64,000 nucleotides of DNA from contig JASSKH010000014.1 of assembly GCA_031763025.1 (NCBI GenBank), forward strand, positions 8,484,563-8,548,562, written 5' to 3'. Of this stretch, positions 1-64,000 are shown piece by piece. A program made the position numbers and the translations under genes. Every line of letters begins with the position of its first letter. The stretch's first letter is position 1. The notes below the pieces were generated by a model. That model was not told where the DNA came from. It searched no databases and saw only the letters and a list, made by a program, of their open reading frames with translations. The stretch comes from Macrocystis pyrifera (Eukaryota > Sar > Phaeophyceae > Laminariales > Laminariaceae).

Positions 1-2570
1 ATGGAATGAGGCTTCTGGAGTTTTGGTTTCAAATTTTCCCTGGACATGTATTTTAGATTACTTCAAGATCGTTCGTTATGTTCAAGTTTCATCTTCAGGT
101 CGTGCCATGGCCATATGGCGTGCTACCTGTGCCTGTGCCTGCGGCGACCAAGCCCTGTGGCGGCTACATACCTCAATATCTTCCAACCTAGGGACGTGAA
201 ACGTATGGACGCTTCCAGCACCCATAGTTCCTCGTACGCCTCCCTGTGTGGACGTTTGTGTCCGGTCGGTATTCAAAATAAGAAAAACGACGAACCATGC
301 ACCTTAAAAAAATCGACTTTGGGAATCGCCAAATTCCGTCAACCTCAACACGCCAGTACTTAACTATATGATACCTGGTACTTGATACTACTACCTGTAG
401 TACTTGATTTTAATACATGTACTTACTACTTGAACTCTCGAGTTGATGCACTCACTCAAGATGAGAGCTGCGATAATTGTTGTGGCCTTAGTCGCCAAAT
501 AGCGCTCCCTATTGCTGTAGTTGGTATACACATTAATATGCTCTTTTCGGCGACAATGCAGATATTTCACAAAGCAAGACGTTTCGTTGCAAGTAGCGTC
601 GTCAGGCTGTGCTGCCACGGTACGTAAATTATCCGGTCTTGATGCCACGAATGTGGTGGGTAACCCCTCCTCTTATGGTATTTAAATCTCAGGCAAAACT
701 ATTCAAGGCTGGTTGATGGTTCGCTACCCCCTTCTCTCTTTCACTGTGTGGCACTGATTATGCACGTGTCCATGTTGGAACACGAAATTGTACTGTAAAA
801 AGCATTAGTGAATTAACGTACGACAGACACCCCGGTACCGATTGTGACGAGTTTGTTTGGCAGCAGGCACCACTGTACTCGGCCCAATAAATGTTGCTGG
901 CGCACATCCTCCCACCCCATGCCAAATAATAGACCGTGAGAGGTCAGAAACAACAGCAGGGTCAAATCCCAAATCTTACTGCAGTTTCGAAACACATCGT
1001 GGTCATCGCTTCACCCTCATCTTGGCGTTCCTTCCCTTGTAAGGTTTAGCTTTCACACTCTGGGTTCGGCCACCCCGACCATCTTGGCCGTACTTCCCTA
1101 CCCTCTTCGATTCTTTCCCCTCACAGGGAGTATTCGCTTTCTTCTTGGTATTTTCCGTCTTGCTATCGACAACAGGAGGGGCAGCTTGAGCTTTTTGCCG
1201 AAGATGAGCCTGCGGTCGTTTGAGGAAATGAGAGCAGTTCAGGCAGGTATCGTCACTTTTGCGGGAAGCAAACGGGCTTAATCGGCTTGAGAGCTATTCC
1301 CAGAATTTGGAAACTGCTTGGATTTAGTGAGATACAACAGTAGTAAACCGGTCAAATAGAAGACTCTTCGACAGTTGCAAAGAGAGACGAAGGCTTTCAC
1401 TCTGCACCAGTATCCTTGCCTGTATCGCTAGAAATGGGTCCTGTTGAAACGAATCGGCAGCAAGCACGGCGTTGACTTGTCCCATTTCAGCCGCCATCAA
1501 CGTTCTCTTCCCCTTGTTGCTGATGACCCGTTGAAATGCAATCTGCTTTGGGCACTGAAGCTTCGCTCCTGTCGCAATCGTGCTTGTGAGTGCGCTTTCC
1601 ACAGCTACCGAACCAGGAAGCAAGCTTTCGGTTGTCAGATGTCCTCCATCCTGACAGCGAAAGCGCAGACAGGACCGTCATCACCTATCAATAATAACAC
1701 GTTAATATTCTTATACAAGGGGAGCTTCGCCCGCCTGCGGCGTCGCGCATTCCCGTAATGGTCGAGGATTGCATAGATGGGCATACAAAGGCTGTAAATG
1801 CGACATTACTGCAAAGGTGTGGATTCGAGTAAGTAAATGTTCCTACAGCAGCATCACTACAGAGGGGATCCGGTGTCGACTAACGTCGATTTGGTGTCCA
1901 GGCTCGAAGTCTTATTTTGTGTATTGTCATCAGCTGCATTTCTCAAGTCATCGGGGGATCTTGTTTTCTCGGCCAAAATTCAAGCGTTTTCAGTGTTTCA
2001 GGTTATTTATTTTTGCGTGTACCGCGAAAACCGCGTCTCATGTACGAGTAAAAAACACATAGCACCTGACTGACTCTTACCCGGTAAATGTTAACCGCAC
2101 GGGCATACGGGGTGGGGTGTGTCTTTGTGTTTTTTGGCAGCAGGGGAGACGACACTGAACCGACCGTTAGCGTATTCATATTGTACAGCATTCTTCTTCA
2201 CGGCAACACTGCTGGAACACCTATTGTGTTTTTTTTTCTATCAGGTGCCACAAGCTCCGAACGGGTCGCGTTGCTTATCTTCGGTGGCCGTCGATCGTTT
2301 CTGTTTCTCATATGCGTGTTCTTATATTGTTGCCCATTTTGACAACTTGGGCATGTTTTAGTCGATTTCTCAACATACTGTAGTAAACCTGGGGTACAGC
2401 AGCAGCCGCACTGCTCGTGCGTGTAAATACAACAACAGCAGCAGCAAGCAACAAACAAAATCCAAAATCCACATGTACATAAATATAAGAACACGAGTAC
2501 AGCAGTAGATGTAAAAATCCACAGCCAGTCGACAGCAGAAAGGAACTTGTAAAAAAAACTTAAAAAAAAC
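1..2570. other. No recognisable gene
   Basis: Only short overlapping reading frames are present, without a family motif or a convincing exon. A T-rich stretch and CAG/CTG-rich tracts lie around 2.39-2.56 kb. I see no transposon ends here. Confidence 0.5.
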
Positions 2571-2574
2571 AGTA

Positions 2575-2655
2575 AATGGTGATGAGATTCGAAACCACTT
2601 CGAAACCTCAACTGATAGCTCAATCTACCATTATCCAACTCAAGCCACTGCTAGG
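2575..2655 (-). other. tRNA-like sequence, possibly an old SINE head
   Basis: On the minus strand the sequence has a B-box-like GGTTTCGAATCTC about 45 bases after an A-box-like TGGCTTGAGTTGG, and is followed by T8 and T6 runs such as terminate RNA polymerase III. The putative T stem has mismatches and no acceptor stem pairs properly, so a working tRNA is unlikely. Its layout resembles the tRNA-related heads of the SINEs at 28.6 and 62.6 kb. Confidence 0.3.
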
Positions 2656-5600
2656 GATGGGAATGGATTTGTTTTATACTTGAAACATGCCAAAATCATG
2701 TCGCATGGTCGCAAGCTGGGAAAAAAAAACTTCACGATATTAACCAACCCCCGCTGGGGGAGAAAATACCACGTCACTACAAAAACAACTATTCGCGCTG
2801 CTGCATATAAAAAAAGCACAAAAGCCGAAAAATAAGTTGGCTGCTGTTGAGCCTTTGGTGCCAGAGAGGAAGGAACTGCTGCGCCAGACCCAGAGCGCAG
2901 AGCACCAGCATACACCCGGACGCACGGTCGTGAGCGGAGCACACTGTTATGGTGGAACTCGGGCTCGACGGCTGCAGCACGCCAGCGCGGCTATCTGTCG
3001 GGCACGTATGGATCACGTCGACGCCGTCTGCATAGCAGTAGGGCGTGAGTCTTGGCCAAGACTGCATTCGACTCGCGCCTGAGGTCCTGTTTCAAGTTTA
3101 TACTCGTACCGATACATGTACGAGTAATATTCGTACCGGTCACGAGTATCAATTACCACTTTGCCAGGAAATATCAAGAATTTTATTAATAGTGATGATT
3201 ATGACTATTACTACTAATACCCGAACGAAAATACATTTCGGGACAGAGTGACAGAGTGGTGGGCCTCATCTCGACCTTATTCGTGGGATGAGCTTGGGAC
3301 GAGACAATCCCCAAGTGGTGAATTATTGTACTCTCTGGAGTCTCGACGAGACTAGCTTCCAGTTGATTCCGGGCTCGATCATAGAATATGATGCCCCCAG
3401 CCGCCGCGACCCCACCAACATGGAATGGCAATCGCTCAACGTAAGGCCACGTCCGCTTACCTCTCGCTTGGCACTTGGGACGGCGAACAACTTTGTTTTA
3501 GGGCTTCGAGCAGTGGTTGTTTTTCAGATTCGTTGGGTCGTTTTCGTGATCCCTTCTCTTAATGACTCACAAGAGGGCTATTTTTAGTTTGCATTTCGCG
3601 TCGGCTGCTAGATAGATTCGAGAACGGGTTGCGTTTGCCATGTGGGCATACTTGTTGCGCAGGGGAACGCATGTACTGATTCTCTATTCGTGTCAAAGAT
3701 TCCTTCCCCAGAAAGAAAGATAAGAACAGAACCGAAAACTACAAGTTTCCCGCACGTTTCCAGTCAAATGGACCTGAAAATCAACTGCAGAATAAAGCAT
3801 TACAAGCCCTGACCTCCGTTTGTACCCGTTACACCTGTCTTTCAAATGCCAGCACCCAATTCGTGTCGTGTGTCAAGTAAACTGCCATTTATTGGAAGTT
3901 TACTGGAGACTAAAACCAAGCAAATACAGACAATTTTTCAAAAATATGTTTTGATATTCTGAGGCCGTTTCCTATGCGGTTCGATTTTTGAGCTTCAGAT
4001 TTTGACCCGATGGCATTTTCAGATATGAACTTGGCAAATCGAAAGAGTCTTCCTACGCGGAAACATCAGATCTACTGTGCGTGTAGAGATTCGAGCAAAC
4101 GCCGAGACCAACTGCTGTTATTGTGGTTTGGTGCCGCGCAGATACGCGCTGGGTGCGCTGCCCTACGTGTAGGACCCAAGCGTCCGAGCCCACGCTGACT
4201 ACCTCTGGCCTGGCGGCGAAGAGACGTAGCGAGTGCGCTAGAGTCAACCTGTCTTGGTATTTTGTGTTTCATTCTGTGACTGAATGCTGCTGCTGTTGCT
4301 GTACAGCAGTGTAGTCTACGAGTACGTATCCACGGAGCGGCGCGTGCCGAGTGCGCTTCTCTTGGTCTCTAGGCCCGAGCCCGCGCCAGCCGACTCTAGT
4401 CTGGTCACGGAGGGGCGCGCCGTCCGCGCGTCGGGCGCGAAGCAACGTCGCTATACAACTGTATCACCATCCAACTCATCGATCGTTCTGCTGCTGTTTG
4501 CTGTCGTGGATAACATCTTGAATTTAACGAGCATGCCATTTTTCGATTTGAAAATCTGATGACCCAGGTCGTCGGATTTCTTAAATCGAAAAAATTCCGG
4601 TCGGATTTTGCATATTTGGACTGCATAAGCAGGGTCATTCATTTTTGAGATCGAAAAACAAATCTGAAGCTCGAAATCGAACCGCAGAGGAACGGCCTGA
4701 GCATATTTTTCGAAACAAACCGGACACGATTTGGGCATATACTGCCTTCTATTCCCATCCCTAACTGTAGCAACTTACTCATAGCAACAGGGCGATTACT
4801 TGTATGTATTTGAACTTAGAATAGAAAATTGAGACGATTTGCCTGAAACCCGATTACAGAACGCTCCGCATTCATGCCGCGGGCGCGGCCGAGGCCGCCA
4901 CTGGCAGGGTCGGGAGGGACCGACTATCATTTTACGGCATGTGAAGCGTGAAGAGGTGGAGACATTGCTCACATCCGTCTCAACGATAGCTCGCACCCCG
5001 ATCACCATCCAGGAACTTGCGTTGCGACCTGAGTCATGTCGAGAACCAAAAATAATTATCAAAGGCTCGCTAATGAGCAGCATCTGGTCGTAAATATCAA
5101 CCACAAGAAGACAGGCCACCTGCAAGGCTCGGTGTCAGACCTTGAACCGCAGAAGGCACGTAGGGTCGAAGCAAAAACATTATGATAATACGTCACTTTT
5201 AATAAATGCTGCTCGGTAGTATGCTATTAACAATTTAGTCAGCACTTGTGTATAGAACGCGTCGCATTAGGGCTGGTCTCTCCATGTTTGTTGGGTTAGG
5301 GTTAGACTTGCCAAGGGTTGTCACGTGCTTCTTCATCTTTCGAAGGCCGGTTCAAGCAACTGTGATCGGTGATCGATGATTGAGGTGTCGAGAACGCGGA
5401 TTGTAGTTATACCCAGTGAGACCTGTTGCCATAGAACAAGTCTCCACGCTCCACAGCTGCGTCGTACGAGTAGCTCTACTCGCACAAGTACGAGTTGTTC
5501 GATTATCCCCGACACCTGCGTTCTGCTTTACCAGGCTGGTATTTTATAGTGATGTGAACTCGTACACACACGGCCTACTGCACGTACGCGGCACTCTTGC

Positions 5601-6488
5601 CTCATTTGCCACGCTCCGATGCGCATGTACTACTGTATGGATAGTAATAGGTGTGCAGTAGTTGACCACGCGTCGACGGCTATCGCTTCGAGTTGTCAAG
5701 ACTTCGAGGGCGAAATAAGGTCGCATGATGTACCATGTGTGCCATGGACTATGTATTATACCTTGGGCTCTCCTGCTCCTCTTTGGACACGCTCAGTCAG
5801 ACTGATCTTCTTGATCAGCGAAGCTTTCTTCAGCGCCCGTTTTCGTTGGCCACGGCTAGGCAAAGCGGTTTCAGACACAGGCCTCCTGTGTTTCGCCTTC
5901 GTGTCGATTCTACCCATGACTGAAAGCCTGAAAGCGGTGCGGTGTGCGCGCTGTAAGTAGCAACAGCCAGCCATCAGAATGGGACAGGAAACAGGGCTTG
6001 CAGTCAGTAAGTACTCCTGGCACAGAGTTGACAAGTTGCCGATAAGCTCGTACTGAGTATATACTGATGTATAAATACCAGTATCATTTACCCTCAGGTA
6101 AATTGGAACGCGCCTGCAACTTGCGCTGTACGATCGACAGACGCTATCCGAGACATCGAGACAGCTGACACGTCGTGTATACAGAAGCATAGTACATCTA
6201 GATGTTGCGCATCATTTTGACCTGAAGCGCGAGAAAAAAAACGAAACAATTGCTCATGTCGAGAGTCTATGTCCATATTATGCAGTCGTCCGTTGTTCAA
6301 TACTTTCCTGGTATAGCATTAGTCTATGCTTATAAAATTAAAAAAAAAAACAACAGCTGTAAGTGAAATGGAGGATTTCGTCGAAAGTCATCTTTTGCAA
6401 GCTGCCTGTTTGTCATACTAATGATACTTCCATCGCGTCTTTATACCACTACGTACTGTACGGGTTTTATATGGTCCCATGGAGCAAG
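2656..6488. other. No recognisable gene; short telomere-like motif
   Basis: Small unrelated ORFs only. A telomere-like GGTTAGGGTTAG lies near 5,294, too short to mean more than chance. CTG and GTAC-rich words and scattered copies of the palindrome-like words TACCTGGTA and TACTCGTA occur as elsewhere in the window. Confidence 0.45.
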
Positions 6489-7949
6489 TGCAGGAGTAGA
6501 GGTGGGCACCTTCGGGGAAAATTTAAAAAAAAAAAAAACGAAAACCGGATAACGAGACGCTATTCTGAAAACGAAAACCGGATAAAACCGTTTTTTTTCA
6601 CCCGGTTTTAACCGACGTCCAATACGTACTGATTTTGTGGATTCCGAGCTACTGGTTGCATGCGACCATAAAATGAGGTGGTGTGGCACTACTGTAGCTG
6701 CCATAACAACAGCACGTAATGGTAAGGCCGGGGTGACGTGATTTCATGGAATACAACAAGACCTTGCCTATCTATATATGTACTGATCAAGTATACAGTA
6801 GCACAGCAGTAGTACCATACACCTGCCGCCTGGTCGTATATCATATATTTGTGTAGAGCTTCAACCATTGCAGCCCTACAAGGCTATTATACTTGCTCCA
6901 GCGGTACATGTAGCAATCTCTAGTAATAAATTGAGGCATGGAGGACGTGCAGCAGGCTCGACGAGTTCAAGTGTTTACCTGATACATATAATAAGGTGTT
7001 CCTGGTACATAATAGTGATACCCTTATTGGCAGGGTTTTGCACAGCAAGTCGGCGTGCGCCGAGGTAATGTATTACAGGAGACAAAAAAGAGAACAGGAA
7101 ATTGTACGGTTCTCGCGATGACACGCACTGCTGTGTGGGACCAAAAGAAACAACCGCTGATGTGTAATTTATCGCTTATTTCTCGTTTGACTTTGCATCG
7201 GTGCCTCCCCCCCCGAAGACTATCGAACACCGAACAGCAGCAGTAGTAGTCAGCTGTTCGCGTGTAGTAACAAAGTGAAACACCCACCCCTACAGTAGTA
7301 GTTACCACAGGACACCGACCGGGACATTATATAACCTGCAAACGCCACCGGAACAAATGGGGGGGCAAGATAACTATGGCAGTCCCTTAGCTGGCAGCGC
7401 CCACACCCAACACCCCAAGAAGCTACGCCACCTGAACCAGCAGCACCCACATATTAACGATCCCGACATCCAGGTAAAACAGCAAAGCCTTACGGTCAGC
7501 GTGCAAATATTTCGAAAAATTACAAAATGGCAGTGTCACAATTTCACGATGAGCACAATTTCATCCGGTACGGGCACGTCTAACATAACACGGGGCAGTT
7601 GACGCCAGCAATCTTCCAATCAAACGGCTGAAATAACGCGAACAACGGGAGCCATCTTCCAATAAAATCGCTGTATTGACGGGAACCACGAGAACCACGT
7701 GAAATCACGCCGCACACAAAACTAGAAGAAAGACACAGCTCGCAGCTCGCACACCCGTAGTCACGCGACGATTGACCTTCGATCTCGACATAAAATCCAC
7801 CCACGGTCAACAAGCTTGGTACCGGGCAAGGCCAATGAGAGTAAATTATGGCCTGGGAGGTATAATTGGACTCCGTGGCCTAGGGGGCGAGAGGTTGGCC
7901 GCGGCGTCCTATGCTCTTCGTCAAAGCTTTTAAAAAGTTCTGTTTCGCG

Positions 7950-8390
7950 CCAACGGAGAGGAATCGAGAGTTTTCGTTGTCTGCTTTCTACACACCAGCT
8001 GCCAAATGTGTTTTCAGTAGACGCCTGGCCCACCCACGCCACATATCACCGACCGAGGTGTGAGAACTGTGATACTAGTGTCGGTCGGAGCCTCTAACCA
8101 GCGCGCTTCATTCAGAGTTCGTGACGCAATCGTTGGGTTTGTCGATCGATGTCAAACCTGAAAAATGGTCTATTTTTTGCCATCAGAGAGGGGTAGAGAT
8201 TTTTTGTCGTCTGTATTCTACAGACCAGTGCCATAATGTTTTTTTTATCAGACGCCTGGTCACGCCACATATCACCGACCGAGGTGTGAGCACTGTGACA
8301 CTAGGCTGGGTCGGAGACCATAACCAGCGCATTCCGCTCAGATTTCATGACGGTGTCGTTGATTTTGTCGATCGATGTCTGCCGAGGATT
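7950..8390. repeat. Diverged tandem duplication, period about 229 bp
   Basis: Two neighbouring units start at about 7,950 and 8,179. Shared blocks are GACGCCTGG, a CACATATCACCGACCGAGG word and GTCGATCGATGTC. Each unit has a small stem formed by CCGACCGAGG and a downstream TCGGTCGG. No coding frame is shared, so this looks like structural duplication inside the hAT-like element. Confidence 0.7.
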
Positions 8391-9104
8391 CTCATAAAAG
8401 TTGGCTCTAGTCAATGGAAATGAGTATACATTTGCTCCAGTACCTGCCAGAACAGGGGTTTTATATACATTGCGCGGCGCGCAATTAAAGTCCGCGCAAG
8501 CTGTCCCGTCACGTATGAAATTTGCCAAACCAAGCTCACAACCAGCTTTTGTCAACCATCGCCCCATAAAATGCAGCATCATTCTTACGTCACAAACTTG
8601 TTATCTTGTATATAGTGCGGAATTTGGGGATGTTTTGTATCCCCTGCCATATGCCACTCTGTTCGGAAATATAATGAACTTTACATATTCATCATTAATA
8701 TCAAAACGTAAATTATAATTCCGGACATATCGTTTTTTTCTCAAGTTCATAATAAAATAGTGATAATATTATTATTCTATTAATAGCTGTCGCTGGGAAC
8801 TACTAGCGCAGCAGGATGTTTGTATTAATCGCTGTCTTCCGAGCTTTTCGGTTGATGTAAACACTTACCACGGTACCAGGTACGTAATATGCAACATGCT
8901 CCACCAATACTAGCCCTGCAACTGCTGCTGTGCAGGAAGTCTATTAATAGTAAACTGGTAATGGTTTATTCTGTCGAAAATCAATTATTAACATGTCCGG
9001 TTCTGCCGGTTTAAACCGGTTTTCCGGTTTTTTTCCGGTTTCATCCGTTTTCCGGTTTACAGGTTTAACACCGGCAAAAAGAACCACGTTTTTTTTTTTT
9101 TTTT

Positions 9105-9968
9105 AAGGCTTTTCGCGGGTCATGACCCGACCCGCGGGTCGGGTCACGGGGTGTTCAAAATGTCACGGGTCGGGTCGGGTCGGGTCGGGTCAGGAAGTGT
9201 TCAAAATCTCACGGGTCGGATCGGGTCGGGTCAAGAGGTTTTCAAATCTCACGGGTCGGGTCGGGTCGGGTCAAGATTTTTTCGAATCTCACGGGTCGGG
9301 TCGGGTCGGGTCAAAAGGTGATGAAAAGCTCACGGGTCGGGTCAGGTCATGACCCGCGGGAAACGGGTCACTCGCGGGTCGGGCCAGCGTGACCCGCGAG
9401 TTGTTTTCTGCTGACCCGCGGATCCGACACTCAAAACACTTGCTGCTCTCTTACCCAAAGGCTTTTCTCGTACAAATACTCAATAATACTCCTTTGTTAT
9501 ATTATTCAAACATTAAAACACTGCCAAATCCATAAACGCATGCCCGCATCCATTTATACCCACTACAGCCAGGCCACATATCGCTTGTGGGCACAAATTT
9601 ATAGTGAATTGTTTTTGAAGTGTCACCCACGGGCCGGATCCGCAGGTCTGACCTGCGGGTCAAGATAAATAGTCTCGCGGGTCAAGGTGACCCGACCCGC
9701 TTGAAACCCGTGTCTCCCGGGTCAATCCGAAGGTGGCGGGTCGGGTCGGGTCGGGTCAGGAGGTTTTGAAATCTCGCGGGTCGGGTCGGGTCGGGTCAGG
9801 ATATTTTCAAATCTCACGGGTCGGGTCGGGTCGGGTCAACAACTTTTTTAATCTCGCGGGTCGGGTCGGGTCGTGTCAAGAGGCTTTCAAATCTCGCGGG
9901 TCGGGTCGACTGACCCGACCCGACCCGACCCGACCCGTGAGATTTGACCTGACCCACGAAAAGCCCTG
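9105..9968. mobile_element. GGGTC-array foldback element, copy 1
   Basis: The element begins GGCTTTTCGCGGGTCA and ends in the inverse (TGACCTGACCCACGAAAAGCC), giving short terminal inverted repeats. Inside are clusters of the pentamer GGGTC (three to five in a row) separated by a spacer containing TTTTCAAATCTCAC, with a period near 40 bp, in two blocks (9.15-9.35 and 9.73-9.91 kb). The blocks are separated by about 300 bp of unrelated sequence that is conserved in the copy at 57.6 kb. The ORFs running through it only reflect the repeat. It is nested in the hAT-like element. Confidence 0.7.
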
Positions 9969-10049
9969 AAAAAAACGACTACTCGAACAAGCCTGCTTGG
10001 TTTCCAAAAACCGTTTCTTTTCTTAAAGGTGCGCACCTCTATGCAGGAG

Positions 10050-11269
10050 TCTGTCTATAGCGGAAGAAAAATCTCAAGATATGCCAGGGTACACATACAC
10101 GAGCCCAGCAGACCAAGGTCTATAATAGGCCTACCACAATACCAGGTAAATTAGTAGTAATCTGACCAGGCACCTGCTAGGTATGGGTCTACACCTGCTA
10201 GATATGGGTCTAGACTATACTGGTACTGCTGCCGGTGTATGCCCTGCTGCCGGTGTATACCCTGCTGTCGGTGCAAGACCATTTCGAGGGGCACGAGGGA
10301 GTTGGGACGACTGGACTACCTGCAACACAGCAACGTAACAACACAGCGACCTCAAGGATGATGCAAATCACACAGGAAGAAACCAGGTCATCAAGGACAA
10401 ACCTCAGCACATCTAATGTGTACTTCAACGGGTTTCGTTTTAGGTTGGCAGGTTGGCCGTGTGTGCCACTTGGAAACGAAGACCTACAACCCACACCCAA
10501 CTTGCACCGTAGACGCACGTTGACGTACGCCGTACGTAGAGAATGTTGCAAATACACCGCACATCATTACCAAGGTTGTGCTGAAGACTGAATGCTGATA
10601 TGTTCACCTTGTCCCCGTCGAAACCTAGAGGCACTTGTAGCAGACCACAGCACCGGGGTTAATATCTGTAGTTCCGGTCACTCGTCTTCTTCCAGCCTCT
10701 GGCTTCTTGCCTCTCGCTACGTACTGGCCTGTCGCTGCACGGCGTTCCACATTTTGCAGAGGCGTGCATGCATAACTTGATGTGTTGCGTTTTGAGGTGA
10801 AACGCCTGGCAGAGTCGAATCTGCTCGTCTACCGTCATCTCGTCGACTTGTTGTCTACTCGTAACTAGTCTTGTCGTGCCTGATGCACCATGTACCTTCA
10901 CCTTCGCGGCATAAAGTAGAACGTACATATTAATAGTACCCGTACCTCATGTCGCTGCTGCCGCGCTTCCACCCTTCGCCGTACAGCGTAGTCGACAAAT
11001 AACACAACATATGAGACCAGCAATGAGCATAACGACAACACGAGTCGAACAACGCCTACAGCAGTATCGATACAACCGTAGTGTACGGGCAGCCGTGTAG
11101 TAGTGGCAGTCGTTGGCACTCGTACGAGTGCTTAAGGAGCACAGCATCACAGCGTACAGCACATAGCGCCGCATCGCCCAGCTCCACGCCTCAGCAGCGC
11201 GGCAGATTATTTGAGAATAGTTGGTTGGTGTGCGTCGGTACAGCACTGTAAAATATCACAACCAAAGCC
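10050..11269. other. No gene; short tandem repeats
   Basis: Two copies of a 24-bp unit containing CACCTGCTAG lie at about 10,170-10,215 and about three copies of an 18-bp unit CTGCTGCCGGTGTATRCC at 10,226-10,275. A 118-codon frame at 10,235-10,591 has no recognisable motif and was not called a gene. Confidence 0.5.
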
Positions 11270-11381
11270 ATGGGTGTGAACGCAACGACGGAGGACACCT
11301 CCCGCTTCGGGCGGCGAATGAAACGTAAAGCTGAGCGCATTCTTTCGTTGGAGGCCCGCGTTTTTAGAGAACAAAGAGAAG
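11270..11381 (+). CDS. Possible first exon, unknown protein
   Basis: ATG in a good context (GCCATGGG) opens a frame of 37 codons rich in Arg, Glu and Lys, ending at G|GTACGA, a usable 5' splice site. The peptide starts MGVNATTEDTSRF and continues as a charged helix-like stretch. It leaves phase 1, so it cannot join directly to the phase-0 exon at 11,852. No family is recognised and a chance ORF is quite possible. Confidence 0.25.
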
Positions 11382-11851
11382 GTACGACTGACGAGTACGA
11401 GTGCAAACCAGGTGCCTGGTGCATGCTATTTTCTATGTTCGCGCATTGCTCGTACAGCAGCCACGCGTCCCACTGTACCTGTACGTATGAATGAGCACAT
11501 GTAGATCACGCACTGAGCTCTACTGTAGATCGTGTAAGCCCGACGGATAAGGCTGATGATTTGGCCTTTCGCTATACACCCAATTACTGCGGGGGTGGGC
11601 AAGGAGGAATGGGCACCAAATCTCCCCCCAGATGACGGGTGCTTCTTGGTGCAAGTGGGGCCGCTATTTTAACGAAATCGCCAACGCGGCGCTGTCGGTG
11701 ATTGTGTACCTGTACTGCTGTACGAAATCATGGGTCCGACTATTGCGCGTCGGCGTCAAAACGAGTGAACATTGAACATTGAACTTTGTTGTGTGTAACT
11801 TCAACGACCAAGGTGGATCGGGCAGCTCGACGACAGGTTCTGGATAAGCAG

Positions 11852-11944
11852 CGTTTCTTGAGCGGCCACTGCTTGAAATCATGGCGGACAGGGTTCGACT
11901 TTCTGAAGACTTCCGACGAGCGCAACAGACCAAGCGACCAGCAG
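11852..11944 (+). CDS. Possible internal exon, unknown protein
   Basis: A 93-bp frame lies between an acceptor (GATAAGCAG|CG) and a donor (CAG|GTATCG). It encodes 31 residues including WRTGFDFLKTSDERN. Entry and exit are both phase 0, matching the exon at 12,317. The gap between them would be a 372-bp intron carrying a SINE fragment. No homologue is recognised. Supported only by splice signals and amino-acid composition. Confidence 0.3.
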
Positions 11945-12002
11945 GTATCGAGCCTCACCGGTTTGAGTGTCTGCTAATAATGCACATGATGTTTCTCACG
12001 GT

Positions 12003-12172
12003 CGCTTTTACTTTCCAGCTCAACCCATATGCGGTTTATGTAGTACCTTCAGCGGTTTCCGGGACACAAGCCGTGGTCACAGGTAGGTGTCGTCCCTTCT
12101 CACCCCCGCTACGTGTGCCTTTTTTATTGCGCAGAGGGTTCAGGATTTCCACTGCTCCTCGATTGGCATCAT
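12003..12172 (-). mobile_element. SINE fragment (body only), diverged
   Basis: The stretch matches the body of the SINE copies at 28.4, 61.2 and 62.7 kb. Shared words in order are CTTTTACTTTCCAGC, GCCGTGGTCACAGGT, GTCGTCCCTTCTC, GGGTTCAG and CCACTGCTC. The tRNA-related head and the homopolymer tail are both missing. Divergence is higher than among the other three copies, so this is the oldest. It lies in the putative intron between 11,945 and 12,316. Confidence 0.75.
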
Positions 12173-12316
12173 GAGACAACGAGAAACACCTCACCAACAA
12201 GTGAACCTACCTTTTGCCCGTTTAAAATACTTAGCGACTTGCCGGCGTTGTACTACAGCAGTAGCTACATTGAGCGTTCGCTTTGACCGGCGATGACCCC
12301 TTGCTTTTATGCTCAG

Positions 12317-12454
12317 CTCCCTGTTCGCAGCTACTCTGTAGTGGACAACGAGGTATGGCAAATGACCGAAATGAGACGCTGGTTCGATGCCCACAGTTCG
12401 CCGCAAGCCCCAGAGGATTTCGGCGCTTTGGCGTCTGGCTACACGGTCGAAAAG
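12317..12454 (+). CDS. Possible internal exon, unknown protein
   Basis: A 138-bp frame is bounded by TTTATGCTCAG| and AAG|GTATGG, both good consensus splice sites, and is phase 0 at both ends. The 46 residues (including VVDNEVWQMTEMRRWFDAH) are acidic and tryptophan-containing, unlike the low-complexity frames around it. It could follow the exon at 11,852. No domain is recognised. Confidence 0.35.
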
Positions 12455-13789
12455 GTATGGGCTTCGACGTCTGGCTACACAAAAAGCTATGAACTGCAGT
12501 GTACTCGTAGTATCGACGAGCATCGTCACTCTAGCGCTCGATCTACCAAGGGCGCGAGAGCGAAGTTGTCCACATAAACGCGTAAAGGGAATGAAGATTT
12601 AAAGGCGTCGACGTATTCCCTGTGACCGGTAAAGTACCCTTTTCCCAGGTACGCTGCCGGTCATGTTCCTGGGTCGAATGCAACTGTTTGTTTCGTGCAA
12701 AGGGACGTACCAGGTACTATTTAGCTGCCCGACAGTCAACGGTAAACCGGTTGCCCTGTCTACGGCAGCAGGGTAACCTTTCTTATATCGCGCCCCCTCC
12801 TCATAATCAGTAGAGAGTCGAACCCCGACCACGTAGGCCGGGCTAGTATGTCGGTCTAATCATGAATTCTGCCCTAACCCTAACTCTGAGATAAAGCACG
12901 TGCCGGACAACAAATGCAAAACGAATGCATGTCCTGTAATAGTCAAACGAACACGAAAGCCGAATCTGCACCTCGTATAGGACTGTATCTTGACTCGGTC
13001 TACGTGGGTAGGGTCACCGATATTCCTGCAAAGGCGCGCTGGACCGCTTTGGTTATATACTCTGACCTATCCGTAGAGATTCACGCAGGCGTCGGCTTTT
13101 TATTTACCTTGAAGGAAAACCTAAAAGTAGGAGAGGGGCACCAAACCCACGTCCTCGTAGTCTAAGACGACGCCATGTACCACTAGGTGTGGTGCGATTG
13201 GCCGGCTACTGTAACGCAATGGTCTACTAGTCTGCCATAGCTGAGTCCATTCACACATGCGTGGTATCAATACTTGCCTCGCCCAGCTGTCTTACCTAAG
13301 CTGAGGGAGCGGGGACACAAGGGCATGCGATTGTATGACATGTGCCGCACATGTCACAATAGCTACCTGGTACCAGGATATGAAGACGCTACAGATGCAC
13401 GTATCCACAATCCGAATAATATCGACTTAACGTTGCTTTTCGCGCCCAGGACGGGACGCTGCCTCCTCTAATGCGGATCCAGCGCGTCCCTACGCCAGCA
13501 TGGGCCGTGGCGGAAGACCGAAAAGTTGTGGCGGCATCGCAGACTAAACGCGATGAGGCGGCGAGCTTGAGAGAGCTTCGGGATCGACATTTCACTGACT
13601 TTGAAGGCAATCTCAGCATCCAGAGGGCAAGGACTGGAGTTCTGGCGTCGAGATTGAAGCCTCCGAAGGGGTGGGGGCCGCAGCACACCCATGTTGCAGT
13701 GAGTGAGTTTGCATGAGGGTTGGTGATGAAGCCGCGCATCCTAAAATCTAAGTGTCTGGTGGTCGATACTTGCTTGTAAGTTGACTCAC
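12455..13789. other. No assigned gene; short frames and a telomere-like word
   Basis: Frames at 12,914-13,165, 13,274-13,471 and 13,471-13,716 (+) look somewhat protein-like but have no motif and no clear splice borders. A telomere-like CCCTAACCCTAA occurs near 12,873. A diverged promoter or exon cannot be excluded. Confidence 0.35.
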
Positions 13790-14019
13790 TTGTGGGGATG
13801 CTTCTGCTGCAGCGATTTGCATAGTTTGTTCCATACCGTCGTATTGAGCCACGAGACCTATCATCAGTACTCGACTGACATCAAAACAACTCTTGGTGCA
13901 GTAGCTACTGGCCTTTGGCGCATCGAGTTGCCACAATTTCACACATTTATCAGTGGCGGCAAGCAAGAAAACTTTGCAGGCTGCCGAGCGGGGAAATTGA
14001 CAAAAACTCAACATCGATC
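13790..14019 (-). CDS. Exon with a WD40-like repeat
   Basis: On the minus strand a 230-bp open stretch is bounded by an acceptor (GTGCACTAG|G) and a consensus donor (CACAA|GTGAGT). It encodes VFLLAATDKCVKLWQLDA, which fits the end of a WD40 beta-propeller blade (hydrophobic strand, then D-K-x-V-K-L-W). WD40 proteins are scaffolds in many complexes, so no specific role follows. The wording slightly recalls the PP2A B55 subunit, but the residues after it do not. Flanking exons were not found with confidence. It may be an exon of a real gene or a captured fragment. Confidence 0.45.
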
Positions 14020-14376
14020 CTAGTGCACGTTTTCAGCTTCCTGTTTGCTAGGGAATCTCCTGTCGGTTCTTGGTTCGACTGCTGAACGTAGTTCGCTTTT
14101 CGGGTTGAACATGGTCGAAGATACAAATTGCGCCGTTTCCCGCTCCCCACTTTGGCATTCCGGCATAACCCGACGACCCTCGTCATGAACAGCTTTCAAG
14201 AGAACAAATCATTGTCCTGCGAAAATCAAACAATATCGAGAAGCAACGGGAGCAATCTCTGATTTCATTTGACGCCTGTAAGCGAATGTAGAGTGAGATT
14301 TTACAGGTTCTTCGGGTTGATACGGTCCACCCTAGGTTACCTGTGCGCATTGTCTTTCCTACGATAATTGTGGATA

Positions 14377-14654
14377 TGTTAAGATATTGTCTTGTATGAG
14401 ATTGAAAGCCCGGTAACTACCTGGGTTCAGTCACTGGGAACGTATTTGTAGTACTTGGAAGGCGTATCTTAGATGGAAAACCAGGGGTTTTCCAGAGGAG
14501 CACGAGCTTGGTCTCAGTCTCCGCGTGCACGAAAGGAATAAATGTGCTCTTCTTCTATAGCTAAGCAAACAACACATGTGCGTACAATGTTTACCGACTT
14601 AAAAGGCAGACCTGTCCAGGGATACAAAGTGTCCCACAAGCTTTGATCTTAACA
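14377..14654 (+). mobile_element. Lone LTR of the large Ty3/gypsy family
   Basis: The 278-bp sequence starts TGTTAAGATATTG and ends GATCTTAACA, so it has TG...CA ends inside an 8-bp inverted TGTTAAGA/TCTTAACA. It aligns along its length with the LTRs at 39,747, 51,080 and 63,601 (the last on the minus strand). The sequence upstream lacks the internal flank shared by the 51.1 and 63.9 kb copies, and no primer-binding site follows it. A solo LTR is therefore likely. The flanks GATA and AGCG do not form a target duplication, so one side may be rearranged. Confidence 0.75.
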
Positions 14655-15835
14655 AGCGGAGTCGTCGGCAGGACCGAAACTCACTGCCCACCCCCACTCA
14701 TTACTTTACAAATTATCCGATCATATAACTGCCACCCGACAATGTCTGCACGATACTTCCGCCAATCTCTCTACGTTCCAAGATTTCGTAAGGGTCTACC
14801 TCGCCGCTAGTCAGTTCGAGTGTCGACGCAAGCACACCATATCGACAGAAACAACTCTTCCGGAACAGTGCGTGGTCTCCAACACCCCGCGCACTTTCTA
14901 GGGAGAAAAGCCTTCCGGAAGCTCTAAATATCTTCACCTCACGTGTGCACAGGGGTTCCGGAGTCCGCCTTGGAAGGAGCGACCTCCCCAAGAGGCCCCA
15001 CGGTACCGGTCCCCGCAGACTCTAAAGAACAGGGATTTGTTCATTCAGGTGTGGACATTTTTGTCCGAATGGATAATTTGCATCTGATTTCTTGGTGCCG
15101 ATACCTTAACTCATTTCGAAACGCTGTCTGATTTTGGTGGTCCTCAGTTATGAAATATGTAGCCGTTCAGACTACCGGTAAACGGCCGACGTATCAGCCA
15201 ATCAGCTTGCAAAGCTTAGTATCGACTACTCAGCACACATCACGTATTCGTAATAACTTTAATTACCCGTTGGTACGTGCAAAGCAAATATTCGTTAATC
15301 GGTATCTATGTGTGCCCTCGTGTATCCGATGTCGTCGCTCAGGCCGGTGGAGGGTTAAAAAGCTACAGCAAAACGCGAGCGGACACGAAACGAAGGGGTG
15401 CTACCATGCAAGCTGGATCCGGAATATTTTCCGATATCCGCGACTGACGATGTAGCTTCTTCTCCAGTCGACCCTGCGGTAGCGCGAAATGCTCGTTGGA
15501 CCATCTGCCATGCTGGTGTTTGCCAACAGTGTAAAGGAGTAGACCACGTGCTTCAAGTGCGCCCTGGGATCATGGACTTTGAATTGTTCAAGCATGGGAG
15601 GATGAAGACCAACACTCGCGATGCGGCTGCCTAGTTGTCTGCATGGGTATGTCGAGGGATGCTCGATACTGCAGTTTCCGAGATTGTCCGATGACGCCGG
15701 CTCCCTCTAGCACCGCGCTTGACTGCGTCTTTTTTCTCGGAATAAGATGGTCACAGCCTTATTCACAGCGACAACTGGCAGAGAGAGATACAATGATATG
15801 TAGAAACACCTGCCTCTTGGAGGTATATGTGAGCT
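14655..15835. other. No recognised gene
   Basis: Short frames such as 15,150-15,455 (+) and 14,713-14,991 (-) carry no motif. No transposon ends were found. Confidence 0.4.
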
Positions 15836-16909
15836 TTAAATTTCATCAGGAAACGACAATATTGTCGACGATCTGTGGACGGCGTTTAGAGCATATCGAT
15901 GTCGAATCACACAGCTTACACCCGTCACATTTTTTTCTATGTTAGGGATACTATTTTGGTCCAGCGCAATAATCTGAGCCAGGATCACAATGCCGACTTC
16001 CCCTCCGCCCTGGTACGCCCCGGCTACTTTCATCATTTTCTTACCGAGTACTGGGTTTAGCACTCCCGACCCGATGTAAAATGGAGGAGACACCAACTAA
16101 CAACAGATGCTTATCGCTTGTTGTCAAAAGATGGGAAGCGTCCCCCCCCCCCTATGTGCTGTTACTTTGGTCATCATGGAGAACATTTGAAAGACATCTG
16201 GGCGACAAAGGTGTGGAATTGCCATAAAACAACAGCCACGAGCAGCTAACCTAACCCACATCAGGGGAAATAGAGTTCCGGTGTCAGGGTAGGTCGGAGT
16301 CATCGGACGAGCAGCAACTCGGGAAAAATATAAATCGGGGTCATTAAACGAGCAGGGATTGGTGGAGGTACACTCTCCCGAAATGAACATCGGATTGTAC
16401 AATACGCGATATTTGTGTAAGATGCAGGATATTTTCGTTTGTGCGTTCGTTGGTAGTAGCTACTAAGGAGTGTAGTTCCTCAGGGTTCTTGACCGTGGTT
16501 TCTATTGTACCAGGCATTGTTTTACCCACAAAGCATACTGTGTGAGAGTGCGTGGTCCCGTCTGGCAGTGTGAATGTTTTATTTTTGTGTGGCCAAGGCA
16601 GTTGGACGCACGAATTAGGAAAACTTCGACCCACCGAAGACAATTTTGATTTGCAGTAAGTATGCGGGCTTTGAACCTTATGAATATCGCCCACTTTAAC
16701 GCCGAGGCTGTTCTACCTTGACTCGCTGCTTCACTGCTCCTGTATTCACCGCCCACCACACCACGTGATTGACATGCCCCCACATTACGGGAACATTTTT
16801 GGACAAGGTCCTTCTCATCACCGACGGGTGGTAATTTGAATCGTTTGCTAGACCTACCGACGCCAGCTTGGGCACCTACCTTCTCGACACCGCTTATGAT
16901 ATCTTGCAA
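15836..16909 (-). pseudogene. Chain of protein-like frames, unidentified
   Basis: Four minus-strand frames follow one another and overlap with shifts: 16,502-16,909, 16,344-16,694, 16,124-16,402 and 15,836-16,096. Their peptides look less random than the background; the second contains TFTLPDGTTHSHTVCF and the last AGAYQGGGEVGIVILAQIIAL. A single decayed gene with frameshifts, or several exons, would explain the order. No family is recognised, so function is unknown. Confidence 0.3.
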
Positions 16910-17284
16910 CGAGTTCCGCTGTTCAACCGAATAACTCTCTATGAAGCCTAAACAACGACTTCAAACAACTGCGCTCCTTTCTGGGAGGTCAATCCTATTA
17001 CAGGGGCCAATCCTGCGCACAGTGGCCAAGCGAATCCGACGAGTCACTTCCTTCCCCGAATCAAAGCGTCAACGTCGTCTTCGCGTCCGCCATGGAGACC
17101 AGTGAGTGGGGAAATATCGCTCAACTGTTGACGTCGTCACCGACAGCTCTCCCCCGTTCCTCCTATAATTTATGTCAGTGTGGACGTTCGGAGCCATCTT
17201 CAAGTCAGAACAACAAGATCAGACGATTCGCCCCATCCTGCTAATTTGCAGCGCTACCATCGAGTCTGAGTGCCTCTGGGCTTC
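16910..17284. other. No recognised gene
   Basis: Short frames only. The sequence up to 17,284 ends in CTTC, the left copy of the target duplication of the miniature LTR element. Confidence 0.4.
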
Positions 17285-17627
17285 TGTTAAGGTCTTAGTC
17301 CGTTGGGCTAAAGGTAAAAGGTTAACCGATCGCCCATCCAATCTAAGCCTCATAACACTCTCCCCCCCCTGGAACGGACCGGATATACGGGTCGACGCGT
17401 GACACCAACACGCGGTTCCATTTTCTGGGGATCCAGAAGTATTTTTTCAGATTCTTGACATGAGGAAATTCACTTTTCTTTAAAAAGCGATTTCATGGTG
17501 GATGTGAGATTCGAACTCACGACCAACGACCCATGTTCTGCCGTCGTCGCCATTTGTTAAGGTCTTAGTCCGTTGGGCTAAAGGTAAAAGGTTAACCGAT
17601 CGCCCATCCAATCTAAGCCTCATAACA
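17285..17627 (-). mobile_element. Miniature LTR element (TRIM-like), copy 1
   Basis: Two 73-bp direct repeats (17,285-17,357 and 17,555-17,627) begin TGTTAAGG and end CATAACA, flanking about 197 bp. The target duplication is CTTC on both sides (17,281-17,284; 17,628-17,631). The C-rich stretch after the left repeat is the complement of a polypurine tract, which sets the sense to minus. Read that way, LTR1 contains the A-box-like TAGCCCAACGG. The internal part contains TGGCGACGACGGCAG (candidate primer-binding site) and a perfect T arm, GTGAG-TTCGAAT-CTCAC. There is no coding capacity. Terminal-repeat retrotransposons in miniature are LTR elements of this kind that depend on enzymes from others. 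Confidence 0.85.
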
Positions 17628-17631
17628 CTTC

Positions 17632-18410
17632 ACTCCATGTGGAAACGGGCAGCATCGGCTGAAGCATCAAGCTCCTTCGCGGTTACTGTGGGACACCACC
17701 TTCCGCATTTTTTCCATCCACAAGGTGCTCGAAAGATTTGACAAGATCGCCGAATAAGACCCACGCGTGCGGCGGTGACTAAGATTCCTCATATCGTAAA
17801 GGAAGCCCCAACGGAATGCAGGCTTCATCTCCCACCTGCCATCGCTTGCAACGGGGCGTGATCGTGCGGCCGCAGCCGCCTAACTCCGTCCGATGAACAC
17901 ACGAGTATTTGTTCCCCTCTTACGGTCTCCTCCTAGGCGGACCCTCTGTCATGGATGTTGGCTTCGGTAGGCTGACACTCTTCGGGCCTAAGCGCCGCTC
18001 GTTCATAAAAGATGAACATATGAGCCACTCAGTCAGCGCTGACTGAAATAACTCAGCATCCTGTTCCTTCTACCGAACAAAACACCCACTTTGGAGCTCG
18101 AAGCCTCTAATCTCGTCAGCAATCTCGGGGGCGAACCCGTCGCCACGCATTGCTCATAACTCTCAAGGCCTCTGAACCACCAACCTTTTCTTTAGCGCAC
18201 AAGGACCTGTAATCCAAGGACGATAAAGTTTTTTTTTCACATAAAAAGAAGAAACGTTGCTGTCACGTCTCGAACCCCGCTCGTGACTACGTGGTCATGT
18301 GGGTAAGGCATACCAGGTATGACCATTTTTATTTTTGCGAGCTCGGAAAGCAATGCCCCCCACTCTGACTTGCCGTGGCACACCTGGCGGGCGCGTGACT
18401 CGTTTTCTCA
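17632..18410. other. No recognised gene
   Basis: No long frame and no transposon terminus. A GGGGTTCGAGAC word near 18,275 (minus) resembles a tRNA B box but has no partner arm. Confidence 0.4.
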
Positions 18411-20780
18411 ATGACTAGCCCACGCGAATGTTCGACCCACTTACTGATACGAGCATGGGTTATGCAAGCTTACCACGCTTCTGTTTTCTGTCACCTCGGC
18501 GTCGCTCGCACACCTGCTATGCCCGAACGGTTTTACCTGTGGGTCGGGACGGACATTTTCACGCAAGTCTCAAGAGCCGGGTGCGCAAGCCCTCCCCTGG
18601 CTTCTCTTCTTCCTCTCTTGCCGTCCGGTCCTGGTGTCACTGTGAGCGTTGATCGCGTCGGCCCCTTCCCGGGTATACAGTGGGGAACCATCTACCGGGT
18701 GCATTATTCTCTTCACGGGTCGCTTCAGTCGACACGCAGACACGTACGCCTTTTCTGTGACGAAATTTACGGCTGAAGGCACTGTTGATATCCTGATCAG
18801 CTAGTTAATTCATATGTGGGGCTGTTTGGTCAGCCTTCTCTGTGATAGCAGTCTTTAATCGTGCTTCAAGTTATTGCTCGCCGCGTACGAGCTCCTGCTT
18901 TTCCCTCCCTTTCTTTCTTCGTTTTTTTCTCCCTTCGTGTTTCTTCTTTTCTCTTGTTCCTTTTTCTTTCTTTTTTTCTTTTTTTTTTCGAGCGTACATA
19001 TAATAACCATGGCAACCTTGACCTCGGGACTTTTCCTGCGCCTTGAGCGCATGTTAGCTTCGTTTTTTTTTTTTTCTTTATTTTTTTTGTTGTTTACTTC
19101 GTTTTTCTTTCTTTCATTTTTTCTTTTGTTTGTCCCTCCCTTTCTTTCTTCATTTTTTTCTCTCTTCGCGTTTCTTCTTTTCTCTTGTTCCTTTTTCTTT
19201 CTTTTCTTTCTTTTTCGGGTGTACATATTATAACCATGGATATTTTCCTGTGGTATTTGGTTGCAAGTGATACGGGATGGTATGCCCCAGCTCGTTAGCA
19301 CCGTTTCCCTTGCGGACTGGTATGGTATTGCCGTGCGCACTATTTCGTGCTTGTTTGTTTTCTCCCATTGATATGTTTTTTTGCTACTGCCCGTTTTGTG
19401 ACCACAGGCAGGAATTCAGGGAAGTGAGCTACAGTAGTGTGAGATCATCATCATCATCATCATCAGGGAAACTAGGATGAGTACTTAGCACATGTGGAAA
19501 ATCCTTGGAACAGTTCCTTCGCGCTGCCACCGGGTTATCCCTGAACGAGGTACATATCAACCGCCTTCCTTGCCCCCCCCTCACCATCTTTGACCACCCT
19601 TACGCTGGAGGGCACCAAAATCTCGGCCGCGACCGGCTTGAATTCCGAGATTTAGCAGCCGAGCGCCTATGGCGTTTTACTTGAGCTGGTACGCTCCCGC
19701 GTAGAGCGTCGAGATTCGGTTCGGTTCGGTGCCGGACGGCGCACTCAAGCAAGCAAGTCTCTAACTACATTGCCGGTGGCTGGGTGGTGATCCACAACAT
19801 CATCGCTAACATTTTCCAGCCGACGATGCCAAGGTTCTCAAAGGGAACCTCTCGCCCAGTGGGACCGGCCCCTTCAAGATTTCAACAGTCGATCTCTCGC
19901 CTCCCGACTCAACTCCGGATGGACGCTCCCTGACCTCCGAGCTGTGATAGTTGGACCTCACGAACGACATGATAGGCCCAGACGCTGGTCGTTGTGTTTC
20001 GGTAGCCCGCTCCAAACCCCTAGCGCTCCAAACCCCTCGCCAGCTAGGACAAACTACGCGACAGCGACAACCTTCAGCGATACTTACCAGCTAGATCAAC
20101 GCAATACTTCCTCAACAACTCAGAACTATACCATCACCCCCTACTACGGCAGCAAATACGATATTTTCGTGCCCATCAGGCACTTGGGAGTTGGAAACAA
20201 AATATAGACACCGGTTCGTGCTCTGTACGAAACAACATTGAACAAGCTTTTTTTTCGACCATTTTGGGAACACGAGTCGCATATTCATCGCTCCCACCAA
20301 CACGTCCTGTATTTCTGGGCGGTGCACTGCAGCAACATTGGCATACACATACCACCGCCAGCGCGTCGGCGCCGCTCAACTCGAACTCTTCCGCGGCAAG
20401 GGTACTCGTTTTCTGCCCTCCAGCTGTAGCTACATCGATCGTAAACTTTGGCTTCGCCGCTTCAGCGGCTCCATCCTCCCCGTCGGCGCTCACTTATTAC
20501 AAAGGCAAATCTCATCTTTGACGATTCGGCGAATTTTCCGCGCACATTCCAACCCCCGAGCAATACGTGGTTTACTTCCTGAATGACTCCGGACCTGTCG
20601 AGCCCGTGGTTTCTTCTGCCCGTTTACTATATATGACTTCTGTATTTGGCACGGCTCGTAGCTTGTGGTGCCATCGAAGTGATTCAGGTAGCTCCGTCAT
20701 GCATAGTATTTTACGTAATATACACGAATCCGATGGAGCCGGGATCGTTGGTTTTGAAAAATCAAATTTGCCTTTGTAGT
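18411..20780 (+). pseudogene. Decayed Ty3/gypsy integrase, chromodomain and Tudor-like region
   Basis: This is the 3' half of an element related to the one at 39.7-51.3 kb. Matches appear in the same order across several frames. At 18,460-18,690 is the integrase zinc-finger region (CHLGVARTPAMPERFYLWVG) and the start of the core (VSVDRVGPFP, keeping the first catalytic Asp). At 19,535-19,640 is LPCPPLTIFDHPYAGGHQ; at 19,770-19,900 AGGWVVIH and AKVLKGNLSPSGTGPFK. A chromodomain-like WEHESHIHRSHQHVLYFWA lies at 20,262-20,320, RQRVGAAQLELFRG at about 20,355, and a Tudor-like end (VYFLNDSGPVEPVVSSARLL) at 20,568-20,630. Stops, shifts and an internal pyrimidine-rich insertion (18.84-19.45 kb) show it is dead. 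Neither gag nor RT is present. Confidence 0.75.
18895..19240. repeat. Duplicated pyrimidine-rich segment
   Basis: About 110 bp of CTTT-rich sequence ending in a TACATATWATAACCATGG word occurs twice (18,900-19,013 and 19,132-19,238), separated by about 120 bp. It interrupts the decayed gypsy integrase. The Phe- and Ser-rich frames here, and the Lys/Glu-rich frame opposite, are composition artefacts. Confidence 0.7.
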
Positions 20781-21208
20781 TGACTGCGGTTTTCACGTTT
20801 ATTTTGTAGTCGACGGACCTTGTGTCATTATTTTGTCTTTCTCGGTGTCCTGTTATTTCGGTATTTCCTCAACCCTCTACCGTTTTCCTTTCAAGCCCGA
20901 CTGAAAAATTTCGTGAACACTCGGGTACATTTTTACTCCTGCCCTTCCCCTATTTGCCTTTTGGTCGTGGGGATGTTGGCGCTCCCCCTGTACGGCGGAT
21001 TTCCCCTTGGGTTCCGTAACGTTTGTCACGTGCTCTCCTTTTCATCTGCCATCCCCTACATGCAGGGGAATGGGAACGATGATGTAGAAGGAAGACAAAA
21101 TAAGCGGAGGGCAAGCAAGGTTTAGGCCAAACCGTCGCCATGTGGACCATGTGTACACCTTAGGAAAGATAAACCAAGGTAGGTAAGACTCGGGACTAAC
21201 AACGTACT
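20781..21208. other. No recognised gene
   Basis: Small frames without motifs lie between the gypsy relic and LINE-A. A 101-codon frame at 20,820-21,125 has hydrophobic stretches but no family signature. Confidence 0.4.
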
Positions 21209-22874
21209 GTTTCTTTCTAGACTGTTTCTTTCTAGATGTGCAGAAAGCCTACGGCACAGTATGGAGAAAATAATTGTGAAAAAAACTGTGGGAAATAGGA
21301 ATCGGAGGAAAGATGTGGAGGATGATGAAAAAGATGACGGAATGTGCGAGAAGTGCTGTGATGCTGGACGGGGAAATATCGAAGTACATTGATATTTTAC
21401 AAGGAGTTGCACAGGGATGTACGTTGTCACCTAACCTATTCAAGAATATATATATATATATATTAACGACCTGATAGTAGCAGTCGAGGCAGCAAGGCAG
21501 GGAGTCACGGTAGGGTAAGATGCAGTGTCGGGATTGATGTTTACGGATGACTTCGTGGAGATATCAGAAACACCCGAAGGATTGCGGAAACAAATAGAGA
21601 AGGCGCTAGAATACACTAGGAAAGGGAGGGTGACGGCGAACGTCAAGAAACGCGCACTAGTTGTTTGTAACGAAGATAAGGTTAACCCGGTAAATTTCAG
21701 TTGGAAGTGGGGAGAAGATGAATTGCCGATCGCAGACCAGTATTCGTACCTTGGCGTAGAGATCTCAAAAGATTGCTCTTGGGATACACATATAGCAAAA
21801 GTAATAGGAAAGGGTAAAGCACACGTAGGCAAGATGGATGCAATCCTTTCAGACTCGCGCCTTGACACTAGGATTAAGAGATGTATCCTGATGAATGTGA
21901 TAGTACCAAAGCTAGAATATGCAGGAGAAGTATGGGAAGGGAACGCGAAACACGTGAAACAGTTGGAAACAGTACAGATGACAACAGCTAAAAAAAATCC
22001 CAAGATGCTCAGTAATGCAGTATTAAGAGCAGAACTGGGAGTGCACTCGCTCAAGACAAATAGAGACATGAGAAAGTCGAAATGGCAATATAAAGAAAGG
22101 AACATGCCTAAAAAGAGGTTGCTAGCCATAGTTGATAAAGCTGTTTGGGAGAAAGTAACAAAAGGGCGAGCTGGAATAAGGTGGGATGGCGTAGTCGAGA
22201 AAGTATTGAAGGATATAAGGGGAAACCAAGAGGTGATGTCCGCCGCGAAGTTTGGGAGGTGCAAGGCAGAAGTAGAAGAAAAATGATAGAAAGAAGGGAA
22301 AGGCTAGCGCTAAGAAGCAAAAGGTGGAATCGGAAAAACACTTCGAGATATACGGGGGATTGAGGGAAGGAATAGGAATAGACTTTACGAAAACGCTGAA
22401 GCTGCGCTTTCGTGTAGGTGACCTGGACCTGCAAGAAAGAAGGAAGAGACATACCAGTAGCCGGGAGGAGGAGAAAAAGTAGATGCACAGATGTACCCGT
22501 GTGGCAAAGCAATAGAGAGTAGAACTCACATGATAGGAGAATGTGAAATATACAAGGAGGAACGGGATGTGTTAGAAGAGGAGATGAGGGAAATGGATGA
22601 ATGTGACATGGAGGAATTTGGTACACTAGATATCAGCGAGAAAACTATCTCCATCCTAGGAGATAGATGGTGGCCACAGGCGACGAAACAGGAGGGGATA
22701 GTATGAGCAAAACAAATCTACGTAAAATATATTGCAGCAACGTAATGAACTCCCAAATGTTGGAGGTGTCCCTATTAGGAGTACGAACGGTGCTCCGTCT
22801 CGAAAGGGATGTGTGGTCAATGGTTAAATTACTAAGGTAAGCAACCATTGAGTACGCCACCCCCCCCGCCCCCC
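21209..22874 (+). mobile_element. LINE family A, 5'-truncated copy 1
   Basis: A non-LTR retrotransposon copy starts part-way into the reverse transcriptase just after a tandem 15-bp duplication (ACTGTTTCTTTCTAG twice, 21,209-21,238). It ends at GAGTACGCC (22,858), followed by an impure C tract (8 C, G, 6 C). The 3' untranslated part after the ORF is shared with the minus-strand copy at 33.4 kb. Five-prime truncation is usual for LINEs; a C-rich 3' tail is not. Confidence 0.85.
21233..22706 (+). pseudogene. LINE-A reverse transcriptase and C-terminal zinc knuckle
   Basis: Reading across frames gives the RT motifs of non-LTR elements. These are FLDVQKAYGTVW (21,230-21,265; finger and first catalytic region), QGVAQGCTLSPNLF (about 21,400-21,440) and the catalytic LMFTDDFVEIS (21,537-21,570), where the usual F/Y-A-D-D is FTDD. 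The thumb and C-terminal domain run to about 22,286, followed after shifts by CPCGKAIESRTHMIGEC (22,495-22,545). That is a C-x-C-x8-H-x4-C knuckle typical of LINE ORF2 ends. The enzyme would copy the element's RNA at a nicked target. A TA repeat at 21,448-21,463 and at least two frameshifts break the frame, and the endonuclease domain is absent. Confidence 0.85.
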
Positions 22875-23032
22875 AATCTTCTGATTGCTGGGTTGGTTGG
22901 CTCTCATCATGGAGCCAGCGTGCGGCGAGAGTTCCCCCTCGAGACAATGCCGAGGTCCCGCCGCACCGGGGGACGAGAAAGTCCCACCCCTGAAGCAGGA
23001 ACCCTTCCCACATGTACAACTCCAGCGACCCC
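22875..23032. other. Flank of LINE-A, no gene
   Basis: Sequence following the C tract; a pyrimidine- and GC-rich frame without motif. Confidence 0.4.
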
Positions 23033-23485
23033 ATGTGGTAGAAATCGAATTTATAAGCCTTAAATTCGTGTAGCGTTTGTTACGTAACATTTTTAGTCTA
23101 CATTACATTCCCTACAATGGCGTCGCAGACAGGACTTGAGATTATGAAGAGCGAGGTCCGTGGTTCGGTTCTCGCCTACGTCTCCCGAAAAAAAGAGAAA
23201 AAAGGGGGAATATCTCACGTTCAAGAACCTTTCAAACTCACTCACTTAGAAAAACACCCAGGAAGAAACGATGAGGAGAGCAATGCGATCATTGCCTACT
23301 GAGTCCGGTACCGAAAAGTCGGAGGTAACTTGGATATTCAGAGTCTCATTGGGGTTCCTGACTTACTCGTAGGAAGAGATACGTCAGGTTTAGTGAGGGA
23401 GAACGTGGTGAAAATCGAGTTTATAAGTCTTAAGTTCGTGTAGCGTTTGTTACGTAACATTTTTAGTCTACATTTCCCTACACCA
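23033..23485. repeat. Direct repeat pair of about 80 bp
   Basis: Two copies (23,038-23,112 and 23,407-23,480) share AATCGARTTTATAAG, CGTGTAGCGTTTGTTACG and TAACATTTTTAGTCTACATT. They are 370 bp apart. They might be terminal repeats of a very small element, but the intervening sequence has no PPT or coding region. Confidence 0.65.
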
Positions 23486-24253
23486 AGGACGAAGACGGAC
23501 ACATCCCCCGAGTCGATAACATGACACAACAGGGTACAGGTATCAGACCCTAAAAAGGACCCGCGCTCGTTAGATCTCTGAGACGAGAAATGCTCCCGTG
23601 TAGGGATGGTGGAGTCACGCAGAAAGTGAATCGGTGCAAGGCGGTAGTCGCGAACAACCAGAGCAGACGATCAACGAAGCACCAGGCGCGACAACGGGCA
23701 CGGCGGGCAAGGCAGGGCCCAAGGGGCTGGGGGTTGATTGGACGGGTATCACAGATCACTTGGCTTTGATTTTCTTTCGTTCTCGATGGGGGGGGTTATC
23801 TGAATTAACACCGGACTGTCCCGTGACCTCGTTAATGGTTCTATACAAAAAACCGAAGACTTTTCCACACCGGTGATCCTCCCTGCCCCTATAAGATGCA
23901 CCCAGAGGGGCTAATCACCTGTGTTGCACTGCCCACAAAAAAAGCTGATACTGCCAAATCTCTTGACACAGAGACACTGGAACCACGTCTGGGCCCGTTC
24001 TTCTTCCTGTAGGACATTTGGTTTATCTGCCCTAGCTCCGAAATTTTAGCGTATGCGCGGGGGCGTTTTATCGTATGGACGTTAAGACCCATGCGTATCT
24101 ATTATGATGTGCAGTCAATACGCACTGATACCAGTGTACGAGTATCTTAGTTTGGATATTCGAGGAAATGCAACATGCAGGTAAATTACGAGTCTGTCTT
24201 ACTCGTATTAATAGTACGGTATATTGTATGCTCAACTTACACCTGTCGAGACG
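23486..24253. other. No recognised gene
   Basis: Short frames only, no transposon ends seen. Confidence 0.4.
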
Positions 24254-24352
24254 TTGACCATACGTATAGCAGGGCAGCTAGCTTACCATTAGGAATGTTG
24301 CTATAGGATGGACTAGCTCACCATTATTAGGAATGTTGCTATAGGACGGACT
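24254..24352. repeat. Tandem repeat, two units of about 46 bp
   Basis: The units contain CTAGCTYACCATTA and AGGAATGTTGCTATAGGA. A partial third, CAGCTAG, follows. Confidence 0.7.
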
Positions 24353-24444
24353 GTCAGCTAGTACAACAGTCCTTAGTTTAGCTTATCTGCCCGTAGCATG
24401 GGTATTGTACCGGATGATCAGGCAAAGGTCAGCCTTACCTCGAT

Positions 24445-24530
24445 CACCCCTCCTCCTCCTCTTCTCCTCCTCCTCTCCTCTCCTCCTCTCCTTTTCTCTC
24501 CTTTCCCCTTTTCTTCTCTTCTTTTGATCT
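24445..24530. repeat. CTC/CTT-rich low-complexity tract
   Basis: Nearly pure pyrimidines in a CTCCTC/TTCTCT pattern. The Glu/Arg/Lys-rich frame on the other strand is a composition artefact. Confidence 0.8.
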
Positions 24531-24683
24531 CTGAGGTTAACATTCTTTCCATAATGGTCGCACAAGGGCCAATTTCAAACCATCTCTTTTCTTCTTTTTT
24601 ACAAGTAATCTTTACAGACACTTCGGTGCCACCTCTGCTATCTCTCTTCACAGAGACAGAGCCTCGACACATGCATTATTCTT

Positions 24684-25232
24684 TCACGAACGTTCCCATG
24701 AAGCCAAGATTTGGCAGGGCATACATGAGCTTTTTGGTGCACTCCCGTGAGTGTGCCAAAGCGACAGCACTTTCCGTGTCCTCCTTCCGGACGGACCTCT
24801 TCGTAAAAGTTTGAGAACGTGGTTGCAGGCGCTTGAATTTTCAGTTTCTCGTACTGTTAGCCATGTATTTTTCTGCTGTAGAATGAGAAGGAGGAACGCA
24901 GAAACTACGACGTAGGTACTCAAATATATGCTGTACCCAATTCGGCTCGCATGCCCTCGCTTGCGCCCGTAGACACATCCCAAACAGCTCCGTTTTCTCT
25001 CCCGATGCCCAGTCAGACAACATGTACTGCGCTGGCCTTGATATTGTAGGCTGGCGGTGTTCTTGAAAATAGCAGCGAGAGAACAACGGAGCATATTTTC
25101 TACACTGACAGCAGTAGCACTGCGTGCGTTCTTCCTGGTCGACAGCATTAAAAAAAACTCAGCTACAGTAGCGGTAGGACAGGCCTTCACCACGGCCACG
25201 TTCACGGTCGAGGCACCAAACACCTTCCCCAC
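24684..25232 (-). CDS. Unidentified 182-codon frame
   Basis: This is one of the longer frames outside known elements. The peptide has a hydrophobic stretch, IYLSTYVVVSAFLLLIL, near residues 102-118 that could be a membrane segment, with basic stretches either side. I recognise no family, and no splice sites or neighbours support it. Chance is a real alternative. Confidence 0.2.
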   Translation of the reverse strand: MGKVFGASTVNVAVVKACPTATVAEFFLMLSTRKNARSATAVSVENMLRCSLAAIFKNTASLQYQGQRSTCCLTGHRERKRSCLGCVYGRKRGHASRIGYSIYLSTYVVVSAFLLLILQQKNTWLTVRETENSSACNHVLKLLRRGPSGRRTRKVLSLWHTHGSAPKSSCMPCQILASWERS

Positions 25233-25722
25233 GTCGTTGAGGTTCGAACAGGGACACGAGGGGGAGTGTTGGCAACGGCACGCAAGAGAAAATGCCCTTG
25301 ATAGGCATTCTAGGAGGTAGACGACGGTCTAGTTCCTCCCCAACGGGGAGGGCGGCGCGCTCGCGTCAAAGGCCAAGGGTCACTTTCACCGAGACAACCT
25401 GATACCACAACCCGAGGCCATCCACCCTTGCAGGCGTTTTGGCTGGATTGGGGAGGCAAGGGGGCAGGACAGAAGGAGAGAAGAGACGGTTAGTGTCAGC
25501 GAGCCTCGCTACACCAGCGTCGTAGATGGACAGAATTTTTCAAGCCCAACGTTGGCGGAGACGGGACCAAGGTCAGGGCCTTCCACGAGTTTGGAGGGAG
25601 AATACGCATAGGGGATGACCGGCCGAAGCGGAGAATGTTGAGGTAGTGTTGATGGAGGGGCTCCAACAAGGGCCTCTCGGCGCTCCGAATCTGCGACTCA
25701 CAGAGGAAGAGGGCTAACACCC
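25233..25722. other. No recognised gene; probable LINE-B 5' region
   Basis: GC-rich sequence leading into the LINE-B ORF1. No motif. Confidence 0.3.
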
Positions 25723-26815
25723 ATGGATGTGGACAGAGACGGAGCCCTCCACAGACGGTCGAGCAGCATAGGCAGCTCTGGAGGCGGAGCTACGACTCGA
25801 AGGCCAACACTCACGAACATGGATAGAGATGGAGCCCTCCCCAGGCGGTCACACCTGTCCCATGATTGTCGTCATTGGTGCCGCAGTCTCCAGTGGAGGG
25901 AATGGCCGCGGCATCGACTTTGTCGCCGGAGAGAGCCTTGGCTCTCGCAAGTGGATCTTCAGACGATTTATCGCCTGCCTCATAGGCAGGTACCACAGAG
26001 ATGGTTGTGCATATCTATACGCTGCTTGAGGAAGGAGAGGGGCCAGCACAGCCACCGCCGCCCGTTGACACCGCCGCTGCAGTTATCGCCATTACAGCCG
26101 CAGCAGGTCTCGGAGAGGCTGCCAACACACTCAAATTCAGGGAGGGACACCACCGCTACCTCTTGATACGTCTCCGTCCTCCCAGCCACTTCCAACGTCG
26201 CCGCAGGAGCCACTCTCGACACTGAGGGTCGTGCGCCCCTCACCGCTACTCCTGACTCCGGAGGTGGTCCTAGCGCCTGAACCGTCCCAGTCGATGCAGT
26301 CGTCGACCTCACTTCAGGTGCGACCACTGACATTACCGCAGGTATCGTCGGTGGCTCCGATACCGACACCTTCGCCGACGACGTTGCCGGTACCTCCGCC
26401 GGCCCTGCTGCAGGTGCCGTCGCCGATATATCTGCCTGCACCGCCACCGACCCAGCTGACGGGATCGTCGCCGACATCGCCGCCATTGCCGTTGCCGCCT
26501 CGGATACCAACGACGGAGACAGGGATGGAAACTGTGCCTGCGGCCGCGTCGGCGCAGCCGTCATCCCGACCACCATCGTTGCCACTATTAGGTCCACAGG
26601 AGCCGGGCGAGGAAGAGGATGAACAATGCAGTGTGTGCCACGAAGTGTTAGGTGACCCACAGGTGCACCTGGATTGTTACACTCACAGTCTCCAACTACC
26701 GTGTTTTTGTGCTCTCCGCATTAGAGCCGGAACTGACTTTGGGTACCCCACGTGTTGGAAGATCGCAACGGTAGCCCGGTGTGACCAACGAGCGCTGCAG
26801 GAACACAGCGATTAA
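25723..26815 (+). pseudogene. LINE-B ORF1 with RING-like zinc finger
   Basis: A shifted frame pair (25,723-26,166 and 26,231-26,815) begins with two imperfect copies of a block starting MDxDRDGALxRR. A Pro/Ser/Thr-rich linker follows and then, near residues 151-185 of the second frame, a zinc-finger-like pattern: CSVC, DCYTH, LPCFC, YPTC. This fits a RING-like finger if Y replaces the first Cys of the last pair. Zinc fingers in ORF1 proteins of non-LTR elements bind nucleic acid or partner proteins; RING domains more often act in ubiquitin transfer. Linkage to a LINE is inferred from the same-strand RT remnant 250 bp downstream. Confidence 0.5.
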
Positions 26816-27060
26816 GTGACATCGGCGGCGTTAACAACTGCCCGACGGGGAATGCTGGAACGGGAGGAGAGAACAACACGAAGTGCGTCGTCGACTGCAG
26901 GAGGGGGGATGCAGCAACGGGTAGCCACATTGTCTGCAGCATACGCAACGGAGTGGTGGAGGACCGGACCCTTGTGCAGGAGGCCTGTTCATGTTGCTTT
27001 CACCTCTACTACTCGTCATCGAAGTAGCAGGCTAGAGGTATAAACAGACGGCCCAGTTCT

Positions 27061-27941
27061 TACACCTAGGCGGCATTATCCACGAAAACGCTGACCTCTC
27101 GCTCGAAATCGACCGACGGATCCGTCTCGTGCGGGTATGTCTCAAACGGTTCGGCCCGGAGCTGTATGATAGGACGACCGCCCCCCTTAGCCTGAAAGTC
27201 CGAACGCTGAAGGCCGAGGTGATTGAGACCCTTCTATACGGGTGTTTGACGTGGACTCTCAGAGGGGAACACTTTGTCAAGCTTCAAACGGCTGACCACC
27301 AAGTCCTCTTGCGCGTCATTGGCTTCCAGCGCCGAATTCGTACTGACCACACCTCCCTCTCGTACGCGAAGGTCCTCAAGATGACACGTTGCCAGAGCAT
27401 CGAAACGACCATTCGCAAACGGCGGCTCTTCTTCGCGGGGGGCGTGGCACGGCAAAGCAAGGAGCGATTACCCAGTCGGGTAATGTTCGGGACGATGGCT
27501 AGCGGGGAGAACCAGAAACCTGGCGGACAGTTTAAGACTTGGCATAGATGCATAGTCGAAGACCTTAGGGAGTTCCGAGCCACCGAAGGGTCAACGGAAC
27601 ACTCCCCCTTGGTGTTTGGAGCTGAGACCGCGCTGTGGTCCACTGCAGCAGCAAAAAAGGCGGGGAAGTGGTATTGGGGGGTCGTTGAAGCAGCCGAGCG
27701 GTTCACGGTGAGGTGGCATGAAGATGAGGCACAGCTGAGTAGGCAGCGCCGCACATCCGCCGTGGGTGGTGCCCAAAGGAATGGAGGGAGGGGGGGCAAC
27801 AGGAGGAGTGGAAGGAAACCCGAACGAGGGAATGCGGGGAGGGGGGACAACAGGACGAGGAGTAGAAGGGAAGTCGCGGTGGACGAAAGTAGGAAGGAAA
27901 TGGCAGACCGGGGAGCAAAACACCAGGCCGAATATCAATAG
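27061..27941 (+). pseudogene. LINE-B reverse transcriptase, C-terminal part
   Basis: The frame starts at YTLGGIIHENADLSLEID-like sequence and continues with LKVRTLKAEVIETLLYGC, SIETTIRKRRLFFAGG and ERLPSRVMFG. These are hallmarks of the region after the catalytic domain in endonuclease-RT LINEs. The tail is Arg/Gly-rich. It aligns closely with the copy at 59.1-60.1 kb. The endonuclease and the catalytic RT motifs, which should lie between ORF1 and this part, are missing, so an internal deletion of several kilobases is likely. Confidence 0.85.
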
Positions 27942-27949
27942 TAAGTGGA

Positions 27950-28349
27950 ACATGTCTGTCTATACTACTCGTGCCGCCGACTGGTGCAGCTGGTTCGAAC
28001 GTGGTTTCTTTTATCTTCTTTTTTTTTGCCGTGATCCTCCGTGGTTTTAATTTTATTACGTCAGCTTTCTTTCCTCTTTTCTTTATGACAGGAGTCGTGT
28101 GGCGTGGGTGGATGATGAGCCAGCTTCTTTCGCTTGTTTCGTATTGTCTGATGCCGAGGGGCCGGGCATAGTTGACGAACGCGGGACGGAGGCGGCAGAC
28201 AGGGTAGCAAGGTGCCAGACCGACTAGTTGGTAGAACCTGGCTATCTATGCTACTCGTACCACAAACTGCTGCGGTTTCGTGAAGGATGCTTTGTGCTTC
28301 GGTTACCCTGTTATTCCCCTTGGCTGTTGGGTCGCATCCTCTTTGTATG
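27950..28349. other. No recognised gene
   Basis: T-rich flank between LINE-B and the SINE tail. Confidence 0.45.
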
Positions 28350-28678
28350 TTTTTTTTTTTTTTTTTTTGCATCATCACTTTTACTTTCCAGCCCACTCGT
28401 AGGAGGTTTTACCCTCGACGATCTGCTGGACAAGCCGTGGTCACAGGTGTCGTCCCTTCTCCCCCCCGGTACATGCCTTTAGTTTTTATCGCGCATAGGG
28501 TTCAGCATTCCCACTGCTCGTCGATTTTCATCGAATGTACAGCTAACTCACGCTCTCGCGCTTTCCGTTAATCAATTTTATGCAAGAAAACGTCCCTATG
28601 AGCATGCACTCGGTGAGACTCGAACTCACGAAATTGATCTTGATAGGCTCGCGGACCACCTACCAAGCCACCGGGGAC
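28350..28678 (-). mobile_element. tRNA-derived SINE, copy 1
   Basis: Read on the minus strand this has a tRNA-related head with an A-box-like TGGCTTGGTAGG and the B-box GAGTTCGAGTCTCAC (forward 28,613-28,629). A body of about 200 bp follows, then an A-rich tail (forward T19 at 28,350-28,368). The same three-part structure occurs at 61,169 and 62,566. SINEs are transcribed by Pol III and copied by a LINE. No target duplication is clear. Confidence 0.85.
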
Positions 28679-28796
28679 GCCGGTGGCGTTGTTTCTCTAG
28701 CTCGTTATTTTCAAATGTCTGCCAGATCTCCTGCGGGGGGGCACGACATATCTTTCTTCTACTTTTCCTTTTTCTCTTTCGATCTTTTGTCTTTGT

Positions 28797-29014
28797 TTTG
28801 TTGTGTATCCTTCAAATTGTCATGCTATTATTATTCTCTGCGACGTCGGGGGGGGAATCCACTGGCGTGGTACGAGAGCCGCGACACCGACCGCTGACTC
28901 TCGTTGCCTATCGTACTGCCAGTACCCGGGAGTTCCCCCCCCCCCAGCCCACTGGCCGGGGCTCTAACAAACGCAGTCTCGGACGACCGAGACCCCCAAT
29001 GGTAGTAAACCATT
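28797..29014 (-). repeat. Split direct repeat B2
   Basis: About 217 bp, beginning TTTGTTGTGTATC and ending ATGGTAGTAAACCATT. It is nearly identical to B1. Its low-coordinate edge is the outer 3' end of the element. Confidence 0.85.
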
Positions 29015-29267
29015 GACATACCCCACTCTCTTAGTGAGAGCCTCGAATCGCAACCAGTCAATCGCAAACAATAATAAAAGTATAATACGGTGTGGCCAGC
29101 ACCATGTGGCCGCTCCGTTCCACCCACTTTCGAAAGAAGAAAGGGGCGGGTGGGCGGGAGAAACCACAACAGTAGGCCTAGCCTCTAGGCCTATCAATCG
29201 GCAGCGAGCAGTGCCGTGCTCTACTCGTGCACCCATCACGAGAAGCTAGAAGGGGGGACGGGGCGAG

Positions 29268-29412
29268 TATGGTTATTCTTCTCTTGTGTCTCTGCCTCTG
29301 AACAAAATAAACCATTTAGTTTCCGTCGGTAGAGCCCATGACTATAAATAATTAATATTGTCGGTTGTGAACAAAACATGCATCTCACGTGAACTTAGAG
29401 ATACTACGCTTT
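29268..29412 (-). repeat. Split direct repeat A2
   Basis: About 145 bp containing TTCCGTCGGTAGAGCCCATG, GACTATAAATAATTAAT and CATCTCACGTGAACTTAGAG. It matches A1 and abuts B1 at TTT (29,410-29,412). Confidence 0.85.
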
Positions 29413-29626
29413 GTTGTGTATCGCTCGAATTGTCATGCTATTATTATTCTCTGCGACGTCGGGGGGGGAATCCGCTGGCGTGGTACGAGAGCCGCGACAC
29501 CGGCCGCTGACTCTCGTTGCCTATCTTACTGCCATTACCCGGGAGTTCCCCCCCCCCAGCCGACTGGCCGGGGCTCTAACAAACGCAGTCTCGGACGACC
29601 GAGACCCCCAATGGTAGTAAACCATT
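29410..29626 (-). repeat. Split direct repeat B1
   Basis: Copy of B2 with few differences (for example TATCGCTCGAATTG against TATCCTTCAAATTG). It directly adjoins A2, and the recombinase stop codon lies 62 bp away. Confidence 0.85.
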
Positions 29627-29687
29627 AGGTCGCGTCGATACTACGGTGTTAAGCCCCAAAGAGTGCCCTGGCCTGGATACCTCTGCC

Positions 29688-32680
29688 TTATCTTCCCGTC
29701 TCTTCTAGTTTACGAGTACAATACGCGTCCTCTGGGTTATTGCGAATGTACGTGTAGGAAACTTTGAAGCTTCCACCTACCTTCTCTCAGATCGCCCTCT
29801 ACGGCACTTTTCCCTGGCCGTCAGCGTATTGGTTGCGCAATACGCAATGAGTGGAGGCCGACTTCGCTGGCACCGTCTCCTGCTTCCGCTACCACTTCGT
29901 GAAGTGCACCGAGGGCCTGCGTGTACCTCCCAACTTTGACCTCCTTACCGTACCGATACGACGACAGGGGGGCGCTTTCTGGCAGCGTCGGATATCCCGA
30001 CAACAACTCCACCATGAGAGCGACGGCACCGCCGCCTGCTCCTACCCCGGAACGCGCCCCGAAGGCGTCGTCGCGTGTGCGCACGATACCCGACCTTCGC
30101 TGAGCCTGGACCCTTTATGGCCCGGAAACAGGACCTTGATGCTGGTGGCCTGATGCCACTGCCACGAGGTCAACCGCCGCTCCCCCGCGAATAACGATAC
30201 GTCACCCCTCGTCAAGCAATGCACGGGGTGTACAACTCCGGACGAATAAGCGAATATTTCGTCAGACTTCGCCATGAAAAAAATAAATAAATAAAAAGCC
30301 CAATGCCAACGACAGCCGAAGATTTCGACCACCCGGGCCTCACGACACGGACCAGCCCTGTCCTCCCAACAACGTGTCCCACGAAATAGGGCGACGGATT
30401 CTTTGTATGAGGAACCGGCGGCAATGTGCGACCGTGCCCCCCGTGCAATGCACGGTTAGCAAGCGGCGACGACATGGGAAAATCCACTTGTAAGTTTACT
30501 CGGTGGAACACGGCTGATAGTTTACTGGTAACAGTAGCGGCTTGGTTGCCCTCCAACGCACACCATGCTACGAACTTAAGCAACGCCTGAATCTTATCCG
30601 TAGTGGAGGCTGGCGTGTCGAAATACGCAGCCACCTCTATTAACCCCCGAAAAAAAAAATTGAGACCGAAACCTGACGTGTAAGCTCGGTGAGATGACGG
30701 CGCAACCGACTGGCGGATGAGCTGGCTACCAGCGCTACTGAGCATAGCGCGACACCCGCTGGCCCTAAGACCTGGGCGCCCAGCGGACGCCGACCCCGGA
30801 CGTACAAGCTGTGCAACTCGCGCTCCTGTTTCCATGCGCCCTACGATCGGCCTCGCCCCCACTGAGGGGCGAGGCCCGTCCCCCTGTTCGTCAGCCGTGG
30901 CAGCCGCCGACCGAGTGAAGGCCCCCCCACTCGACGCCCCGCTGCCGCTGCCACTGCCGCTTCCACTGCCGCTGCCACTGCCACCGCTGCTGCTCCCGTT
31001 ACTTGCACCGCCACCCGCAGCCCCCGCCTGCCCTTGCCCTTGGCCCTTTTGGCCAGGGTTCCCCGGATACAGCGCCGCTGGCTGCGACGCCGCTATCGGC
31101 CGACCCCCCCCCCCGCCGGTAGCCGCCTTGCGCTTATTGCCGCTGCCCGTCTTGCGAGTGGGACCGACGTGGGGAGAACACGCAGGTGTCACCGAAGCGG
31201 CACCTGCCGGTCTTCCCCGCCTGCCGGCATTCACCACCCCCGGCCCCGGCCGCGGGGATGGAGAAAGGCGAGGTTGCTGGACTTTGGCGTTGACAAAGCC
31301 GACGAGGGCGACGCAGCCGGAAAGGCGGGGCCAGTGCGGCCCCGGAATGGCAGGGAAGGGGACTCCGCCGGCGGGGGGTAGGCCCAAGCGTGGCCGCAGC
31401 AGTCGGGGACACCGCGCACGTCGAGCGTGCAGGTCGCCAGGTCTTTGGTGACCAGAGCCGCCAGCCTGGCCTAGTCTGCCGGGCGATCGGCGACCGCAGA
31501 GTGCTCCTTAACGTGGTCGTTGAGGATCGTATCCCCGCGCTGAAGGCTCGTCCGAGCGCCTCCAAGCGAGCGCGCGTCACATTGAGATCTGCGCCATTTT
31601 GTGGGAGCCCGCGGGACGCGATCATAACGATTGCGTACCCCAAAAATGTTCAGGTGTCGTGCCAGTGGACGGTTGATGCCTACCCCCCGCGCGGTGTGAA
31701 GGCCAGAAAGTCTAGGTCGTCCAACGCTCCAACATGCCATGGACACGGGCCGAAACGTTGACCGTGGCTCCCACGTACCCCTGCACGGGCGCCCTCTGCA
31801 TTGACGACAGGCGGCCACCGCAGATGATCTGCCATAGCCGGGTCGTGGGGCTGGCCCACGATGCCATCGCGCGGGTGGTCATAATCTGGTTAACTTGCCG
31901 GCCCGAGGCGTAAGCGGGTTGCTGGCGCTGCCGTCCCCGTAAAACGCCCGAGCCGACCTCAAGCCCACCCGGCCCGTCGCGGGCCGCGTGGCCGAGTGCA
32001 ATCGATGGCGCGCTGTTGGCTCCTGCCCCGCCCGGGACGTAGCCGAGCCGGCGGCGTGCCCGCCCGCCTGTCGGGAGAAGGCGCCGGCACCACCGGCGCC
32101 GCCCACATAGCCCCCGTAGCCGAGCCCCGCCCCCCCCCCCCCGACCCACTGCGAGCCCGCCCGCCTGGCCGAGTTGGGCGCGGGCGGTTTCGGTACCGGC
32201 CAAAGCGCCACCGTAGCCGACTCCTTCCGCTGGGCCCACGGTGGCCCCGGTACCGCCCCAAAATACTACCGTAGCCCGCCCTCCCGGGACCACGGCGAGT
32301 GGACCTGCCTGTCCGAGAGGGGCGCCGCCCGGAGTACAGCCCCGGACCTACGGCGAGCCTGCCCTGCTCGGGGTTGGGGGGCCCACACAGACCCGCGCGG
32401 GCGCCCGTGGCCTCATCGACGGGTTGGCCAGCGATGTTGGGAGTTGACGGGAGGATCCCAGCGACGGGGTTCCCGAACGGCTGTCCGGCCGGCGGTCCGA
32501 GCAGGGCGGTGCTGGGGGAGTGGTCCAGCAGGGAGGCCCCGGCAGCAGAGCTGCCGGGATGCGTTCCAAACCTGCTGGCGCCCCCCCCCCCCCCCCGAGG
32601 GCGGGACGGCGGGAGGCTTCGATAATGTCGTTCGTCGATCTCTGGAGTGTCCCCTGGAGCTGGGCGACTTCGTTCGCCAT
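29688..32680 (-). pseudogene. Gag-like/CCCH region and tyrosine recombinase
   Basis: Coding starts at ATG 32,680, four bases inside A1, with MANEVAQLQGTLQRSTNDII. A GC-rich Pro/Gly/Arg stretch follows, then a CCCH-like finger GRCRFGDTCVFSP (about 31,185-31,225; final His replaced by Pro) and a (GS)n linker (about 30,935-31,003). The recombinase follows: SAM-like core-binding domain (IRQSVAPSSHRAYTSGF near 30,710, to about 30,430); catalytic part with MAKSDEI...HCLTRGDV (30,270-30,200), Lys standing where the first Arg is expected; HSLR, the HxxR box (29,842-29,853); and FKVSYTYIRNNPEDA with the nucleophile Tyr (about 29,720-29,765). These residues cut and rejoin DNA. Several frameshifts make it a pseudogene. 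No RT motif is seen in any minus frame. Confidence 0.8.
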
Positions 32681-32683
32681 CCT

Positions 32684-32828
32684 CTTATGGTTGTTCTTCT
32701 CTTCTCTCTGCCTCTGAACAAATTAAGCCATATAGTTTCCGTCGGTAGAGCCCATGACTATAAATAATTAATTCCGTCGGTTGTGAACAAAACATGCATC
32801 TCACGTGAACTTAGAGATAAGACGCTTT
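32684..32828 (-). repeat. Split direct repeat A1
   Basis: Copy of A2 lying next to the coding start. Its high-coordinate edge (GAGATAAGACGCTTT) is the outer 5' end of the element. Differences from A2 are a handful of substitutions. Confidence 0.85.
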
Positions 32829-32839
32829 TTTAGTTTGCT

Positions 32840-33060
32840 CTCTTTCATAGAATGTGTATGTCGTGCCTATCGCATCCAATATGATGACATGGCATGGTAT
32901 TGTCTACTCTGCCTACTGCATGACAATGTAGTATCTCTGTGGCGTAGTTTTGTGACCACAGAGCTCGTATCTCTCTAGGATTGAAGAATCGGCACGGATA
33001 CTGTGCTGGATGTCGACGGGTAGAAAGAACGGTTTAATGTGAAGAACACACCCATTCCGG
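32840..33060 (+). repeat. Interspersed repeats R2 and R1, partial copies
   Basis: At 32,840-32,930 lies R2 (GAATGTGTATGTCGTGCCT...TATTGTCTACTCTGCCTACTGC), found inverted at 56,012-56,098. At 32,930-33,055 lies R1 (GTGACCACAGAGCTCGTATC, TCTCTAGGAT, GGTTTAATGTGAAGAACACA). R1 is also found at 55,600 (+) and at 36,040 and 37,755 (both minus). No coding capacity. Confidence 0.7.
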
Positions 33061-33333
33061 GGCGACCGGGTTGCGCGATCTCAATGGGCTGCACTTTCAT
33101 GGTCTTATATCCTATGTACATACGTATTATGCAGACAGTTATAGTGCGCACTATACCTGGTTGTTTTTTTTAGTGTATTGCTTCGCGGCGGGCGGGGGGG
33201 GGGGGGGTATCCATGTGGGAGCTCCAACATCACCCAGTGAACACACATAAAAGTAAAACATTTTTCAACTCACCAGGAAAAATGAAAAAAAACCCAAGCA
33301 AACAAATTGCTCCATACCGTACAAGCACGCGCG

Positions 33334-33334
<1 letters not shown>
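33061..33334. other. No recognised gene; G-rich
   Basis: A G14 run occurs at about 33,192-33,207. Otherwise unremarkable. Confidence 0.4.
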
Positions 33335-33393
<59 letters not shown>

Positions 33394-34345
33394 CGTACTC
33401 ATTTGTTGCTTGCCTTAGTCATTTGACCATTGACCACGCATCCCTTTCGAGAAGGAGCACCGTTCCTACTCCTAATAGAGACACCTCCAACAATTGGGCG
33501 TTCAATACGTTGTTTCCATATATTACGTAGAAACTTTTTGCTAATCTTATCCCGTTCCTGTCTGGCCGCCATTGGTCACCATCTATCTCCTAGGATGGCG
33601 ATCGTTTTCTTGCTGCTATTCAGTGTGTCAAACCCTCCATGTCACATTCGTCTATTTCCCTCATCTCCTCTTCTAACACATCCCGTTCCTCCTTGTACAT
33701 TTCACATTCTCCTACTATGGGAGTTCTATTCTTTATTGCTTTGCCACACGGGCACATCTGTGCATCTACTTCCTCTTCCTCCCGGCTACTGGTGTACCTC
33801 TTTCTTCTTTCTGGCAGGTCCAGGTCACCTACACGAAAGCGCAGTTTCAGCGTTTTCGCGTAGTCCATTGCGCCGTACAAATACGTTTTCATTCCTATTC
33901 CTTCCCTCAATCACTCGTATATCTCGAAGTGTTTTTCCCGATTCCACCATGCTTCTTAGCGCTAGCCTTTCCCTTCCTTCTATTCTTTCTTCTACTTCTG
34001 CCTTGTACCTCCCAAACTTCCCGGCGGACATCATCACTTCTTGGTTTCCCCCCTATATCCTTCCAAACTTTCTCAACTACGCCGTCCGACCTTATTCCAG
34101 CTCGCCCTTTTGTTACTTTCTCCCATACAGCTCTATCAACTATGGCTGGCAACCTCTTTTTTGGCATGTTCCTCACTTAATATTGCCAGTTCAACTTTCT
34201 CATGTCTCTATTTGTCTTGAGTGGGTGCATTCCCAGTTCTGCTCATAATACTGCATTACTAGGCGTACTTGAGCATCTTAGGATTTTTTTTTAGCTGCTG
34301 TCATTTGTACTGTTTCCAACTGTTTCAATAGTTTCGCATTCGCGT
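33335..34345 (-). mobile_element. LINE family A, 5'-truncated copy 2
   Basis: In minus sense this carries the end of the LINE-A ORF. It runs from the KQLETVQMT region (about 34,320) through RNMPKKRLPAIVDRAVWEKV (33,907-34,176 frame) to a C-terminal zinc knuckle CPCGKAIKNRTPIVGECEMY (33,620-33,910 frame; the knuckle His is replaced by Pro). It then has the same 3' untranslated region as copy 1. It ends at GAGTACG followed by 58-59 Cs (forward G59, 33,335-33,393). Frameshifts separate the frames. It is more truncated than copy 1. Confidence 0.85.
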
Positions 34346-35700
34346 GTGTGCGGTGGGAGCTCATTATCATGCATGGCCGCAGTCGTATGGCCATAGACCC
34401 TCGAATCCCTACAATGCCGGGACGGAGCACGTCGGGTTTCACCGACCAGGCAGACATTGCTTGCATCAAGCGCCAAGCGCCGTGAGGTGTTGGGCGAGTC
34501 GCAGGAAGGGTGAGCTGCATCCTACTAAGAACTGCTTCTGAGGCGGATTTTCTTGCATATGGATGACAGCGTCAATGAATTGATTTAATTTCTAGTGTGG
34601 CCAGTTTCAGAGACAGCAATGAGTTTACTATGTAACTGCCTCGTGGGTGCCTCACCATGTATACACACTACGCGGTGCGATCATCCCCCTTGTGCGGACA
34701 GAAAAGGTTCTCCCCGCACAAAAATGATCTAACTCCACCGCCAGCCGTGGCGACCGCCAAAAATAAAAAACGGTACCCTGGCTGTCTAGCTCACGTAGTG
34801 AGAGGCGTGTTTTACAGCGTCGACGCCAACCGACGCCAACCCAACCTATATATACCAGGTATATAATAGGGGGTGGGGAGTGGGGGGGGTACACTGTCCA
34901 GTTACGATACTGCAGTACGTATGCAAAATCGAAACAAATTCATAGGTCTCGACTTCACGCACGCACGTACGTGTGCATCACCCCCCCCCCCCTGCTACGA
35001 ATCTGGGACGGATGCCTTCGCCGCGACCTTCGTTCTCCAATCTGATCTTCGGCCGCGGCTCAGGCCGTCTTAAACGCCTGGGTGACAGCACTGTCGCTCC
35101 CGAAGGATTGAACTTTACGAAATTATGGAGCAGATACCGTAGGGACACGTGAGAGCACCATACAACTCGTTTTTGCTGGTCCAGTATAATAATGGCAAGA
35201 TCTCTGTTGATTTTCGAGTATATCAGGCTGCAGCAGTAGTATGTAAAATATTACTATCCTACACGTAGTATACACTGCTGCTGTGTCCTTCCCCTCTACC
35301 CGAAGCCGCGTGCAAGCTCTTGCTTACAGTATCTTCTTTCAGGAATGTTTTGATTGATCAACGGTGAAGCTCATGCTGCACATTGTCGGATGGCAAGCCT
35401 CAAGGTAACAATAGTTTATATCTGCTCCAAAAGCAGTATTTAAATCAAGAAAAAATATATAGGTTGTCCGGAATTTCCACCAGAAACAGCTACGCGCATT
35501 CCATCCAGAGATAGTGCGCACGTATTACATACGTACATATCAGGTACATCCATTGATATGGCGATTTGGGCACACCAAAAAACATAAACCAAAACGAATA
35601 TCATCGCACTTGCTGAAAATTCACCACATGTATGCACTATGTATGTATGTGATGTTTATTACGCAAATAGGGATGCTGAAAAAGCACTTGGAATAATAGT
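34346..35700. other. No recognised gene
   Basis: Short frames only. The words TATACCAGGTATATA and CAGCAGTAGTATG recur but do not form an element that can be bounded. Confidence 0.4.
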
Positions 35701-35742
35701 GGTTTGTCCCCAAACTGGGACTGCAGTTCTAAATGGGGGTAA
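35701..35742. mobile_element. Half of a foldback MITE
   Basis: GGTTTGTCCCCAAACTGGGA followed by CTGCAGTTCTAAA is the right arm of the small foldback family seen complete at 38.6, 55.2 and 62.3 kb. The left arm is missing. Confidence 0.6.
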
Positions 35743-36037
35743 CTCAATCAAGGTCTACATAAATGCCTGGTACCATACTAGCCAATTAATACGCACAACG
35801 TTACGCTGAACTTCACAATTCCCCATCCTTTTGCCATCACCAACACAAAATTTCTGCGTCCAGCTTGATCCAGCCTACCAGACACCGCCGCTACTCATTA
35901 CTCATTACTCATCGTACATTGTACCTGGTACAATCGATGCAGTAGTCGATTATACAAGTAGTGAGACTAAAAATGACTGAAGTTGCTCGTATACCATTCA
36001 GCATCATTCTAGTAATAGTAGTGTTTACGTATGTGTG

Positions 36038-36742
36038 TGTGTGTTCTTCACATTAAACCGTTCTTCTACTCATCGACATCCAGCAAGCCCAGTGTCCGTG
36101 CTGATTCTTCACCCTAGAAAGATACGAGCTCTCTCTGTGGTCACAGACTATGACACAGAGATAACACACCGTGATGCGTTAATAGTCTACGCAATACCAT
36201 GCCTTCGCACTAGGTGCGGCCGACACAACATACATACATACGCCAGCAACCAAAATACACCATAAAGAAAGAGAAGCAACGAAGAAATGTTATGAGGCTT
36301 AGATTGGGTAGGCGATTGGTTAACCTTTTACCTTTAGCCCAACGGACTAGGAACTTAACAGATGGCGTCGACGGCAGGACATGGGTTGTTGGTCGTGAGT
36401 TCGAATCTCACGTCCACCATGAAATCGCTTTTTAAAGAAAAGTGAATTTCCTCGTGTCAAGAATCTGAAAAAATACTTCTGGATCCCCAGAAATTGGAAC
36501 CGCGTGTTGGTGTCACGCGTCGACCCGTATATCCGGTCCGTTCCAGGGGGGAAAGTGTTATGAGGCTTAGATTGGGCAGGCGATTGGTTAACCTTTTACC
36601 TTTAGCCCAACGGACTAAGACCTTAACAGAAACCAAACCGAAAAAAGAAAAGGAGAAGATCCCAAATAAATAAATAAAATGGGAAGCCAAAGCTCAGACA
36701 CATACATGCCCCGAGCATGAGCCAAAATGGACGTGCAAGGGG
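36038..36742 (-). repeat. R1 repeat, interrupted by a miniature LTR element
   Basis: The sequence from GTTCTTCACATTAAACCG to GAGCCAAAATGGACGTGCAAGG matches 37,752-38,116 almost base for base, except for the inserted element at 36,288-36,628. The R1 core is oriented opposite to the copies at 32.9 and 55.6 kb. It has no coding capacity. Confidence 0.85.
36288..36628 (+). mobile_element. Miniature LTR element (TRIM-like), copy 2
   Basis: LTRs of 73 bp lie at 36,288-36,360 and 36,556-36,628 (TGTTATGAGG...CTTAACA). The target duplication is GAAA (36,284-36,287; 36,629-36,632). A polypurine tract AGGGGGGAAAG abuts the 3' LTR, and a candidate primer-binding site TGGCGTCGACGGCAGG starts two bases after the 5' LTR. 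An A-box-like TAGCCCAACGG (36,335-36,345) and a perfect T arm GTGAG-TTCGAAT-CTCAC (36,395-36,411) are 60 bases apart, as in class II tRNA genes, although no matching 5' acceptor strand exists. The uninterrupted paralogue at about 38.0 kb reads AACGAAGAAACC, proving insertion with a 4-bp duplication. Confidence 0.9.
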
Positions 36743-37512
36743 GAAGAAACGGGAAGGAAAAAGGGAAATACCCTGGTATGCATCCCGGGGAACACTTCAC
36801 TAAGTAAAAAGAGAAATAATGAGTGGGCCAAAAAACGCTCGTCACCCACCCACTATATGTAGTACTTCTTTCATATGGATAAGAATATACTATGTTATGG
36901 TAGCAAGACTTCCGTAACACCTCTGCCCTCGCATATCGTCGTTCGATACGGGCTGCTGCCGCGGCTGATACGGTAACATAATAATAATGTTGACGTTGTA
37001 TTGACCATACCAGGTATATTATACTATGGACCCCTCTAAATTAGGTGTGTGTTGCGATAGCCACTATTATGACGGGGGACCATAGTAAATACCAGGTAGG
37101 ACACACGGTGCACACAAAAACCTACCTGGTATATATTTACCTATTCTTGCCAACAATACTTGGCCCTACTAACTATGCCCCCCCGTAATAGGAATTTCAC
37201 TATTAATAACACACTAACGAACATAGTGTCACGTATGCGTTTGGTTGGCCTGTGTACGTACGTTATCCGTCTAAAGGGTGTTGCGGTAGCAAGTAAGAAT
37301 CCCGCTGACACACAAAAAAAATAACGTCGCTCGCTACGGACTGATGTCGTCTCTAACACTGCAACATAATGTTAACGTTTAATTGACCATGTATGTTATT
37401 CCTTAAACGTGTGTTACGATAGACACAAGGAATTCCGCCAACACGCCAACATAGTGTTACTCGCTATGGGGCTGCACACCTTAGCACCGTAGGAGGTCAT
37501 TGCTTTTCTTCC
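36743..37512. other. No gene; AACATAGTGTTA-type words
   Basis: Short frames only. Several near-palindromic words (TAACACTA, AACATAATGTT) occur, like those massed at 51.6-52.5 kb. Confidence 0.4.
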
Positions 37513-37745
37513 ATTTTTGATTTTTGTTTTTGTTTTTTTTTTTTTCGACTTCACGTTCATTTTTTCGACGTCGAGTTGTTTTTTGCATCCTTTCTATTCC
37601 TTCCTGGGTACATGCGGTCTTCTCGGTTTCTATGGCGACTTGTACAGCGCACCGCATGGACCTGCCTGACACGTACGCGCGCGGACCTCACTTTTTTATT
37701 TTTGTCTGAGGTGTGGATGTGTTGTCTGAGGTGTAGATGTATGTG
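37513..37745 (+). repeat. Interspersed repeat R3
   Basis: T-rich start, then TTTCGACGTCGAG, TGCGGTCTTCTCGGTTTC, GGCGACTTGTACAGCG and GTCTGAGGTGTGGATG. A second copy lies at 60,590-60,780 and a partial inverted copy at 38,748-38,812. It adjoins an R1 copy here. Confidence 0.75.
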
Positions 37746-37751
37746 TAGATG

Positions 37752-38116
37752 TGTGTGTGTGTTCTTCACATTAAACCGTTCTTCTACTCGTCGACATCCA
37801 GCAAGCCCAGTGTCCGTGCTGATTCTTCACCCTAGAAAGATACGAGCTCTGTGGTCACAGACTACGACACAGAGATAACACACCGTAATACATTAATAGC
37901 CGACGCAATACCATGCCTTCGCACTAGGTGCGGCCGACACAACATACATACATACGCCAGCAACCAAAATACACCATAAACAAAGAGCAACAACGAAGAA
38001 ACCAAACCGAAAAAGAAAAAGAAAAGGAGAAGAATCACAAATAAATAAGTAAAATGGGAAGCCAAAGCTCAGACACATACGTACCCCGAGCATGAGCCAA
38101 AAGGGACGTGCAAGGG
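37752..38116 (-). repeat. R1 repeat, uninterrupted paralogue of 36.04-36.74 kb
   Basis: Homologous to the interrupted copy. At about 38,000 it retains the pre-insertion sequence AACGAAGAAACCAAACCG and so serves as the empty site for the miniature LTR element at 36,288. Confidence 0.85.
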
Positions 38117-38144
38117 TACTTTAGTATGATGTGTTTATTTTTTT

Positions 38145-38262
38145 TGCTTGTTTTTTATTTCTACCGAGGTATTCTTCCACTCCAGAGTTATTGGAGCCTG
38201 TCCTGCGACCACAGAATGCATTGCATTGTGGCGATGAGTTAATGTGAGAACAACAACAGCAA
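38145..38262. repeat. Interspersed repeat R4
   Basis: Contains TATTCTTCCACTCCAGAG, TTATTGGAGCCTGTCCTGCG and GTGGCGATGAGTTAATGTG and ends in a CAA-rich tail. A near-identical copy in the same orientation lies at 61,808-61,925. The A/CAA-rich tail suggests a retroposed sequence. Confidence 0.75.
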
Positions 38263-38570
38263 CAAGGTAACACTCTAACGTAATGTTGCGCGCTCGCCCG
38301 CCAAAGTCATGACACGCTAACACTATGTTATCACAAAATCCAGAAAGTAGTTAACCTAACGTAGTAACGTAGTGTTACCGTTTTTTTTCGCTGACGCCCA
38401 ACATAAAAAAACATACCTGGTAAACCAATTAAGTGTTTACGTTATCCAAGGTGTGGAAGCTCTAAAAAAGACGTCATTATAAGAAAAGATGAAGACGGGC
38501 ACGTCGCGGTCCGAACGCAATATATAGAATTAAAACTCTCGGCGAGTAAATATTACTATCGCTCGTAACA

Positions 38571-38666
38571 CAGCAGTCGTTCCGTTTCGGGGACAAACCT
38601 CTCTAATTTAATTTGAAGTAGTTTGTCCCCAAAACGGCACTACTCTGTGGTTCTAAAGGGGTTAAC
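38571..38666. mobile_element. Foldback MITE, about 96 bp
   Basis: Left arm CGTTTCGGGGACAAAC pairs with right arm GTTTGTCCCCAAAACGG. The outer right end is TTCTAAAGGGGTTAA. Same family as 55,204 and 62,289. No target duplication is evident. Confidence 0.7.
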
Positions 38667-38747
38667 ATTTACATAGAAGTAAAAGCTCGGCGAGTAAAAA
38701 TAAAATCAAGCAAATAATAATATACATGATAACTGAAGCACATCTAC

Positions 38748-38812
38748 TACGCCTCAGACAAGAATAAAAAAGTGAGGTCCGCGCACGTAAGTATCAGGTA
38801 TATGCGGTACGC
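38748..38812 (-). repeat. R3 repeat, partial inverted copy
   Basis: GCCTCAGACAAGAATAAAAA and GTGAGGTCCGCGCACG match the end of R3 on the opposite strand. Confidence 0.65.
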
Positions 38813-39465
38813 ACGCCCTGCCGCACGCATCTGGTCGAAGCCCTCGCGTAGGCGATCGTCATGGTCCAAACCACACCTCATCGGGTGTCCTATGTGTGGA
38901 GTTATCAGAGTTGACTTCCAGCATCCCAATCGGGGTGACGGGTCGAGACCAGCGGAAAAACTCTTTGCCAAGTCTATTTTCAAGTGTAAAAATAAAAACA
39001 AGCAAGTAATAGTACACAGATATAATTAGCTTTTGCGCTGTTGCGCTGGGGCAACATTTTTGTCAAAATGGCCGTTTTCCGCAACACCCGCTGAGGGCCT
39101 GATTGCGCGCAGCGTAACACGCGTTTGTGGGCGCGCGACTTTTTGGGCCAGGGCCCAAAAAAATGTTGCGGGCTTTTTTGTTCGCCGTAGACGATTTTTT
39201 TTTGAAACACTGTTTTTCAAATTCGCCTTTGGCGGGAAAAAAAATGAGCCCCCTTTTTGAATTCGCCGCAGCATGCGATTTTTTTTTTAGGCTCTTTTTC
39301 TGTAGTAGAACAAAATAAATTTAGGTTCTGATCCCGATACACGCCTTTTCGAGGTTCGGGAGGCGTTTAAACGCACTTTGTTGCTTGGTTTTCGGGCATA
39401 TATTAGCGAATATATCGCAATTTTTTTGGCGTCCGGCGGCCTTCCCGGGGGGCCCTCCGGGGGCT
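38813..39465. other. No recognised gene; homopolymer-rich
   Basis: Several T8-10 and A6-8 runs lie in GC-rich context (39.03-39.45 kb), with inverted GGCCCTCCGGGGG-type ends. No bounded element was found. Confidence 0.4.
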
Positions 39466-39746
39466 AGAGGTAGGCACCTTAGGGGGGGGAAAAAAACGAA
39501 AACCGGATAACGAGGCGTTATTCTGAAAACGAAAACCGGATAATTACCCGGTTTTTACCCGTTTTCCGAAAACTGCTTTACACCGGATGTTGAGGTGAAA
39601 CGCCTCCATATCATTGAACCAAACGGCAGTTTTGCGTCCAACACGTGCCGTTTAAGTGGATTCCGAGCTACAGGTGGCGTGCGACCATAAAATGAGGTGG
39701 TGTGGCACTCATTGCCATGACAACAGCACGTAATGGTACGGGGTGA
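39466..39746 (+). mobile_element. hAT-like element, 5' fragment
   Basis: Starts TAGAGGTAGGCACCTTA and follows the first 240 bp of the hAT-like element at 6,497 (CGAAAACCGGATAACGAGRC, GATTCCGAGCTAC, ATAAAATGAGGTGGTGTGGC). It is cut off exactly where the 5' LTR begins, so LTR element insertion or a rearrangement removed the rest. No right end was found downstream of 51,344. Confidence 0.75.
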
Positions 39747-40013
39747 TGTTATGATACTGCCTCGAATAAGGTTGAAAGCCCGGTATTTGACTGGGTTCAG
39801 GCACTGGGATCGTATCTGTAATACTTGGAATGCGTATCTTAGATGGAAATCCAGGTGTTTTCCAGAGGGGCACGAGCTGGTCTCAGTCTCCGCGTGCACA
39901 AAAGGAATACAGCTGCTCTTCCTCTATCTCTAAGCAACCAAGACACGTGAGTACCAGCGAGTACCGATTTAATAGGCAAACCTATCCAGGGATACAAAGT
40001 GTCCCGCGGCCGA
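39747..40013 (+). repeat. 5' LTR, inner end truncated
   Basis: Starts TGTTATGATACTGCC and aligns with 51,080-51,344 to GATACAAAGTGTCCC, but lacks the final GATCTTAACA. The next bases are GCGGCCGAGTCC, so a small deletion removed the LTR end and probably the primer-binding site. The two LTRs differ by many substitutions and small indels, implying an old insertion. Confidence 0.75.
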
Positions 40014-40083
40014 GTCCAACCCGCGCTTCCCCCCTGAGGCGGCGACTCTGGTAGTCTCTGCCGCTCGCCGACTCCGACGCGAG

Positions 40084-42198
40084 ATGCCCGCAGACGACCT
40101 CTCCGTCCTCGACGCTTGGATCATGATGGCGGACGGTTCCTGGGAGGCCCAGCAACACCGGGCGTACACCATGGCTCTGGTGGTCAGCCTCCGGAAGGCG
40201 CCCGACGCTTCTTTCTTCCACCACCGTTTTTTGGCCAAAACCTGTCACCTATCTCGTCCATTGCAAGCGGCGGGCACACCCCGCCCACCAGGGTCCCCAC
40301 CTCCGCGACAAGGGACTGGATGCTGGACACCACCCCGCCTCCTTCAGCGGTCCCTCGGACAACCCGGTTCACCAGCACCCAGGAGTTAAAGCCAGCTCTG
40401 TGGCCCGGGACCGCTCTCGCTGCCGCGCTGGCGACCAGGATCGCCGGCGTCCGAGAGTTGGAGGGGATTCGGTCGGTCCGAACGGCAGGTTCCGCCGGGG
40501 CTCAGGCGCGGACAACGACAGTGGCACATCTCGGCGAAACGGGGCTGGACGTCGGAGAAACCGAGGCAAGGGGAAGGAGAGCTCAAATGACAGCCGCTAC
40601 CGCTCACGGGGAAACTCTTCTCGAGCCACTCCTCCCAGTTCCTCCTCGGACGACAACAAAAGAGCCCCCGTCTCCGAGGTTGCGGGCGCTACCAGCAAGA
40701 GGCAAGTGATTCCCTCGCTGACTGATGTTGCTTCTTCCGCCGCGCTTCTTGGTCGTTTGACCATGTCCGATCACCGCGCCATGCCCGTGTCATCTAACCT
40801 TGCTCACGCCCGAACATCGTCGATCGACCCCGGCGCCGCAGCCGCCGCCAAAAAACACACCGCCGATGTATAACGGGCGTATAAACACAAGGGACTCAAA
40901 GACATCTTCTGCATTTCTGTCTTACCTTTTCCCTCTTTGATCAACCCTTCCGATGCCGCGCACCAACTCACTCGCTTGGTCAAGGCCTCCGCGTCTGACG
41001 TCCTGTGCAACGATGGCAGCCATGAAGGTCTTAGTTCAACTGATAATCCCCGGTTGGGAGTACCCCCTCAAGAAATCCTTCGCGCGCGCCATCGCGCCTG
41101 ACAAGCCCACGACCGCCCCCCTCACTACCTTGATTGATGATTTTTTCGGACAGGTGTCGCGCGCCCTCGCAGCCGGATCGACGGGACCGGAGGCGTTCGC
41201 GCTCCTCCTGAGGTTACTGAGCAACCACTTCGACCGCACCGACACGGGGGCCAGCTACACCAAGTTGCATAATTTTGGCGTGCCTAACGGGACTCCCTTT
41301 TGCGATTTAGCCGTGCATTTCGAGGGGTGGTGTCAGCAGCGACGGGGACTGAGCGTGTTTTGGCACCGGGGGTGGAGAATATTATGGAGGTGGTTCGGAT
41401 GGCAGTGAACGAGCAGTACCCCAGCTTGATGCCCACGCTGTACCCGGGAGTTTTGGCTGCGGTATCGAGGCGGTTCGGCACTTTGGACGCCATGTGGCTG
41501 GCTTTTGAGACTCTAGCGAATAATAGGACACCTGCCATCAACGGCGAAAAATATTTTTCTTTGCCTGCTTGTTCGACGGGTGCGCGGTCATCCGCCCCGT
41601 CGGGGCCCCGGCCCACCAATAATGGTCGCGGCCAGGGCCGGACGCTTCTCCAGTCGCCTTCATGGCAGACGGGATCGGCAATAATCCGCTTCTGATGAAT
41701 GTCAACAAATCTATCCCTGACTGCCTCGACCCGTGGCTTGACACCTCTTCCAACTGCTGGCCCCTAGAAGAACACCACTATGCTGAAGTTCACGCTGTTT
41801 GCATGTCCATCCAGACCGAAGACTCTCCCTTCTGGAGCGGCCTACTTTCATCGTCCACTCGCGCGGCCGCCCTCAGCGAAAACCGAGGGCACTGTTTGAA
41901 TTGTCACCAAGACATACACTCTCTCCGACAGTGTAGGCACCCCTTTCTAAACCTTAGTGGTATCTTAAACTCCGACATCGGAACGCTCGGCACCGAACAA
42001 CACAACCAGAAGAAACACAGGCGTCGTCCCGGCCACTCGCGTGGGCAACACCACGGACAGGGTCAGCAGAACAGACAAGGTGACCGCTACAACACACACG
42101 CAGAACGAGGACACCAGCAGTCTAACTCCGGCCATCACGGTGGAGGTGTGACCGCCCTTGCCTCTTCCGCCCCAGCTCCCGCCTCGGGGGTTCGCTAA
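40084..42198 (+). pseudogene. Gag polyprotein with CCHC zinc knuckle
   Basis: Gag coats the element's RNA in a virus-like particle. A start at 40,084 (MPADDLSVLDAW) lies 70 bp after the LTR. A Ser/Arg-rich disordered region follows (40,400-40,873), then a helical gag-like core (40,870-41,600; for example KVLVQLIIPGWEYPLKKSF, FDRTDTGASYTKLHNF, MAVNEQYPSLMPTLYPGV). Last comes the knuckle CLNCHQDIHSLRQC (41,893-41,934), a perfect C-x2-C-x4-H-x4-C for RNA binding, with a His/Gln/Arg-rich tail. Frameshifts near 41,000, 41,310 and 41,680 and a stop at 40,871 break it. Confidence 0.75.
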
Positions 42199-43320
42199 GG
42201 TGCCTCGCATACCTCGGGCGGAAACCCGAACGAACGCCAGCCAGGCACCTTCCGCGACGGTAACTGACAGGTCGACAGCGGCTCGGCTCCTCCCACCCGC
42301 CCGCCGCCAGCATTGCCGGGAGAAAAAACATTGATTTCACAAGATGCTCGCGTCCCAGGCTCGCTCAGCACTCAGCGCCGACCTGCTCCGCTCCCGCCCC
42401 GTGCGTTACTCCCTACTTCAGTTCCACTGCTTTTACCGGGGAGTCTCCGGGCGTCTTCCCCGATGTCAGGAGCCCGCGCCTCAAACGCCGCTCCCCTCAA
42501 CCTGGGCACGAGAGCAGGCGCGATAAACGCCGCTCTCCCGAACCACGCACCGCGCAACATGGCGAGTGTCGCGCCGCCGCGTCGTTTTTTTCAGCGAGGG
42601 TGCCCCCCTCCTCCACCTCCCGGCCATGCGGTGGCGGTCGGTTTGAGGTGCGGGAAGGCAAACACCGAAACCCCGAGATCTCGATCAAAGCTCGACTCGG
42701 TGTTTCCTCGCAATAACGGTGACCGCTCCACCCTTTTTCCTATCAAGGAGGAGTCGACAAGATAAGCCACCTCGTCCCCCTTCTCCACCAGGTCTACAGG
42801 ACGGAAGCCCTCTCCGGTGGACCCTATGTTGCCCCCCATCCGAGCACCGTTCTTGAAGACGTCTACAGGGTCTGCAGGTCCTTTTTCGCCTTCGCGCACG
42901 CTACTCCACGTGCGCAGTGCTCCTTCGGCTCAGTGGAACAGGAGCTCCAGTGGAACAGGAGAAACCTGGCACTGTCCGTCCAGCCAGTGGTGACTCCACG
43001 GCCTCCGGTCAGATCAACCGGACAGCATACCCGTTAAATTCGGAAGAATCGCAGCTCTCGTCAAGCAGAACGGGCTCAGAGCCCCCTGCCCCCTTTAGTC
43101 CAGTACAGAGATCATCGGGCGCAGTAATAGAACCTTCTGACGATTTTTTGCCTACGAGCAATGGTGACACAGAGCCAGTATACGTGGAGCCGGACTCGCC
43201 TCGTGCACCAGGGGCTCAGTGTCTCAGAGAAGCACACTCCCCCCCCCAAACACCGCAACTGCGGCCACCGACGACTCGGCACCGTCGGTCTTTGATCCTA
43301 CTTTCGAGTATTCAACGGAG
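42199..43320 (+). other. Linker between gag and NADAR, low complexity
   Basis: GC-rich Pro/Ser/Ala-coding sequence with no recognised domain. Open frames such as 42,313-42,765 and 42,917-43,423 change without motif. Probably a disordered part of the former polyprotein. Confidence 0.4.
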
Positions 43321-43779
43321 CGGGTGGTACTGTTGTGGCAACCACCCTCCTATTTTTCGCAGTGGTCCCCCTCGTTTTTTGTCATCGACGATGTGTCATA
43401 TTCCTGCGCGGAGCAGTATATGATGGCTGAAAAGGCTCGCCTTTTCCAGGACCACGACACAGTGGGGCAAATTATGGCCTCGACCCACGCGAGCACAAAC
43501 GCCTCGTTCGAGGCGTGTACAACTTCGACTGTGCCATCTGGGACCGCGTTCGGGAAGACGCCGTCCTTGCTGGTACTTTTGCCAAATTCTCGCAGAACCC
43601 GGCTATGAAGCAGCACCTATTGAGCACTGGCACCAAAATTTTGGCTGGAGCCAGCCCTTTTGACCCCGTGTGGGGCATCGGTCTCCGGGCAGACGATCCC
43701 GAGGCTCAAGAATCCTCTCGGTGGCGTGGGAAAAATTTTGCTCCGGAAAGCTCTCTCCGCCGTTCGCGACACCCTCCGC
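43321..43779 (+). pseudogene. NADAR (YbiA-like, DUF1768) domain
   Basis: About 153 codons, close to the length of single-domain NADAR proteins. Signatures in order: FSQWSPSFFVIDDVSYSC, AEQYMMAEKARLF (with the conserved Glu), DPREHKRLVRGVYNFD, WDRVREDAVLAGTFAKFSQN, ASPFDPVWGIGL, RADDPEAQESSRWRGKNF, KALSAVRDTLR. NADAR enzymes cleave N-glycosidic bonds: YbiA/RibX acts on riboflavin-pathway intermediates, and others remove ADP-ribose from guanine in nucleic acid. The frame shifts once near 43,482 and again near 43,740, yet signature residues remain, suggesting it was under selection while the element was active. It lies in sense between gag and protease, where Ty3/gypsy elements normally have nothing. 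Confidence 0.85.
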
Positions 43780-44013
43780 TCAAATGAGGCCGGATTGGCA
43801 CACCCCACCTCCTCTCATCAATTTTGCACTCCGACCACGACTGACAGAATCCATGAGATTTCACCAGCGCCACCATGCCCTTTGGCCGTGGCCCGCGCTT
43901 GCCCCGGTCCTCCCTTGGAGTTTTCGACCTATTTTTCTGACGCGCCGGCTGATCACAGCCCCGAGATTTTGGCAGTCGCACCTAGTGTCGACCCCCCCCT
44001 CGCGCTGCCAGCA

Positions 44014-44440
44014 CACGGCTCCTGCCTCGTCGGGGGCACCATTATCCTCGATAACGCCTCTTTTACAATCAAAATCGCGATTCACAGCGGAGCTGGCGTC
44101 TTGCACCTTTTGGTTGCGTGGCGCTTCTTGAAGCTGGCTCCCCACAGACTTTCATCCGACGAGATGTTTCGGATCGCATGCACTCGGTTGATGCGGCATC
44201 CATCGCGTGCGAGCAGAAATGCGCCCCTCGTTCTTGGGGGGTTTGGGCGAATCGGCTGCCCTGCAGACTTCGACGCGTGTACGCCTGAGCGTCCAATTTT
44301 TTCGAGAAAATGAGCCTGCGTGCTCCCTCGCAGTTTGGGCCTGCGTGGTTTCCCCCCTCAGTATTGCAGCATGCAGTACTGCTGGGACGTGACAGTTGGA
44401 TGCGTTTTGATAGTCGCTCCCACCGCTCTCTGCCACCTCG
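44014..44440 (+). pseudogene. Aspartic protease
   Basis: Cuts the gag-pol precursor. The first half reads SCLVGGTIILDNASFTIKIA followed by HSGAG (44,083-44,097), matching the retroviral active site D-S-G with His in place of the catalytic Asp. The second half, after a shift, has VLLGRDSWMRF (about 44,376-44,408), the usual I-L-G-x-D/N motif. With Asp replaced and the frame broken the protease is dead. Confidence 0.7.
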
Positions 44441-45119
44441 GCCGTCTGACCAACGTGTTTTTGGCGAGCTGGAGTTAGTTCACCACGCCCCGACAGGCAT
44501 GTCCGTGTACGCCATCGCCCCCGCCGCTTCGGGTGGAGGCTTCCATCTACGCGACGAGGGCGCGGCAGGCGTCACCCTGCCCGACGATCCTCAACTGCTT
44601 GCTGTTGACGTGGTTCGAAGCGATGGCTCCCCGTCTCTCACTGAACACTACTTGGTCGACATGATGCCCCAGCCCGACCTACCCTCGGTCGAGGAGCACT
44701 TCGTCCCCTCCGAACGACAGGCTTTTCCCCTCGTTGGAATGGCGGCTCTCGAGCCGGGGGATAGCCTCCGTGTCGCCGACGCCCCAATGCTGAGCGTCCC
44801 GCTGGACGTTTTGCAGCAGGACAACCGCCCCCCCCAGCCCTCCCTCCGGACTATCTGAGGTGTCTCCGGTCTCAGCAGTTACAGCTCCTCCCCTCGCAGC
44901 TCCAGCCTCGCCCTCGCCAGCGCTGCTTGAGCATTTGAGCCCAGAACAGCGCGCTTCGTTCCTGCGCGTCTGGGCGCGCTTGCCGCTACATCTGCGGGAG
45001 TTGGCTTTTGACCTTCACGGCGCGGACTGGACCCCTGAGGCCATCGAACATCTGGGGATGTTCTCTGCGAATTTCCTGGCGTTTTCTCGAAGTCAAAGTC
45101 TGATTTTGGTTCATGCTCG
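44441..45119 (+). pseudogene. Linker and N-terminal part of pol
   Basis: Frames 44,310-44,858 and 44,860-45,123 continue from the protease and contain LSPEQRASFLRVWARLPLHL followed, in a shifted frame, by sequence leading into the RT. This matches the conserved connector before RT in Ty3/gypsy elements. A stop at 44,856-44,858 interrupts it. Confidence 0.55.
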
Positions 45120-46023
45120 TTGACGCCTTTCGTGATTTCGGTCCCGGAAGGAAGCGCTCCTGTCACGTCCAGGCCGCACCGCATCAATCCCATCCTGGCC
45201 AAGGAAGTGGAAGCCACCTTGGATCAGTACCTAGCGGCAGGCCTGATCCAGCATTCGACCTCTCCGTACTCGAGCCCGCTGGTGGTCATCCCGAAGAAGT
45301 CTGGAGGCGTTCAGATCACCGTGAACTACAAGAAACTCAACCAGACTAGCAGTCTCAGCTATCTACCTATTCCTCGCGTGGACCAAGTCCTCGACTCCCT
45401 GGGGAAGGGACGGGTGTCTTCCCTCTTCGATTTGGTCTCCTCGTTCCACTAGATTACCGCGCACAAGGACACCGTCCCTCTCACGGCGTTTTGCACCCCC
45501 ACGGGCCTCTACGAGTGGCTCGTCATGCCCCAAGGCAGCTTCGCCCGGCTGGTTCGTCAAAGTGATTAACGAAGTCATTAAAGGTCTGGCACAGGTGGCG
45601 GCCTACCTCGATGATGTGATCGTTTTCGACTCTGATCCGACGGCCCACGTCAAGACGATACGAGCCCTCTTCGAACGCCTGCGCAAACACAACCTCAAGC
45701 TCTTCCCCTCGAAGGCTCGCCTCGGCGCCACGGACGCCAATTTTCTGGGCTACTCCATTTCGCCCGCGGGTATAAGCCCCAATGCGGAAAAAGTTTCGCC
45801 TTCGATGAAAATGCCCATGCCCAAGAACCTCAAGCAGGTCCGCGCCCTGATGGGCGGCGTGGGATATTTTCGCAAATTCCTGCCCGACCTGTCTAAACGG
45901 ATACATCCTCTCACCATCCTTCTCCGCAAGGGGATCAAGTACGTCTTTACGCCGGCTGTGGAAGTTATCGTCCGCCAGATCCTCACCGAGTTCGCTGCCC
46001 CCACCGATTTTGGTCTTCCCTGA
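45120..46023 (+). pseudogene. Ty3/gypsy reverse transcriptase
   Basis: Copies element RNA into DNA. Motifs in order: VTSRPHRINPILAKEVEATL, SPYSSPLVVIPKKSGG, YLPIPRVDQVLDSL, SSLFDLVSSFH, PLTAFCTPTGLYEWLVMPQG (45,478-45,538), the catalytic VAAYLDDVIVFD (45,595-45,630), FLGYSISPAGI and MGGVGYFRKFLPDLS. All expected blocks are present. A TAG stop follows SSFH (45,450-45,452, where Gln is usual), and a one-base shift occurs near 45,540 between PQG and the next block. Confidence 0.9.
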
Positions 46024-46410
46024 CTGGGACGCCGTAGCCGACGGCTCCCGCCCCTTCCACGTGTACTGCGACGCCTGAATCGACGGTTTTGGTACAGCGC
46101 ACGGCCCATTGCTTATATCAGTCGCGCTACCCTCGGTTCCGAGAGGCACTGGACACCATTGGACCTGGAAGCTGGCAGCATTGTCTGGGCCATCAAACGA
46201 CTCCGAGGCTACCTGTGGGGCACGAAGTTTCGAATATTTTCGGACCACAGAGAACTTGAGAGCATCGGCAAAGTAGGGGACCACAGCGCGCGCGTCCAGC
46301 GGTGGCTCGAGTTCCTCACCGCGTTCGACTACACTCTCGAATACCGCAAGGGCAGCGCCAACGGAAATGCTGACTTTCTCTCCCGTTTGCCGGCGCCCGC
46401 CACAGAACAC
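46024..46410 (+). pseudogene. RNase H domain
   Basis: Removes the RNA strand after reverse transcription. FHVYCDA near 46,060-46,077, then after a stop and shift SRATLGSERHW, LDLEAGSIVWAIKRLRGYLW (46,162-46,221), FRIFSDHRELESIG (46,228-46,270) and GNADFLSRLP (46,363-46,392). These are the conserved strands and the SDH motif of Ty3/gypsy RNase H. Confidence 0.85.
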
Positions 46411-47529
46411 GACCGCAGTGGGTCTAGCTGGCTCAACCCCGTCGAGGACGGCGGTATCTTCCTCATCCGAGCCTGCGGGCTTCGCACTCGCTCTTCGCCG
46501 ACCCCTGGTGTCGGTTTGGGTGGGCTGGTGCCCCGCAGTGAAAGTGTCGTCTCGGGTGGGCTGCCTTTCACCTCCTAGGATTTTCGCGATTTTCGCGCAC
46601 ACGGGCTACGTATGAGAATTGACGACCTCTCTGCTCCTCCGGGGAGATTTGTCGCTCGTGTATCTGCTTCCGTCGCCACCGTCGATCGCCGTCCCGGCTT
46701 GAGGGCTTTTCCCTCCACCGCCAACTCCGCATTCGCTTCGGTTACTGCAGCGACGATTGTCGCTCAGCGCGCTCCTCCCCCGACGAGCACTCTACAGGGA
46801 TAAGATTCCGCCGTGATCACTGATCCGGCCGCGTCTCCCCCTTTGCCGCATGGCAACCCGGCGCCTCTGAACATCTTGCCGCCTACAGGCCGCATCTCCA
46901 CTCGGACGCGCCCACGAACAGCCGTTGCCGCTGGCACCGCGCCGCCTGCTGTTGATTATGGCTTCGGGCCCGGCGGGGCCCTAGACCACCCGCTCGGCGT
47001 GCTGTCATCCCGCCGCGAGCCCCACGGCCGCGCCCGCCCGACCCCGTCGTTATGGCCCCGGTTCCTGCCGCCTCGCCGATCCCGACGGTACCCATTCCGT
47101 CTGACCGCGACCGCACCGAGCCCGTGGGGACCCCTCTTTTACGGCTTCCGCTGACGACTGGCGCACCGCTCGTCACCACGACCGATTCGGACGCCGTCGG
47201 CGCAGCTGCCGAATTTCAGTTCGGTGATTCCGCAGCGCGCTATTCGCACGCCGACTGGGCTCGGGAACAACAGACCGAGCCTGCGTGCAACGACGCCTTG
47301 CGCTACATAGCCCTTCGCCGGCCGGCAGTTTTGCCAGCCGACCTCTTGTCGTGTTTCCCTTCCCACCAGCGCCCTCCCTTTTCGGAGGTTCATAAGCTGG
47401 CTAACAAAGGCCGCTTGCACACCACCGACGCGGGCATCGTTCTAATTGTCCGACAGCCGCCCCCCTCCCCTGCGTCGGATACGCAACGTCCGGTGGGTCG
47501 TACGGCCTGTTCATTGAACGACGAGCCTA
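46411..47529 (+). other. Pro/Ala/Arg-rich linker before integrase
   Basis: About 1.1 kb of GC-rich low-complexity coding-like sequence. From about 47,170 (frame from 47,052) the peptide becomes more ordered and leads to the integrase. Longer than the usual RNase H-integrase spacer, but no domain is recognised. Confidence 0.4.
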
Positions 47530-48720
47530 TTCGCATTTATGTGCGTGCGGCTGCTCATGCGCCCCTGGGTCATGCTGGCTTGCCATTCCACGGTGTCCTG
47601 CCACCTAGGAACCGCGCGCACCCTACGTATGCTCGAACATTTCTACTGGTGGATCGGTATGAGCATCTGCACCCGGTGGTCGTTACGCAACTGCTTAAAG
47701 TGCCAAGCACGAAAAACGTCGCGGCAGACGGTCCGGTGGCCCACCGTCACGTTGCCCTTGCCAGAAGGGCCCGGCATCGCCATCAGCATCGAATATTTCG
47801 GCGCTTTCCCGGTGACGCCTCGAGGCGATACCTACATCTTGCTTTTCGCTGATCGTTTCAGCCGCCGAGCCGACATGTACGCCGTCACAGCGGCAGAGTT
47901 CACCGCTGATGGTACGTCAACATTTTCATCAACCGGTGTATCCCCCTCTGAGGGTGCCCGCGCAGCATCCTCTAGGACAACGGCCTCCAATTCTGCTCCA
48001 AGCTTTCGCACGCCGTCAGCTTCTCGGGGTTCGAAAAATTGCCACCAGCTCCTACCACCCAAACGGCAACGGTGGGGTGGAACGTGTAAACCACACAATG
48101 GCACAGATGTTGGCAATGGTCGTCAACGAGCTCCAAAACAACTGGGATGAACAGCTCCCTCACGTCGAATTTACGTACAACAATTCCGTCAGCGCCGCCA
48201 CGGGTTTGGCTCCCAACGAGCTACATATGGATCGGCTGCCACGCCTCCCTCTCGCGATTTTCGAGCGTGCTGGGGTCCCTGGCCACCAGAGCTTGTCCCG
48301 CGACCATCTTGCCTGCCGCGACTTGGCGACAGTCCGTCAGCAGCGCGCGTACGATATCGTTCGCCAACGCCACGCCCTCACTGTTGCTCGCATGAACCGC
48401 TGTAACTCCGCCCTCTCCGACGCCCTCCGTCCAGTCCCAAAATTTGACGTTGGCGGCTGGGTGTGGGTGTACCATACGGCGGCCACCATTCGCCAAGGCG
48501 CGAAACCCGACACGGACGCCAAGGTCCTCAAGGCCAAACTCTCACTCAACAGGCCGGGCCCCTATAAAGTCCTCGCAGTTGGCCCCTGCCTCTCAGTGGA
48601 CATCCCGGACGGATCTCCTCTCGGAGCAAAGCTTCTGTATTTGGATCTTCCTTCCGATATGCCCGGCGCTGAGGCTCGCCGGCGCGTATCAATTCAACGC
48701 TGCAAGCCCTGTGCCAACCC
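47530..48720 (+). pseudogene. Integrase
   Basis: Inserts element cDNA into host DNA. The N-terminal HHCC finger includes CHLGTARTLRMLEHFYWW and CLKCQARK (47,584-47,710). The D,D-35-E core has AISIEYFGAFPV (47,779-47,814) where the first Asp is Glu, DNGLQFCSKLSHAV (about 47,978-48,020) with the second Asp, and YHPNGNGGVERVNHTM (48,056-48,103) with the catalytic Glu at 48,080. The C-terminal part has LPHVEFTYNNSV, LAPNELHMDRLPRLPL, KFDVGGWVWVYH and AKLSLNRPGPYKVL. Frameshifts occur between the finger and the second Asp, and between that and the rest. Confidence 0.88.
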
Positions 48721-48832
48721 CCACGACGGTGGCGACATGCCGAAGTATTTGGCGGCGGGGTTGACGCAATACGTGCTCAACAACTTCTCCAAGAAATCCT
48801 CCCTGTATCACATCACCGAGGACGACGTTTCA

Positions 48833-49010
48833 ACCCCTCTTCAACGATTCGAAGTGGAAAATATTCCCGGACATCAATCGGTTAGAGGTCGAGGTGGCGT
48901 CATCGCGGTGATGTACGAGACGCACTGGATAGGACTATCCCGTCCATCTTGGGAACGGGAAATGGACCTTCAGCTTTCTCGCTACGCAATTTTGCGCTAC
49001 TGGGCCGGCA
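48833..49010 (+). pseudogene. Chromodomain
   Basis: In the same frame as the integrase tail: LQRFEVENIPGHQSV, then ETHWIGLSRPSWEREMDL and YAILRYWAG. The W-x-G-x5-W-E and ILRYW pattern is that of chromodomains in chromovirus integrases, which bind methylated histone H3 and direct integration to heterochromatin. The match to 20,262-20,320 shows it is a lineage feature. Confidence 0.75.
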
Positions 49011-49059
49011 CCCCCCCGAACCAACACTGCCAAACCAACCGCCTGCATCGCCGAATGAG

Positions 49060-49398
49060 AATTGGCGCGGCACAACGAGAGCTCTCTCGAAGTAACGGCG
49101 TGCGAGTTCTGGCACCCGGCTATGGCTGCGTATCGCACGCCGACTGGCTCCACCGATACTGCAACACCGTGCTTCCCAACGGGGCCCACGTTTGGTACAA
49201 GGGCGGCGACGGTCTGTGGTGGCTCGGGAAAATCAGCGCAACTACGCCAACGGATGGAGTATATTAGGTTCGATTTTTGGACGACCCGGGACCGATCAAG
49301 CTTCGTCTTTCTCCGGCGCGCTACACGACTTCGACGAGAGCTGTACGAGGTTCTTGGTGTCTGCAAATTCACTTGACTAGCGCGTTTGCATGGGGGAT
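49060..49398 (+). pseudogene. Tudor-like domain after the chromodomain
   Basis: Sequence RIGAAQRELSRSNGVRVLAP, then LPNGAHVWYKGGDGLWWLGK (about 49,165-49,227) and, after a shift, VRFLDDPGPIKLRLSPARYT (about 49,265-49,325). G-x-V-x-Y-x5-D-G-x-W-x3-V/I followed by V-R-F-x-D is the barrel pattern of Tudor/SH3-type folds, which often read methylated lysine or arginine. The assignment is by pattern only. The sequence ends at the MITE insertion. Confidence 0.55.
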
Positions 49399-49406
49399 CT
49401 AGCGTA

Positions 49407-50475
49407 TAGAGCCTGGTATCAGTATAGGGCTACCCTATATATACCCCCTATACGATATGATATTTCCATAGTACTTAGTCATGTTTTTTTTCACCGGAAC
49501 GTGCGATATATATCATATCGTATTACATCGCTATATATAGGGGCTTTCAGCACGATGTGACTAAAAGGTGATATGATATTTGGTATATGATATATACGTC
49601 CGCTATGAATGGATATATCGGCCTATATAAGGTGATATAAGATGATATATCGGCCTATATGAGGTGAAATACGTGATATAGCTATCCGATATGTGGCATA
49701 ATATGACCACTTACTTGTTGTCTTGACGATATATCTTGCATCTTTCGGGCGTGCATTTTGGGCGGAATATATGTGCAGTATATACCTAGTACGTATGTAC
49801 GAGCACGAGCACGAAGCGTGACGCACACACAAGGGGACGTACCAGGGGTCTGTGCCCGCTGCTGTCTTCCTGTCGTGCGGGTTTGATCCGCGATGGGCGA
49901 GTCGAATGCGCCATCGCCTGCGGCCACAAGCGAGCCACAGCTACAGCAGTCGCCTTCGACATCGTCAAGCGCCGCCACACATCTACATGCAATATACCCT
50001 CGCGGAGAAGGGGTTGCTGTATCATCATTCATGCATTTGGTGTACCGGGTAGTACGTAGCGGGCACAGATCACCAAGTACCGAGCCAGTGCTTTATCATC
50101 AGTGTGGCGCAGGCCCCAACCACGAGCAAGTACCGATGTGACACCGCGGTGACGTACATATATGGGTGATAATAGCACACGAAAGCACGATCGTATATAG
50201 GGCAGACATGAAGTGACATATCACAATATACAAGGTACATGATATATAACATTATATATATATGATATTGCACAATATATATGATATATCACACGATATA
50301 TGACATGGTATCAGCATATACCTTGCATATATCACATATCATAGCGATATATCGAAAATGCCCATGATATGGACATGACTAAGAAATATCAACTTTTATG
50401 ACTTAGTCATGTTTTTTGGGGGGGTATATATAGATATCATATACCCCCCCGATTTTTAGGTGATACCAGGCTCTA
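49407..50475. mobile_element. AT-rich hAT-like MITE, 1,069 bp
   Basis: Perfect 15-bp inverted ends TAGAGCCTGGTATCA...TGATACCAGGCTCTA are flanked by a perfect 8-bp duplication CTAGCGTA (49,399-49,406; 50,476-50,483). An 8-bp duplication and a TAGAG terminus suggest the hAT superfamily. The interior is dense in GATATATC-type palindromes, with the word CTTAGTCATG near both ends. No transposase. It lies in the gypsy element, between the Tudor-like domain and the 3' LTR. Confidence 0.9.
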
Positions 50476-50483
50476 CTAGCGTA

Positions 50484-51079
50484 ACGTAGATGAATCTCGA
50501 GGCGCCGCCATGGATAGTTGATTTTCGCTTCTCGACTGCACTCGATAAACATATACTGTATATATATATTTGTCGTTTTCCTGGACTTTGGGGGGTGGTT
50601 TTTCTACTCGGTGTGTTTCTGGTTTGTTTTGTTTATCTTGGGCTGGGTTGGGAATGGTTTTCGCGTATTTTATCCTGCCTACCCCCCCCTCTCAGTGTCG
50701 GGGCTGATCTAAGAGGTCGGGCCACTCGTTTGTGACCCAGGACGCGTTTTCAGAGTTGTGGGCTTTAGGTGGTTCTCGCCGCCTTCCGTGTTATCTTTCT
50801 TCTCGTTTCCGTATTCACTTTTCGCTTTTCCATGCATCTTCCTCGCCTCCCCCCCGTACGGGCGGCATGGCGATGGTTTTCATTGACGATTTCTTCCTGC
50901 CCCTTAAGGCTAGACCTTCCCTTCATTTTTTTACTTTGCCGGCTTCGTTGCCTTGCCGTTCAGAGGTGTGGAAGTGGGTTTAGAGGAGCCCCATCTTCGA
51001 CTCGTGTTCTAGTTCGTGGAATCGGGGTTTCTATGAATTTCCCATAATTCTTCATATAAGGTTCATCAGAGTGGGCTAG
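50484..51079 (+). mobile_element. 3' internal region of the gypsy element
   Basis: Follows the MITE. The last 120 bp (GTTCTAGTTCGTGGAATCGG ... CATCAGAGTGGGCTAG) also occur, inverted, at 63,879-64,000, where they again abut an LTR. CAGAGTGGGCTAG just before TGTTA is a weak polypurine tract. No domain is recognised in the frames. Confidence 0.65.
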
Positions 51080-51344
51080 TGTTATGATACTGCCTCGAAT
51101 GAGGCTGAAATCCCGGTACTTACCTGGGTTCAGGCACTGGGATCACATTTGGAATACTTGGAAGGCGTATCTTAGGTGGTTTTCCAGAGGGGCACGAGTT
51201 TGGTCTCAGTCTCCGCGTGCACGGAAGGAACAAAACTGCTCTTCTTCTATCTCTAAACAACCAAGACACGTGAGTATCAACGAGTATCGACCTAATAGGC
51301 AAACCTGTCCAGGGATACAAAGTGTCCCCCTGCTGATCTTAACA
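51080..51344 (+). repeat. 3' LTR of the gypsy element
   Basis: Runs from TGTTATGATACTGCC to GATCTTAACA, with TG...CA ends. It has a deletion of about 12 bp relative to the 14.4 and 63.6 kb copies, in the block CTTAGRTGG...TTTTCCAGAGG. Confidence 0.85.
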
Positions 51345-52560
51345 ACAACGTGCTACTGTGTTATAGATGGATAACGTACTGGCGGGGTTTCCATAAAAAA
51401 ATGAGCCGTTTTTTTTTTTGCGAGGATCCCTCCTAAATATCTAAATATATCCCTTGTTTTGGGATTTAAAAAATATGGAGACGTTTTTTTACCGGGGATG
51501 CCATGCTATCTTCCCCCCGGGGATATTGTTGTAGGTATCCCCTACTGGGATGTCGGCGAAATTGGATAACACGGCTACGTTACGTTACTCCCCCACGCTG
51601 CTTTACCACTGACACAGGGAACACATACCACACGCATGTTAGATCTCGTAGAGATCCAAAGGGTGACTAACAACGTAGTAATATTACGTTAGAACAACTT
51701 CGGCCCCAATGGTAACTCTGTAACATAGTGTTAGACCCGGATTGTTTTTTATGGTAACACGGTAACGGTAATGTTATCATCAGATCTTTACTGACGATCA
51801 CACCGTAACGTAATGTTACAGAGTCTTCCGCATTAAGGCTAACATCCTAACATAATGTTGCGTATGGGCCGGCTAAGAGTGTAACGTATCTAACGTACGT
51901 ACGTTAAGCATTACGTTAGCCGAGCCTAAGGTATTCAGATGGGATGTTCAGACAACGAAGTGTTAGCAGTGCTGGCCACTGCGTTATGTTACGTTAATGT
52001 GTTACTTAGAACATAATAATGTCAAGTGTTATTAGTGCTGGCGAACATGGTAACGCTATGTTAGGGTGTTATGTATATCACTCCTCCTAAGGGTAACACT
52101 ATGTTGATGTGTTATGTCTAACGCTGCGGCGACAGCAGTAACATTATGTTATCATGTTAGTAAATATGCGGATATCGATCTGGGCATGTTAGAGTGATAT
52201 AACGTACGTACGTCTTTGGTCAAAGCCTAACACTATTAATAGTATGTTGCAGTGTTAGTTCAAGGACTGATCACGGCATGACGTAATGTTACTGTACCAA
52301 AGCTGGACGAGATCGAGCAGCAACGTAACGTTGAGGAGAGTGCACGTTCGTGGGTTTCCAGTTAACACTGCTGCTGTGCTACCGCGTTATTACCGTCACC
52401 GCTCCTCCAGTGCTATTAATAACACTATTAATACCAGGTAGTACGTTACCAAGTTCCTGTGTTAGGCCCCATATAACGTAAATACGTGTCACCCGAGTGA
52501 TACGTTATGCGAGGTGTGAAAGCTTCATGATACGTAACGTAACAACACCGTTTTCGAAGT
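51345..52560. other. No gene; dense TAAC/GTTA near-palindromes
   Basis: From about 51,560 to 52,560 the words AACATARTGTT, TAACGTAATGTTA, TAACRCTATGTTA and TAACGTACGTACGTTA recur at intervals of roughly 40-60 bp. The spacer sequence between them is not conserved. The same words occur more sparsely at 37.2-37.5 and 38.26-38.4 kb. No coding frame. Confidence 0.6.
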
Positions 52561-53869
52561 TCGTAAATTATTTCGGTACATACATATGAACAGCAATTCG
52601 AAATTTCGTAAATCCTTTCGGTCTTTATTTCGTACCTGGTATATGTATACGTATATTTGTCAAATTTTCGTACTTTTGCCAACTTTTCTCTTCGCACGAG
52701 CACTTTTAGGCAAAACAGTAATTACACGGACACGGGAAGCCCTGCCGGACACATTGGTCTAGGTCTCTCGGCGCAATCTGTGCACTCTGAAGCGCGTGGC
52801 AGGCGCTTGAAGTTTTTTTTCCGGCGGGAGTGGATAAGACGATTTCCCTGGTTTCGGTAAAGAGGCCTTATTTTGTACGTACGTATCGGTACATTGTGAT
52901 GCTCTCTGTTTTCTCCTCCCGGCTCTCATGAGCTGTGAGCACACAGCTCAGGCATTTACCAGGAACACAACAGACAACATGCACAGATCCCATCGTTCCA
53001 ACGCTGCCGCCCACACGCCGTGCGTGTTCGACACGCCCATATGCGCAGTGTTGCTGTGGTTGGTTGTGTCTCTGTCACAGCCTGTCGTCCGCATTCCATC
53101 GTCTGCCATATATTTTATTTATCCGTATGTACCCAGGATGACGTATAAAAATATCCCATACATACATTTTTGTTGGGTTGTTGCACGGAGCACGGACCAC
53201 CGCCTAGAGAACAATGAAATACCCACAGCAGTGCACAGAGCGTGCTTACCTACAGCTTCCTACAGCACCACAACCAACCCTGCTGCCCAGCCGCAGCAGT
53301 GAGCACACCTTGCGCGTATTGATGATCGTACTGCGGCTCATTCGTACAGCAGCGTTGGTAACATACTTACAGCAGTACGGTAGTTCTGATTGCAGTGTGT
53401 CCTACATTGCTGACCGATAGATCCTAGAGCCAGCTGAAAGGGGATCAGTACACGTACGTTCCTCGCGTTGCATTTTACAGCAGTACTGCTGAATATGCAG
53501 TCATACCTGTACAAAAGCGATTCTACTGCTGTAGGAGATCGTGCAAAGTGTTTTAGATCGCATAAAAAACACGACATGCCAGTTGTACGAGCACTTGTTC
53601 TAACGTATACGTTAAACTGCGCTGGATCACATTTTCGTTTCCGAGGTTCGACTCGCACCATCACGTTTTTTTTTTCTTAATTTCACTTTTGACTATTTTT
53701 GTACCAGAACTACAACAGAGTACTACTGTGAACAGTAATAATATTACATTCGTCCACACCTTGCTTTTCTGAACGTATAATATGATAGAGTACATGTTAC
53801 TTGTGTGTTTTAGCCCAAATTAAAGAGTTTGGGCGCGCTTGCGTGTGGCGTGCGTTCATACCTCAACAT
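52561..53869. other. No recognised gene
   Basis: Frames such as 52,928-53,302 (+, 124 codons) and 53,338-53,664 (-) have no motif. CAGCAGTACTGCTG-type words are frequent. Confidence 0.35.
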
Positions 53870-54730
53870 TTCACAGCTTCGTATTATACTCCGAATACTT
53901 GGGAGTAAAGCAAAGTATGTTCGAGAAAATACTGCTGCTATTACCGTAGGTACTTCGTACACTCGCAGTATGTCGGGGGTTTTGTACTCGAGATACTACG
54001 AGTACTGACTGGCTGTATTTTGAGGTTCTGTATAAATACTACTGCGTATACTTTCTTTGGGCTCGCACTAATGCGGGGTTCGCTACTGCTGCTGGCATGG
54101 ATACCGCCTGTTGTGCTTCAAGTATCTCAGGGTGCTGTACCGCGGGTACTACAAGTATACCAGTAAGTACTAGTCTATAGCAGTATTTCGTCCATTGGTA
54201 TAGTGTTCGTACTGCTGCTTCTTCTGCGAGACTCAGTACTCGCAGTAGTGAAATACCCTCAATATGCCCAGTATACTTCGAGTATGAAGTATACTTCAAC
54301 AGTTTGTGCACCGTGTCGACAAGTCTCAGGCCCAGCGTTCGGTACAAAACACACCTAGATAGTCCCACACGAGTAGGAGTTGGAGCAAACTACTTTCGCT
54401 GGAGACAACTTGAGCACCCAAAGCAGTCTGCCAGTATTTCGATACCAGGTATAATATTGTGCATGATTGCGAATGCTCTCAGTATCTCGAGGTTCTGTAC
54501 TGGGCATATATTGCGTTTACCCCAAGTATTTATGTCGTGTTTCGATACTACTGCGGGTACATACTTTAAGCAACCTGTATTCTCGGGGTTCGGTACTGCT
54601 CACACTCTCATTGCTCTCAGTATTTGGGCCTTTTCTCAGTACTCGCAGTAGTTTTGCCGCCAGTACTCCAATACCCGCAGTACTCGGACTACGATTTGTT
54701 CTCGAGCATTTACCTGTGAAACCTTGATAT
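53870..54730. repeat. Degenerate repeats with AGTATYTCGRGGTTCKGTACTG-like theme
   Basis: Variants recur at about 54,023, 54,085, 54,490 and 54,580, mixed with CAGTACTCGCAGTAG and CTACTGCGGGTAC. Spacing is irregular. This looks like an old, diverged satellite-like region. Confidence 0.5.
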
Positions 54731-55203
54731 TATACCCTGAGCACCAAGAAACATTTATTTTGGGGGAACATATATATTGTAGTACCAGTATGTATATATA
54801 TATGTGCTGCACCTTATTACTCAGTCAGCCACAAAGTATTATGGCGCAACCTCGACCTCGCGCAACTTTTATGTACTTACGAATCAATCGCCGCGAGTCA
54901 GCTGGATCAATATATCTCAACTTACCGATACCCTATTATATATTATTTATAGTAATGATCCCACACTAATTCCGCGAACAGCAGTATAATATAGTCTGTC
55001 CTCAAAAATATGCTGTGTGTTCTTCACGTTAAAATGATGGGTGGCTGCAGGTGCTACTTCTAAAAAAGTGTGCAAGGTTTCATACGAGTATTGTTATTTC
55101 GTTCTTGCGCCACTCCCCTATTAATACGGCACCTCCCGGAGGGGAACCTTGTATATATATATATATATATATATTTCCGTACAGTTACGTAGCACGGTGA
55201 GGG

Positions 55204-55304
55204 CCTTTTAGGACTGCAGTCCCGTTTTCGGGACAAAGTACAGCAGCTGAGTACGGTGACATTTCAATGGTTTGTCCCCAACATAGGGCAGCAGTCCTAA
55301 AAGG
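55204..55304. mobile_element. Foldback MITE, 101 bp
   Basis: CCTTTTAGGACTGCAGTCCC and TTTCGGGACAAA at the left pair with TTTGTCCCC and GCAGTCCTAAAAGG at the right. This is the best-preserved member of the family (others at 38,571 and 62,289; half copy at 35,701). Confidence 0.8.
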
Positions 55305-55477
55305 AAAAGTGCGATTCCATTGAGTGCGAGGCCCCATCGGGTAATAAGTGGGGTGAAAATATCTAGATACATACAAATTCATGCGGCTGTCGCACTCACC
55401 AAGTGGAATAAGTGCGGTGCGGGAGCGGCTGCCGCACTGCAGGTGGAACCTGTCCCGCTTTAGCCGTTACCTGGTAC

Positions 55478-55800
55478 CGGCGGGGGGGGCGGGGGCGGGA
55501 GGCGCTCTGCCCAATAGACTGACGCCTGGGTATGGCCATCATCTTCATGATGCGCTCCCTTCTTGTCTTTGGGACCCAAGTAATTATTAATAGCATGGTT
55601 TCGGTCTTTCTCTGTCTCACAGTCTGTGACCACGGAATCAGTATCTCTCTAGGATAAGGAATCAGGGCGGACACTGGGTGTACTGATAAAGCTGGGTAGA
55701 AAGGATTTAATATTAAGACAACAACAACAACAACAACAGTGGTGCCACCCGGGCAGCTTTGCGTGTCTGTATGCACCAGTGCCTGCCTTTCTCATGCTTT
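55478..55800 (+). mobile_element. LINE-B 3'-end fragment with R1 insertion
   Basis: CTGCCCAATAGACTGACGCC, TATGGCCATCATC and GTGGTGCCACCCGGGCAGC match the 3' region of the LINE-B copy at 60,010-60,140. Relative to that copy, about 143 bp (55,593-55,735) are inserted. The insert is an R1 repeat ending in (CAA)6. LINE coding sequence is absent. Confidence 0.7.
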
Positions 55801-56011
55801 TCTTATCATCTTCACCCCCCCCCGCCCCTTTTTGTCCCCTTTTTGTCCCTTTTATTCCTTTTTTTCCCCCCCCTTCTTTTTTTTACCCGTTTGCCCCTCT
55901 TTGTGTCGCTGTCTGTCTGTATCTTCCTTTAGGCTTTTTGCCACGAATCTGGTTTTCTTTTAGCTTTGCTTCGTCGTCTCCCTTTTGTTTTGTCTAATGT
56001 TACGCATGCAG
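55801..56011. other. Pyrimidine-rich tract
   Basis: C/T-rich sequence resembling the 3' flank of LINE-B at 60.16-60.3 kb. Frames here are composition artefacts. Confidence 0.6.
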
Positions 56012-56098
56012 TAAGCACAGTAGACAATGCAGTGCCATATGTCATCCTACTGGATATGACAGGCACGACATACACATTCTACGAAAGAGAAAAAAACA
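56012..56098 (-). repeat. R2 repeat
   Basis: Inverted copy of 32,840-32,930, sharing GTAGACAATG, TGTCATCCTACTGGATATGA and AGGCACGACATACACATTCT. Confidence 0.7.
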
Positions 56099-56324
56099 AG
56101 AATCAGGAAAGAAAACACACTAGAGAATGAGCAGATTTTCGCAGATTTCAGCGCGAGGGTGTGTTTAGCAGGGACCAAAAGATATACGCTGATGCGGTGT
56201 TCCAATTCCTCAAACGAACCCGTCCAACTACTAGTACATACAACAAATGGTTACGAGTATACACACACTTGTGGAATAAGCATGCCAACCCCGTTCCTTG
56301 ACCGTGCAATAATAATCAGAATTA

Positions 56325-57560
56325 GTGGTGGCACCTGCTATACGAGAAAGAAGCTAGCTCCCTGTACTGGACAAAAACATGTCAGGAGCAGATTTTTCGT
56401 CTTCAATTTATGCCGAATTTCGAGTTCGGAACCAGGAAACACACGGCAAAATTGAGTACGTACGTGTACAACATAGGGTTCAAGGGTTAGACTGACAAGC
56501 CGAGCGTACAGCGACACTGACCCTGGCCTTGTGTGTCCTACTGCTACTGCTGCTGCTGTTGCTGCTGTTTTGCTACTGGAGAAGCTCTGCTGTATACATA
56601 TGCCGTACATCAGAAGTAGTGGTATAGCACCTGCTACGAGAAGCTTTTTCTGTTGGACGAGAAACTTGTCACCCGCAGATTTTTCGTCTTTAAATATTGA
56701 AGATGCCACCTTGGCAAGTTTTTGGAAATTTGGATTTTGAAGTCTTGCCAAAAACTTGCCAAATGGAATGGCAAGTCCAATTTTCCATGAACTTGATGCC
56801 AACAAAGGGCTGCGGGAATATCCATAAAAAGCTTGGTAAAAAACTTGCTATTATACTAAATTGGCAAGTCTACATTTCCAAAAAATTAGACAAATACGTG
56901 TCTTTAATAATAAAAACAAATTTCGAGGCGGGAACTAGGAACACACAGCCAAGAGGAAGGTTGTCGTAGGCAACCTGGTGTTTGGGGGGTAACGGGTACG
57001 TAGAAAGGATAAACCAGTGAAGGAACGAGACTATTTCGGAGGGTTTCCAGGTAATAAGAAGGGATGTTTGGTACGGGTTAAGAACAGAAAAACAATGGAA
57101 GTTCCAGATGATTGATGAGGAAAGATCAACGCGGTTCAGATGCGAGCAAGCAGCGGCAGAGCGGTGTGAAGCGGGGTCGTCGGTGCAGCGAGTATCCAGG
57201 ATATATAGCTACCGGCAAGGCCTTGCACGAGCTGCGGGGCGACCCCCCCCCCCCCCCCCCCCCCCCCCGCCCTTTTCTCTCTTTTCTCCGGCTATTTTAT
57301 ATGGGGGGGTAAGACAGGCGTACGCATGCAGGGGGGGACAGAGCCAGGGCAGCCCCCCTCCCTCCCTCTCACCATTTTGGCTTCTTCAATAAAAATCAAG
57401 CATTTTTTCGTGGAAGTGGACAACCAAAATTGAGTATCTATCTATACAAAGGGTTCAAGAGTTGAGTTAAACCGACAAGCCGAGCGTATAGCGACGCTGA
57501 CCCTGGCCTCGTGTGCCCAACTGCTGCTGCCGCTGCCACTTCTGCTGCTGCTGCTGCTGA
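56325..57560. repeat. Set of diverged direct repeats
   Basis: Unit one, GCACCTGCTAYACGAGAARG...CAGATTTTTCGTCTT, occurs at 56,325-56,404 and 56,615-56,692. Unit two, AAAATTGAGTA...GACAAGCCGAGCGTAYAGCG...CTGACCCTGGCCT plus CTG-rich sequence, occurs at 56,447-56,575 and 57,427-57,560. A motif near GGAAC[C/T]AGGAAACACACRG occurs at about 56,425 and 56,930. The 155-codon minus frame at 56,338-56,805 runs across unit one and is not trusted. Confidence 0.6.
57243..57268. repeat. C26 homopolymer
   Basis: Pure run of 26 cytosines. No LINE-A 3' sequence precedes it, so its origin is unknown. Confidence 0.85.
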
Positions 57561-57587
57561 CGATTTTTTGCTTCTTAAACAATAATC

Positions 57588-58398
57588 ACGGCTTTTCGGG
57601 GGTCATGACCCGACCCGCGGGTCGGATCACGGGGTGTTCAAAAAGTCACCGGTCGGGTCTGGTTGGGTCAAGAGGTGATGAAAAGCTCACGGGTCGGGTC
57701 AGGTCATGACCCGCGAGAAACGGGTCACTCACGGGTCGGGCCAGCATGACCCGCGAGTTGTCTTCTGCTGACCCGCGGGTCGGACCTGCGTATCCGGCTC
57801 GCGGATCCGACACTTAAAACGCCTCCCGCTCTCTTACCCAAAGGCTTATCTCGTACAAATACTCAATATTACTCCAGGAGTCCTTTGGTATCTTATTCAA
57901 ACATTAAAACACCGCCAAATCCATATACACATGCCCGCATCCGTCCATACCCACCTCAGCCTTGCCACACGTATCGCTGCGGGGCACAAAAGTGAATATT
58001 ATATTGTTTTTGATCTGTCGACCCGCGGCCCGGATTCGCGGGTCGAACCTGCGGATCAAGATATATGGTCTGGGGGGTCAAGGTGACCCGACCCGCATGA
58101 AACCCGTGTCTCACGGGTCAATTCGAAGGTAGCGGGTCCGGTCGGGTCTGGTCAGGAGGTTTTTAAATCTCGTGGGTCGGGTCGGGTCGGGTCAGGAGAT
58201 TTTCAAATCTCACTTGTCGGATCGGGTCGGGTCAACAAATTTTTAAATCTCGTGGGTCGGGTCGGGTCGGGTCAAGAGGCTTTCGAAATCTCACGGGTCG
58301 GGTCGGGTCAAGTCAACACACCTCAAATTTTGCGCGGGTCGGGTCGGGTCAGGACCCGACCGGTGGGGTTTGACCTGACCCGCCAAAAACCTTCAAAA
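57588..58398. mobile_element. GGGTC-array foldback element, copy 2
   Basis: Starts CGGCTTTTCGGGGGTCA and ends near TGACCTGACCCGCCAAAAACC. The interior follows copy 1 (9.1 kb) throughout: GGGTC clusters, the conserved central part with CTTACCCAAAGGCTT and CATGCCCGCATCC, then more clusters. The flanks CAATAATC (57,580-57,587) and CAATGATC (58,399-58,406) may be an 8-bp target duplication with one change. Confidence 0.7.
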
Positions 58399-58519
58399 CA
58401 ATGATCCTAAACGTCACAACGTAGTTACGGATACATATTACTACGGGGGCCCATAGCTAATAGGACCTACGGTATACATAAAAACCTATATATTTACATA
58501 AAAACCTATATAGGAAGAC

Positions 58520-60094
58520 ATGATGTTCGTGGTGCGACGCCTGCAGGAATAGGCAAGGAAGAAGGACACCCCGCTGTTCATGTTCTTTGTCGACTTCACC
58601 AAAGCCTATGACTCCGTCGACCGAACCCTCCTGTGGACCGTCTTGGCTCGCTTTGGCGTGCCACCTATTAATAGAATGCTCACCGTTATACGGCAATTCC
58701 ACGATGGCATGTGAGCATGCGTGCGGCTGGATGATGGCGAGTGCTCAGATATGTTCGATGTGGAGCAGGGTATTCGGCAAGGGTGTGTGCTCGCGCCATT
58801 GCTGTTCATGTTTTTCACAGCGATGCTGAGTGTGGCAGAGAAACGCTTCGCCGCTGATAAAGCCATCACGGACAACATGGTGCAACTCCAACGAAGGAAG
58901 GCGAAGGGAAAAAAGAGGAAGGGAAAGGCACGGGCCGGACACGCCGACGGACCGGGAAAGATCAAGAGGCCCAGACATTGTGGGCAATGCTGCATGCTTA
59001 CGATGCGGGCATTGTATCACGATCACCGAACGGCCTGGAGAGGATGATGACGGTGATCGTGACTGCATGTGCTGCGTTCGGTCTGACGGTCTTGGACGCC
59101 AAGGCGGAGATAATGTATCTGTAAAGGAAAGATGGGGGGGAAAGTGCCGTTCACCGTCACCGCAGCCGGCCAAGTGTACAAACAGACACTCGAGTTTGCA
59201 TATTTGGGCGGGGCTATCAGCGCAGATTGGACGACGAGCAGAAGTGTCGAGGTAACGCGTCGACTCCAGAGGGTATGGGCGTGCTTCAAGCGGTATAAGA
59301 TGGAAATCTATGACCGCCCGGGTGTGCGCCTACGCCTGAAGGTGCGGATCCTGAGAGCCGAGGTGATCGAAACGTTGGTCTACAGATGCGTTCCTTGGAG
59401 CCCGAGCAAGAGTGATTACGGCAGGCTACGGGAGGTCCACCACAAGATGCTCCTCCGATGCCTCGGCTGGCGAAAACGAAATAGCGAAGACCACATTCTG
59501 TCTTATGCCAGCGCGCTTCTCAGGACAAACTCCGAGAGCATAGAGACGACGGTACGCAGGCGTAGACTATTGTTTGCGGGCTTTATGACACGCATGGGAG
59601 AGGAGCGCCTGCCGAAGAAGGTAATGTTTGGGGAGATGGTCGGGGGTAAGGGCTACTCTGAAGGACAGGAGTGGGACTGGATGAGGTACCTTGACGAGGC
59701 CCTCAAGGAGTTTGGCATCGAGGACCTCAAGGAGTTTGGTGTCGAGGACCTCAAGGAGTTTGGCATCAAGGTCGAAGGGTGGCGCGAGGAAACACAGTCG
59801 GCAGATGGTTCCGACGGGTCGAGGAAGGGGCGCAAGTCTTCATGCGGAAATGGCATAAGGATGAGAAGGAGGAATCGGCAGAACGAAACAGGATGGTTGC
59901 AACCGCGACTACAATCGTTGACGCCAGTGCACGTGGTGCGCAGAATGGCAGGGGCGAAAGGGTGGAGGGGGTGGAGGGGGGGGATGGGGGGGGGGGGGGG
60001 GGGGGGGGGGAACGGTCTGCCCAACAGACTGACACCTGCGCATGGCCATCATCGTCGTGATGCACTTCCTCTTCTACAGGATCCAAGTAAGTAA
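58520..60094 (+). pseudogene. LINE-B reverse transcriptase
   Basis: Motifs: [17 protein letters not shown] (58,588-58,640), DVEQGIRQGCVLAPLLFMFF (58,757-58,816), and the catalytic block near 58,990, where YADD is damaged (the sequence reads as LTMRAL or HAYDAG in two frames). Next are SPNGLERMMTVIVTACAAFG in a second frame, then EFAYLGGAISADWT (59,192 on), LKVRILRAEVIETLVYRC, SIETTVRRRRLLFAGF and ERLPKKVMFGEMV. A 24-bp unit encoding LKEFGIED is repeated three times (59,701-59,772). Stops (one at codon 11) and shifts make it inactive. Confidence 0.88.
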
Positions 60095-60140
60095 CTAGTG
60101 GTGCCACGCGGGCAACTCTGCGTGTCTGTATGCACCAGTG
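58520..60140 (+). mobile_element. LINE family B, 5'-truncated copy 2
   Basis: A non-LTR copy beginning within the RT and running through its 3' untranslated region (CTGCCCAACAGACTGACACC, GTGGTGCCACGCGGGC). The 3' part is shared with 55,478-55,800. A G25 run (59,986-60,010) lies near the ORF end. It is more complete at the RT than the copy at 27 kb. Confidence 0.85.
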
Positions 60141-60589
60141 CCTGTCTTTCGTATTATCTGTCCCCCCCGCCTCCTTTTTTCTCTCTTTTTTTTCCTTTTT
60201 CCCTTCCTTTTTTTCCTTTTTCCTTTTCTTTTTTTTCCTCTTTCCTTTTTTCCCGTTTGCTTTGTGTCTCTGCTTATATCTCCCTTTTTAGTTTTTGCTA
60301 TCTGGTGTTTCTTTTTCGTTTGTTTCGTCGTCTTCGTTTTCGTTTTCGTTTTTTTCTTTTTTCGTTTTTTTTGTCTGTTATTCTTTTTGTTCCTCTGGTG
60401 TTCTTATTGGCGGAGTAATATGTTTGTGTTTTGGTTCTTATCTCTGTTCTACACACCTCGAGCAGCTTGCGAGCCTGCAATCTGCAAAAATCCGCATTCC
60501 CTTGTGTGTTTTCCTTTCTCGATTTCTTGCGTTCTTGCTTGAATCGATTTTTTTTTGTTTTTTTCTCTCTCTTCCCTTTTTGATTTTTG
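60141..60589. other. Pyrimidine-rich tract, no gene
   Basis: CTTTTT-rich sequence giving long Phe/Ser-rich frames (for example 60,138-60,542). These are not believed to be genes. Confidence 0.6.
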
Positions 60590-60780
60590 ATTTTTCGACT
60601 TCGTTTTTCGTTTTTTTTTTCGACGTCGAGTGTTTTTTTTTTTATCCTGTATATTTTTTCCTGGGTAATATGCGGTCTTCTCGGTTTCTGTGGCGAATTG
60701 TACAGCGTACGGCATGTACCTGATACGCACGAGCGCGGACCTCACGTTTTATTTTTGTCTGAGGTGTAGATAGATATCTG
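60590..60780 (+). repeat. R3 repeat, copy 2
   Basis: Matches 37,513-37,745: TTTCGACGTCGAGTG, CCTGGGTAATATGCGGTCTT, GTCTGAGGTGTAGAT. Confidence 0.75.
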
Positions 60781-61168
60781 ATGTGTTATGGTTATCATGT
60801 GTGTATTATTCTTAGTGATATTCGCTTGGTTTCTATTTTCTGCACGGGTGTTACGAACACCACGACTCCGGGACGGTAAGCGTCGGAATCCACACGTGAG
60901 AGCAGCCGCAGTATGGGCAAGCTTCGTGTGGGGCTTGGACAACAGGAGGTAGGACAAGAGTGACCAGAAAGAGGGGGGTGAGCACAGCTCACAACCCCGA
61001 TAATGGTCCGCTGACCCAGTGGACCTGGGTTTACATGGGAACACGACTCCCTTTCAGCGTATGGACAGACTAAGAGACAAACACGGGTAGTGCTCTCCGC
61101 TCTGGCGGTAGGGAACACTTCCCGTATAGGATCTTCTCGATGGGGTGACTGCCTCATCGAGTATCCTG
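60781..61168. other. No recognised gene
   Basis: Short frames without motif. Confidence 0.4.
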
Positions 61169-61494
61169 TTTTTTTTTTTTTTTTTTTTTTTAATCATCAC
61201 TTTTACTTTCCAGCCTAACTCGTAGGAGGTTTTACCCTCGACGATCTTCTGGACATGCCGTGGTCACAGGTGTCGTCCCTTCTCCCCCCCGGTACGTGCC
61301 TTTATTTTTTGTCGCGCATAGGGTTCAGCATTCCCACTGCTCGTCGATTTTCATCGAATGTAGCTAACTCATGCTCTCGCGCTTTCCGCTAATCAATTTT
61401 TTATGCAAGAAAAAAATCCCTATGAGCATGCACTCGGTGAGACTTGAACCCGATCTTGATAGGCACGCGGACCACCTACCAAGCCACCGGGGAA
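61169..61494 (-). mobile_element. tRNA-derived SINE, copy 2
   Basis: Minus-sense head (GGTGGCTTGGTAGGTGG), body, and A-rich tail (forward T23 at 61,169-61,191). The head carries a deletion around the B box, which now reads GGGTTCAAGTC. Otherwise close to the copy at 28,350. Confidence 0.85.
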
Positions 61495-61807
61495 TAGATG
61501 ACACTTACGACGTAGCCGTATTTTATTTTATTTTATTTTTTTTTTTATCCTTCACTGTAGGATCTTCTTGATATTGTATAACTGCGTCGAGGATCATCGG
61601 GACAGGACGAGGGCACCTCTTGGTACCCCCCGGATGCCTCTATGAGCTGGCTTGACGCCAGGACTACGGCACCTTTGGTCGGCGGGTTACCGACGACGAT
61701 AGTCCCTAAGACGTGAGACATCCTCGACCTCGAGGACACGTCGTTGGGGGATTTCCGTACATAAGTTGTCATGTCGGTTCTGTTGGGAACCTGGCCCATT
61801 ACATTAG
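61495..61807. other. No recognised gene
   Basis: T-rich sequence and short frames. Confidence 0.4.
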
Positions 61808-61995
61808 CACGTTTTTTATTTCTACCGGGGTATTCTTCCACTCCAGAGTTATTGGAGCCTGTCCTGCGACCACAGAGTGCATGGCATTGTGGCGATGAGT
61901 TAATGTGAGAACAACAGCAGCAACAACAACAACCAACAACAACAACACCAACACCAACACCACCACCACCACCGCCAACAACAACAACAACATAG
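61808..61995. repeat. R4 repeat with CAA/CCA microsatellite tail
   Basis: R4 (as at 38,145) followed by about 85 bp of CAA, CCA and CAACAC repeats. The opposite-strand Val/Leu-rich frame is an artefact. Confidence 0.8.
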
Positions 61996-62288
61996 AGACG
62001 TGTTCCTCTACTACTGCTGTGTTCAGGACACCGTGCGTTTCGTACGGTGCAGGCAGCACTCCAGACAGCAACCGCTGTAGTCAGTCGCCACGAGTTGGTT
62101 AGTCGTGGGAACGGGGGGAACTCTCTCCGTTGTAGTTGAGAGGATATACCCGCGGCCCCATGTTAGCTCAGTTTGCACATTGATAAAATCTTGTATGTGC
62201 GTGCGTGCGCCTTCTTCGTCTCGTGTATTTTTATTTTACACAGCCGAATTTCGATATTTTTAATGGTTTTTCGGATCTTCCTAGCACC
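61996..62288. other. No recognised gene
   Basis: Short frames only. Confidence 0.4.
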
Positions 62289-62387
62289 TTAACCCTTTTA
62301 GTACCGTAGTCCCGTTTTGGGGAAAAATCACTTGGAATTAGACTGGTTTGTCCCCAAATCGGGACCGCCGTACTAAAGCGGTTAAAC
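62289..62387. mobile_element. Foldback MITE, 99 bp
   Basis: Left arm TTAACCCTTTTAGTACCG and TAGTCCCGTTTTGGGGA; right arm TTTGTCCCC, CGGGACCGCCGTACTAAAGC and GGTTAA. Family as at 55,204. Confidence 0.8.
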
Positions 62388-62437
62388 CTTTGCTTTCTTT
62401 GCCTTGTCTGTGTCACCACGGACTTCCTCCTTCGTTT

Positions 62438-62527
62438 GAGAGTGAGCAGTGAGAGTGAGCAGTGAGAGTGAGCAGTGAGAGTGAGCAGTGAGAGTGAGCA
62501 GTGAGCAGTGAGCAGTGAGCAGTGAGA
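62438..62527. repeat. Minisatellite
   Basis: About five copies of GAGAGTGAGCAGT, then three of the 7-bp AGTGAGC. Antisense reads as Ser/Leu/His-rich, without meaning. Confidence 0.9.
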
Positions 62528-62565
62528 ACGACAACAACTGCCAGTAGTGGTATAGCATACCATAG

Positions 62566-62892
62566 TCCCCGGTGGTGGCTTGGTAGGTGGTCCGCGTGCC
62601 TATCAAGATCAATTTCGTGGGTTCAAATCTCACCGAGTGCATGCTCGTAGGGACTTCTTCTTGTGCATAAAAAAATAATAAGCGGAAAGCGCGAGAGCGT
62701 GAGTTAGCTACATTCGATGAAAATCGACGAGCAGTGGGAATGCTGAACCCTATGCGCGACAAAACTAAAGGCACGTACCGGGGGGAGAAGGGACGACACC
62801 TGTGACCACGGCTTGTCCAGAAGATCGTCGAGGGTAAAACCTCCTACGAGTGGGCTGGAAAGTAAAAGTGATTATGAAAAAAAAAGAAAAAA
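62566..62892 (+). mobile_element. tRNA-derived SINE, copy 3
   Basis: Head with A-box-like TGGCTTGGTAGG (62,576-62,587) and a B box GGTTCAAATCT (62,619-62,629), a body of about 210 bp, and an A-rich tail (AAAAAAAAAGAAAAAA). Intact at both ends. It starts CCCCGGTGG like the other copies. No clear target duplication. Confidence 0.88.
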
Positions 62893-63600
62893 CCCCCCAA
62901 GAATTTCAACCGTGGGGCCGCAAACGTATACGCAGAGAAAAACTGTCGTACGTATGGCCTCTCTGGTTGGTTCAAAGTTGGCCGAAATCAGCTGAAAGTT
63001 GAAAGCTAGACAGAGGATACAAAGTCAGAGGTACAAGGTACAAGTATGTACGAGTTTGAGTATACCTTTGGCCTTTTCCAGCGAAAATCAGGTACGATGT
63101 CAGCCTGGCCAAAAGCAGGGCTTCTGGCGTGTGTTTTATACTCGTCTTTATTATGTACGTGGTAATTGATTTTGGCCGAAAATTGGCCAGGTGTACCTGA
63201 TTATATCATACGCCTAAAACCAAATAATAAAAATTGATAGCAGATACTATTAATAATAGAGTTCTATGGTCCAAGCAGAACGATTTTTCCAAAGGGGGTA
63301 CCGGTTTTTTCTCCGTCATTTTTGAGAATTGACACGTGAAACTAAGTGCTCCAGAATCGCGCGGCCGAGAGGAATCCAAAATTGGTCTCGGGAAAAAAAT
63401 CCATGAGCAATGGCCATTTTTCGAAAATTTGGGAAAATTTACCGCGAAATTACCCCGAAATGTTGAACAACATAAAATGATGCGAACCGAAAAAAAAAAT
63501 AGAGACGACGCCAACGCATGCCTGATTTGTGGTGAAGACACATGCTATATGTATGTATATGTATACAGAAGTAGGTAAAAAAATGTACTACATGGATATC
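62893..63600. other. No recognised gene
   Basis: Short frames. The end, TGGATATC, is the outer flank of the LTR that follows. Confidence 0.4.
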
Positions 63601-64000
63601 TGTTAAGATCAACGGTTGCGGGACACTTTGTATCCCTGGACAGGTCTGCCTTTTAAGTCGGTAAACATTGTACTCACATGTGTCGTTTGCTTAGCTATAG
63701 AAGAAGAGCAGTTTTATTCCTTTCGTGCACGCGGGGACCGAGACCAAGCTCGTGCTCCTCTGGAAAACCCCTGGTTTTCCATCAAAGATACGCCTTCCAA
63801 GTACTACAAATACCTTCCCAGTGACTGAACCCAGGTAGTTACCGGGCTTTCAATCTCATACAAGACAATATCTTAACACTAGCCCACTCTGATGAGCCAT
63901 ATATGCAGAATTATGGGAAATTCGTGGAAACCCCGATTCCACGAACTAGAACATGAGTCGAAGATGCGGCTCCTCAAAACCCACTCCCACACCTCTGAAC
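63601..64000 (-). mobile_element. 3' LTR and internal edge of a gypsy element running off the window
   Basis: LTR 63,601-63,878 in minus sense (TGTTAAGATATTG to GATCTTAACA). At 63,879-64,000 lies the same internal flank that precedes the LTR at 51,080, so the element continues beyond 64,000. The LTR is closest to the solo copy at 14,377; both share the block CTTGTATGAGATTGAAAGCC. Confidence 0.85.

Follow-up and report, generated by a model that had tools for sequence, protein, structure and literature searches.

The window, a stretch of 64,000 nucleotides from the giant kelp Macrocystis pyrifera (C194:8484563-8548562 in the assembly), contains a retrotransposon in which gag, protease, reverse transcriptase (RT), RNase H, and integrase follow one another on the forward strand in the order of Ty3/gypsy elements. 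They lie between a 5' LTR-like repeat at 39747-40013 and its 3' partner at 51080-51336 (84.7% identity over 268 columns, with approximate ends). The gag CCHC zinc knuckle CLNCHQDIHSLRQC was located by motif scan at 41893-41934, and the gag frame around it matches other copies of the element. A retropepsin-like protease active-site motif, VALLEAGSPQTF, was identified at 44118-44153 by motif alone, a Pfam search of the protease region of the window giving no match; it has an Asp to Glu change, and other copies carry VALLDTGSPQSF. The RT (45039-46023, YLDD at 45604-45627) is colinear with other copies and matches RVT_1 at 38.8 bits over 45325-46023, and it is split across two frames and interrupted by a stop codon. 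The RNase H region (46024-46578) is likewise colinear with other copies and contains an NADFLSRLP motif; Pfam found RT_RNaseH in the matching region of copies L017 and L023. The integrase, colinear in other copies, spans 47500-49267 with an approximate start and has a weak chromodomain and a Tudor-like C-terminal part. The window's own integrase frames gave no match in a Pfam search; in L017 and L023 the same search found Integrase_H2C2, with rve and Chromo (E 0.0037) below cut-off.

Two further observations concern the integrase C-terminus and the flanking DNA. In the window (GAHVWYKGGDG at 49181-49213) and in L023:6871-8220, the integrase C-terminus resembles a chromodomain with, as judged by eye, a Tudor-like stretch (GAHVWYKGGDGLWWLGKI) behind it; chromatin-reader domains, one of them a Tudor, are reported on Ectocarpus Gypsy elements by Dinatale et al. 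Outside the element, positions 36031-38116 hold nested direct repeats of 78-155 bp with spacings from 268 to 1,718 bp.

Between the CCHC gag and the protease lies a NADAR domain, in sense orientation on the forward strand at 43291-43779. The preliminary description had placed it there, with a start at 43321, and had read its signature blocks as surviving two frameshifts; the domain, the blocks, and the frameshifts were borne out. The domain runs through frames 0, 2, and 0, and a motif scan recovered the blocks CAEQYMMAEKARLF at 43405-43446, LAGASPFDPVWGIG at 43641-43682, RWRGKN at 43719-43736, and RKALSAVRDTLR at 43744-43779. Pfam PF08719 matches two separate frame pieces at 43.5 bits (profile positions 8-70) and 86.4 bits (66-149), each above the curated cut-off of 35.1 bits. 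The region is also matched by sister copies in tblastn searches, and a chance match is excluded because sister copies reach E = 9.4e-51. Seven of the eight residues that contact ADP-ribose are kept in the window domain; the equivalent of the catalytic E125 is Gly. The window copy is a dead relic, given its two frameshifts, the loss of the E125 equivalent, the altered protease aspartate, and the broken RT; the last three of these features are absent from the preliminary description.

NADAR-bearing elements in the kelp genome

We searched the genome (537,376,219 bases in 223 contigs) with the NADAR profile, which returned 1,264 first-look candidates, and with the RT of the window, which returned 3,288; 150 candidates were scored from each search. 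All 150 scored NADAR matches pass 35.1 bits. Among them, 43 have a listed RT of the same family downstream on the same strand, at a distance of 1,749-1,777 bp in 33 of the 43 cases. A sample chosen independently of NADAR was obtained by taking every third of the 150 listed RT matches (50 in all), of which the 20 highest-ranked were examined. NADAR, intact or broken, lies upstream of the protease and RT in 16 of these 20 copies, in agreement with the proposed capture of the domain by a Ty3/gypsy element, and 14 show the complete order gag-NADAR-PR-RT-RH-IN. The four others (L012, L014, L021, and L025) had neither NADAR nor a gag match in the stretch examined.

Several copies retain long open reading frames. 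On C204, an open frame of 1,696 aa is reported for both NADAR (7350719) and RT (7352927), whose positions differ by a multiple of three, and other NADAR matches lie within open frames of 2,349 and 2,016 aa. L017 has a single 1,187-aa frame with RVT_1, RNase H, Integrase_H2C2, and rve in order (rve below cut-off). In L004, the NADAR frame extends back across the C-terminus of gag and, by comparison with the window, is probably +1 relative to the CCHC frame, the offset expected if frameshifting makes Pol. We also considered that NADAR might be a host gene flanked by the element by chance, the alternative named in the preliminary description; the shared 1,696-aa frame and the largely constant NADAR-RT spacing rule this out.

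The kelp domains fall into three deep families, T1, T2 (the family of the window), and T3, which share 41-60% identity across an alignment almost free of gaps, their synonymous sites being nearly saturated. By profile coordinates, T1 makes up 88 of the 150 scored NADAR matches; its domain is 51-52% identical to that of T2, and the T3 domains (L144-L151) share 57-60% identity with L001, the reference for T2. All eight ADP-ribose-contact residues are kept in 71 of 75 full kelp domains, a count biased toward intact residues (as are the singleton counts below) because the T1 and T2 domains come mostly from the 150 best NADAR matches. All 75 have glutamate at the last-strand catalytic position, where Glu rather than Asp or His marks the YbiA type. 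A related retrotransposon protein folds like the Phytophthora NADAR, the YbiA-like fold of the PF08719 superfamily. The sequence of the Ectocarpus protein P0123 has Arg at the W133 position and Lys at the R93 position, which counts against the favored function discussed below.

Selective constraint and an RT-deleted derivative

Between families, pairwise dN/dS lies at 0.15-0.33 and synonymous changes are close to saturation, which indicates that NADAR has been constrained over long times; if T1 represents a separate capture, some of this between-family constraint is older than the elements. The within-family pN/pS of 0.47-0.73, for which two T2 copies entered twice, mixes neutral decay that followed insertion with selection that preceded it. 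We took variants present in at least two copies as having passed through replication and compared them with singletons, keeping domains with at most 16 gaps in 165 columns (42 of 46 in T1, 28 in T2, and 7 of 8 in T3). Since L003 and L017, and likewise L007 and L020, are the same T2 copies, counts were repeated with 26 T2 domains, which brought the shared nonsynonymous variants of T2 from 19 to 17 and the pooled p from 0.012 to 0.008. With a transition weight of 4 in the mutational expectation, shared variants comprise 19 nonsynonymous and 19 synonymous changes in T1 (0.37 of expectation), 17 and 16 in T2 (0.41), and 1 and 2 in T3; the singleton counts are 58 and 30 in T1 (0.72), 114 and 50 in T2 (0.89), and 36 and 26 in T3 (0.55). 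Pooling T1 and T2 and treating copies as unrelated, shared variants differ from singletons at Fisher p 0.008. The depletion of amino acid changes among shared variants thus appears to reflect purifying selection on NADAR. Selection for an open frame can serve expression of Gag-Pol instead of NADAR itself, and the singleton depletion in T3 (0.55), as in the RT-less T1 copies described below (0.63), may come from sampling by NADAR score.

One T1 derivative carries a deletion in its RT coding region. The region was read in 26 T1 copies: an internal deletion common to 20 of them fuses RNase H to what is left of the RT N-terminus, and the other 6 keep RT. A 34-base pattern spanning the junction occurs at 121 sites with at most 3 mismatches, and the reversed control at none; using 100 listed sites, the junction was found 1,354-1,493 bp downstream of 55 of the 150 scored NADAR matches. 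The NADAR domains of T1 copies with and without RT differ by a mean dN of 0.019 and dS of 0.040, distances low enough to mark the deletion as recent. Being present at 121 sites, on C204, C200, and other contigs, and unable to make RT, the deleted form must have borrowed RT from relatives.

A complete NADAR domain is present in 31 of the RT-less copies; in these, shared variants comprise 17 nonsynonymous and 16 synonymous changes (0.40 of expectation, one-sided p 0.007), and singletons 42 and 25 (0.63). The RNase H remnant of the 20 RT-less copies is out of frame with the preceding RT fragment, and its shared variants (13 nonsynonymous, 6 synonymous) stand at 0.96; compared directly, NADAR and the remnant do not differ significantly (Fisher p 0.26). 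In this derivative RT was lost, and NADAR seems to have remained under constraint.

Relatives and origin of the domain

The named close relatives of the kelp domains are small predicted proteins of 227-252 aa from Ectocarpus, Pylaiella, and Scytosiphon, along with Nannocystis. We judged the small brown-algal proteins to be cellular genes by their length and lack of RT alone. They form one group with T2, T3, P0121, P0123, and the metagenome protein P0113 (support 97/91, and 95/90 in a second tree). Within it, T3 joins P0123, an Ectocarpus protein with both NADAR and RT (98/92), so the association of NADAR with the element is probably older than the split between kelps and Ectocarpus, barring a transfer of the element from one species to another. 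Chrysoparadoxa P0110 (with weak support), Myxococcota, and Planctomycetota fall outside the brown-algal group, as does T1, on a long branch. In the domain tree, the retrotransposon domains other than T1 lie on one side of a branch at 88/84 that was not starred. A single origin of all retrotransposon domains was not rejected (p-AU 0.149 and 0.276 in two tests), nor was a single group of these domains with the small proteins (0.419 and 0.319, again in two tests).

In these trees, the later of which took in 31 of 80 bacterial loci, the probable nearest relative is a brown-algal protein, and the link to bacteria is older. Dinatale et al. (2025; PMC12477816) suggest possible horizontal transfer, with hits outside Ectocarpus mostly bacterial, and transfer from proteobacteria had earlier been argued for an Ectocarpus DUF1768 protein; the nearest relatives of the kelp domains are, in contrast to the report of Dinatale et al., brown-algal proteins. 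The gene of that DUF1768 protein, Esi0017_0056, is stress-induced and raised the stress tolerance of Arabidopsis (PMC7922944). The direction may have been the reverse, with the small brown-algal genes domesticated from elements. The grouping of small proteins with retrotransposon NADARs would suit this equally, as the tree leaves the direction unfixed, but the outgroup relatives (Chrysoparadoxa, Myxococcota) are predicted stand-alone proteins, and we regard domestication as unlikely.

Related domains occur in other settings. The Gypsy polyprotein P0124 (1,415 aa) begins with a NADAR whose place in the tree is among Myxococcus NADARs (90/91); here the same polyprotein position may have received the domain a second time, independently. 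In a phage collection, relatives of the kelp domain are encoded by 683 of 50,697 records, none reaching 60% identity; the three at the head of the list carry a GTP cyclohydrolase annotation. In P0125 and P0126, a single chain combines PF01661 (macrodomain) and PF07179 with NADAR, bringing together two ADP-ribose-acting folds.

Possible functions of a captured NADAR

The fusion of NADAR to a Gypsy element is already published for Ectocarpus, where Dinatale et al. (2025; PMC12477816) describe a NADAR-bearing Gypsy lineage, Gypsy-12_Ec32; the kelp elements extend a known kind. Among the papers listed in literature searches, theirs is the one that reports such a fusion. As in that lineage, the kelp NADAR precedes RT, in the 1,696-aa frame and as NADAR-PR-RT in the 16 RT-selected copies. 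Unlike the Ectocarpus report, as far as its accessible text goes, the kelp genome has three deep families (from 150 scored of 1,264 candidates) and an RT-deleted derivative that keeps NADAR. RT-less forms, an active-site census, a selection signal, and our nearest-relative result were not found in that accessible text, which does describe a second retrotransposon NADAR, in ORF1 of a Tx1 LINE from Crassostrea gigas, a different element class in an unrelated host. The Phytophthora nicotianae NADAR (PDB 8BAU; Schuller et al. 2023) is stand-alone and non-mobile, with 32% identity in a structural alignment. In a survey of viral NAD-ADPr systems (PMC9503650), NADAR and macrodomains occur in replicase polyproteins of eukaryotic RNA viruses, so that, as in the kelp element, an ADP-ribose-acting domain is part of a polyprotein; these viral systems differ in having neither integrase nor LTRs.

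We tentatively favor, at a little under an even chance, a function in which the NADAR captured into Gag-Pol clears ADP-ribose from the element's own nucleic acid, with counter-defense as the likeliest reason. A brown-algal Ty3/gypsy lineage would have captured a cellular YbiA-type NADAR gene, which became fixed at the N-terminus of Pol, directly before the protease. Made within Gag-Pol, NADAR would enter the particle, where the protease might free or expose it, and there it would hydrolyze the N-glycosidic bond that joins ADP-ribose to guanine, on the packaged RNA or on cDNA as it is made, keeping reverse transcription unblocked. The likeliest need would be counter-defense against a host ADP-ribosyltransferase; a weaker version would be repair of ADP-ribosylation induced by stress. 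We favor nucleic acid as the substrate because tested NADARs act on guanosine, and because a NADAR in Gag-Pol would be packaged with RNA and RT. Removal of ADP-ribose from guanosine is reported for DNA (PMC11125620) and for RNA (PMC11833690). Counter-defense would be consistent with the retained active site, this published chemistry, and purifying selection. Of the two proposals in the preliminary description, the capture is supported and the counter-defense would be a candidate role. A six-frame search of the genome, ignoring introns, returned no match to the DarT family PF14487, and so none adjoining NADAR as in DarT1-NADAR toxin-antitoxin pairs; this lack of a matching transferase weighs against the favored function. 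A bolder conjecture, and a distinctly improbable one, is that ADP-ribosylation restricts brown-algal retroelements and NADAR is the counter-enzyme, the RT-less form, its NADAR under selection and its RNase H remnant drifting, being a satellite that borrows RT but must supply NADAR itself, as the enzyme would protect mainly the RNA encoding it.

Other uses of the domain differ in how well they account for these observations. Betaretroviruses carry a dUTPase, an accessory nucleotide-pool enzyme, upstream of the protease; it is unrelated to NADAR in enzyme family and chemistry, and it occupies the same polyprotein position. This would suit a NADAR acting on small molecules, such as cyclic or free ADP-ribose signals or damaged nucleotides, and so dampening a host alarm or cleaning nucleotide pools. 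According to the viral survey cited above (PMC9503650), small ADP-ribose derivatives are the main targets of phage NADARs, but macromolecules are those of the eukaryotic RNA-virus versions; with tested NADARs acting on guanosine-ADP-ribose, we doubt the small-molecule role. Catalysis might instead matter little, if NADAR serves Gag-Pol chiefly by binding RNA or ADP-ribose, in packaging or in the handling of caps or RNPs. The nematode NADAR protein SNA-3 acts in an RNA complex, and Dinatale et al. suggested RNA processing; yet mutating conserved NADAR residues impairs SNA-3, and the eight contact residues, catalytic acids included, are nearly invariant in 75 copies from three families, which makes a mere binding role quite improbable.

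Two further possibilities concern why an element would keep the domain at all. Riboflavin intermediates are the substrate of YbiA in E. coli, which also weighs against the favored function, and the kelp domains share the YbiA-type glutamate, so that NADAR could remove such reactive intermediates to the benefit of the cell. Such a benefit would give a selfish element no reason to retain the domain in three families and an RT-less derivative, and we consider this housekeeping role the least probable of all. Scarcely more probable is that NADAR was captured by accident and kept merely because Pol must stay open. Singletons closer to neutrality (0.72 in T1 and 0.89 in T2) fit such a passenger, and selection on the frame alone would purge stops and frameshifts, but keeping a frame open leaves unexplained the depletion of amino acid changes among shared variants, as well as the near gap-free 41-60% identity between families and the active-site pattern.

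The capture of this enzyme by a retrotransposon, recently described in Ectocarpus, now extends to the giant kelp, where the active site is retained in three element families and an RT-deleted derivative. This raises the testable claim that brown-algal selfish elements may face ADP-ribosylation of their own nucleic acids. ADP-ribosylation of bases is poorly known in eukaryotes, and an element that needs an eraser would point to a writer.
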